Of a stretch of 34,959 nt of DNA, positions 1 through 34,959 are shown in pieces; within the stretch, counting starts at the first letter, position 1; each line of letters starts with the position of its first letter. The notes beneath the pieces are model-generated. The model did not search any database. It had not been told where the DNA came from and was given only the letters and a program-made list of their open reading frames with translations. Both the position numbers and the translations under genes were made by a program. Source of the DNA: a virus; the IMG/VR virus record IMGVR_UViG_3300043436_002927, positions 1 to 34,959 of that record; one strand, 5' to 3'.

Positions 1-263
1 TCAGTTGCGCAAATATAAAACCCATGCGCCCGATACAATGATATTAACTTCGCATCATCAGCCGTTGGGTTTCTTGGAAGCGGTGGGAGTGCTGTCCAAT
101 ATAATTCTCCACCTTTACAATAACCACGGATTGCGCCACTATCTAAATCCAAGCCTATAAACCCTCCCTTCCAATCCTTTGCTTTCATTTCAGTATAAAC
201 TATATCAGAATAAACCACTGTGTAAGTATTGCCATTATTGAATTGCTCAACGCTAACTAACAT
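1..263 (-). CDS. Hypothetical protein, 3' end cut by window edge
   Basis: An open frame begins with ATG at 263 and is still open at base 1, giving at least 87 residues beginning MLVSVEQFNNGNTYTVVYSD. The start overlaps the stop of the upstream gene by seven bases (ATGTTAG), as in the rest of this minus-strand cluster, which supports translation. The product looks soluble and mixed alpha/beta, with a Pro-rich LPPLPRNPTADD segment near residues 64-75. No family was recognised. It is the most distal gene seen of the operon that starts near 2232, and the operon continues to the left of the window. Confidence 0.6.
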   Translation of the reverse strand, partial: MLVSVEQFNNGNTYTVVYSDIVYTEMKAKDWKGGFIGLDLDSGAIRGYCKGGELYWTALPPLPRNPTADDAKLISLYRAHGFYICAT

Positions 264-511
264 ACCGCCCCCGCTATTTCATTGGCTTGTTGAATGCCTT
301 GCCTAATTTTTTTTACGCAACCCCAATTATCTGCTTTACTTGCATCGCCAAACTCATCAATGGCATGTTGCACATTAAACTGCTCAACTCCTACCAAAGT
401 TTTTAACAACACCTCAATCACCCTAGCCATTGCCTCAGTTTTTGTTTCCGTTGCTTCCACCCCGCCGTGGTTAATTTTCGTTGATGCGATTAGTTTTTCA
501 ATGTTGTTCAT
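257..511 (-). CDS. Hypothetical small phage protein (84 aa)
   Basis: The start ATG overlaps the stop of the upstream gene (ATGA), and the stop overlaps the next start. The protein begins MNNIEKLIAS and is mostly helical (AMARVIEVLLKTLVGVEQF around residues 27-45), with no membrane segment and no catalytic motif. Its N-terminus resembles that of its upstream neighbour (MTNIEKQIGT), so the two may share a short N-terminal motif or a duplicated 5' end. An AAAGG sequence lies about ten bases before the ATG. The function is unknown. The overlapping frame on the plus strand is a shadow of this gene. Confidence 0.6.
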   Translation of the reverse strand: MNNIEKLIASTKINHGGVEATETKTEAMARVIEVLLKTLVGVEQFNVQHAIDEFGDASKADNWGCVKKIRQGIQQANEIAGAVC

Positions 512-696
512 AATTTATGCCTTTGCAAAGTTTTATCAAATCTTAATAATTCTTGGTATAATTTTTTGGGTATTTCTTGCCAGTTATGCCCATCATAATT
601 TTCAATGCTCCAATAATATTTTTCATCTTCCATCTTTACAGTAAGCCCACCGTAATAATTACCTATTGTGCCAATTTGTTTTTCAATGTTAGTCAT
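508..696 (-). CDS. Hypothetical small phage protein (62 aa)
   Basis: The frame is open up to 726, but a strong Shine-Dalgarno site (GGAGG, six bases upstream) sits before the ATG at 694-696, so that start was chosen. The protein begins MTNIEKQIGTIGNYYGGL and contains an aromatic acidic middle (DEKYYWSIENYDGHNW). No TM segment or family is recognised. It overlaps the end of the 689-916 gene by eight bases and the start of the 257-511 gene by four, so translation is probably coupled through the cluster. Confidence 0.6.
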   Translation of the reverse strand: MTNIEKQIGTIGNYYGGLTVKMEDEKYYWSIENYDGHNWQEIPKKLYQELLRFDKTLQRHKL

Positions 697-916
697 TTGT
701 TGCCTCCAGTGCTTTAGTTGCGCCATAAATTATAGTCATTAAATTATCTCGCAACATCGCTATCTCAGCGTCTTTTGCTGCTATGCGTTCATCGTTTAGT
801 TGCTGGCAGGATTGCCATATCTTAAACCCGTCATCTGGGTTTGTGTGCAAATTAAACCACTTGCCTTCTTGCCAAGCCAAATTAAACGCCGCCCTTATTT
901 CCGATTCTTTTGTCAT
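689..916 (-). CDS. Hypothetical small phage protein (75 aa), helical
   Basis: ATG at 916 follows GAGGG at suitable spacing. The product has an N-terminal half with an aromatic patch (AFNLAWQEGKWF), then IWQSCQQLNDERIAAKDAEIAMLRDNL-type sequence, a predicted coiled coil near residues 35-58. The pattern W...A...Q..EIA.LRD followed by a short helix is common in small phage early proteins that carry no known function, which is a family resemblance only. The final codons carry the GGAGG that serves the next gene. Confidence 0.6.
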   Translation of the reverse strand: MTKESEIRAAFNLAWQEGKWFNLHTNPDDGFKIWQSCQQLNDERIAAKDAEIAMLRDNLMTIIYGATKALEATND

Positions 917-917
917 C

Positions 918-1088
918 TTACCCTCTGTTATGTGTATGTGTCATTTTTGGTTGCACTATTATTTCACCAATATGTGAATTATCAACCACGTGGTTAGTTG
1001 GTTTATCATGCAATTTAATTGCTATGGCAGCAACTACCACTGCAACCAATGTAGCGCATGTTATAGATTTATACCCAATCATCTTCAT
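918..1088 (-). CDS. Single-pass membrane microprotein (56 aa)
   Basis: A short open frame runs from ATG at 1088 (or the in-frame ATG at 1082, which has GAG just before it) to TAA at 918-920, one base ahead of the next start. Residues about 9-25 form a hydrophobic stretch (ITCATLVAVVVAAIAIKL), followed by a hydrophilic tail rich in His and Asn. This is the shape of a type II membrane or exported small protein. No lipobox is evident. It lies in a run of three consecutive genes for TM-containing peptides, so a role at the host membrane (lysis accessory, superinfection exclusion) is possible but unproven. Confidence 0.5.
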   Translation of the reverse strand: MKMIGYKSITCATLVAVVVAAIAIKLHDKPTNHVVDNSHIGEIIVQPKMTHTHNRG

Positions 1089-1176
1089 CTCGCGCTTGGT
1101 AAAATTTACATACTAAAGTTATTGTAAAAACAGATAACAAAATCCCTATAAGTATTCCCGCAATAAATGTAATCAT
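1069..1176 (-). CDS. Single-pass membrane microprotein (35 aa)
   Basis: The most likely start is ATG at 1174-1176, four bases after the stop of the upstream gene. Upstream starts in the same frame would run through that gene. The peptide begins MITFIAGILIGILLSVFTIT, one strongly hydrophobic helix, and ends with the charged tail KFYQARDEDDWV, so an N-out/C-in topology is expected. The Shine-Dalgarno site is weak and translation may depend on coupling. It overlaps the next gene start by 14-20 bases. The small size limits confidence. Confidence 0.45.
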   Translation of the reverse strand: MITFIAGILIGILLSVFTITLVCKFYQARDEDDWV

Positions 1177-1180
1177 ATCA

Positions 1181-1381
1181 TTACCATGTTCTTGACGAAT
1201 GACATAAATACAAAAAAGCAAGAAATGCGCTAATCCTAAAATCTTGCCAATCAACACTACTCCAAGCTGGCAATTCCAATTTAATAAAAGCAGCACTTGC
1301 AATTATTGCAAACATGACAACGACACTTGAAATTAACCAAAGCCCTAAAAATGCAATTATATGCCCTGTTATTTTACGCAT
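1181..1381 (-). CDS. Small membrane protein (66 aa), one or two TM helices
   Basis: ATG at 1379-1381 follows GGGAG with six bases spacing and shares one base with the stop of the upstream gene (TGATG), so it was preferred to the GTG at 1384. The sequence has a long hydrophobic helix at about residues 6-34 (HIIAFLGLWLISSVVVMFAI) and a second short one near 50-60 (ISAFLAFLYLC). The size and two-helix layout resemble small holin-like or exclusion-type proteins, but no family motif is visible and the call is open. Confidence 0.5.
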   Translation of the reverse strand: MRKITGHIIAFLGLWLISSVVVMFAIIASAAFIKLELPAWSSVDWQDFRISAFLAFLYLCHSSRTW

Positions 1382-1515
1382 CACTCACTCCCTAATTCTG
1401 CCGTTAAATATTCCTCAAAAACAACCCGCATTTCTAGCAACTGCTTATCTAGCAATTCGCAAAATCCAAGTGTTACATTTGCGCTGTCAATAGCGTTTTC
1501 GCATTCGTTAGTCAT
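1381..1515 (-). CDS. Hypothetical small acidic protein (44 aa)
   Basis: The frame starts with ATG at 1513-1515, overlapping the TGA of the upstream gene (ATGA), and ends with TGA at 1381-1383, overlapping the next ATG. The product, beginning MTNECENAIDSANVTLGF, is acidic and helical, without a TM segment. The perfect chaining of start and stop with both neighbours is the main support. It is too short for homology judgement. Confidence 0.45.
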   Translation of the reverse strand: MTNECENAIDSANVTLGFCELLDKQLLEMRVVFEEYLTAELGSE

Positions 1516-1787
1516 ACAACCACCTCCATCAAATCAGTCCACCTATAACTAAATTGCTCTGCAACATAATATTCATGCGTGCCTTCTTGTGTGCAGCCTA
1601 AAGCCTCAAGCATTGGATATTGTATACATTCAGAAATATGCTCTGCTAATTCTCCCCTGTAACGCTCATCTTCTGCGTGGTCAATGCCACGTTGTTTTAA
1701 TAAAGCTATTCCTTGTTTGAAAAACTCAACGCAAGTGTCGTTAAGGTTGTCTAATTCCGTATATAACGGGTCATATTGGTAATCCAT
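1512..1787 (-). CDS. Hypothetical protein (91 aa)
   Basis: Two in-frame ATGs exist, at 1799 and 1787. GGAG sits six bases before the second and the first overlaps the upstream gene, so 1787 was chosen (protein MDYQYDPLYTELDNLND). The stop of the upstream gene at 1789 lies one base away. The protein is acidic, with a conserved-looking middle (EDERYRGELAEHISECIQYP) and a C-terminal aromatic segment. No domain was recognised. It belongs to the 2170-to-1 operon. Confidence 0.6.
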   Translation of the reverse strand: MDYQYDPLYTELDNLNDTCVEFFKQGIALLKQRGIDHAEDERYRGELAEHISECIQYPMLEALGCTQEGTHEYYVAEQFSYRWTDLMEVVV

Positions 1788-1788
1788 G

Positions 1789-1950
1789 TTATTCTCCATT
1801 AATTTTTGGTTTAGGCAATCCGTAATAACTCACCACGTCATCACCTGCAATTAGCCTGTTCGTGCGGTTAATATTTGGAACTTCAAGCGTTGCAAATAGC
1901 ACAGCCGTTAGCGCAAACATTAAAATTAATTGGTCACGTAAGCTATTCAT
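1789..1950 (-). CDS. Membrane-anchored microprotein (53 aa)
   Basis: ATG at 1948-1950 overlaps the stop of the upstream gene and TAA is at 1789-1791. The sequence starts MNSLRDQLILMFALTAVLFA, so residues 7-22 form a likely membrane helix or signal anchor. The rest (VPNINRTNRLIAGDDVVSYY and a short basic tail) is hydrophilic and would be outside the cytoplasm if the N-terminus stays in. The GGAG in the last codons is the ribosome site of the next gene. The function is unknown. Confidence 0.5.
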   Translation of the reverse strand: MNSLRDQLILMFALTAVLFATLEVPNINRTNRLIAGDDVVSYYGLPKPKINGE

Positions 1951-2170
1951 TGGTTTTCTCCACTATGGTTTTAATATCGTATAATGCGTTATCCATCTTT
2001 GCAGAAATATAACCTAAGCAAAGATGCGGATTTTCTGCTAGATTTATTTTATTAACCGAACTTTGTATAGCATTCCCTGCCACTTCCAACGCCTTTACTA
2101 ATTTATCTATGGTTGCCCTACTATTATCAACCATAGATAAATTGATTAAGTTTTCTATTGCATCAATCAT
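1943..2170 (-). CDS. First gene of left operon: hypothetical helical protein (75 aa)
   Basis: The ATG at 2168-2170 (MIDAIENLINLSMVDNSR) was preferred to the upstream TTG at 2182. GAG precedes it closely. The protein is all-helical with regularly spaced hydrophobics (ATIDKLVKALEVAGNAIQ) and no recognised motif. It is the promoter-proximal gene, read from the strong promoter at 2239-2267 through a leader of about 60 bases that contains a GC-rich hairpin. Confidence 0.55.
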   Translation of the reverse strand: MIDAIENLINLSMVDNSRATIDKLVKALEVAGNAIQSSVNKINLAENPHLCLGYISAKMDNALYDIKTIVEKTNE

Positions 2171-2183
2171 CTCAATTCTCAAA

Positions 2184-2220
2184 CGGGGCGTTACCCCGAA
2201 TGCTCCTGTTGGTTAAACCA
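2184..2220 (-). promoter_or_regulatory. Leader hairpin and palindrome in the left-operon 5' UTR
   Basis: Bases 2184-2198 form a hairpin with CGGGG and CCCCG arms around a five-base loop, just ahead of the first start codon. Bases 2210-2220 read TGGTT-A-AACCA, a perfect odd palindrome about twelve bases into the predicted transcript. The first could affect translation or attenuate. The second is a candidate operator for the adjacent HTH regulator. Both roles are inferred. Confidence 0.35.
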
Positions 2221-2238
2221 GCCGTTGCTGATAAGGTG

Positions 2239-2267
2239 ATAATATATGCGATTGATGATGATGTCAA
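2239..2267 (-). promoter_or_regulatory. Sigma70-like promoter, left operon
   Basis: On the minus strand a perfect -35 TTGACA (2262-2267) and a -10 TATTAT (2239-2244) are separated by exactly 17 bases. Transcription would start near 2232 and run left through the small-gene cluster. This is one of the best promoter matches in the window. Confidence 0.65.
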
Positions 2268-2312
2268 CATTTATTTTTGTTTTTTTTTGCGTTTATTTTT
2301 TTGTTTTTTTAT

Positions 2313-2339
2313 TTGACATTTATACGCATATTATATAAT
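2313..2339 (+). promoter_or_regulatory. Sigma70-like promoter for HTH regulator gene
   Basis: A consensus TTGACA at 2313-2318 and a consensus TATAAT at 2334-2339 are separated by 15 bases, which is shorter than ideal. Transcription would begin at about 2346, almost at the ATG at 2348, so the message would be leaderless or nearly so. The region shares TTGACAT and CGCATAT words with the opposing promoter, possibly operator half-sites. Confidence 0.5.
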
Positions 2340-2347
2340 GTCTTTTT

Positions 2348-2623
2348 ATGGACATATCTAAAAAACTAAACGCTTACATTGAAACAAGCAATCTAACCGC
2401 AACTAAGCTGGCTGCATCGCTAAATGTTGCAGAAACAACTGTGCGCAACTGGCTTCATGGTGCGCCATTTGTTCGGCTAGATACTGCTGAATTATTAATT
2501 AAAAACTCTAATGGTTATTTTTCTTTGGAAGATTTTTTTGACAAAGTTATTTTAGCAATAGCAACGCATGAGGCTGAAAAAGAATATTGGGAATATAAAG
2601 GAGATAAAAATGAGATTAAGTGA
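2348..2623 (+). CDS. Cro/CI-type helix-turn-helix regulator (91 aa)
   Basis: Residues about 16-40 fit a lambda-repressor-like HTH: LTATKLAASLNVAETTVRNW, with the turn at LNV and the recognition helix AETTVRNWLHG. The rest is a short helical tail (LDTAELLIKNSNGYFSLEDF) with no peptidase or oligomerisation domain, so it is Cro-sized rather than a full CI. The gene lies opposite the left operon across a divergent promoter pair, the usual place for a switch regulator. There is no Shine-Dalgarno site before the ATG and the -10 box ends nine bases upstream, suggesting a leaderless message. The function as repressor or activator is inferred. Confidence 0.7.
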   Translation: MDISKKLNAYIETSNLTATKLAASLNVAETTVRNWLHGAPFVRLDTAELLIKNSNGYFSLEDFFDKVILAIATHEAEKEYWEYKGDKNEIK

Positions 2624-2777
2624 ATTAATAGAAGATAGTATAAGACAATTTATAAGCGATAATTATAGTCGCAGTGAGGTTGGGCTTATTTCGCATGAAA
2701 TAAAAGAAATATCAGAGCAAGTGGCTATTGATTTAACAAATAATGGACTTGTGGTTATAGGAGTAGATAATGGATAG
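2610..2777 (+). CDS. Hypothetical small protein (55 aa)
   Basis: The frame is open from 2568, but AAGGAG lies at 2598-2603 just ahead of the ATG at 2610-2612, so the shorter start was used. It overlaps the end of the HTH gene by 14 bases. The product is helical and acidic (MRLSELIEDSIRQFISDNYS) with the segment VGLISHEIKEISEQVAIDL. It is unrecognised and probably co-transcribed and translationally coupled with both neighbours. Confidence 0.55.
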   Translation: MRLSELIEDSIRQFISDNYSRSEVGLISHEIKEISEQVAIDLTNNGLVVIGVDNG

Positions 2778-3156
2778 GCAGGAAGCGATTGAAATATTAA
2801 CGGAATATAAGAAGTGGGAGTTGGATTGTAATCATTGTAAATCTGATTTACATACTGCTATTTATTATTCATCAGCTTTAGTAGCTAAAGCCATAGACAC
2901 GCTGATTGCACCCATACTCATCACAGATGAGATGGTGGAGCGTGCTAAAAACAATTTAATTAAATCTCGTTGGAGTAATGACCACTTAATTAATGGTGAT
3001 GGTTTTCAAGTAATGGTAAACTGCTATTATTCAAGTCTTTACAATTTAGATGAGGACGATGATTTTCAGCAAACAAAGGATTATAACAACTTTCTTAATG
3101 ATGTGTTGGAAAAAACTGTAAAAGCAGCACTGGGGGGCGATAATGCAACTAACTGA
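2770..3156 (+). CDS. Hypothetical protein (128 aa)
   Basis: ATG at 2770 is preceded by AGGAG at eight bases and overlaps the upstream stop. The protein has a Cys-containing N-terminal part (YKKWELDCNHCKSDLHTA), a middle ILITDEMVERAKNNL and an acidic C-terminal part. ITDEMVERA is a short word often seen in small phage proteins of unknown role, where it precedes a helix that ends in an aromatic residue. No catalytic signature was recognised. It is part of the 2348-4197 operon. Confidence 0.6.
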   Translation: MDRQEAIEILTEYKKWELDCNHCKSDLHTAIYYSSALVAKAIDTLIAPILITDEMVERAKNNLIKSRWSNDHLINGDGFQVMVNCYYSSLYNLDEDDDFQQTKDYNNFLNDVLEKTVKAALGGDNATN

Positions 3157-3355
3157 TATACAAAAAACCATTGTTCGCAAGCATATTGAATATGCGGGAA
3201 TGAAAGAAGATGCAAGGCGTAATCGCATTGCCATTGAGATGCAAGAAGCCAAGCATAGAATTGATACAATAATTAAAAACGCTAAAAACACTGGTCTTTA
3301 CGCAGAACAAATTGCGCTTATGAAACAAGAAAGCAAATCTTATAAGCGGAGATAA
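3143..3355 (+). CDS. Hypothetical basic helical protein (70 aa)
   Basis: ATG at 3143 follows a GGGGGG sequence and overlaps the upstream gene by 14 bases. The product is basic and almost entirely helical (MQLTDIQKTIVRKHIEYAGM, then an Arg/Lys-rich middle and KQESKSYKRR at the end). This composition suits a small nucleic-acid-binding or coiled-coil protein, but no family is visible. A pair of hairpins follows the stop. Confidence 0.55.
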   Translation: MQLTDIQKTIVRKHIEYAGMKEDARRNRIAIEMQEAKHRIDTIIKNAKNTGLYAEQIALMKQESKSYKRR

Positions 3356-3362
3356 ACAGAAT

Positions 3363-3425
3363 ACCACCAGTTTATGCCTTTTTTCTGGTGGTTGCGTGCG
3401 ACGGCGGTGGGTGACTGACCACCGC
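3363..3425 (+). other. Two tandem hairpins in a 96-base gap
   Basis: Arms ACCACCAG (3363-3370) and CTGGTGGT (3385-3392) pair around a 14-base loop. Arms GCGGTGG (3404-3410) and CCACCGC (3419-3425) pair around an 8-base loop. Neither is followed by a U-run on either strand, so they are not typical intrinsic terminators. The GGTGG/CCACC words are shared, so the two stems could also pair with each other. Confidence 0.45.
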
Positions 3426-3451
3426 TGGCGCATTTAACTTTAACAATATGG

Positions 3452-3643
3452 GTGATTATAAGTGTATTTGCGGTTGTTAAATTACGATATATTGATAATA
3501 TAAGCGGTTATGAGCATTGGTCGGTCTATGAGCCTAATAAACATAGAATTGATTGCGTTAGTTATGAAGCCGCTATTGAATTATGCAAACAAATTAATTT
3601 AGAAATTGAGAAAACATTAAATATTGGAGGTTATAAATCATGA
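3452..3643 (+). CDS. Hypothetical protein (63 aa), GTG start
   Basis: The frame opens with GTG at 3452 and has no good Shine-Dalgarno site. A competing ATG at 3448 yields only ten residues. The product (MIISVFAVVKLRYIDNISGY) reads as two beta strands followed by a helix (SYEAAIELCKQINLEI), a plausible small alpha/beta fold. The stop overlaps the start of the next gene by four bases, and its last codons provide a GGAGG for that gene, which supports real coding. The exact start is uncertain. Confidence 0.5.
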   Translation: MIISVFAVVKLRYIDNISGYEHWSVYEPNKHRIDCVSYEAAIELCKQINLEIEKTLNIGGYKS

Positions 3644-4197
3644 CTGAGAAAAAAGAAAAAGAAGCCATACGAGTTTGGAAGCAACGAAAAGAAGTTTTTA
3701 GATTGCGTGCTGAAAGTTACACTATTAGGCAAATATCAGAAAAAACAGGCGTATCCACTGGAAGTATTGACGGCTATTTTGCCAATCGTAAAAATATAAC
3801 AAAATCATTTGCAGAAGTTGAATTGTTCCAAAGTGACCTTAATAATCAAAACTTAGGCGTTGGGTTGCAGCGTTTAGAAAACATTCAAAACAATCAATTA
3901 AAATCTATTGTCTTTGATTATGTTAAAGGCGTATCTGTTAAGGATATTATTGCAAAACATAATATCACTAAAATAACCAGTGAATATGTATTAGCAATAA
4001 TGGTTGATGACGAAATAAGCACGGCTCGTAAAAGAGTTGTGGCTAAAGTGCATTATGACCGTGCTAGTCCTGATATTAAGGTTAATACGTCAACCCAAAA
4101 AGAAAAATATCGTGCTGCAAAAGTTGATGAATGGGATTTTGGCAATGAACAATTTATAGCAAATGATGGTGCTATTCCTGAATTAAGGCGGTGGTAA
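3640..4197 (+). CDS. HTH-containing DNA-binding protein (185 aa)
   Basis: ATG at 3640 follows GGAGG with suitable spacing. Residues about 25-47 fit a helix-turn-helix of the resolvase/sigma-4 type (YTIRQISEKTGVSTGSIDGY), and a second similar segment lies at about 95-118 (GVSVKDIIAKHNITKITSEY). The N-terminus is very basic and the C-terminal 50 residues are polar. Two HTHs in tandem suggest a transcription regulator, possibly an activator of later genes, or a small-terminase-like DNA binder. The sequence does not decide. It is the last gene of its operon and converges with the recombination operon. Confidence 0.6.
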   Translation: MTEKKEKEAIRVWKQRKEVFRLRAESYTIRQISEKTGVSTGSIDGYFANRKNITKSFAEVELFQSDLNNQNLGVGLQRLENIQNNQLKSIVFDYVKGVSVKDIIAKHNITKITSEYVLAIMVDDEISTARKRVVAKVHYDRASPDIKVNTSTQKEKYRAAKVDEWDFGNEQFIANDGAIPELRRW

Positions 4198-4210
4198 CTA
4201 TGGTTGCTCT

Positions 4211-4245
4211 GCTAATATGTGTGCGGAGAGGTGATTTATATTAGC
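4211..4245. repeat. Inverted repeat between convergent operons
   Basis: GCTAATAT (4211-4218) and ATATTAGC (4238-4245) are perfect complements around a 19-base loop and span the stop codon of the minus-strand gene. There is no T-run on either side, so termination here is possible but weak. No other terminator was seen between the two convergent operons. Confidence 0.35.
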
Positions 4246-4538
4246 GTTTCCTGTGTCATTCGCTCTATTGTTGCTGGTTGCTCTGACTTAGTGTGCGTCC
4301 ACCATGTTTTATTTCTATTGGCTGCGCACATAAAGCGATAAGCGGCATTTCCAGCGTGACTAGTGATTAAACCGCTATGCTCCCGCCAATTTACCCGTTC
4401 AATAAATTTTAATGAATGATACATTTCCATTGCAGCATTATGTTCATATTTTAATCTTTGCTCCAATTCTGCTATTTTATTTTGCAAATCATGTGGCATT
4501 ACGCAATCGCCGATTGTGACTTTTTTCTTATGTGTCAT
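4236..4538 (-). CDS. Hypothetical protein (100 aa)
   Basis: ATG at 4538 lies two bases after the stop of the resolvase-like gene. An internal ATG at residue 14 (MPHDLQNKIAELEQRL) is an alternative start. The N-terminal half is a coiled coil, and the C-terminal half has an unusual Trp/His-rich motif (AGNAAYRFMCAANRNKTWW) that looks conserved-like and is not low-complexity. The function is unknown. Being last in the recombination operon suggests an accessory role. Confidence 0.55.
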   Translation of the reverse strand: MTHKKKVTIGDCVMPHDLQNKIAELEQRLKYEHNAAMEMYHSLKFIERVNWREHSGLITSHAGNAAYRFMCAANRNKTWWTHTKSEQPATIERMTQETLI

Positions 4539-4540
4539 GA

Positions 4541-4885
4541 TTACTGTTCCAATATAATTTCAATACTACCCTTTTTACCATTGCCCCAATCTATGGTTAT
4601 TGGGTGAAAATACCTATCGTCAATTTTTATCTTTTGCGAGATACCATCGAGTAACGCTTTGCATGCAGCTAAACAATTATCTAAATCCCTGCGCCTCTTA
4701 TCTGGCGGATTAAATAATATTATAACCTTAATTTGTTTTTCTTTAAGGTCAACCAAATCAAGCACAATATTGCTGCCATGTGCTTTGTATTTTTGAAATA
4801 TAGTATTTTTTTTATATTTATCCACTCTTGCATTTGGTTGCAATTCCTTTGGAAACCAATTATAAATTATGTGATGTTTTGTCAT
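4541..4885 (-). CDS. rusA: RusA-like Holliday junction resolvase (114 aa)
   Basis: RusA enzymes are dimeric Mg-dependent nucleases that cut four-way junctions symmetrically. The diagnostic block is here: FNPPDKRRRDLDN at residues 58-70, then CKALLDGI at 75-82 and the acidic pair DD at 89-90, giving the Asp cluster that binds metal. The N-terminus (MTKHHIIYNW then LQPNAR) matches the strand and substrate-binding start of the family, and the length is typical (about 120). The start at 4883-4885 overlaps the upstream stop (TAATG); twelve extra upstream codons were discarded. It would resolve recombination and replication intermediates before packaging. Confidence 0.85.
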   Translation of the reverse strand: MTKHHIIYNWFPKELQPNARVDKYKKNTIFQKYKAHGSNIVLDLVDLKEKQIKVIILFNPPDKRRRDLDNCLAACKALLDGISQKIKIDDRYFHPITIDWGNGKKGSIEIILEQ

Positions 4886-5091
4886 TAAAACGGCACTCCC
4901 CACCATTGCCAAGCATTGCAAGCCACTGGCTTTATATCTTCGGGTATTTGCCTATTGTTATTTGCTGTGCATAAACCCATACTGTGAAATTCACAATTTG
5001 CGCACTCCTTCTTATCAGGTAATGATTTAAGAATATCTATTGCACGTTGCAAACTCTCAATTAAATAATGCTTATCTTGGGGTAAAATCAT
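4885..5091 (-). CDS. Small four-cysteine protein (68 aa), possible zinc or Fe-S site
   Basis: The start at 5089-5091 (MILPQDKHYLIESLQRA) was chosen over an ATG at 5160 that would run deep inside the helicase gene. After an N-terminal helix the protein has CANC, then a Cys eight residues on (GLC) and a fourth in VACNAW, a CxxC...C...C pattern that suits a metal site. Similar small phage proteins with a CxxC-GxC-CxxW layout are known without assigned function. It overlaps the helicase 3' end by 20 bases and the resolvase start by one, so it probably acts with them. Confidence 0.6.
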   Translation of the reverse strand: MILPQDKHYLIESLQRAIDILKSLPDKKECANCEFHSMGLCTANNNRQIPEDIKPVACNAWQWWGVPF

Positions 5092-6688
5092 AATATAGAA
5101 CCTCGTAATATTTGCTATCAGGTTGTTTTTTAATATATACTGTTTCAGGCAGTATAGCATGTTCTTTTGCTATTGCGATTAATTCAGTGACACTAGTTGC
5201 TTTCAAATGTTCGCCATTAGGAAACCATTGCTTTAATCGTTTTGATGCTCTGGCTAATCCTAACCATTCGCTGCAATATAAAGCAACCCCCCAGTGATAA
5301 TCTATGCGCATCGTTTCATTGCCATTGTCACGCTTTATATGATGCTCAAAAAATATGTGGCTTGGGTGAATGCCTAACTTAACCTCTATGGGTTTATTTA
5401 TAATATCGCCTTGCGCTGCAATGTCTTCATGCGGTGCTTTTTGCACAAATGGCGCACCACATTTGATGCAGTGTGTAGCTTTTGCGTGATTAATTTCTTC
5501 GCAACCTTCCCATGAAGGCTCTAAGTTATCTGCAATACACCTCTTAAATGGCGCAGTTCCAGCCTCCCCGCTATCAGTTAAAGCCTTTTTGCCTTGTGGT
5601 TGGTTGTCAATCGCTCCGAACCTATCAACATTGCCTCCATAATCAAGCAGCAAGCAATGCGTTTTACCTTCAAATAAACGCATTCCACGCCCAACCATCT
5701 GCACATAAAGCCCTCGTGATTTAGTGCTGCGCAACAATACCACACAATCTATTCTAGGAATATCCGTTCCAGTGGTTAGCACTGCATTATTGCACAAATA
5801 ATCATAAGTGCCATTACGAAGTCTTTGTATAGCCTTTTCACGTTCATTAGCTGGCGTTTTATCATAAACCACTGCGCCCTTTAATCCACGGCTCTGTAGC
5901 AATTTATGCGTATGTTGCGCATGTTCTACCCCTGCACAAAAGAACAAGAATGATTTATGTTGTGTTGCTCGCTTAAAAACATCATCAAGCGCACGTTCAG
6001 TTACGCAATCAGCCATAAAAGCATTTTGCATTTCTCTTTGGTTGTATTCACCCGCAACAGTTCGCACATTGGATAAATCCACTTGCTCGGCGGTTGGTGA
6101 TTTTGTATAAACTGGTGATATATAGCCACGTTCAATTAACTTTAATATTGGATATTCAAAGCATATATCTGTAAATATTTCACCATTAAGCAAATGCCCC
6201 CCTGCCATGCGATAAGGCGTTGCAGTCAATCCAATAACTTTAATATTAGGGTTGTTTTTTTTTAATCCATTTAGAAATGTGTGATACCCACCTTCTGCTT
6301 TATTTGGCAACAAATGACATTCATCAACAATAATCACATTGCGATAACCAAATATTTCAGCTTTATCTCGCATAGATTGAATGCCACCAAAGATAATAGG
6401 GTGATGCGCCTGTTTTTTGCCAAGACCTGCACTGTATATTCCTGCGGGCGCATTGTGCCATAAAGTCATTAGCTTTTCATGGTTCTGTGCTATCAATTCC
6501 TTAACATGCGTTGCCATAATAAATCGCTGGTCTTTATCCATAGCCATGGCGGAACGTATCAATTCTGCAATCACAACGGATTTACCGCTTCCAGTTGGTA
6601 ACACAACAAGCGGATTTCCTTTGTTGCCCCCTGCAAAATATTCATACACGCTATTAACTGCGTCTATTTGATAATCTCTAAGTTGCAT
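5072..6688 (-). CDS. DEAD/DEAH-box superfamily 2 helicase (538 aa) with zinc ribbon
   Basis: The motifs appear in order: Q-like RDYQ near residue 4, Walker A PTGSGKS (31-37), Walker B DECH (122-125), TATP motif III (155-158), the helicase C domain with TTGTDIP (305-311), and motif VI QMVGRGMR (330-337). This is the UvsW/RadD-like SF2 group that remodels branched DNA. Cys 384, 396, 407 and 410 form a likely zinc ribbon after the helicase core, followed by about 130 unassigned residues. The start ATG at 6686-6688 follows GGAGG and overlaps the nuclease gene end, so eighteen upstream codons were dropped. The role is probably replication fork or D-loop processing with Sak4 and RusA. Confidence 0.88.
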   Translation of the reverse strand: MQLRDYQIDAVNSVYEYFAGGNKGNPLVVLPTGSGKSVVIAELIRSAMAMDKDQRFIMATHVKELIAQNHEKLMTLWHNAPAGIYSAGLGKKQAHHPIIFGGIQSMRDKAEIFGYRNVIIVDECHLLPNKAEGGYHTFLNGLKKNNPNIKVIGLTATPYRMAGGHLLNGEIFTDICFEYPILKLIERGYISPVYTKSPTAEQVDLSNVRTVAGEYNQREMQNAFMADCVTERALDDVFKRATQHKSFLFFCAGVEHAQHTHKLLQSRGLKGAVVYDKTPANEREKAIQRLRNGTYDYLCNNAVLTTGTDIPRIDCVVLLRSTKSRGLYVQMVGRGMRLFEGKTHCLLLDYGGNVDRFGAIDNQPQGKKALTDSGEAGTAPFKRCIADNLEPSWEGCEEINHAKATHCIKCGAPFVQKAPHEDIAAQGDIINKPIEVKLGIHPSHIFFEHHIKRDNGNETMRIDYHWGVALYCSEWLGLARASKRLKQWFPNGEHLKATSVTELIAIAKEHAILPETVYIKKQPDSKYYEVLYYDFTPR

Positions 6689-7409
6689 GACATTCCTCCG
6701 CATAATCGCACCATCTGCACATGTAAAAATCGGTCTTCTCACTTATTCGCATTAATGGCTCTTTTGCCCTTATTATTCTATCCGCTCTATCTATAAGCAT
6801 TTTGGCATATCCTTTATCATATTCAGTTCTACAGCTATCAAAATCTCTAACGCCTGATAATGACACAGTCATATAATGGCGTGTCACGTCCATATAGTGC
6901 ATATAGATTTGCGCTTGCCCATAATAAACAATATCCCAATGTTGTAAGGTTGCCTTTTCACCATGTTTTGCTTTAAGATTTTGAAACTCTGCAAACTTTT
7001 TATGGTTAGTATCTTTGTGTTCCCACAAATGAACAGTCTTAGGGGCTTGATGCAATCCTCTTATCATGCCGTCTATATGCCCTGCAAACTTACCCTCTAA
7101 ATCAGTAAAGCCGATTTGCTTATCATCATCGCCATGCGTAACAAGTTCTATACCCTCTATTAAACGCAAATAAGCTGCCATAGTATCTTCTGCCCTATGT
7201 CCACAATTTACGGCTAAATGCCCTTTATCATTCATTGGTTTGCGCAATTCGGGGCGGTGGTAACTATACCATGTTTTGCGCTCGCATGGTTGCCCTACAG
7301 AAGATGCCCCTAAATAATTGCGTGGCTTTTGATTGCGCTCAATATCGCATAATATTTCACGCAAACGCTCTAATGTTGGGTCATTTTCTGTAAAGGCAAC
7401 CATTATCAT
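6678..7409 (-). CDS. PD-(D/E)XK nuclease, Cas4/RecB-like, with Fe-S cysteines (243 aa)
   Basis: Catalytic residues are visible: E75 in HRAEDTMAAY, D113 in GHIDGMI, E130-x-K132 in LWEHKDT and the QAQ motif near 165-167. Four cysteines at 42 (GQPCERKTWY), 231, 234 and 240 (CRWCDYAEEC) match the 4Fe-4S arrangement of Cas4 and AddB-type nucleases. Such proteins act as single-strand exonucleases that make ends for strand annealing. The start was set at 7407-7409 (MIMVAF), with ATG 7403 as alternative; the longer frame would overlap the upstream gene. No CRISPR array or cas gene is nearby, so this is a phage recombination nuclease and not an adaptation protein. Confidence 0.82.
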   Translation of the reverse strand: MIMVAFTENDPTLERLREILCDIERNQKPRNYLGASSVGQPCERKTWYSYHRPELRKPMNDKGHLAVNCGHRAEDTMAAYLRLIEGIELVTHGDDDKQIGFTDLEGKFAGHIDGMIRGLHQAPKTVHLWEHKDTNHKKFAEFQNLKAKHGEKATLQHWDIVYYGQAQIYMHYMDVTRHYMTVSLSGVRDFDSCRTEYDKGYAKMLIDRADRIIRAKEPLMRISEKTDFYMCRWCDYAEECHAT

Positions 7410-7413
7410 AATA

Positions 7414-7857
7414 TTACCAAGCTGGCTTGTTAAAAGTTTTTGGCTGCGCAGTTGGCGCAGGGGCTTCGCTCGCTGCATTAGCTGGCTTGATATAATTTAG
7501 CTTATTATACGTTTTGCCGTTATAAGTTGTGTGTTTAACTTGCGCAGAAAACACGCCATCAATCATATCATCAGTATCTAAACCAGTTGGATTAGGCTTG
7601 CGTCCAGTTACGCCAAAATAGATTTTGCCTAAATCTTGCGCTGCATATTTGCGAGTATCTGAACTTTCATGATTTGTTTGATAAAGCACAGTGTAAGTTT
7701 TATCATCATCTTTATTCAAAAACTCTAATACAATACCTTGCTTAATTGCTTCGGCTGAAACAACTTTAATTAAATATTCTCCCTCTGGCGGATTATAATT
7801 GTTGTAATCATTTGCTTCTGGGTCAAATCCTTCATAATCATATTCTACTTTAACCAT
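7414..7857 (-). CDS. DUF669-like single-stranded DNA-binding protein (147 aa)
   Basis: The product begins MVKVEYDYEGFDP and has a beta-rich core with GEYLIKVVSAEA and KTYTVLYQTNHES, followed by ARKT-like KYAAQDLGKIYFGVTGRK and VFSAQVKHTTYNGKTYNKL. This matches the DUF669 pattern seen in many phages beside Sak4/Erf/RecT-type annealing genes. A Pro/Ala/Gln linker and terminal KPAW end the chain. Ending in an aromatic residue is typical of such SSBs, although acidic residues are scarce here. AGGAG precedes the ATG at good spacing. It would coat the single strands made by the neighbouring nuclease. Confidence 0.72.
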   Translation of the reverse strand: MVKVEYDYEGFDPEANDYNNYNPPEGEYLIKVVSAEAIKQGIVLEFLNKDDDKTYTVLYQTNHESSDTRKYAAQDLGKIYFGVTGRKPNPTGLDTDDMIDGVFSAQVKHTTYNGKTYNKLNYIKPANAASEAPAPTAQPKTFNKPAW

Positions 7858-7868
7858 AATATTTACTC

Positions 7869-8624
7869 CTAATTGTTGTTGTTAAATGTGTTAGTGCCTA
7901 TCGCTGAAATAAAGCTATTCCAGTTGCAGGGAACTTCTTTTGGCAATGCAAGGCGATTTTTTGTTCTCGCACCTAGCATACTACTTGAATATAAAATTGT
8001 TTCGTTGCTTTCAATTTTACCATTTGGTGATTTATCGCTATTAATCATTTTTTTCTTTGCTAGCAAAACTGCGTCCGCCCATTCAATGGCAGCAGCTGCA
8101 AACTTATCATGCAATTTTATTGTATGTTCTTCGTAATCACCATCAATAGGGTCGCTTCTTGATTTTATTAAAGTGTGCGCTATCAAAATAATAGACATAT
8201 TTTTTTTATCACGCAATTCATCTAACTTATCACGAAAAGCGATAAACTTATTACACGCTAGAATATACCCATTGCCGTATGCGGTTATTCCATTTGATTT
8301 ATCAGAAATGCTATTGGCTTTTGCTGATATGCAAATTTCATCATGAATAAACCGTTCAAGGCAATCTAATGTATCAAGTCCAAGTGTTTTATAATCATGT
8401 TCTTCATTCAATAAAGCATCAATTATTTGATTACAAGCTGCAAAGTTTTTAGGCTTGGCTTTATTAAAATCATAATAATCTGCACTACCCTCTAAATCCA
8501 TTAAAATTGCTTTGGTAGAATTTCCAGCAAATGGAGTTTTACCAACTCCCTCTTTTCCATAGACAACAATCCTTGGTGGTTTTGCGCCATGTTCGTTTGT
8601 TACTACTTTTTGCAATAATGACAT
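7869..8624 (-). CDS. Sak4-like RecA-fold ATPase (251 aa), single-strand annealing/recombination
   Basis: A RecA/AAA-type core is visible: Walker A GKEGVGKT (23-30), an acidic segment LMDLEGSADY (41-50), Walker B LGLDTLDCLE (81-90) and the strand SIILIAHT followed by a DNA-contact-like loop. This fits the phage AAA_24/Sak4 family, which promotes single-strand annealing together with an SSB. The length and the AAGGAG site eight bases before the ATG are normal. The ATG overlaps the stop of the upstream gene (TAATG). Asn-rich C-terminus (NTFNNNN). The association with the DUF669-like gene immediately downstream strengthens the assignment. Confidence 0.82.
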   Translation of the reverse strand: MSLLQKVVTNEHGAKPPRIVVYGKEGVGKTPFAGNSTKAILMDLEGSADYYDFNKAKPKNFAACNQIIDALLNEEHDYKTLGLDTLDCLERFIHDEICISAKANSISDKSNGITAYGNGYILACNKFIAFRDKLDELRDKKNMSIILIAHTLIKSRSDPIDGDYEEHTIKLHDKFAAAAIEWADAVLLAKKKMINSDKSPNGKIESNETILYSSSMLGARTKNRLALPKEVPCNWNSFISAIGTNTFNNNN

Positions 8625-9061
8625 TATTTTAACTCCTTAATTGTTATAGTTGGGTTGCCCGCCTCAACAGTTCTAGCTTGCTCAAACTCACCACGGTAAA
8701 TAAATGGCATGTTTTTATAGCGTGTTTCTGATACCGATAATTTACGGTCTATATATTCGCTTGCATCTTGCCCTGACGCTTCAATTTTACCCCACAAATC
8801 AACAAGCAAATCATTATCCCAAGTAACTTTTTTAGGATAATTTAAGGTAACTTTTACAGTTAATCCATTGATTGTTGCGCTGCCTGTGCCGTAATCTTTA
8901 TCTAATTGGTTTTTAATATTATCTTCATTTAGTTTTGCAATTTGTTGTTCAATATTTATTTTAATTAAGTCAATCAATTTGCGATTAGCTTGTGCGCCTT
9001 GCTCAATAGCTTTTAATTGCTGCCATTGAATAATTAATGCTTCTGTTTGTTCTATTGTCAT
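8624..9061 (-). CDS. Conserved phage protein of recombination operon (145 aa)
   Basis: This is the first gene of the operon, with AAGGA before the ATG. The N-terminal 60 residues form a long coiled helix (LIIQWQQLKAIEQGAQANRK), then a beta-rich part follows: ATINGLTVKVTLNYPKKVTW with DNDLLVDLW, ending AGNPTITIKELK. This order (helix, the T.GLTVK strand, DxxLL..LW, final P.I.I) resembles a phage family often placed before Sak4 genes and probably known only as a DUF; I am not certain of its number. No catalytic residues stand out. It may be a partner of the ATPase or nuclease. Confidence 0.6.
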   Translation of the reverse strand: MTIEQTEALIIQWQQLKAIEQGAQANRKLIDLIKINIEQQIAKLNEDNIKNQLDKDYGTGSATINGLTVKVTLNYPKKVTWDNDLLVDLWGKIEASGQDASEYIDRKLSVSETRYKNMPFIYRGEFEQARTVEAGNPTITIKELK

Positions 9062-9083
9062 TTTATTTATTCCTTTTTACATG

Positions 9084-9124
9084 TTGACAAAATTAAACAT
9101 AATGTATTATAGTTTTAATTGCAA
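9084..9124. promoter_or_regulatory. Overlapping divergent promoters of the replication genes
   Basis: On the plus strand TTGACA (9084-9089) is followed by TATTAT (9105-9110) at 15 bases, or TATAGT (9108-9113) at 18. On the minus strand TTGCAA (9119-9124) precedes TATGTT (9096-9101) at 17 bases. A palindrome ATAAT-GT-ATTAT (9099-9110) lies over both -10 regions and is a possible operator for the ribbon-helix-helix protein encoded just downstream. The two promoters share DNA, so they are expected to interfere with one another. Confidence 0.5.
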
Positions 9125-9164
9125 CAATAAAATGAAAAAATAATTTAACAAAATAGGATTATAT

Positions 9165-9338
9165 ATGTATAATGATAGAACAATATATCATGATGATGAT
9201 TGCGGAACAAAAAGAGAATATTTAGGACTGAGAATTGATGCTAAATTAAAAAAAGAGTTAGAGGAATTGGCAAGGGATAACAAAAGAAGTCTTTCTGGAC
9301 AAGTTGAATTAATTTTAGAGCAAGCAATTAACCAATAA
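9165..9338 (+). CDS. Ribbon-helix-helix (Arc/MetJ-like) regulator (57 aa)
   Basis: The core reads YLGLRIDAKLKKELEELARD, a beta strand with alternating residues then helix A, followed by the turn NKRSLSG and helix B QVELILEQAINQ. This is the standard RHH fold used by Arc, MetJ and antitoxins, which bind operator DNA as dimers of dimers. The length is typical. AGGA lies about seven bases before the ATG. The N-terminal 19 residues are acidic and His-rich and may be disordered. It sits directly beside the divergent promoters and ahead of the primase gene, so autoregulation and control of replication genes are likely. No toxin gene is adjacent. Confidence 0.75.
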   Translation: MYNDRTIYHDDDCGTKREYLGLRIDAKLKKELEELARDNKRSLSGQVELILEQAINQ

Positions 9339-9350
9339 GGTTTTGAATAT

Positions 9351-11567
9351 ATGTCTATATTTGCAGATAACGCACAAAGATATTTTGATGCGGGGTATAA
9401 TATATTGCCTTTAGCCAAAGGAGGCAAGCAACCAGTTGTTAAGGGCTGGCAGGAATGGGGCAAGCGGAAGCAGCCACAATTTCAGATTGATAATTGGGTC
9501 AATATTTATGGTGATGGTAATATTGGCTTACCACTTGGTGAAAGCAATAATGTTATTGCACTTGATTTTGATATAGATGTTGACGGATTACATGCAAAAA
9601 TCATTGCTATGATAAAGCCTTCACCAGTGCGTAAAGTTGGCGCAAAGGGTTTTACGGCTTTTTATCGTTATAATGGTGAGCGTAATAGGCGATGGAAAAC
9701 GGAAGGTGAAACAGTTGTTGAGTTGCTATCAACTGGCACTCAAACAGTTATGCCATATTCCATTCACCCTGATACTGGCAAGCCGTATATATGGCTAACA
9801 GAGGATAACTTGCTTGATTATGATGCCATGGATTTACCACAATTACCTAATGATTTTATTGATAAAGTTGATGAATTATTTGGAATTAAGCGAAAGATTA
9901 TTGAATATAGCAGAACTAATAAGCGAAAGATTATTGAATATAGCAGAACTAATGAAGGTGGCGATATTGAGTTAGATACTGTTAAAAGTGCATTACAGTA
10001 TATTGCAGCAAATGAATATTCTACTTGGATTGAAATTGGTATGGCGTTAAATCATACTTATGGCGATAATGCTTTTAATGTGTGGGATAGTTGGAGCGCA
10101 ACGGCTGCAAATTATGACCCTGCCAAAATGGATTACAAATGGCGTTCATTCGGGGCTTATACGGGTTCAAAAATTAGTGCAGCAACTATTTTGCATTATG
10201 CTATTGGTGGTGGGTGGTTGCCTCCTAGATTACTTAATGATGATGCGGTTATTGTAGTTGGCGAAAAAAGCAAAAAGCCAAGTAAGAAAAGCAATGTGCA
10301 GAAAATGCAAATTGCAAATGAAACAAATAATAGCATTCCTGACCATTTGTTAAACGCTCCTAATTTGGTTGGTGAGCTTGTAAATTGGATTGAGAGTTGT
10401 GCGATACGCAAACAACCCGCCTTGGCTCTGGGGGCGTCCATAGGGGCGGTTGGCACTGTTATGGCACATAGATTTAGAACTCCTAGCGATTTGCGTAGCA
10501 ACATGATGACTTTGGGTATATGTGGCTCGGGTATGGGTAAAGACCATGCTAGAAAGTGCATATCTATGTTATTTAATGAAGTTGGTATGGGCGAAAAGTT
10601 GCTTGGTGACTTTGCTAGTGATACAGCGGTAATTAGTGCATTGCATAGCAGGGCAGGAATTGGATTTGCTATGACTGACGAAATAGGCGATGCTTTGGCT
10701 GCAATGGGTAGTAAAAATGCAGGAAGTTATGAAGCTAGGATTTTACGGATAACTAAAGAATTATTCAGCAGTGCTAATACTGTTTATTTGGGCAAGGAGT
10801 ATGCTAACCATGATGGCAAGATGGAAGCAAAGCGGATTAATCAACCTTGTTTGTCGGTTTATGGAACTAGCACCGAGAAGCAATTTTATGATGCTTTAAG
10901 TGGCGATAAAATCCTAGATGGGTTTTTGCCTAGATGGTTAATTTTTGAAGGCAATGGACATTCGCAAAAGACTGGTAAAATAAATACCGTTATAAACGCC
11001 CCTGATAGCCTCATAGAAGCCTTTAGAAAGATTTATGATATAAACCCTGCGGGCGATAGTCCTTCCCTTGTGGTGGGGCGTATAAAGCCTCGTGTGGTAG
11101 ATATATCAAACGGCGCAGCGGACAAGTTTAATCAGCTTGATGATTATGCGGAAGAAATGCGCTTAAAGGAATACGATAAAAAAAGCGGTTTTGATGCGCT
11201 TTATGCTCGCATTCCTGAACATGCTTATAAATTAGCGTTAGTTGCGCATGGTGAAGGCGGTATTAACGCAAGCGTGGCAGCGTGGGCTTGCGAATTGATG
11301 ATGCATTTATCGGCGCGCATGGTTGCTATTGCTAAAGAAAATATAGGCAATAATGATTATGAGCGTGATTTAATGGCGGTTTTAAGATTTATTGCAGAAA
11401 ATGAAGGGGGAATAAACAAAAAACCTATTATTCAAAAATTCAGACGGATAGCTTTACAGGACTTAAATAAAATATTGCATCATTTGGCAGAAAGTGGTAG
11501 CGTTGAAGTTGAAGAAAAGTCATCAAAGGGTAATAATAAGCCGATGCACGTTTTTCATGCAGTTTAA
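9351..11567 (+). CDS. Primase-polymerase/helicase-like replication protein (738 aa)
   Basis: The N-terminal domain (about 1-175) is of the bifunctional primase/polymerase type: YNILPLAKGGKQPVVKGW, catalytic LDFDID (71-76) and SIHPDTG with H139. Then comes a PriCT-2-like region (about 205-290: SALQYIAANEYSTWIEIGMA, DYKWRSF). The C-terminal part (about 335-650) matches the DUF3987 group, with a P-loop-like GICGSGMGKDHARK near 390-403, MTDEIGDAL as Walker B candidate and a final winged-helix-like end. It would prime and probably load on the origin. A 33-bp tandem duplication lies in the linker. The start has only a weak AAGG ten bases upstream. It ends at the iteron region. Confidence 0.85.
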   Translation: MSIFADNAQRYFDAGYNILPLAKGGKQPVVKGWQEWGKRKQPQFQIDNWVNIYGDGNIGLPLGESNNVIALDFDIDVDGLHAKIIAMIKPSPVRKVGAKGFTAFYRYNGERNRRWKTEGETVVELLSTGTQTVMPYSIHPDTGKPYIWLTEDNLLDYDAMDLPQLPNDFIDKVDELFGIKRKIIEYSRTNKRKIIEYSRTNEGGDIELDTVKSALQYIAANEYSTWIEIGMALNHTYGDNAFNVWDSWSATAANYDPAKMDYKWRSFGAYTGSKISAATILHYAIGGGWLPPRLLNDDAVIVVGEKSKKPSKKSNVQKMQIANETNNSIPDHLLNAPNLVGELVNWIESCAIRKQPALALGASIGAVGTVMAHRFRTPSDLRSNMMTLGICGSGMGKDHARKCISMLFNEVGMGEKLLGDFASDTAVISALHSRAGIGFAMTDEIGDALAAMGSKNAGSYEARILRITKELFSSANTVYLGKEYANHDGKMEAKRINQPCLSVYGTSTEKQFYDALSGDKILDGFLPRWLIFEGNGHSQKTGKINTVINAPDSLIEAFRKIYDINPAGDSPSLVVGRIKPRVVDISNGAADKFNQLDDYAEEMRLKEYDKKSGFDALYARIPEHAYKLALVAHGEGGINASVAAWACELMMHLSARMVAIAKENIGNNDYERDLMAVLRFIAENEGGINKKPIIQKFRRIALQDLNKILHHLAESGSVEVEEKSSKGNNKPMHVFHAV
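9888..9953 (+). repeat. 33-bp perfect tandem duplication inside primase gene
   Basis: Bases 9888-9920 and 9921-9953 are identical and in frame, duplicating KRKIIEYSRTN (residues 180-190 and 191-201) in the linker between the prim-pol and PriCT-like domains. The absence of any difference between copies suggests a recent slippage event. Confidence 0.95.
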
Positions 11568-11573
11568 TTAAAA

Positions 11574-11874
11574 TTGCAAGGTGTATTCAAGGTGTTGGCA
11601 GGGTGCAGAATAAAAATACACCTTGCAACATATTGAAAATAAAGAATAAAATAGCTAAAAATAGGCGCAAGGTGCAGGGTGTAAGGGGGTATTAATATAC
11701 CCCCATTTTTTTGTGTATTTTTTGGATAAGTATGCACCCCCTTACACCCTGCACCTTGAACTATATATGTATATATATATTATATATATTATTATTATAA
11801 ATCAATACGTTATGTTTGTTGTGTGTGCGATTTGCAAGGTGTAAAAATAAAATACACCCTGCAACACCTTGCAA
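11574..11874. other. Iteron array: candidate replication origin
   Basis: Eleven matches to the 10-mer GCARGGTGYA (up to two differences) occur: plus orientation at 11576, 11587, 11598, 11667, 11674 and 11834; minus orientation at 11617, 11743, 11750, 11853 and 11863. They include a perfect 23-bp inverted repeat (11668-11690 with 11736-11758) and two shorter ones (11574-11585 with 11617-11628; 11832-11842 with 11864-11874). Between them, 11761-11803 is almost pure A/T and would melt easily. Iterons plus an AT block next to the primase gene is the classic layout of a phage or plasmid origin. The origin function is inferred. No credible gene lies in 11568-12080. Confidence 0.65.
11685..11712 (+). 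terminator. Intrinsic terminator after primase gene
   Basis: GGGGGTAT (11685-11692) pairs with ATACCCCC (11697-11704) around a four-base loop and is followed by A and seven T residues. Its left arm is also part of the 23-bp inverted repeat and can pair instead with 11736-11741, so the terminator and the long hairpin exclude each other. Confidence 0.75.
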
Positions 11875-11891
11875 TTTCTTTGCAATTTATT

Positions 11892-11916
11892 AACTGGTGA
11901 CAATCCGTCACCAGTT
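11892..11916. repeat. Perfect 10-bp palindrome, 5-base loop
   Basis: AACTGGTGAC (11892-11901) and GTCACCAGTT (11907-11916) are exact complements. There is no T-run, so termination is unlikely. A third ACCAGTT lies at 11936-11942. A protein-binding site beside the iterons, such as a replication or regulator operator, is the likely role. Confidence 0.6.
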
Positions 11917-11947
11917 GAAGCGGTTACATTTTATAACCAGTTCACAC

Positions 11948-11980
11948 AAAAAAAAGAGGGTAGCAACAGCACCCTCTATT
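11948..11980 (-). terminator. Intrinsic terminator of the 14.6-12.1 kb operon
   Basis: Read on the minus strand, AGAGGGT (complement of 11971-11977) pairs with ACCCTCT (complement of 11955-11961) around a nine-base loop, followed by a run of T residues. It lies about 100 bases after the last minus-strand gene and faces the primase terminator. Confidence 0.85.
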
Positions 11981-11983
11981 AAA

Positions 11984-12118
11984 TTAAAATATTCATAATT
12001 TTATCTGCTTACCTCTTTTATTAATTGTCCTATTGCATTAGTTACCCGATTTTATCGGGCAGCTTAAAATATTCATAATTTTATCTGCTTACCTCTTTTA
12101 TTAATTGTCCTATTGCAT
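11984..12118 (-). repeat. 55-bp direct repeat: duplicated 3' end of the adjacent gene
   Basis: Bases 11984-12038 and 12064-12118 are identical (period 80), continuing with one mismatch for five more bases. The right copy holds the last codons (AIGQLIKEVSR and stop) of the 12081-12293 gene. The left copy is a remnant without a start codon. Between them a 6-bp stem with 3-base loop (CCCGAT/ATCGGG, 12045-12059) occurs. This looks like a recent partial duplication that moved the terminator away from the gene. Confidence 0.9.
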
Positions 12119-12293
12119 CAGTTTTTTCAATATCAGCTTCAAAGTTTGATGGAGTTAGTTTTATATCATTATGTCTAACCTCCATATAACCTCGTTGATT
12201 TGGTATAACTAACTGCTGCGTTGTTACCATATAGCTATAACAAATAGCTATAAAAGCAACCCAACCTAAACTTGTGACTAAAAAATATTTCAT
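12081..12293 (-). CDS. Membrane-anchored small protein (70 aa)
   Basis: ATG at 12293 follows GGGGAGG at ideal spacing. Residues 3-24 are hydrophobic (FLVTSLGWVAFIAICYSYMV) and form a signal anchor; the remaining 45 residues are polar and, by the positive-inside rule, probably extracytoplasmic. There is no lipobox. It is the last gene of its operon, and its 3' end is duplicated downstream. The function is unknown. An inner-membrane phage protein affecting the host envelope is one possibility. Confidence 0.6.
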   Translation of the reverse strand: MKYFLVTSLGWVAFIAICYSYMVTTQQLVIPNQRGYMEVRHNDIKLTPSNFEADIEKTDAIGQLIKEVSR

Positions 12294-12324
12294 AATTAAA
12301 TCCTCCCCTTGAAATATCGTTATG

Positions 12325-12402
12325 TTATCTACTTATCATGAATGCAACAAAACCAACCCACAATAAGCAAATAAAAACACTTATAATTAATTCTGTTCTC
12401 AT
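12325..12402 (-). CDS. 25-residue membrane micropeptide
   Basis: A very short frame starts with ATG at 12400-12402, right after the stop of the 243-aa gene, with a strong Shine-Dalgarno (GGGGAG) in the last codons of that gene. The peptide MRTELIISVFICLLWVGFVA continues for five residues and is one TM helix with basic ends. The strong ribosome site and position inside the operon argue for translation, although the size alone would not. Confidence 0.45.
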   Translation of the reverse strand: MRTELIISVFICLLWVGFVAFMISR

Positions 12403-12405
12403 AGT

Positions 12406-13137
12406 TTATCTTCTCCCCTTAAAATATCGCTCCGCATCATCGCCTAATATTCTCGTATGTGCGTCAATGGCGGATTGCTCCGTGGCGAAACGTGGTAATC
12501 CATCATAAAAAAAGTGGCTATTGTTTGTTGCTTTTATGCTATTTGTTTTTTTGTCAAAAAATGCACCATACCAATCACCTTCCACCCAATCAGCAGCGTC
12601 CCACAACGCCGTTTCATACTTCCTGCGGGTGACTTGTTCCCAAATGGCTTGTTCTTTGCCTTCTTCAGTGAAAGGGTAGCAGTTGCCTATGGCGTGGCGA
12701 TGATTGTCGTATTTTGAGTTATCCCAAAAGGTAACACACCATTTACCTTCATCGCTAACATAACCGTATTTTTCACTATTTTCAGGCTTCCAGCGTTTAG
12801 TTTTAGCAGTTAAACTTCCAGCTCCTAATTCGAATTTATTTTCCATAAATGACTTTTGACAGTTGTATGGTATATTGGAATTACAATAGTTATCGGGTTT
12901 AGCTTCCTTTGCTTTTTTTATTGCTTCTTTTATTGCTTCTACCTCTTTGGGGTTAACTGTATCCCAAAAATCAAAATCTTGGCTTTTCTTGATATCTATC
13001 TCAATTTCAACTTCTTTAATTTCTGATTTAAAAATATATGTTTCATTATTAGCAACATTATGCAAAGTGATTACTTGCTTATCTTTCATTACTGGCAAAA
13101 TTACAGTTAGGTTTTCATCTGTTTTTATCGTGTTCAT
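12406..13137 (-). CDS. Hypothetical protein (243 aa), Trp/Tyr-rich C-terminal half
   Basis: ATG at 13137 is preceded by AGGAAA. The N-terminal 60 residues are beta-like (LTVILPVMKDKQVITLHNV), then a Lys/Glu/Ala helix follows (VEAIKEAIKKAKEAK), and the C-terminal 140 residues are unusually rich in Trp and Tyr (ETALWDAADWVEGDWYGAFF), ending in LPRFATEQSAIDAH, a segment like those that close many small phage proteins. It may combine two domains. No catalytic motif is recognised. It is the largest gene of its operon. Confidence 0.6.
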   Translation of the reverse strand: MNTIKTDENLTVILPVMKDKQVITLHNVANNETYIFKSEIKEVEIEIDIKKSQDFDFWDTVNPKEVEAIKEAIKKAKEAKPDNYCNSNIPYNCQKSFMENKFELGAGSLTAKTKRWKPENSEKYGYVSDEGKWCVTFWDNSKYDNHRHAIGNCYPFTEEGKEQAIWEQVTRRKYETALWDAADWVEGDWYGAFFDKKTNSIKATNNSHFFYDGLPRFATEQSAIDAHTRILGDDAERYFKGRR

Positions 13138-13146
13138 AATATTTTC

Positions 13147-13314
13147 CTATTTTAATAAATCTTTAAGTTGTTTAATTTGATTTTCTAAATCGCTGATTTG
13201 TTTCCGTTTAGAGCTGCCATCAACTAATTTATCCTGTTTAGCTTTAATCTCAAGCAAGGTTTTTTTAGCCCTTGCAATAGCTACGTTTATTTCTTTCTCC
13301 GTCATTTTAGCCAT
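13147..13314 (-). CDS. Small coiled-coil protein (55 aa)
   Basis: The frame runs from ATG at 13312-13314, with GGAG seven bases upstream, to TAG at 13147-13149. The product begins MAKMTEKEINVAIARAKK and shows heptad-like hydrophobic spacing through SDLENQIKQLKDLL, so it is a basic helical coiled coil. It overlaps the stop of the upstream gene. The function is unknown. Confidence 0.5.
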   Translation of the reverse strand: MAKMTEKEINVAIARAKKTLLEIKAKQDKLVDGSSKRKQISDLENQIKQLKDLLK

Positions 13315-13402
13315 GTTGTTTCTCCTGCTTAATCTGTTTTAACTCCCACACAAAGCGGGCTTTAATTTCTTCACTTGTTGGGTAGGGTGGTTGTGGGTTC
13401 AT
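13307..13402 (-). CDS. Small hypothetical protein (31 aa)
   Basis: ATG at 13400-13402 overlaps the upstream TAA (TAATG) and has GGAGG seven bases before it, a strong site. The peptide MNPQPPYPTSEEIKARFVWE continues with a basic helix. It also carries the Shine-Dalgarno of the next gene. The size makes the call tentative, but start, spacing and chaining are good. Confidence 0.45.
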   Translation of the reverse strand: MNPQPPYPTSEEIKARFVWELKQIKQEKQHG

Positions 13403-13635
13403 TAATAATCCTCCATATTATCTATAATTAATTTAACTCTAGCTCGCAAAACAGCAGCACTTGCTCTAGGATAATGCAATTTGTCATCACGGGCATTTAA
13501 CCAGCCATGCTCATAAGCTGGTGAACGATTATGTTTCAGATATTCTGGATATTCTAACGTTTTAGCGGAACTTCCATCAAGATAACCTTCCATCATATCT
13601 TTTTCAGCTTGATTAAAAACTGGCAACTGGTTCAT
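13402..13635 (-). CDS. Small protein with faint RMF/CrpP-like pattern (77 aa)
   Basis: ATG at 13633-13635 overlaps the upstream stop (ATGA) and follows GGGGGGAG. The middle part, EGYLDGSSAKTLEYPEY then SPAYEHGWLNARDD, has the shape of ribosome modulation factor-like and CrpP-like small proteins (G..xG...xP......A...GW..AR). The C-terminal PRASAAVLRARVKLI is a basic helix. The resemblance is by eye and weak; a different small phage family is equally possible. Confidence 0.5.
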   Translation of the reverse strand: MNQLPVFNQAEKDMMEGYLDGSSAKTLEYPEYLKHNRSPAYEHGWLNARDDKLHYPRASAAVLRARVKLIIDNMEDY

Positions 13636-13850
13636 ATCTCCCCCCGCTCAATAGCTGCGTTTATAAGGGCTGCGTTGCCTGCGGTTAGTGGTTTAGTGCC
13701 TAAATACCAATGATTAACTGTCACTGGTGATTTGGCGGGCTTAAATATATTTGCAACTTCATTGATAATTAAATATTTGTGTCGCTTTGTTTCTTTATGG
13801 CGTTGTCTTAACCATGCTGCAAATGTGGCGTTGTCTGTGATTTGTGTCAT
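13632..13850 (-). CDS. Putative HTH DNA-binding protein (72 aa)
   Basis: ATG at 13848-13850 follows GGAG with eight bases spacing. Residues about 26-60 (YLIINEVANIFKPAKSPVTV then NHWYLGTKPLTAGNAALINA) fit a helix-turn-helix of the Cro-like phage type, with the ending LINAAIERGEI. The N-terminus is basic. This small regulator may control its own operon or the divergent late promoter. No direct evidence of target sites was seen. Confidence 0.55.
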   Translation of the reverse strand: MTQITDNATFAAWLRQRHKETKRHKYLIINEVANIFKPAKSPVTVNHWYLGTKPLTAGNAALINAAIERGEI

Positions 13851-13853
13851 GTG

Positions 13854-14039
13854 TTATACTCCTATCCATTCTTGATTAGTTATTGGTTGAAATGTGGTAG
13901 AATAATTGCCCGACCCAACTTCATAAAAAGTAACTTCTTTTATACTGGAGTTTATTCTTTCTAATTGCCAATTTTCTAATGGTTTTTGATTATCCCAAGA
14001 TTTTTTGTAGTAATTTATTATGTCTGTTCTAGCGTTCAT
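13854..14039 (-). CDS. Hypothetical protein (61 aa)
   Basis: The frame is open to 14051, but GGAG sits six bases before the ATG at 14037-14039 (MNARTDIINYYKKSWDNQKP), so this start was used. The product has an N-terminal helix with aromatic residues and a beta-like C-terminal half (IKEVTFYEVGSGNYSTTFQP). No family was recognised. Its final codons include the Shine-Dalgarno of the HTH gene. Confidence 0.55.
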   Translation of the reverse strand: MNARTDIINYYKKSWDNQKPLENWQLERINSSIKEVTFYEVGSGNYSTTFQPITNQEWIGV

Positions 14040-14053
14040 TTTTTTCTCCATGT

Positions 14054-14413
14054 TAGCAGTTTATGCACTTGCTTAGGTGGGTTGTTGGTTATGCTGCCTT
14101 TTTGTGTTTAAGTTTTTGATGCAAGCAATGTAAAATATCTGCCATATCATTAGTCACCTTATTTTTGAAATCCTTATCACTTCCAAACTTAGCCAAAAAC
14201 TCAGCGTCTTTTTTAAGCATCAACTGAAACGCAGCATCAAAATCATGCGTAAGGTTATTTTCTATTGCCGTAACCGCAACACGGCTCATTGTCGCTTCAA
14301 AATCAGCCAATTTAATGTTATGTTCTGCTAATTTTTTTTCTAAATAATTCATTTTATTTCTCCTTTTGCTAGCAGTTTATGCACTTGCTTAGGTGGTTTG
14401 TTGGTTATGCTGC
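14054..14413 (-). repeat. 44-bp direct repeat after two consecutive genes
   Basis: Bases 14054-14097 and 14370-14413 are identical apart from one base. Each copy covers the last codons and stop of a minus-strand gene (14405-14584 and 14089-14352) and the spacer up to the Shine-Dalgarno of the next gene. The copies frame the 14089-14352 gene like a cassette, so it may have been inserted or could be lost by recombination between them. Confidence 0.9.
14089..14352 (-). CDS. Hypothetical helical protein (87 aa)
   Basis: ATG at 14352 follows AAAGGAG at good spacing. The product (MNYLEKKLAEHNIKLADFEA) is helical throughout, with no Cys cluster or TM segment, and ends in a basic HQKLKHKKAA tail. 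Nothing known was recognised. It lies between the two copies of the 44-bp repeat. Confidence 0.6.
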   Translation of the reverse strand: MNYLEKKLAEHNIKLADFEATMSRVAVTAIENNLTHDFDAAFQLMLKKDAEFLAKFGSDKDFKNKVTNDMADILHCLHQKLKHKKAA

Positions 14414-14584
14414 AAAACTAAAACTTGATGCTTCTTTCATTTCAAGGCGGTGCAATCTATTTTGCATTGCATAAATCTTATTAATAGCCTTAAAACTTTC
14501 ATCTGCATCGTGAATGTCACACAACGCAACCCTTGCTTCAAAAATATCTTTGTGTAATTTTTCTATTTTATCGTAAATATTCAT
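14405..14584 (-). CDS. Hypothetical helical protein (59 aa), first gene of operon
   Basis: ATG at 14582-14584 follows GGAG (spacing nine) and TAA is at 14405-14407. The sequence starts MNIYDKIEKLHKDIFEARVA and appears to be two amphipathic helices. Its C-terminal AA-stop end lies in the 44-bp repeat and resembles the KKAA end of the next gene. It is read from the promoter at 14626-14654; the leader has a short hairpin (GCAGC/GCTGC, about 14600-14616). The function is unknown. Confidence 0.55.
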   Translation of the reverse strand: MNIYDKIEKLHKDIFEARVALCDIHDADESFKAINKIYAMQNRLHRLEMKEASSFSFAA

Positions 14585-14625
14585 TTTTTAATCTCCGTTT
14601 GCAGCTTCATTGCTGCCTTAAAAAC

Positions 14626-14654
14626 AATATATCATTGGAAACCAAAAATGGCAA
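14626..14654 (-). promoter_or_regulatory. Sigma70-like promoter of the 14.6-12.1 kb operon
   Basis: On the minus strand TTGCCA (14649-14654) and TATATT (14626-14631) are separated by exactly 17 bases. Transcription would start near 14619 and end at the terminator at 11948-11980. Confidence 0.6.
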
Positions 14655-14683
14655 CCAGAAAAGGTAGCATTTATTATATTTCT

Positions 14684-14704
14684 TGTGGATAACTCTGTGG
14701 ATAA
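14684..14704 (+). other. Two consensus DnaA boxes, 12 bp apart
   Basis: TGTGGATAA, the complement of the DnaA box TTATCCACA, occurs at 14684-14692 and 14696-14704, both perfect. A looser relative (TGTGGATTT) is at 14725-14733. They lie between two divergent promoters in the 164-base gap before the terminase genes, so host DnaA could regulate transcription here or assist replication. Confidence 0.65.
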
Positions 14705-14713
14705 AAATAATGC

Positions 14714-14742
14714 TTGCAAAATAGTGTGGATTTAAGTAATAT
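14714..14742 (+). promoter_or_regulatory. Candidate late promoter
   Basis: TTGCAA (14714-14719) and TAATAT (14737-14742) are separated by 17 bases. The predicted start falls at the terminase ATG at 14749, with no Shine-Dalgarno site, so the late message would be leaderless. The match is moderate in AT-rich DNA and needs mapping. Confidence 0.4.
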
Positions 14743-14748
14743 TGATGT

Positions 14749-15207
14749 ATGGCTTTAACTGATAAGCAGCAAAGATTTATTCAAGAATATCTCAAAGATT
14801 GCAACGCTACTCAAGCGGCAATTCGTGCTGGATATAGTGAAGATAGCGCTTATGAAATAGGTTCTAAAAACTTGAGAAAAGTTGAGATTGAGGTAGCTTT
14901 AACAGAAGCTAAAAAACAATTAGCAGAAGCAGCGCAAGTTGAAGCTGAATGGGTGGTGAAAAACCTTAAATCTATTGCAATGCGATGTATGCAGGTTGAG
15001 CCTGTCATTGATAATAAAGGAAATCATTTATTGGTTAAAAATGATGATGGTAATTTAGTTCCTGCCTATACATTTAATGCGCAAGGTGCAGTGCAATCAC
15101 TTAAAACGATTAATGAGATGTGCGGGTTTGAAGCAAGTAAAAAACTTGATGTAAATGTTAAGCAATCATTAGCTGATATTATAGGGAATATTAATGCACA
15201 ACGATGA
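14749..15207 (+). CDS. terS: Terminase small subunit (152 aa)
   Basis: The N-terminus LTDKQQRFIQEYLKDCNATQ followed by AAIRAGYSEDSAYEIGSKNL is the HTH DNA-binding domain typical of the Terminase_2 family, with KVEIEVALTEAKKQLAEAA as the following oligomerisation helix. The C-terminal part would contact the large subunit. It recognises the packaging site and guides the motor. Its 3' end overlaps the large subunit start by 14 bases. No Shine-Dalgarno is present before the ATG; a nearby ATG at 14745 is out of frame. It is the first gene of the virion operon. Confidence 0.9.
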   Translation: MALTDKQQRFIQEYLKDCNATQAAIRAGYSEDSAYEIGSKNLRKVEIEVALTEAKKQLAEAAQVEAEWVVKNLKSIAMRCMQVEPVIDNKGNHLLVKNDDGNLVPAYTFNAQGAVQSLKTINEMCGFEASKKLDVNVKQSLADIIGNINAQR

Positions 15208-16726
15208 TGCTTTGCAATTATTAGCTGATAAAGAATGGCGTATGTCGCATTTGTATTATATTGTAAATACACATGGTGAAAAAGTGCTTTTTAAGCGAAA
15301 TCATGAACAAGCACAACTTGCTGATGCTAGAAAAAAACATAAAAAGCACATAATATTAAAAGCTCGTCAAATTGGTTTTACTACTGATATTGTGTTAGAT
15401 ATGTTTGATGAAATATTAAGTAATAGCAATAAACACGCTCGCATTATTACGCATGGATTAAAAGAAAGCGAAAAAATAATGCTTGGCAAAATACATTATG
15501 CTTATGATAATTTACCACAAGAAATAAAGGAATTTTTACCTGTGGTTAAGCGCAACACTGAAGAATTTGTTATCGGTCATACTGATGGCAAAAGCCCATC
15601 AAGTATAAGCGTTGGAACTAGTGGACGTTCTGGCACGTTTCAAATGCTGCATATATCTGAGTTTGGTAAAATATGCGCAAAATATCCTGAAAAGGCACGA
15701 GAAATTATAACAGGTGCTTTGCCCGCTGCTGAAAATGGACAAATATTCATTGAAAGTACCGCCGAAGGGCAATCAGGGCGTTTTTATGAAATAACCATGG
15801 AAGCATTGAGTAATCAAAGGCAATTAAAGCCACTTAATCCAAAAGATTATCAATTCCATTTTTATGACTGGCACAATCACGATGGTTATTCGCAAGCTGA
15901 ACCTGAAAGTATATCCAATAAACAAAGTTTATATTTTGAGAAATTGCGCATTGAGCATGGAATAAATCTAACTGAGCAACAAAAATACTGGTATATTGCA
16001 ACTGAAAAGCAATTACAAAACGATATGAAGCGTGAATATCCATCTTATCCCGAGGAAGCCTTTGAACAAGCGGTTGAAGGTGCGGTTTATGGTAGACAAT
16101 TCATAGAGCTAGATAAAGAGCAACGCATATTAGACATAGCGCATCATGCAATGTCACCAGTTTTTACAGCTTGGGATATTGGGCGTTCAGATGACACCGC
16201 AATATGGTTTTATCAGATTAAGCATGGTGGTTGGATTGATTGCATAGATTATTATGAAATGAATAAAGCAGAACCTAATCATTACGTTGATTTAGTGCTT
16301 AGTAAGCCATATCGTTATGGCAAGCATTATTTGCCACATGATGCTGAAAGCGAAAAAGCAGACACAATTAAAGATTACCGCTCTCAATTAATTGCTGCTG
16401 GATTAAAAGACACTTGTATGATACCAAGGACATCATCAGTTACCGCTGATATAGCATTTGTGCGCACGCATTTTGCACAGGTGCGATTTAATAAAAACAA
16501 TCCTATGGTTATGCAGGGCGTTAAACATTTGCGTAATTATCAATACAAATGGAATGATAAACATGGCGTATGGAGCGATGAACCTGCTAAAAATGGCGCA
16601 CAACATGCAGCTGATGCGTTTAGATATGCTATAATGAGCCTGCCTAAAGATTTGCAAATGCTAACTAGTTTTGCGCCAGTTGCTTATGTTAAAAATCCTA
16701 ATTATAATCCTCGGAGAAGAGTGTGA
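15194..16726 (+). CDS. terL: Terminase large subunit (510 aa)
   Basis: This is the packaging motor ATPase with a nuclease domain. The Walker A variant KARQIGFTT is at 56-64, the Walker B end HISE at 153-156, and the coupling motif IESTAEG at 186-192. The RNase H-like nuclease follows: D328 in TAWDIGRSDD, D383 in YLPHDAES and a late Asp in HAADAF. The length is normal for a headful-type motor. It overlaps terS and its last codons carry the GGAG for the portal gene. It cuts and pumps concatemeric DNA into the head. Confidence 0.95.
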   Translation: MHNDDALQLLADKEWRMSHLYYIVNTHGEKVLFKRNHEQAQLADARKKHKKHIILKARQIGFTTDIVLDMFDEILSNSNKHARIITHGLKESEKIMLGKIHYAYDNLPQEIKEFLPVVKRNTEEFVIGHTDGKSPSSISVGTSGRSGTFQMLHISEFGKICAKYPEKAREIITGALPAAENGQIFIESTAEGQSGRFYEITMEALSNQRQLKPLNPKDYQFHFYDWHNHDGYSQAEPESISNKQSLYFEKLRIEHGINLTEQQKYWYIATEKQLQNDMKREYPSYPEEAFEQAVEGAVYGRQFIELDKEQRILDIAHHAMSPVFTAWDIGRSDDTAIWFYQIKHGGWIDCIDYYEMNKAEPNHYVDLVLSKPYRYGKHYLPHDAESEKADTIKDYRSQLIAAGLKDTCMIPRTSSVTADIAFVRTHFAQVRFNKNNPMVMQGVKHLRNYQYKWNDKHGVWSDEPAKNGAQHAADAFRYAIMSLPKDLQMLTSFAPVAYVKNPNYNPRRRV

Positions 16727-18849
16727 ATAAACAAGTAAAAATGACCGAGCAAGATTTAAGCCTATTCTTACAAGCTGAGATTGAAAACTGTATAGGCTAT
16801 AATGATAGCAATGAGATTGTGACGCAACGCAAAGAAGCATTAAAGTTTTATCGCAATGAGCCTGATGGTAGGGAGCAAGAGGGTAAATCCAAGGTGCAAG
16901 ATAGCACTGTTCACGATGTTGTAGAGGCTGCATTACCTCCATTGCTTGCGCCTTTTATATCAAATGATGCAATGGTTGAGTTCACGCCTCGTGGTGAAAA
17001 TAATAATTTAGATGAGGCGAAAGAACAGACAACGCTAGTTAATCATGTGTTAATGGTTGATAATAACGGCACTGAAATATTATATCAATTCGCAAAAGAT
17101 GGATTATTACAAAAAAACGGTTTTCTTTATGCTGATTGGGTAGAAAAAAAATGCACCAATATTAGAATGCAAAAACTAAATTATGCACAACTATTGGAGT
17201 TACAAAAAGATGAAAACAATGCAATCTTAAAGATTGCAGTCCAGTTGCCTGACAATTCTTTTGTTGAGCCAAAGCAGGAATTGCAACCAGAGATATTAAT
17301 GCAGTCTAATTTTGAAGTGCAATATAGGCAGTCAAAAACAATGGGAATGGTTAAGATTAACAATATTCCACCTGAAAATATGCTGGTGCATGAAGAGGCA
17401 AAATATGGAGAAACTCCTAAGATTATTGGTTGGCAGGAAAAAACCACAATTAGTAATTTGCGAGCTGAGGGCGTTTCAGAAAAAAAAATAGAAGAGTTGT
17501 TAAAGTTTTGTGATGAGGATAGCGATTATAATGGTGAAACTCAGCAAAGGCAGAACTTGCAAGGCAATAGGAATGACAAAGAAACATCAATCAATCCTTA
17601 TGATAAATCAAGCACTATTGTTTGGCGCACAATCATATTTTGTCATGTTGATTTTGATGGTGACGGTTATGCAGAATATCGCAAAATAATTCGTGCTGGT
17701 GGAATAAGAAATAGGCAATCAATTATTATATATAATGAGGAAGTTGATATATGCCCGATTGTTACATGGACACCTTGCATTATGCCCCATGAATATTTTG
17801 GCAGGGGTTTAGGTGATATGGCTATGCCGATACAGGAAATAACAACATCATTGTTACGTGTAATAATGGATAACGCCTATAATTTGGAAAATAAATATGC
17901 AATAAATAGTCATGAAAATGCGCTTGCTATTGAAGGAATGCGCAATTTACATGAAAATGATGTTGTTTTATTTGATGACATTAATAACATGCGGTTGCTT
18001 AATGAAGTCAAGCCAAACCCTGCTGAGTTAATAAATCTCATGGAAATAGCGGAACGCATGAGAGAAAAGAGAACTGGAATTACAAGACAAATGCAAGCGA
18101 TTGACCCTGATGTGCTTAATGATAAAACCGCAACTGAGGCAACCATACAAAGCAATGCTTCGGCACAAAGGCAGGAATTGCAAATAAGATTATTTGCGCT
18201 TGGCGTTAAGGATTTATGCGTTGTTATTCAAAAGTTATTGATTAAAAACCAAACAGAGCCTCGTTGGTTACGCATCACTCAATCGGAAAAGCCAATTTCA
18301 ATGAATCCTGCTTATTGGGATAGCGAAATGGACGTTAATGTTAAGGTTGGTTTGGGAACTGGAACAAAACAACAGCAGATGCAAAGTTTAATGACAATTA
18401 ACGAATTGCAATTAAATGATTTGCAAATGCAGCAAGGCAATGTTACGCCTGAAAATCGCTTGAATTTCTATGAGCAATTAGTTGCATTAACTGGCTTAGG
18501 TAACTCAAGTATTTATTTCGGCTCTGGCAACAAAGATGATGCGCAACAGAAAGTAATTCAAGATGCGCAGGCGAAAGCTTTTGAGGAAGGCAGACAGGCA
18601 GGGGCGCAAGAGGCAGCGCAACAATTACAAGCTGAGGATAAGCAGCGTCAAGCGCAAAAAGACCAGTCTGATGTAGCACTTAAACAAATGGATATGCAAC
18701 AACGCCGTCAAGAGCATAACGACAAAATGCAGCTTGAATTTGCAAAGGAAGGTAATAAAGCTAAATTTGAGCAATCCAAAATTGACATTGAAGCACTAAA
18801 ATTCTTAAAGGAGGGCAGTAATAATGATAATGAAATACGAGAAAATTAA
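16723..18849 (+). CDS. Portal protein, P22-like (708 aa)
   Basis: The dodecameric portal forms the head vertex for DNA entry. Length, position after terL, and motifs such as DVVEAALPPLLAPFISNDAM near residue 64, PHEYFGRGLGDMAMPIQEIT (about 352-371) and DKTATEATIQSNASAQRQEL fit the P22 gp1 type. The C-terminal 110 residues are a Gln/Ala/Lys-rich coiled coil (AQEAAQQLQAEDKQRQAQKD), comparable to the barrel helix of P22 portal. It starts with GTG at 16723 after GGAG at six bases; ATG 16741 is an in-frame alternative. Confidence 0.92.
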   Translation: MNKQVKMTEQDLSLFLQAEIENCIGYNDSNEIVTQRKEALKFYRNEPDGREQEGKSKVQDSTVHDVVEAALPPLLAPFISNDAMVEFTPRGENNNLDEAKEQTTLVNHVLMVDNNGTEILYQFAKDGLLQKNGFLYADWVEKKCTNIRMQKLNYAQLLELQKDENNAILKIAVQLPDNSFVEPKQELQPEILMQSNFEVQYRQSKTMGMVKINNIPPENMLVHEEAKYGETPKIIGWQEKTTISNLRAEGVSEKKIEELLKFCDEDSDYNGETQQRQNLQGNRNDKETSINPYDKSSTIVWRTIIFCHVDFDGDGYAEYRKIIRAGGIRNRQSIIIYNEEVDICPIVTWTPCIMPHEYFGRGLGDMAMPIQEITTSLLRVIMDNAYNLENKYAINSHENALAIEGMRNLHENDVVLFDDINNMRLLNEVKPNPAELINLMEIAERMREKRTGITRQMQAIDPDVLNDKTATEATIQSNASAQRQELQIRLFALGVKDLCVVIQKLLIKNQTEPRWLRITQSEKPISMNPAYWDSEMDVNVKVGLGTGTKQQQMQSLMTINELQLNDLQMQQGNVTPENRLNFYEQLVALTGLGNSSIYFGSGNKDDAQQKVIQDAQAKAFEEGRQAGAQEAAQQLQAEDKQRQAQKDQSDVALKQMDMQQRRQEHNDKMQLEFAKEGNKAKFEQSKIDIEALKFLKEGSNNDNEIREN

Positions 18850-19105
18850 GCATTTTCTTAATAGGAAAGCCAAATTAGAAAAAACAATTAAGTTTTTTGA
18901 AAGCCATGAAATTAAAACAATGTTTGATGCCATAGAGGCTGATATTTGCAGTAAAATAAAAAAAACATCTAGTGATAATGAGGCTTTGAAAATATCATTA
19001 TCTAATGAATTGCGTGCAGTTGATATGGTGCATAGCAAGTTAAACGCTATGTTTAATGAATTAAACACAATCAATAACCAATTAAAAAAAGAAGGTGAAT
19101 TATGA
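18824..19105 (+). CDS. Small coiled-coil protein between portal and scaffold (93 aa)
   Basis: GGAGG lies about 12 bases before ATG 18824, and an ATG at 18830 is an alternative. It overlaps the portal gene by 26 bases. The product, beginning MIMKYEKIKHFLNRKAKLEK, is strongly helical with heptad-like spacing, ending ELNTINNQLKKEGEL. Small proteins of this size often lie between portal and scaffold genes in P22/SU10-like phages. Their role is not settled; head assembly is the natural guess. Confidence 0.6.
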   Translation: MIMKYEKIKHFLNRKAKLEKTIKFFESHEIKTMFDAIEADICSKIKKTSSDNEALKISLSNELRAVDMVHSKLNAMFNELNTINNQLKKEGEL

Positions 19106-20082
19106 ATGATATGTTTTTAGATGATACAGATTTAGGTGGAATGATTGAATCAGTTGATGCGGTTAGCAGTGAGCCTGAAATAACAGTTGACAAGCCCGAA
19201 GAAATAAGCAATAATGAACCAAGCGAACCGCCTGAGCATCAAGAGGATAACGCTAATATAGATGAAACGGAACAATCTGTTGAGCAGAACTCCGAAGTCG
19301 CAAAAACTACCGATGCGCCGCCACAAGTTGAAGAACGTTATATTGAGATTGAAACTCCTGAGGGGGTTGTTAAAGTAGCAGAGCAAGAATTAAAGCAAAG
19401 TTATTTTAGGCAATCTGATTACACAAGAAAAACGCAAGAATTAGCTCAAGCTCGTATGCAGCAAGAGGCTGATTTTATAAATAAATCAACGGCATTAATT
19501 GAAAAATTCAACCCGCTAACGCAATTAGAAGCACATCGCAATAATCTAATAAATCAAGCTAAAGAAGCGTATGAAATTGGCGATAATGAAACGTTAATCG
19601 CACGCCGATTAGATTTGATGGAATTAGAAAAAACCATTAATGCAACACAGCAAGAAATTGACACACTGTATAAAGCTAAACAATGGCAAGATGAGCAAAT
19701 AACGGCGCAGCAATTATCTGTTGAACGTGAAAAACTATTTAATGCTATTCCTGAATTGAAAAATCCTGAAAAAGCAAAAGAGTTTCAAACGTTGACATAT
19801 AACGCATTATCTAAGGTTGGTTATTCAACTGATGACATGGCGCAAATGACTAAGAAGGTGGACGCAAAACAGGCACTTCTTGCTTATGCTGCTGGAAAGT
19901 ATTTTGAAATGCAAAATAAAGCTCCTGAGGTAGCTAAAAACATTCAAGACAAAATCGTTAGCGTAAAACCTAGCGCAACAAAAACTAACAACAAACAAAG
20001 TGAAATCCAATCTTTACAACGAGATGCTGCTAATGGTGATGATTATGCTATTGGTAGATTGATGGAATTACAACAACAATAA
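19102..20082 (+). CDS. Scaffolding protein (326 aa)
   Basis: The N-terminal 80 residues are very acidic and disordered (VSSEPEITVDKPEEISNNEP), then comes EIETPEGVVKVAEQELKQSY, a motif seen in scaffolds of many podoviruses, followed by FRQSDYTRKTQELAQARMQQ and long coiled helices. The C-terminal region is basic/Gln-rich, suited to binding capsid subunits. It is placed directly before the major capsid gene. It guides procapsid assembly and then leaves the head. It overlaps the preceding gene by four bases. Confidence 0.85.
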   Translation: MNDMFLDDTDLGGMIESVDAVSSEPEITVDKPEEISNNEPSEPPEHQEDNANIDETEQSVEQNSEVAKTTDAPPQVEERYIEIETPEGVVKVAEQELKQSYFRQSDYTRKTQELAQARMQQEADFINKSTALIEKFNPLTQLEAHRNNLINQAKEAYEIGDNETLIARRLDLMELEKTINATQQEIDTLYKAKQWQDEQITAQQLSVEREKLFNAIPELKNPEKAKEFQTLTYNALSKVGYSTDDMAQMTKKVDAKQALLAYAAGKYFEMQNKAPEVAKNIQDKIVSVKPSATKTNNKQSEIQSLQRDAANGDDYAIGRLMELQQQ

Positions 20083-20095
20083 TGGAGAATTAAAC

Positions 20096-21064
20096 ATGGC
20101 TGCTGAAACCAATAGTATTGAAACATACGACCGAGTTAATAACAAAGAAAGCGTAACTGAAAAGTTAAAGCAATTTGAACGTGAAGAAACCCCTGTTTAT
20201 GGTAGTGCAAAAAAAGTTGCAGCAAGAAATCTTTATGAAGAATGGCTGGAAGATAGTATGAATGCAGTGCCTTCAAATACTGCCATTTTACAAGGTGATG
20301 AAATTGGTGCTGCACAAGCGCAAACATTACCTTCACGCCGTGGCAATCATACGCAGATTTATAAAGATACTTATGCAGTGTCACGTTCGGCACAGCAAGT
20401 TGCGCCTTATGGGTATGACAAAGAGTTAGTGCGCATACGTGGGAAAGCAGTTAAAAACATGAAACGAACCATTGAGCAATCTTTGGTTGGTAATTCTGCA
20501 TCTCAAGCATCTGCTGGGGGAACTGGTGGTTTAATGGCTGGATTAGAAAGTATTATTAGCACTAATGCTTCTCGTGGTGCTGGCGGTACTGGAACTGGTT
20601 GGAATAGCGGAACTAAATTATTTGCTGCACCAACAGACGGAACTCAACGTGTTTTAGATGAAACAACTGTTTTTAACGATGTGCTTAGACTTGCTTATGA
20701 CAATGGCTATCCTATTAAAAATGGACGTATGATTATGGGTAATTCTGCTGTCGTTGATAGGATTTCTAAAACTTTCACTGGTAATCAGTCACGTCAAACA
20801 GAAGATAAAAACAAAGTCAATAATTATATTGACATGATACAATCAACTATGGGCGATACGTTTATTGTTAAGCGTAATCCTCGTGTGCGTCAAAGAACAT
20901 TGTTGATTGTGGATATGTCTGAAATTGAATTGCGCACAGTGCAGGATATTAAATATAAAGCCTTGCCTATGACGCATGATGCGGAACGTGAAACCTTAAT
21001 TGCTGAGTTGACGATGATTTGCCGTGAAAAAGCACAAATCGTTATTGCAGATTTAACAACTTAA
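20096..21064 (+). CDS. Major capsid protein, SU10/DUF5309-like (322 aa)
   Basis: This is the HK97-fold shell subunit. Its features match the SU10 major head family: RNLYEEWLEDSMNAVPSNTA near residues 43-62, RRGNHTQIYKDTYAVSRSAQ (about 81-100), EQSLVGNSA, a Gly/Ala-rich loop GTGGLMAGLESIISTNASRG, and the P-domain with NSAVVDRISKTFTGNQSRQT. The end ELTMICREKAQIVIADLTT is typical. GGAG precedes the ATG at good spacing. A strong terminator follows, so this gene and those before it may be more abundant as message than the genes after it. Confidence 0.92.
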   Translation: MAAETNSIETYDRVNNKESVTEKLKQFEREETPVYGSAKKVAARNLYEEWLEDSMNAVPSNTAILQGDEIGAAQAQTLPSRRGNHTQIYKDTYAVSRSAQQVAPYGYDKELVRIRGKAVKNMKRTIEQSLVGNSASQASAGGTGGLMAGLESIISTNASRGAGGTGTGWNSGTKLFAAPTDGTQRVLDETTVFNDVLRLAYDNGYPIKNGRMIMGNSAVVDRISKTFTGNQSRQTEDKNKVNNYIDMIQSTMGDTFIVKRNPRVRQRTLLIVDMSEIELRTVQDIKYKALPMTHDAERETLIAELTMICREKAQIVIADLTT

Positions 21065-21074
21065 TTATCATGAT

Positions 21075-21097
21075 GGGGGGATTTCTCCCCCCTTTTT
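21075..21097 (+). terminator. Intrinsic terminator after the major capsid gene
   Basis: GGGGGGA (21075-21081) pairs with TCCCCCC (21086-21092) around a four-base loop, followed by five T residues, ten bases after the capsid stop. No promoter was recognised for the genes that follow, so partial read-through is expected. Confidence 0.85.
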
Positions 21098-21110
21098 CAC
21101 AGAGGGTTTT

Positions 21111-21902
21111 ATGTCAATAATTGAAAGAACAAATAGTAACACAATAGATTATAAAGATGGCGCAACTTCGCTTTTCAAAATCACATCACGCAGCGGTGGC
21201 TTTACTGACCCGCAGGATTATTCGCAAGATTATGATGATTTTTTAGGGGATAGCTTGCATGGTTATTATAGCGGTGCAAAAGGCACTGACGCACAAGGGG
21301 TTGCGCCAACTGTTGCAACTACAGGAGCATTTAGAGCTAAAGGGCATATGTTAATGACTTGTGGTGACACAACAGTTGTTGCCGAAAGCTTATCATCATT
21401 AACTAAAGGGTTAAATTACAATCCTTCGTATGGCACAATTTACATGAAAACGGCAATCGTGTTAGATGCAATCACAAACGTTTCTGTTAATGTTGGTTTT
21501 TCTGATACATTAGCAACCACCACACTTGAAGAGCCTTTCAGCATATCAGGAACTACTATAACCAGTAACGCAACTGATGCAGTGTGTTTTGTGTTTGATA
21601 CGGCGCAAACAAATGATTTTTTTCATTGTCAAGGCGTGAAAGCTGATGTGGATACTGCAATTTTCAACACTGGAATTGCACCAGTTGCAAACACAACTAT
21701 AATTTTAGAAATTGAGATTGATACATCTGGTAACGCTAAGTTCTGGATTAATAATGCGTTGGTTCGCACTGTTGCAAATGCAGTGACTGCCACGGCTTTA
21801 TTAACTCCAATTATTACTATAATGGCTCGCACAACAGCGGTTCGCACATTATACGCTGATTATATCTTTATCACACAAAAACGCAGCACATCTGTTGCAT
21901 AA
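21111..21902 (+). CDS. Virion protein with ConA-like beta-sandwich end (263 aa)
   Basis: The protein is Thr/Ala-rich and beta-structured. Residues about 90-260 have the layout of a lectin-like jelly roll: a strand series around YMKTAIVLDAITNVSVNVGF, then ILEIEIDTSGNAKFWINNAL and LLTPIITIMARTTAVRTLYA before a final strand. It lies immediately after the capsid gene, where head decoration or fibre proteins are common. It has no catalytic motif. A decoration or surface-binding role is inferred. Confidence 0.6.
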   Translation: MSIIERTNSNTIDYKDGATSLFKITSRSGGFTDPQDYSQDYDDFLGDSLHGYYSGAKGTDAQGVAPTVATTGAFRAKGHMLMTCGDTTVVAESLSSLTKGLNYNPSYGTIYMKTAIVLDAITNVSVNVGFSDTLATTTLEEPFSISGTTITSNATDAVCFVFDTAQTNDFFHCQGVKADVDTAIFNTGIAPVANTTIILEIEIDTSGNAKFWINNALVRTVANAVTATALLTPIITIMARTTAVRTLYADYIFITQKRSTSVA

Positions 21903-21914
21903 GGAAATATTAAT

Positions 21915-22409
21915 ATGACAAAAAAAACATCAAACTTAATCAAAGCAAATAATGATGGCATGGTTTTAGGATTAAAAAACGCAGGTGCTTTATATTCTGA
22001 AACCGCTGCTTTAAGCGCAACAATTAACCCGCCTAGATGGCGTTCATTTAAGGCTGATTTTAGCAATGCAAATGTGTTTGAGCAATTAAACGCTTTAAGT
22101 GGCGCATCTAATTCGGGGCAGAACACATTTATTAATATTGATTTTTCAGGGTCTAATTTTACTAATGCTGATTTTACTTATTTTGCAAATGAACAGGCAA
22201 GAAATTCTGGTATTTTAAGTGGCTTAATAATGCAGGGCTGCAAATTTCATGATTGCGCATTTGATAATGCAATTATGGCTTACACTGATGTGCGTTGGAG
22301 TGATTTTACTGGTGCAACAGGCTTGGAAACTGTCGTAATTGCTGAATATATAGATGGCAATGCTAAATCTGGGTCTGTTGCTTATAGATTTGGTTGTGTG
22401 GGGCTATAA
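21915..22409 (+). CDS. Pentapeptide-repeat-like virion-region protein (164 aa)
   Basis: AAGGAA precedes the ATG. From about residue 75 the sequence falls in five-residue steps with a central Phe or Leu: IDFSG, SNFTN, ADFTY, then after a break CKFHD, CAFDN and SDFTG. This is the A(D/N)LXX pattern of right-handed square beta helices. The N-terminal 70 residues are not repetitive (MTKKTSNLIKANNDGMVLGL). Such repeats serve binding in many contexts, including DNA mimicry. In this position a structural or surface role is more likely. Function unknown. Confidence 0.6.
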   Translation: MTKKTSNLIKANNDGMVLGLKNAGALYSETAALSATINPPRWRSFKADFSNANVFEQLNALSGASNSGQNTFINIDFSGSNFTNADFTYFANEQARNSGILSGLIMQGCKFHDCAFDNAIMAYTDVRWSDFTGATGLETVVIAEYIDGNAKSGSVAYRFGCVGL

Positions 22410-22412
22410 TCT

Positions 22413-22766
22413 ATGCTTATAGACAAAACGATTAGCGAAAGTGGCTTGGTTCGGGAGTATTATCAAGAAGGTGATACGATTGTTGCAGCAGTTTTGCGCA
22501 ACCGCCCTAATGAGCAAAAGCACATGAAGTTATGTGCTGAATTGAAAAATTCATTTGATATTCACGCCATGAAAAATCAAACTTTCACTATCGCTAGAAT
22601 ACCAGAGGACATTTGGATTAAAATATTAAATGACGCTGGTATTGTTGAGCCATTTAGTGAGGAAGCAATAAATTATGTGCAAGGCGTTATATTAACCAAC
22701 GATGATTACGCTGCATTTAGAACTGCCCCTGAGAAAGTAATTAGCCATCAAACAAAATGGGTTTAA
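22413..22766 (+). CDS. Hypothetical protein of the head region (117 aa)
   Basis: The gene starts three bases after the preceding stop. The protein MLIDKTISESGLVREYYQEG has an alpha/beta character with the helix QKHMKLCAELKNSFDIHAMK and the segment ARIPEDIWIKILNDAGIVEP. It is not recognised. By position it belongs to the virion set between capsid and adaptor genes. It is followed by the next gene with no space. Shine-Dalgarno is weak, so coupling is probable. Confidence 0.5.
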   Translation: MLIDKTISESGLVREYYQEGDTIVAAVLRNRPNEQKHMKLCAELKNSFDIHAMKNQTFTIARIPEDIWIKILNDAGIVEPFSEEAINYVQGVILTNDDYAAFRTAPEKVISHQTKWV

Positions 22767-22767
22767 C

Positions 22768-23103
22768 ATGAGAGAAGCCACACAAATAAGCAGTGAAACT
22801 GCAACTATAGCAACAGGGCAGACAAAAACTGGTAATATAGCCACTTGTAATAAATTAATTGGCTTAATTGTCCCTAGCACATGGAACGGCACTAATTTGA
22901 CATTTGAAGCAGCAACTTCAGCAGGTGGGACTTATTATCCAGTGCGTCAACCTGATGATATAGGCGATTTAGTGACTATTGCAGCAACCGCAAGCACGTA
23001 TATTCCCTTTAACGTAACTGAGATGTTTGCCTTTCAATATTTTAGGCTGGTTAGTGATACTGTTGCAGCAAGTAATATTGTTTTTACCTTAATTTATAAG
23101 TGA
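22768..23103 (+). CDS. Beta-rich virion protein (111 aa)
   Basis: Sequence MREATQISSETATIATGQTK is followed by LIVPSTWNGTNLTFEAATSA and a final strand FQYFRLVSDTVAASNIVFTL. This pattern, with the W.G..LTFE.. core and an end that reads as a jelly-roll strand, recurs in small phage proteins encoded near adaptors and fibres and may be a decoration or fibre head-binding domain. No catalytic residues are seen. The start follows the upstream stop by one base. Confidence 0.55.
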   Translation: MREATQISSETATIATGQTKTGNIATCNKLIGLIVPSTWNGTNLTFEAATSAGGTYYPVRQPDDIGDLVTIAATASTYIPFNVTEMFAFQYFRLVSDTVAASNIVFTLIYK

Positions 23104-23107
23104 TTTT

Positions 23108-23728
23108 ATGATTGCAAACTACAATGAATTGGTGGATAAATTAGAAACATGGCTAAGACGTGATAATTTAGCAGCTGATATTCCAACGCTAATTCGTTTC
23201 GGTGAGCAGCAATTAATGTTTCAGCTTAAAGTTCCTGAAATGATTTTGCGAACATCTATTAGTGTTGTCTCTGGCAGTGGAACTGCAACATTACCTGCAA
23301 ACTTTCTTGCTATTCGTTCGTTATCCAATGGTGATATTGTTATGCGCAACAAAACCACCGCAAATATGATGCGTGATGATGATGGCATAACTAATAACAT
23401 TCCACTAGATTATAGTATTAATGGCAGTAATTTATTAGTGCGCCCTATTGCAAACAGCACTGTTAGTTTGTTACTTGAATATTGGGGTTTTCCTACTTTT
23501 CTATCTAGCAGTAATCAAACTAACTCTATTTTGACAAAATACCCTAGCTTGTATTTATATTCTGCTTTAATATTTGGTTATGATTTAGTGCGCCATAGTG
23601 AGCAGCTTAAATCTGCAATGTTTCATTATAATACGCAACTTGGATTAGCTAACAATATGGCAAATTACATGCTAAATGGCAACCCACAAGCGTCACCGCA
23701 AAGTAATAAAAGGAGATATATACCGTAA
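23108..23728 (+). CDS. Head-tail adaptor protein (206 aa)
   Basis: The pattern YNELVDKLETWLRRDNLAAD, then FGEQQLMFQLKVPEM, a beta segment TATLPANFLAIRSL and the closing helices LYLYSALIFGYDLVRHSEQL plus a hydrophobic helix is that of phage adaptors of the P22 gp4/SU10 adaptor type, which bind as twelve copies below the portal. Length agrees. It is followed without a gap by the next gene. Role: it connects the portal with the tail hub and closes the filled head. Confidence 0.82.
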   Translation: MIANYNELVDKLETWLRRDNLAADIPTLIRFGEQQLMFQLKVPEMILRTSISVVSGSGTATLPANFLAIRSLSNGDIVMRNKTTANMMRDDDGITNNIPLDYSINGSNLLVRPIANSTVSLLLEYWGFPTFLSSSNQTNSILTKYPSLYLYSALIFGYDLVRHSEQLKSAMFHYNTQLGLANNMANYMLNGNPQASPQSNKRRYIP

Positions 23729-24165
23729 TGACTGTTAATGTTCCATATATCAATAAAAATGTGTTGACGCCAAATGAAAGCGGTGATTGGTTTCAAACCG
23801 AGTTTGATGTAAAAGAAATATTAGCGCAAGGGTTCGGTAGGTTGCAATTATCATTGCCAATTCAATCGCCAACGGATAGCACTGCATATTTGCCGTTAAT
23901 GAATACCCGATTTCCATTGACTATAAAAAGCCTAACCGCAAAAACAGATGCGGGGACATGCACAGTTGCAATTAAAATTAACGGCACAAATGTTACCAGC
24001 CTTAGTGCGGTGGCAGTGACAAGCACAGAGGCAACCACGGCTGCAACTGCTGCAAATACCATGGCGATAGGTGATGATTTAACTATTACGCCTAGCAGCG
24101 TTTCTGGCGTTGGTTGGCTTTATATTAATATATGGTGCGATAGAACTGGTGCGGGGACTGCATGA
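23728..24165 (+). CDS. Beta-sandwich virion protein (145 aa)
   Basis: ATG at 23728 overlaps the adaptor stop by one base and follows AAGGAG in the adaptor coding sequence. The first 60 residues (MTVNVPYINKNVLTPNESGD) are mixed and the rest is beta-rich: TIKSLTAKTDAGTCTVAIKI, then TSTEATTAATAANTMAIGDD and GVGWLYINIWCDRTG. This resembles phage fibre/knob or decoration jelly rolls with an INGT...A loop. No enzyme motif. Probably a tail or head surface protein. Confidence 0.55.
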   Translation: MTVNVPYINKNVLTPNESGDWFQTEFDVKEILAQGFGRLQLSLPIQSPTDSTAYLPLMNTRFPLTIKSLTAKTDAGTCTVAIKINGTNVTSLSAVAVTSTEATTAATAANTMAIGDDLTITPSSVSGVGWLYINIWCDRTGAGTA

Positions 24166-25124
24166 GTGGTTTTGTTAGTTTGGGAGGCGGTGGTATTATT
24201 GGTTCGGGCGCAAACCCTAACTTCGCAACCACGTTATATACTGGTAACGGTAGCACGCAAAGCATTGTTACGGGTAAAAATAATGCTGCGGGGAGTTTGA
24301 CTTGGATTAAAAGCAGAACTTTAGTAGAATCTCATTCTATATACAATACAGCAAGAGGGGCGCAATTAGCATTAAATTCAGATAATGCGAATGGTAATAT
24401 ACCTGCAGCATCAGGCTTAACCGTTTTTAATAGCAATGGATTTTCTATTGGCAATAATTCAAGTGTAAATAATAATCTCACAAATTATGTTGCATGGACA
24501 TTCTTAGAGGCTGCAGGGTTCTTTGATGTTGTGAGTTATACAGGCACAGCTAGCGACCCTTTAATTCTCTCTCATAACTTGGGAGTTGAAGTTGGTTGCA
24601 TTATTGTAAAACGAACTGATGCCTCTGGTGATTGGAGGGTATATCATAGAAGTTTAGGAAGTGCTGATAATAGCCTTAGATTAAACAGCACCTCGCCAAT
24701 CGACACTTTTTCTTTGTTTTTTACTAACCCAACAACAACAGATTTCGGGGTTAGGGGTAATATTCCATTTGTAGGAAGTCGCCCCGACGTAAATGCCAAT
24801 AGTGGCTCATACATAGCTTATTTATTTGCACACAACCCCAATAAAAAAATTGCTTGTGATAGCTTTGTAACAGATGCAAGTAATAACGCTATAGTGAATT
24901 GTGGGTTTAGACCGAAATGGTTGTTGACAAAAGCTAAAGACTTAACTGATGGTTGGACAATGCTTGATACAACAAGAGGTTGGACAGGTTCAAATGATAA
25001 GTTTTTACAGCCAGAAAGCTCTAATTTTGAAGTCACGGGAGATGCAGGAGGGGGAACAACCAGCAATGGTTTTGATATATCGCTTGGTGCAAGCAGAACT
25101 TACATCTACATAGCGATAGGGTAG
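24162..25124 (+). CDS. Phage tail/virion protein with DUF7483-like repeats (320 aa)
   Basis: After a Gly-rich start (MSGFVSLGGGGIIGSGANPN) the sequence shows three related segments of about 90 residues: WIKSRTLVESHSIYNTARGA, IIVKRTDASGDWRVYHRSLG and WLLTKAKDLTDGWTMLDTTR. Each has a (W/I)xxK core, a W/H.xxY or D strand and an N.xFLxxxxS turn. The SYTGTASDPLILSHNLGVEV and YIAYLFAHNPNKKIAC blocks match a family found in tail proteins of marine podoviruses (DUF7483-like, by memory). It would form a trimer-like beta structure in the tail. No enzyme residues. Confidence 0.65.
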   Translation: MSGFVSLGGGGIIGSGANPNFATTLYTGNGSTQSIVTGKNNAAGSLTWIKSRTLVESHSIYNTARGAQLALNSDNANGNIPAASGLTVFNSNGFSIGNNSSVNNNLTNYVAWTFLEAAGFFDVVSYTGTASDPLILSHNLGVEVGCIIVKRTDASGDWRVYHRSLGSADNSLRLNSTSPIDTFSLFFTNPTTTDFGVRGNIPFVGSRPDVNANSGSYIAYLFAHNPNKKIACDSFVTDASNNAIVNCGFRPKWLLTKAKDLTDGWTMLDTTRGWTGSNDKFLQPESSNFEVTGDAGGGTTSNGFDISLGASRTYIYIAIG

Positions 25125-25126
25125 CC

Positions 25127-26902
25127 ATGTCATATAAAGCCGCCCCTATACGATTTGCACCAACGCTAAACCCTAATAGCGATGAAACTAACCAGAATAC
25201 GGTTGGGATTATTGATGCGCAAAACATACGTTTTTTTCGTGGTGGCATTGAAAAAATGGGCGGTTGGACTGGTATATTATTGAACAAATCTATAAGCGGC
25301 AAGCCTCGTTCAATTCTAACATTTGAGCGTGCAAATAAAATATGGACTATTATCGGCACTCACACAAAGTTATATGCAAGGCGTGCAGGGCAACTTTATA
25401 ACATCACTCCCCTTGTCACAGTTGCCACTGCAACACTTGGCACTAATCCGCTTGCGGTTGTTAATACCACGCCAACAATTACAGTTACATACACAACGCA
25501 CGGCTTGGCGGTTGGTGATAAAATTAAGCTATCGGGCGCAAGTGATACAGGCGGAATATTAGCAGCTGCGATTAATAAAGAGCATGTTGTTGTAACCACG
25601 CCAACAGCTAACACATTCACAATCACGGCAGCAACCAATGCAACCAGCACAGTAAGCGGTGGCGGTGCTGCGGTTCAGATATTCAAAGAAATTGCAGCGG
25701 GTGAAGCTGATGCTAATAGTTCCTATGGTGCATGGATTGGCACGCCTTGGAATACATCAATAAATGCTTGGGTGGTGCAGGCGGATAGCAGCTTATTAAC
25801 AATACCTCGTGTATGGTGGCAAGCAACATTTGGCGATACTTGGGTTGGAGGCACTGGCAACGGCGGGGGCGTTTATAAGTGGGAGGGTGACGAGACTGTT
25901 TCGGCTTCATTAATTGCAAATGCACCTAATGCAAATTGGGGTTGGGTTGAAGATGCTAGATTATGTTTGCTTAAAGGTAATATTGTTTATAATAGCGACA
26001 CAGGCGATTTCACCAACTGGACGCCTAGTAGTTCAACAAGTGCTTATGAGGACGCAAAAGAAGATGCAATAAACCTTATTTCGCAAATTAACGTTGGCGG
26101 AATAAATTATGTGTTTGATGAATATTCAAATGTATTTACGCTGCGTTGGGTTGGTGGTTCGGTAAAATGGGTATGGCAACAAATAACTAATACAGTAGGT
26201 ATTATTGCGCCTTATGCAAGAATTGAGCGTGGTGGTATTGTCTATTTTATGGGGCAGGATAACATTTATTATATGAATGGCAGCATTATTGAGCCGTTGC
26301 CAAATAACACACTTTATAAATATATTTATAATGACATAAAAACCTCGCAAAAACGCAAATGTTTTATGTGGTATAATGCAAAGTTTGATGAAATATGGGG
26401 GCATTATCCATCGGGCGGTGCAACCGAAAACGATAGATGTTTTATATTCAATCTTAAGGAAGCAACTTGGAATAGGTTAACATCGCTAGACAGAACTGCT
26501 TATGATAGGGCTGGAGAAGTATTTGAAACGCCATTGCTTGCATCATCAAATGGCACACTATATCAGCATGAAGTTGGCTATAATGACGGCGCAAATGCAA
26601 TGAATAGCTCGTTTCAAACGTCATTTCAAGCTAACAGTGAAGGCAAATATTATACCGAAGTTGAAGGCATGGAATTAGACGCTATTTTAACAGGCAACAT
26701 GACAATTTCATTGCTTGGTAAGCATAGGCAAAATGAAATTGGCAATGTGCTTGCGTCATTTGCAATAACAGAAACAACAAAAGCTATAGATTGCATAAAA
26801 GAAACTCGCTATTTATCATGGAAGTTTGAAAGCAACGTGTTAAATGGCTATTTTAGAGTTGGTGGTTATCGTCAATTTATTAATCGTGGAGGCGAATTTT
26901 AA
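25127..26902 (+). CDS. Tail hub/nozzle protein, P22 gp10-like (591 aa)
   Basis: The protein follows the order of gp10-like packaged-DNA stabilisation proteins: an N-terminal NTVGIIDAQNIRFFRGGIEK motif, an Ig-like insertion, WNTSINAWVVQADSSL and a beta-propeller with blades such as VYFMGQDNIYYMNGSIIEPL and DEIWGHYPSGG. Residues about 100-190 (VTYTTHGLAVGDKIKLSGAS then an NTFTI strand) form a small beta domain like the E1-FCCH fold found in many tail proteins. The C-terminal ENGRY-like RVGGYRQFINRGGEF matches the hub end. It closes the tail channel. It overlaps the next gene by one base. Confidence 0.8.
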   Translation: MSYKAAPIRFAPTLNPNSDETNQNTVGIIDAQNIRFFRGGIEKMGGWTGILLNKSISGKPRSILTFERANKIWTIIGTHTKLYARRAGQLYNITPLVTVATATLGTNPLAVVNTTPTITVTYTTHGLAVGDKIKLSGASDTGGILAAAINKEHVVVTTPTANTFTITAATNATSTVSGGGAAVQIFKEIAAGEADANSSYGAWIGTPWNTSINAWVVQADSSLLTIPRVWWQATFGDTWVGGTGNGGGVYKWEGDETVSASLIANAPNANWGWVEDARLCLLKGNIVYNSDTGDFTNWTPSSSTSAYEDAKEDAINLISQINVGGINYVFDEYSNVFTLRWVGGSVKWVWQQITNTVGIIAPYARIERGGIVYFMGQDNIYYMNGSIIEPLPNNTLYKYIYNDIKTSQKRKCFMWYNAKFDEIWGHYPSGGATENDRCFIFNLKEATWNRLTSLDRTAYDRAGEVFETPLLASSNGTLYQHEVGYNDGANAMNSSFQTSFQANSEGKYYTEVEGMELDAILTGNMTISLLGKHRQNEIGNVLASFAITETTKAIDCIKETRYLSWKFESNVLNGYFRVGGYRQFINRGGEF

Positions 26903-27141
26903 TGCTTGTTGTTTCTAATAATATAGAGTATAATCAGCTTGTTAGAATCGTTCAAGAATTAACGCAAAAAGTTGATGAGCTTGAAAGAAGAACTGATTTC
27001 AATATTGAAAATTGGCGTGGTGGCGTAACAAACGTAACCATAGATAGAGCATACGATGCAAATAGCACAACGCTAGATGAAATTGCAGATGTTCTAGGCA
27101 CACTTATTAATGATTTACTTGAAGCGGAGGTTCTAAAATAA
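26902..27141 (+). CDS. Small coiled-coil tail protein (79 aa)
   Basis: The start overlaps the hub stop (TAATG). The first 40 residues are a coiled coil (IVQELTQKVDELERRTDFNI), followed by NWRGGVTNVTIDRAYDANST and a helix ending EIADVLGTLINDLLEAEVLK. The small size and position between hub and GNAT-like gene agree with a minor tail or internal virion component. No known family. GGAGG is in the preceding sequence at 26889-26893. Confidence 0.55.
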   Translation: MLVVSNNIEYNQLVRIVQELTQKVDELERRTDFNIENWRGGVTNVTIDRAYDANSTTLDEIADVLGTLINDLLEAEVLK

Positions 27142-27533
27142 TGACATTTACAGTTAAGAAATACGAACCCAAAGACCATGCTTTGCTTGCTGAATGGTGG
27201 ACTGGTTGGGGGTGGGCTGTAATTATTCCTTCTTGGTTACCTGATTTTGGATTGATTGTTTCTCTAAATGATGTTCCAATATTTGCAGGCTTTTTAATTG
27301 AAACAAACACATGCAATGCAATCATTGAGTGGGTAATAAGCAACCCTACAAAAAAAGAAGGCAGAGAGCAAGCTAAAGAGTATTTATTGACTATGCTTTC
27401 TGATTACGCAAGCAAAAGAGGTTATGACAATGTGTTTTTAATGACCCCTAGCAAGCATTTAATAAACACCGCTGAGAAACAAGGTTTTTGTGGAACAAGC
27501 GATTTGAAACATTGTGTAAAAAAGGTAAATTAA
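27141..27533 (+). CDS. GNAT-fold protein, T7 gp13-like position (130 aa)
   Basis: Residues 1-130 have the GNAT order: N-terminal strand FTVKKYEPKDHALLAEWW, then DVPIFAGFLIETNTCNAIIE, the helix REQAKEYLLTMLSDYASKRG, the strand NVFLMTP and a final QGFCG turn. The canonical Q/RxxGxG/A acetyl-CoA loop is not clear, so catalysis is doubtful. Podoviruses related to T7 carry a GNAT-fold protein (gp13-like) just before the ejection-core genes, and this gene occupies the same place. Role as ejection helper inferred; active acetyltransferase is not supported. Confidence 0.65.
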   Translation: MTFTVKKYEPKDHALLAEWWTGWGWAVIIPSWLPDFGLIVSLNDVPIFAGFLIETNTCNAIIEWVISNPTKKEGREQAKEYLLTMLSDYASKRGYDNVFLMTPSKHLINTAEKQGFCGTSDLKHCVKKVN

Positions 27534-27534
27534 G

Positions 27535-28098
27535 ATGGCAATTTCAACAGGTGCAGCAATATTAGGAAGTGCAGCAATAGGCGCATTAAGCGGTGGTAAA
27601 AACAAGACATCAACACAATCAACTGCACCAGTATTACCCGAAAACGTGCAAAAAGGCTATGATTTACTTATTAGCAACGCAACTGATTTATCAAAGCAAC
27701 CATATCGTGATATAACTCGCACACGTTATGAGCCAAGCGGAATGTATAACGGCTTGTTTGATAATCCTGAAATGCAAGCATTGCAGCAAGCAAGCGATAG
27801 AGAGTATTTTGCTAATATGCAAGCCCCCGCTCCTGCTCCAGCTCTACAACAACCCACTAATGCACAGGTTAATAATCTATATGGCATGATGCTTAAAAGT
27901 AAATTACAACCTGATAATCTTAATCTTGATGAGCAAGCCTATAACGAACTTGGTGAAAAATATGCAAAGGGCGAGTTTAAGCCAACCGAAAGTAGGGGAT
28001 TGTCATATTTAACCAGTGATAATCCTTTTGTTCTTAAATTATTACGTGATAGCCAACAACGTAATGCTAATTTGCAAAACGCAAGTATGAGAGGCTGA
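27535..28098 (+). CDS. Internal virion protein (T7 gp14-like position, 187 aa)
   Basis: The N-terminus AISTGAAILGSAAIGALSGG is a hydrophobic, Gly/Ala-rich segment that could span a membrane, as in small ejection proteins that make the first pore. The following 160 residues are Gln-rich with helices (LPENVQKGYDLLISNATDLS, MQALQQASDREYFANMQAP). Length is near that of gp14-type proteins. It is followed within a base by the next gene. Identity as an ejection protein is inferred from gene order and composition. Confidence 0.6.
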   Translation: MAISTGAAILGSAAIGALSGGKNKTSTQSTAPVLPENVQKGYDLLISNATDLSKQPYRDITRTRYEPSGMYNGLFDNPEMQALQQASDREYFANMQAPAPAPALQQPTNAQVNNLYGMMLKSKLQPDNLNLDEQAYNELGEKYAKGEFKPTESRGLSYLTSDNPFVLKLLRDSQQRNANLQNASMRG

Positions 28099-28099
28099 T

Positions 28100-29200
28100 A
28101 TGGTGAACTTAAGCGCAGACCAGCAATTCGCTACAAATTGGGGTAGAACTAACAATATTCTAAATGCAAATGAAACTGCAACAGGCGGATTGTTAGATAG
28201 CAGGCTAAAAAGCAACACGGCACTGAATAATACTTATCAATCAGAATTGGCTAAGTTTCGCAACACAAGCGGAGTGCGCCCGACATCTGTTGCAAGCCAA
28301 AACTCATATCAAAAAGATGCGCTTTATAATATGGGTAAACAACCATCTTTTGACGCATCAACAATTAATCCATATATACAAAAACAATCGGGCGCATTAG
28401 ATGCAGCAAAAGGTGCGGTTGATAGGTTAGGAACGCCATATCAAGCGTATGACCAAAGCACTTATACGCAATTTATGAACCCTTATATTAAGGACGTAAT
28501 AGAAAATAATGCAAATGAAGCAAGGCGCAGAGAAGCCGAACGCCGTAATGGCATTAACGAAAGTTTTGCGGAGGCTGGGGGTTTTGGTAGCACTGCATTA
28601 GGATTAGAACGTTCACGCAACGCAAGTGAAAGCGAGCGAGGTATATCAGAAATGGACGCACAGTTGCGAGCGCAAGGTTTTGATATGGCAACAGGGCGTA
28701 ATATGCAATTATATGAAGGCAATAGAGCTGATGACTTCGCACGCAAGCAAGGGCAAATTGCTGGTTATCTTAATGTTGCTGGTGGTTATGGTTCTGGTGG
28801 GAACGAAGCGTTAAAAGTTGATGCTTATGGCAGAGAAGTGAATAATAATAATTTAGATAGAATGTTGTTTGCTGGTGATAGAGCGCAAGGACAAAATCAA
28901 TCTGAGCTTGATGCTTTTTACCAACAGGACGCATTAAAACGGCAATATCCATATACGCAAAACTCTTATCTTGCTGATATATTATCACGTTATCCAACGG
29001 GCAGCACAACAACATCAACTCAACCAGGGGTTGGCGTTGCGCAAGGCGCATTAGGTGGTGCATTGGTTGGAAGTTCATTTGGTGGTAAAGGCTCATTTGA
29101 AAGTGGAATAAGTAGCATTGGCAGTAGATTTGGATTAGACCCATTAGGAGTTGTTCCTAGCCGTGGCACTGGTCCACAATTACCATGGTATGCAAGGTAA
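28100..29200 (+). CDS. Internal virion/ejection protein (366 aa)
   Basis: The middle holds NPYIKDVIENNANEARRREA followed by NESFAEAGGFGSTALGLERS, a motif commonly found in phage ejection proteins of short-tailed phages, where a helix with regular Arg/Glu precedes a Gly-Ala-Phe-Gly turn. The C-terminal part has a Gly-rich stretch (VAQGALGGALVGSSFGG) that may insert in the membrane. It is in the gp15-like position. No enzymatic motif. It starts two bases after the preceding stop, so translation is likely coupled. Confidence 0.65.
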   Translation: MVNLSADQQFATNWGRTNNILNANETATGGLLDSRLKSNTALNNTYQSELAKFRNTSGVRPTSVASQNSYQKDALYNMGKQPSFDASTINPYIQKQSGALDAAKGAVDRLGTPYQAYDQSTYTQFMNPYIKDVIENNANEARRREAERRNGINESFAEAGGFGSTALGLERSRNASESERGISEMDAQLRAQGFDMATGRNMQLYEGNRADDFARKQGQIAGYLNVAGGYGSGGNEALKVDAYGREVNNNNLDRMLFAGDRAQGQNQSELDAFYQQDALKRQYPYTQNSYLADILSRYPTGSTTTSTQPGVGVAQGALGGALVGSSFGGKGSFESGISSIGSRFGLDPLGVVPSRGTGPQLPWYAR

Positions 29201-29204
29201 TTAT

Positions 29205-30188
29205 ATGATATTTGACGGATTATTCAAACAAGAACAACAACAATCACAAGGCGAAAGCCCTTATTCTCGCATGTTGGAAGACCCTAAGTTTGCGCTTGGT
29301 TATGGCTTGCTAACCAGCCGTGAAAATCCATTGGGTGCTGCTGTGCAGGTGATGGGGCAGGGTGAAACGGCAAGGCAGGGTAGAGAAGATAATAAGCTGA
29401 AAAACATGTTAATGCAGGCGCAATTAGCTAAAGCGTTAAATCCACAGCCTAAATTGCAATTTAATCCTGTTAGTGGTGATATGTTTGATATGCGCACTGG
29501 TTTGCCATATAATGCGGCAGGCGGGCAGGGCGCACCTATACAAGGTGGCAATGATGGCTACAAAACAAGTTTTGAAATGCCCCTTGAGAATATGGCTGTA
29601 TCGTCATCTCGTGGCAGAATAGAGGCTGAAAAAGCAAATATTGCAGCAAATGCGCCTTTAACTAAAAAAGAAAAAGCGCAAATAGATTTAGATGAACGCC
29701 GTGTTCAAGCTATGGAAGCTGGAAACGAAAGAGAACAACAAAAGGCAGTTCAAGAGCAAAAAACAATAGAAAATCAAAATAAAACATTGTTAAACTTTTT
29801 AGATAAAAAAGAAGCAGCAATAGATAGATTATTGTCACCTAAAAGCGGATTAACTTCAGCAACTGGGTTCATACAATCAAAGTTGCCTACTATTTCACAA
29901 GCAACAAGAGAAGCCGAAAAAGATTTAGAGCTAATTAGAAGTATGGAAACCCTTGATGCTGCCAGTATGAATATATTAAAAGGCGTTTTAAGTGACACAG
30001 ACATGGCGTTATTAACGGCTGCTGCTAGTGGAGAATTGGATTTAGAGCGTGCTGATGCGACAGTAATTAATTCATTAGTTAGAATTAAAAATGAAATTGG
30101 GTTGGTAAAACAAAGATTAGGTGGCAAAGCAGCATTGCAACCAAATAATAACCAATCACAAATAAGTGACCCTTTGGGAATAAGATAA
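29205..30188 (+). CDS. Internal virion/ejection protein, coiled-coil (327 aa)
   Basis: The ATG at 29205 (MIFDGLFKQEQQQSQGESPY) was taken as start; it has AAGG about eight bases upstream. Longer starts at 29151 (TTG) and 29190 would overlap the upstream gene. The N-terminal MLEDPKFALGYGLLTSRENP motif and the coiled coil around KEKAQIDLDERRVQAMEAGN are typical of phage internal proteins; the C-terminal half is helical (TREAEKDLELIRSMETLDAA). The stop overlaps the next start (TAATG). Confidence 0.65.
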   Translation: MIFDGLFKQEQQQSQGESPYSRMLEDPKFALGYGLLTSRENPLGAAVQVMGQGETARQGREDNKLKNMLMQAQLAKALNPQPKLQFNPVSGDMFDMRTGLPYNAAGGQGAPIQGGNDGYKTSFEMPLENMAVSSSRGRIEAEKANIAANAPLTKKEKAQIDLDERRVQAMEAGNEREQQKAVQEQKTIENQNKTLLNFLDKKEAAIDRLLSPKSGLTSATGFIQSKLPTISQATREAEKDLELIRSMETLDAASMNILKGVLSDTDMALLTAAASGELDLERADATVINSLVRIKNEIGLVKQRLGGKAALQPNNNQSQISDPLGIR

Positions 30189-32776
30189 TGGTTACAATTC
30201 AGGAAATACGCCAAAAATACCCTCAATACGATGATATGGACGATGCAACACTAGCTAAGTCATTACATCAAAAGCATTATAGTGACTTAGATTACAATGA
30301 GTTTTCTAGTAAAATAGGTTTGCAACCACAAACGCAACCAGCCGAACGTGGTTATATGGATATGGCGGGAGATGCGTTAGCGCAAACTGGGCGCATGGTA
30401 ACTGGTGGCGTAACAGGGCTAGCTGGCTTATTAGCTAATCCACTTAACGCAACTACAAATTATGTAGGTGAAGCATTAGGATATAATCCTAATTTGTCAA
30501 CTGATGTTCGGGGGCAGGCTATAGAGCAATATGATATTGCAACCAACAATAGAGGTAAGCCAACTGATACATTAGGGCGCATTGTTCAAGCGGGGGGAGA
30601 AGCGTTAATTGGAGGTGGTGCATTAGGTGGAATTGCTAAGTTAGCAGGGGCATCACCTGCAACAGTGCAAGCGTTAGGAGTAAATAATATTCCTAGCGCA
30701 CTTGCAGAAGTGGGGGCTGGTGCAGGTGCGCAAACTGGAATGGAGGTTAACCCTGAAAACCCTATGTCATCATTAATTGGTGGATTTGCTGGAGCATTAA
30801 CACCAACTGCATTAGCAAATGCACCTCGTGGAATTGCAAAAGGATTTGGAATTAATCCTGATAAAATAGCCACACTTGAAAAAGCAGGATTACCAGTTAC
30901 GATACCAGCGGTTAGTGATAGTGATAGCTTGAAATATTTAGCAAGCGCATCTCAAAACTTGCCAATGGGTGGCAAATTAAAATCAAAAATAGATAGTGCA
31001 TACAAACGTGCTGATACTGCATTGCGTGCTTTGGGGTTCACTGGCAACACAACCCCTTCACAGGCTGGTGAAAAAGCGAGAGAAGGCTTGATTAATTGGC
31101 GCAATCAAAAGAAATCAGCATTTAAGGAAATGGATAAAGCGTTTGATGAAATAGTGCCAAAAGCAACGCCATTGAAACCTGAGTTGATTAATAATATTCA
31201 GACTAAAATCAATCAGATTGTTAAAAACAATAATTTGACTGTTGAACAGCAACGTGAATTGATGAACCACCCTGCATTATCTGAATTGCAATCACTGGTT
31301 AATTCTGCAAAACCAAAAGATAATCCAGCGGTTATGTCAAAAATATTAGATGCACAGGGCAATCCAACTGTTGTAACTCCCGCTTCACAAACTAGCCAAC
31401 CAATCAGCATAGAAGCATTAGATAAAGCAAGGTCAAACATTGGATTGTTGACTGAAAAAAGCCCTTTAACCCCTAATTATGATAGCGCAATCACTGGCAA
31501 AGCGTATGACATAATTAAGGATATAAAAAAGCAAGCAGTTATGCAAACTGGCGGTGAAAAAGCCGTAAAATTACTTGAAGATAAAAACAGATTTTACAGT
31601 AAATATATAGATGAAGAAAAAAACTTTAATGCTAAATTAGTTAAAAAATTAGGCGAAGCCCCCGAAGCCATATTTAACAAGATGACATCAAATAATAAGG
31701 TTGGTGCATCAGAAGCAAAAAGAACCATAGCTAGATTATCAGGTGAAGAACGTGATGCTTTTCGTGATGCTTTGATATATCAAAAAGGCGGTGGCGAAGA
31801 TTTTAGCATTGGCAAATGGGCTGGTGAATATGCGAAAATGAGTAATGACGCAAAAAATGCTTTTTTTATGGGTAAGGGCAATTTGCGTCAAGCGCATGAT
31901 AATTTAATGCAGGGCGTAACTATTTATAAAGATTTAGGCAAGTTCAAAAACACAAGCAACACGGCAGTTCATAGTTTTGCGAATAAAATATTAACTAGTG
32001 GAATTGGAACTGGCGTTGGTATTGGTGCGGGGGCGGTTGCAGGTTTTGGTAATGTTATTGGTGCGGTTGTCACGGGTGGCGCAACTAATAAAATATTTTC
32101 TGAATTAATGTCATCACCAAGCGCAACAAAAATGCTTGCTAATATATTAAAAAGCCCACCCAAAACTGAAACAATATTTCGCAGTAGTTTAATTAAAGCA
32201 TTAAAGGCGACTGGCTATACTGATGACACGGCAAAGCAGGAAGTTGACGCATTATTGAAAGATGCACTGACACAACCAGCCTTTGACACTCCAAACAATC
32301 CTGATGGCGTTTCACCGCAGCAAGAGCCTTTAACGCTAGATATAACCCCGCAATCATTCAATACTGAAATGCAAGCCCCTCGTGGATTACGCAACAACAA
32401 CCCTGCTAACTTAAAAGGTAATGATTTATGGCTTGGTAAAACTGGTGTTGATGATGGCGGATTTATCCAATTCAAAACTCCGCAAGCTGGGTTGCGTGCG
32501 ATGGCAATAAATCTAGCTAATCAAGAAAAAAAACATGGCATAAACACAGTTTCTGGTTTAATATCAAAATATGCGCCTAATAGTGAAAATGACACTGTTT
32601 CGTATATTGAGAAAGTAGCAAATGATTTGGGGGTTAAGCCTAATCAGAAGATTAAATTAACAGACAAGAAAACTATGATAAAATTAATGCGTTCTATGAT
32701 TGAGCATGAAAACGGCAATCAACCATATTCAAATCAAGAATTATTGCAAGCAATCAATGCGGGTATAAGCAAATGA
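30188..32776 (+). CDS. Large ejection protein with C-terminal lysozyme-like domain (862 aa)
   Basis: The N-terminus IREKYPQYDD-like IQEIRQKYPQYDDMDDATLA plus KHYSDLDYNEFSSKIGLQP is a recognisable entry motif of large ejection proteins. A Gly/Ala-rich region with hydrophobic stretches (about 145-230), a helical middle and a Gly-rich segment near 600-625 (TGVGIGAGAVAGFGNVIGAV) follow and may insert in membranes. Residues about 730-850 contain RGLRNNNPANLKG, FIQFKTPQAGLRAMA and SENDTVSYIEKVANDLGV, which match the RNNNPGN-type lysozyme/transglycosylase-like domain that opens peptidoglycan during DNA entry. In T7 gp16 this activity is at the N-terminus. Confidence 0.8.
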   Translation: MVTIQEIRQKYPQYDDMDDATLAKSLHQKHYSDLDYNEFSSKIGLQPQTQPAERGYMDMAGDALAQTGRMVTGGVTGLAGLLANPLNATTNYVGEALGYNPNLSTDVRGQAIEQYDIATNNRGKPTDTLGRIVQAGGEALIGGGALGGIAKLAGASPATVQALGVNNIPSALAEVGAGAGAQTGMEVNPENPMSSLIGGFAGALTPTALANAPRGIAKGFGINPDKIATLEKAGLPVTIPAVSDSDSLKYLASASQNLPMGGKLKSKIDSAYKRADTALRALGFTGNTTPSQAGEKAREGLINWRNQKKSAFKEMDKAFDEIVPKATPLKPELINNIQTKINQIVKNNNLTVEQQRELMNHPALSELQSLVNSAKPKDNPAVMSKILDAQGNPTVVTPASQTSQPISIEALDKARSNIGLLTEKSPLTPNYDSAITGKAYDIIKDIKKQAVMQTGGEKAVKLLEDKNRFYSKYIDEEKNFNAKLVKKLGEAPEAIFNKMTSNNKVGASEAKRTIARLSGEERDAFRDALIYQKGGGEDFSIGKWAGEYAKMSNDAKNAFFMGKGNLRQAHDNLMQGVTIYKDLGKFKNTSNTAVHSFANKILTSGIGTGVGIGAGAVAGFGNVIGAVVTGGATNKIFSELMSSPSATKMLANILKSPPKTETIFRSSLIKALKATGYTDDTAKQEVDALLKDALTQPAFDTPNNPDGVSPQQEPLTLDITPQSFNTEMQAPRGLRNNNPANLKGNDLWLGKTGVDDGGFIQFKTPQAGLRAMAINLANQEKKHGINTVSGLISKYAPNSENDTVSYIEKVANDLGVKPNQKIKLTDKKTMIKLMRSMIEHENGNQPYSNQELLQAINAGISK

Positions 32777-34959
32777 CAGTTGATATTGCTATTAATCACA
32801 TCATAAACAAAGCAATTAACGGCGTTATCGGAGGCTCGGGAGGGCAATTTATGGCAAGTTTTAATAAAAGAAGAATTGTAAATGATGGTGATGTTACTAA
32901 TGGATTTTATGATTTAAGCGGTTCTTATGTAAATAATATCATTGAAGTCAATTCAAATCGCATAGTAAAAGTGCGCATTCCAAACACTATGTTATTAGGT
33001 GATGGGAAAGTTATTGGAGTTTGCCAAGCGCAAGATGATTTAGGTAATTATAAACGTATTTTTGAAGTTGTTGCAGACACAAACATTACTGTAAATGGGC
33101 AAGTTGGTGGGCGTAGATTTTATCCTAAAGTTGGCGAAATGTTGTTTATTGTTGGCAGGGGCAATGGTAATTATGACATTCTAAATGCACGGCGCAAGCC
33201 TGATAGCGCACGTGAAGCTGCTGATATGGCTCTTGTTATTGATGGTGCGGAAGTAAATAACTGGACTGAAACTGCTGCTGGTAATGGCATTGTTGCTTCT
33301 TATCGTGATATAGGCGCAAATAATAATGCTAATTTGCAACCAGTGCTTTCACGCTCTGCAAGTGGGACTGATATTGAATGGAATAGAACTAACGGAACTT
33401 TTACATTCAAAGCAGGGCGAACTTTAGTTGCGTCTGGTGCAACATTAGCTATGTTGCAAAAAGCCGTATCAGCGGGACAAGATTATACTGTTATAACCAT
33501 GGGCGAACATAATATAGAAGCGGACGCAACTAACGGGGCTGCAATATGTCATTCGCATCTTGCTACTGATAATAGATTTATCATGCGCCAACAATCGCAA
33601 CAAATTAGAGTTGGCAATTTTACGGGTACATTATATCCTAACCTTGCAGTGTTCAATTTACCTGCTTATAATGCAACACATAATTTGCGTAGATGTTTAA
33701 TTGCTTATACCAATATTGCAGCAAGCCCTTCAAACAGAGAATTGCGCTTTAATAATGGTGTGGTGACGGCAACTGGCACAAATCCAGCTGCCCCTTCAAC
33801 CACTGCTGGCTTTGCGATTGGTGGTGAAACAAATGGCACACGCTTATTTACTGGCACAATGTCATTTTTTGGAATATCCAAATACGCCCTTAATGAAGCG
33901 GAGATTATTGCGGTAAATGCTGCGATTGCGGACATTGAATATGTATTTGGCGTTGGGCAATCTAACGAAGCCAATAAACATTCAACCACTTCACCATATT
34001 TCAGAGATGGCGCAAGGGGCTTGATGGATTATCGCAATGCGCAAAATAGACGTAATGTTACTCATTATGTTAATACTGCGGTAAGTGGTTCTTCATTGTC
34101 ACGTCAAGCTAATGATTATTTAGGATATGTTGCTAATAATTCTTGGGTTGATGACCGCACCGCAACGTTCGTTAATGATGTATTATTAACCAACGCAATT
34201 AGCACCATCACAAATACTTGGGGACTTAGCAAATATGAGAAGTTTAGCGTAAGTATTGGTAATTTAGAAAATGAATTATTCTGGTATGCTGCATTAGTGG
34301 ATAGCGCACTTCGTGCTAAAATCAAAGCTGCATATAGTTATTTGTTAGATAGATTGCAAGCCGAATTTCCAAATGCAGTATTTTATACCAGCGAAATAAC
34401 CCGCCGTAATAATAACACGGGCTTGTCATTCCAATTTATCCGTGAAACGCTTTATGAAATACGTGCTGATAATGCAAATCGCTTAAATTATGGAGCTGAT
34501 TTCTTACTAGATAGATTAAATCCTAAAGACCATACGCATTATGCGCCTGATGCTTATTTTAATCAATCGCAACGCATGGCTGCAAGAATGTTTGATAATA
34601 GCTTACCCCCAACCATTGGCACACCAGTGCTTACGGGTAATTCGCTATTTTTGCCAATAATTGACCCGCAAGGAATTGGATTTACAGTAACTGCTCCTAA
34701 TATGCGTATTGCTAGTAATTTGCTTGCTGATGCGCAGGATTTTAATAATTGGACGCAAGGCACGGCTAGTTCCACAACCACCACGGCAAATACACGCACA
34801 GATGTTCAGGGGACAACCCTAGCTGATACGATTGCTAAAACTGTGGCAGCTGCAACTGGTTTAGCTGGTGGAATAAGCAAAACATTTACTGGCACGGCTG
34901 CTGATTATAATTGTAGTATGTTTGTTGAAGCTGGTAGCGTCACAAACGTAACTATGGGA
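32773..34959 (+). CDS. Tail fibre/spike with SGNH-type esterase domain, 3' end cut by window edge
   Basis: ATG at 32773 overlaps the upstream stop (ATGA) and the frame is open to the last base, at least 729 residues. After a short N-terminal part (FNKRRIVNDGDVTNGFYDLS; likely virion attachment), about 155-385 look like a ConA/LamG jelly roll. Residues 393-600 hold the SGNH pattern: GVGQSNEANKH with Ser397 as nucleophile, and the D586-H-T-H589 block V. This suggests a carbohydrate O-acetylesterase acting on host glycans. Residues from about 648 (NLLADAQDFNNWTQG) begin a carbohydrate-binding-like fibre module. It is the receptor-binding protein. Confidence 0.72.
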   Translation, partial: MTVDIAINHIINKAINGVIGGSGGQFMASFNKRRIVNDGDVTNGFYDLSGSYVNNIIEVNSNRIVKVRIPNTMLLGDGKVIGVCQAQDDLGNYKRIFEVVADTNITVNGQVGGRRFYPKVGEMLFIVGRGNGNYDILNARRKPDSAREAADMALVIDGAEVNNWTETAAGNGIVASYRDIGANNNANLQPVLSRSASGTDIEWNRTNGTFTFKAGRTLVASGATLAMLQKAVSAGQDYTVITMGEHNIEADATNGAAICHSHLATDNRFIMRQQSQQIRVGNFTGTLYPNLAVFNLPAYNATHNLRRCLIAYTNIAASPSNRELRFNNGVVTATGTNPAAPSTTAGFAIGGETNGTRLFTGTMSFFGISKYALNEAEIIAVNAAIADIEYVFGVGQSNEANKHSTTSPYFRDGARGLMDYRNAQNRRNVTHYVNTAVSGSSLSRQANDYLGYVANNSWVDDRTATFVNDVLLTNAISTITNTWGLSKYEKFSVSIGNLENELFWYAALVDSALRAKIKAAYSYLLDRLQAEFPNAVFYTSEITRRNNNTGLSFQFIRETLYEIRADNANRLNYGADFLLDRLNPKDHTHYAPDAYFNQSQRMAARMFDNSLPPTIGTPVLTGNSLFLPIIDPQGIGFTVTAPNMRIASNLLADAQDFNNWTQGTASSTTTTANTRTDVQGTTLADTIAKTVAAATGLAGGISKTFTGTAADYNCSMFVEAGSVTNVTMG

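Follow-up and report, generated by a model that had tools for sequence, protein, structure and literature searches.

What purpose is served by a gene-free block of short repeats lying directly behind a primase gene of a virus? Such a block is found in a virus record of IMG/VR, 34,959 bases long, which was analysed at full length and is called the window here. An earlier, sequence-only reading had seen in it a candidate replication origin with about eleven copies of the 10-mer GCARGGTGYA, in both orientations, within some 300 bases. Judging from sequence comparisons and structure models, we consider it highly likely that positions 11571-11888 constitute the replication origin of a tailed phage and that the protein encoded just upstream uses it. 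We infer that initiator binding, loading of a double hexamer, melting, priming and the start of replication take place at this locus.

Composition of the repeat block

The exact motif is present nine times in the window, compared with 0.24 occurrences expected from dinucleotide-preserving shuffles, and eight of these copies are confined to 11576-11862, the ninth being located at 15081. Three near copies bring the total to the eleven that had been claimed; they span 11576-11872, with six on the plus and five on the minus strand (see table). The placement in a gene-free region after the primase/helicase gene was likewise confirmed, as the block lies between the stop codon of the 738-aa ORF (11567) and a convergent ORF whose 3' end is at 12081, and the first copy begins 9 bp past that stop.

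Neighbouring copies are 7-11 bp apart and occur in both orientations. Copies 5 and 6 together with copies 7 and 8 form the 23-bp inverted repeat noted earlier, which is perfect and encloses a 45-nt loop. Two positions differ among the iteron copies, yet the arms of this repeat are exactly complementary, and pairing extends into AAGGGGGT, which is not iteron sequence. The inner tandem lag (copies 5 and 6) is 7 bp and the outer lags are 10-11 bp; seven of the eleven copies fall outside the stem, and the outer ones make two longer, imperfect inverted repeats. The A/T-only stretch previously placed at 11761-11803 is interrupted by a G at 11769 and by one C at each end and hence is not strictly A/T-only; what stands is a long A/T run of 33 bases, the longest of the window (the second longest measures 20), which starts 11 bp past the right arm.

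Table. Features of the repeat block and its surroundings (window coordinates)
Feature	Position	Strand	Description
3.3-kb block: DUF7173-like gene, primase, origin	8620..11942		98% identical between L009 and L010
Initiator candidate, 738 aa	9351..11567	+	Pfam/PHROGs, PDB profile match, AlphaFold models, fold searches
Predicted winged-helix codons, proposed iteron reader	11355..11564	+	about aa 669-737; model pLDDT 88
Iteron 1	11576..11585	+	GCAAGGTGTA, exact
Iteron 2	11587..11596	+	TCAAGGTGTT, two mismatches, read by eye
Iteron 3	11598..11607	+	GCAGGGTGCA, exact
Iteron 4	11617..11626	-	GCAAGGTGTA, exact
Iteron 5	11667..11676	+	GCAAGGTGCA, exact; within left arm of 23-bp inverted repeat
Left arm, 23-bp inverted repeat	11668..11690	+	begins 100 bp after primase stop; terminates in AAGGGGGT
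Iteron 6	11674..11683	+	GCAGGGTGTA, exact; 3-bp overlap with iteron 5 (7-bp lag)
Intrinsic-terminator-like hairpin	11685..11704	+	GGGGGTAT-TAAT-ATACCCCC plus T-run; 5' strand common to left arm
Right arm, 23-bp inverted repeat	11736..11758	-	perfect match to left arm
Iteron 7	11743..11752	-	GCAGGGTGTA, exact
Iteron 8	11750..11759	-	TCAAGGTGCA, one mismatch
Proposed melting block	11770..11802		33-bp A/T-only run
Iteron 9	11834..11843	+	GCAAGGTGTA, exact
Iteron 10	11853..11862	-	GCAGGGTGTA, exact
Iteron 11	11863..11872	-	GCAAGGTGTT, one mismatch
Intrinsic-terminator-like hairpin	11955..11977	-	serves convergent minus-strand genes

An Rfam search of the region gave no match, and neither did a search for DNA similarity to phage and plasmid records, which is expected if iteron words change quickly. 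GC skew along the window tracks gene orientation and yields no origin signal; the cumulative-skew check suggested earlier was thus uninformative.

The long inverted repeat might instead act as RNA, i.e., as a structure at the 3' end of the primase mRNA which competes with the terminator formed by GGGGGTAT-TAAT-ATACCCCC and its U-run, and which thereby governs where transcripts terminate, how stable they are or how far antisense transcription extends, the iterons being incidental. An RNA stem would indeed be very stable (-53.4 kcal/mol, z -7.2), and it would be mutually exclusive with the terminator-like hairpin as both use the same GGGGGT strand; the stem-loop of plasmid pRN1 likewise adjoins a terminator (PMC4234260). 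However, direct repeats, an AT block and the copies outside the stem are superfluous to an RNA stem, and no notable plus-strand gene follows until 14749. Moreover, mutation or deletion of the pRN1 terminator did not abolish replication, whereas the stem-loop was needed and remained functional when moved (PMC4234260). We regard a function as RNA as quite improbable.

The putative initiator and its C-terminal domain

Pfam assigns only three domains to the 738-aa protein: Prim-Pol (aa 8-165), PriCT_2 (212-284), and a DUF3987 helicase/ATPase (420-634). The protein matches DNA primase PHROGs, and a profile of six members detected the Prim-Pol of pRN1 ORF904 in the PDB (1rni; E 4.1e-8). Closest to the full-length AlphaFold model were the structure of the pRN1 primase and then those of MCM-type and other AAA+ ATPases. 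When modelled separately (pLDDT 88), the last 105 residues are predicted to form a long helix followed by a strand-helix-helix-strand-strand arrangement, and the solved structures closest to it in fold are for the most part winged-helix domains (Z about 10-11). The origin-binding domain of P4 alpha was absent among the fold matches listed for this model, which carries no weight either way. The C-terminal region is present but variable in aligned relatives. Based on these models, the C-terminal winged helix is probably the part of the protein that reads the iterons.

Next to the primase gene, the minus strand at 5072-9061 carries a cluster for replication and recombination, with genes for a DEAD/ResIII-type helicase, a Cas4-type exonuclease, and SSB-like and Sak4-like proteins. 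A small protein encoded on the plus strand at 3640-4197 shows weak similarity, below curated cut-offs, to sigma-70 region 4 and HTH domains and is possibly a phage regulator.

The region behind related primases

Two related contigs carry a nearly identical block, one of them (L010) with an unrelated right flank, and their 43-kb and 17-kb records contain no exact motif outside the block. Since the 3.3-kb block is 98% identical between L009 and L010, and identity is only 89-90% in the aligned blocks that follow towards the replication genes, primase and origin look as if they had been exchanged together as one module. A 60-nt sequence is directly duplicated at window positions 11984-12043 and 12064-12123 (98% identity, 80-bp spacing). 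Between the two copies lies the hairpin ACCCGATTTTATCGGG, which in L010 directly follows the origin block; its position at the divergence point of the two phages suggests a recombination junction.

Distant primases were gathered from viral and genome contigs, the latter contributing five loci only, and were clustered at 80% amino acid identity into 67 families. For the 58 families in which either flank extended over 520 bp, the two sides were compared at fixed thresholds, with the 5' flank as control. Clustered 9-mers were present in the 3' flank of 11 families and in the 5' flank of one (1.9 expected from other locus positions), and large-loop inverted repeats in 12 and none (1.3 expected). 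For AT blocks (40-bp windows with at most 8 G+C) the numbers were 18 and 3 (1.7 expected), and for G/C runs of at least 6 they were 15 and 4 (4.4 expected). At these thresholds, 29 of the 58 families displayed none of the four features. The post-primase layout is therefore common among families but not universal. The repeated words vary by family (e.g., GGAATYTGGATT, TGCGATTTATY, CTTAATCGCAG, ATAATTGTAA, ATTGGGGGMGGAAA, ATGTTGGCGA), occur in both orientations and are grouped around the stretch of the locus that is richest in A and T. Many divergent relatives whose iterons differ in sequence thus keep them in this position behind the primase, which, along with the specificity of the motif for its site, supports the earlier proposal of an origin.

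No such region was found in C7, H188, phiHSIC, P400, CRP-902 and H40/1, all of them cultured phages with related primases; the large-loop repeat was not found in YX3973, DDSR119, MR14 and RHph_X2_30, and the paper on phage TLS reports no iterons. Tracts resembling AGGGGGT (AG5+T) are located at most 350 bp after the primase in 17 of 89 regions, with 2.2 expected, the pattern having been picked after inspection of part of the data, and TAGGGGT is present in plasmids pRN2 and pSSVx. This excess is therefore suggestive only, and a role of the tracts in priming or pausing would be a guess. The related contigs L041, L075, L150, L181, L015, L092, L153 and L039 stop 140-520 bp after the primase, perhaps because assemblies break at repeats or hairpins. 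About 1.4 kb past the primase, L199 and L135 have repeat clusters that score very high (737 and 748); these are unlike the origin-type ones and are probably tandem arrays.

Many short sites in both orientations would also suit a regulator, and in some relatives the next gene begins just downstream. The repeats could accordingly be an operator cluster to which a phage repressor or a nucleoid protein binds in order to control transcription. Yet the position of the block is conserved with the 3' end of the primase gene, and sigma-70-like matches number 5, compared with 6.6 in shuffles. No promoter is expected here because both flanking genes end at the block, which also counts against an operator, and we hold this explanation to be highly improbable. 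That the block serves packaging (pac) or partition, with a small terminase or ParB-like protein binding to it, seems scarcely credible. Such proteins can use repeated sites, and a gene for a terminase small subunit starts at 14749, 2.9 kb off; however, the layout is found behind the primase also in relatives whose neighbouring genes are different, it recurs in part in pRN-type plasmids, where no packaging genes are annotated, and past the block one close relative has a different sequence.

The inverted pair of tandem copies had been called unusual, a view that did not hold, as tandem lags, large-loop stems and relatives reveal a recurrent pattern of this class of replicons. In 25 regions picked for having repeats, not for repeat lag, exact 7-mers in tandem at a lag of 8-11 bp number 37, compared with about 2 in Markov-shuffled sequence, and they are scarce at lags of 12-18 bp. 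A tandem word of at least 6 at lag 7-10 is contained in 12 of 29 large-loop inverted repeats located after the primase (11 without a low-complexity case) and in one of 34 located elsewhere (Fisher p 0.0007 for 11/29 versus 1/34, related families not being fully independent). Cultured phages provide examples at lag 9, i.e., Yuna (GGCACAGATGGCACAGAT), BPP-1 (TTGCCTCGTTTGCCTCGTT), Acinetobacter phage 4316 (AGTGACGTTAGTGACGTT) and RcJoli (TCTCACCATTCTCACCAT), and at lag 8, i.e., AchV4 (GTTGGATTGTTGGATT); mycobacteriophage Yuna has nine copies of ATCTGTGC.

The site word shows a modest tendency to follow the C-terminal domain. Over 406 non-independent pairs from 29 regions, shared words correlate with similarity of that domain at a Spearman coefficient of 0.26, versus 0.13 for whole-protein identity. 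Among them are two pairs whose C-termini are 78-80% identical and which have 23 and 14 word counts in common, and TTGCAA-type and ACAAACAT-type words recur inside two groups.

Known origins and a possible common grammar

Iteron origins of theta plasmids (RepA/RepE type) consist of direct repeats every 20-22 bp or so in one orientation. The window does not fit this type, as its copies are 7-11 bp apart and in both orientations, with a family-wide lag peak at 8-11 bp. Nor is it of the lambda O type, in which iterons reside within the initiator gene; the primase gene holds only isolated matches with one mismatch.

Iterons are found directly downstream of the genes for SCCmec Cch2 and SaPI Rep (PMC7581432, citing Ubeda 2007 for SaPI), and the isolated C-terminal domain of Cch2 binds (PMC7581432). 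The window resembles these systems and P4 in having repeats downstream of a self-loading helicase gene, an AT-rich block alongside, and a predicted C-terminal DNA-binding domain as the proposed reader. Membership in the SaPI Rep family proper was rejected; helicases of Rep and Cch2 are of the D5_N/Primase_Cterm or DUF927 type, and Pfam shows none of these in the 738-aa protein. The alpha protein of P4 combines primase, helicase and winged helix in one polypeptide, as predicted for the window protein, and binds repeats at the origin (PMC4234260); its primase, however, is of the bacterial (Toprim) type and not a Prim-Pol.

According to the pRN1 study (PMC4234260), an element with a 21-nt stem and a 58-nt loop, located 54 bp after orf904, is required for replication. 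The window shares with pRN1 an ORF904-related initiator with a Prim-Pol at the N-terminus and a (predicted) winged helix at the C-terminus, a long perfect stem with a large loop 3' of the gene (23/45 nt, at +100), an adjacent terminator hairpin, and a stem built of tandem copies. It differs in that PriCT-2 takes the place of the pRN1 helical domain and, by Pfam, DUF3987 that of the SF3 ATPase. In pRN1 no further copies are seen outside the stem, and its authors describe such origins as being without iterons and with a binding motif 'not yet identified'. An iteron-free origin of the pRN1 type was rejected for the window given its eleven copies, of which seven are not part of the stem.

The essential pRN1 stem (L231 3075-3190) reads TTATGTCCATAGTGTCCAACT and contains TGTCCATAGTGTCCA, in which TGTCCA is repeated at a lag of 9 bp; the other arm has the pair in inverted form. 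No mention of this pair was found in the sections of PMC4234260 that were consulted. The lag is the same in the pHEN7 stem (TGTCACCACTGTCAC); the pRN2 stem has a 4-nt pair only (GGAC twice at lag 9), and no clear tandem pair was found in the pDL10 and pSSVx stems. A tandem reading of pRN stems would thus be founded on pRN1 and pHEN7. Since a change in one arm of the pRN1 stem was rescued once symmetry was restored (PMC4234260), arm pairing matters too, and a pure protein-site reading is insufficient.

The same study noted a stem-loop in Bordetella phage BIP-1 and excluded iterons (PMC4234260). BPP-1, which like BIP-1 and the window encodes a Prim-Pol/PriCT-2 protein, has a 22-bp perfect inverted repeat with a 60-nt loop and two TTGCCTCGT copies 9 bp apart in each arm. 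As this repeat is located 466 bp after the primase gene, past a small annotated ORF, it may differ from the published stem-loop. NrS-1 is another phage with a Prim-Pol, in this case joined to a helicase and a helix-bundle domain (PMC8718748, PMC7102993). For NrS-1, start sites have been proposed at two single TTTGGTTA copies in mid-genome, in contrast to the iteron cluster of the window. The Prim-Pols of pRN1 (PMC4234260) and NrS-1 (PMC8718748) start on templates containing GTG, which is present in each exact iteron of the window.

Guided by P4 alpha, SaPI Rep, Cch2, pRN1 and NrS-1, we propose the following course of events. Through its C-terminal winged helix, the Prim-Pol/DUF3987 protein would bind the GCARGGTGYA sites, whereby close tandem copies (7-11 bp) might seat adjacent subunits and the inverted arms two oligomers head to head. 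ATP-driven helicase rings, possibly aided by extrusion of the 23-bp stem, would then open the adjoining A/T block, and the Prim-Pol domain would start DNA on the exposed strands, such that two forks depart. The origin reading draws on the site specificity of the motif, the post-primase layout in divergent relatives, the tandem lag, the winged-helix prediction, the trend linking words to C-termini, the 98% identical primase-region module, and the precedents of pRN1, SaPI Rep and Cch2. Counted against it were the GC skew, the 29 featureless families, the cultured phages lacking the region, the inner lag of 7 bp where 9 bp is common, and the gel shifts and footprints that gave no specific binding to the pRN1 stem-loop region (PMC4234260).

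The iteron origins of SaPI/P4 and the stem-loop origin of pRN1 are already known as kinds. It is tempting to speculate, with chances that we place just short of even, that replicons of tailed phages with a Prim-Pol/helicase/winged-helix protein and archaeal pRN plasmids share one origin grammar, in which the word changes with the winged helix and the geometry stays. In this grammar, words of 6-9 bp would stand in tandem at a period near 9 bp and recur as an inverted pair; the whole would directly follow the initiator gene, with an AT block inside or next to it and in many cases an AGGGGGT tract. We found no description of this composite, family-wide design in open-licence full texts, and an earlier account may exist elsewhere. 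The replication origins of many Prim-Pol phages are still to be located, and a simple rule would be to inspect the sequence directly behind the primase gene for tandem words at a spacing of about 9 bp which form an inverted pair and adjoin an AT block. Such a rule would predict origins and initiator target sites, cultured phages included. If true, the grammar would also supply the recognition motif that the pRN1 study reports as not yet identified, making that site directly testable, and it would unite iteron origins with the pRN1 stem-loop origin, which are separate in the literature.
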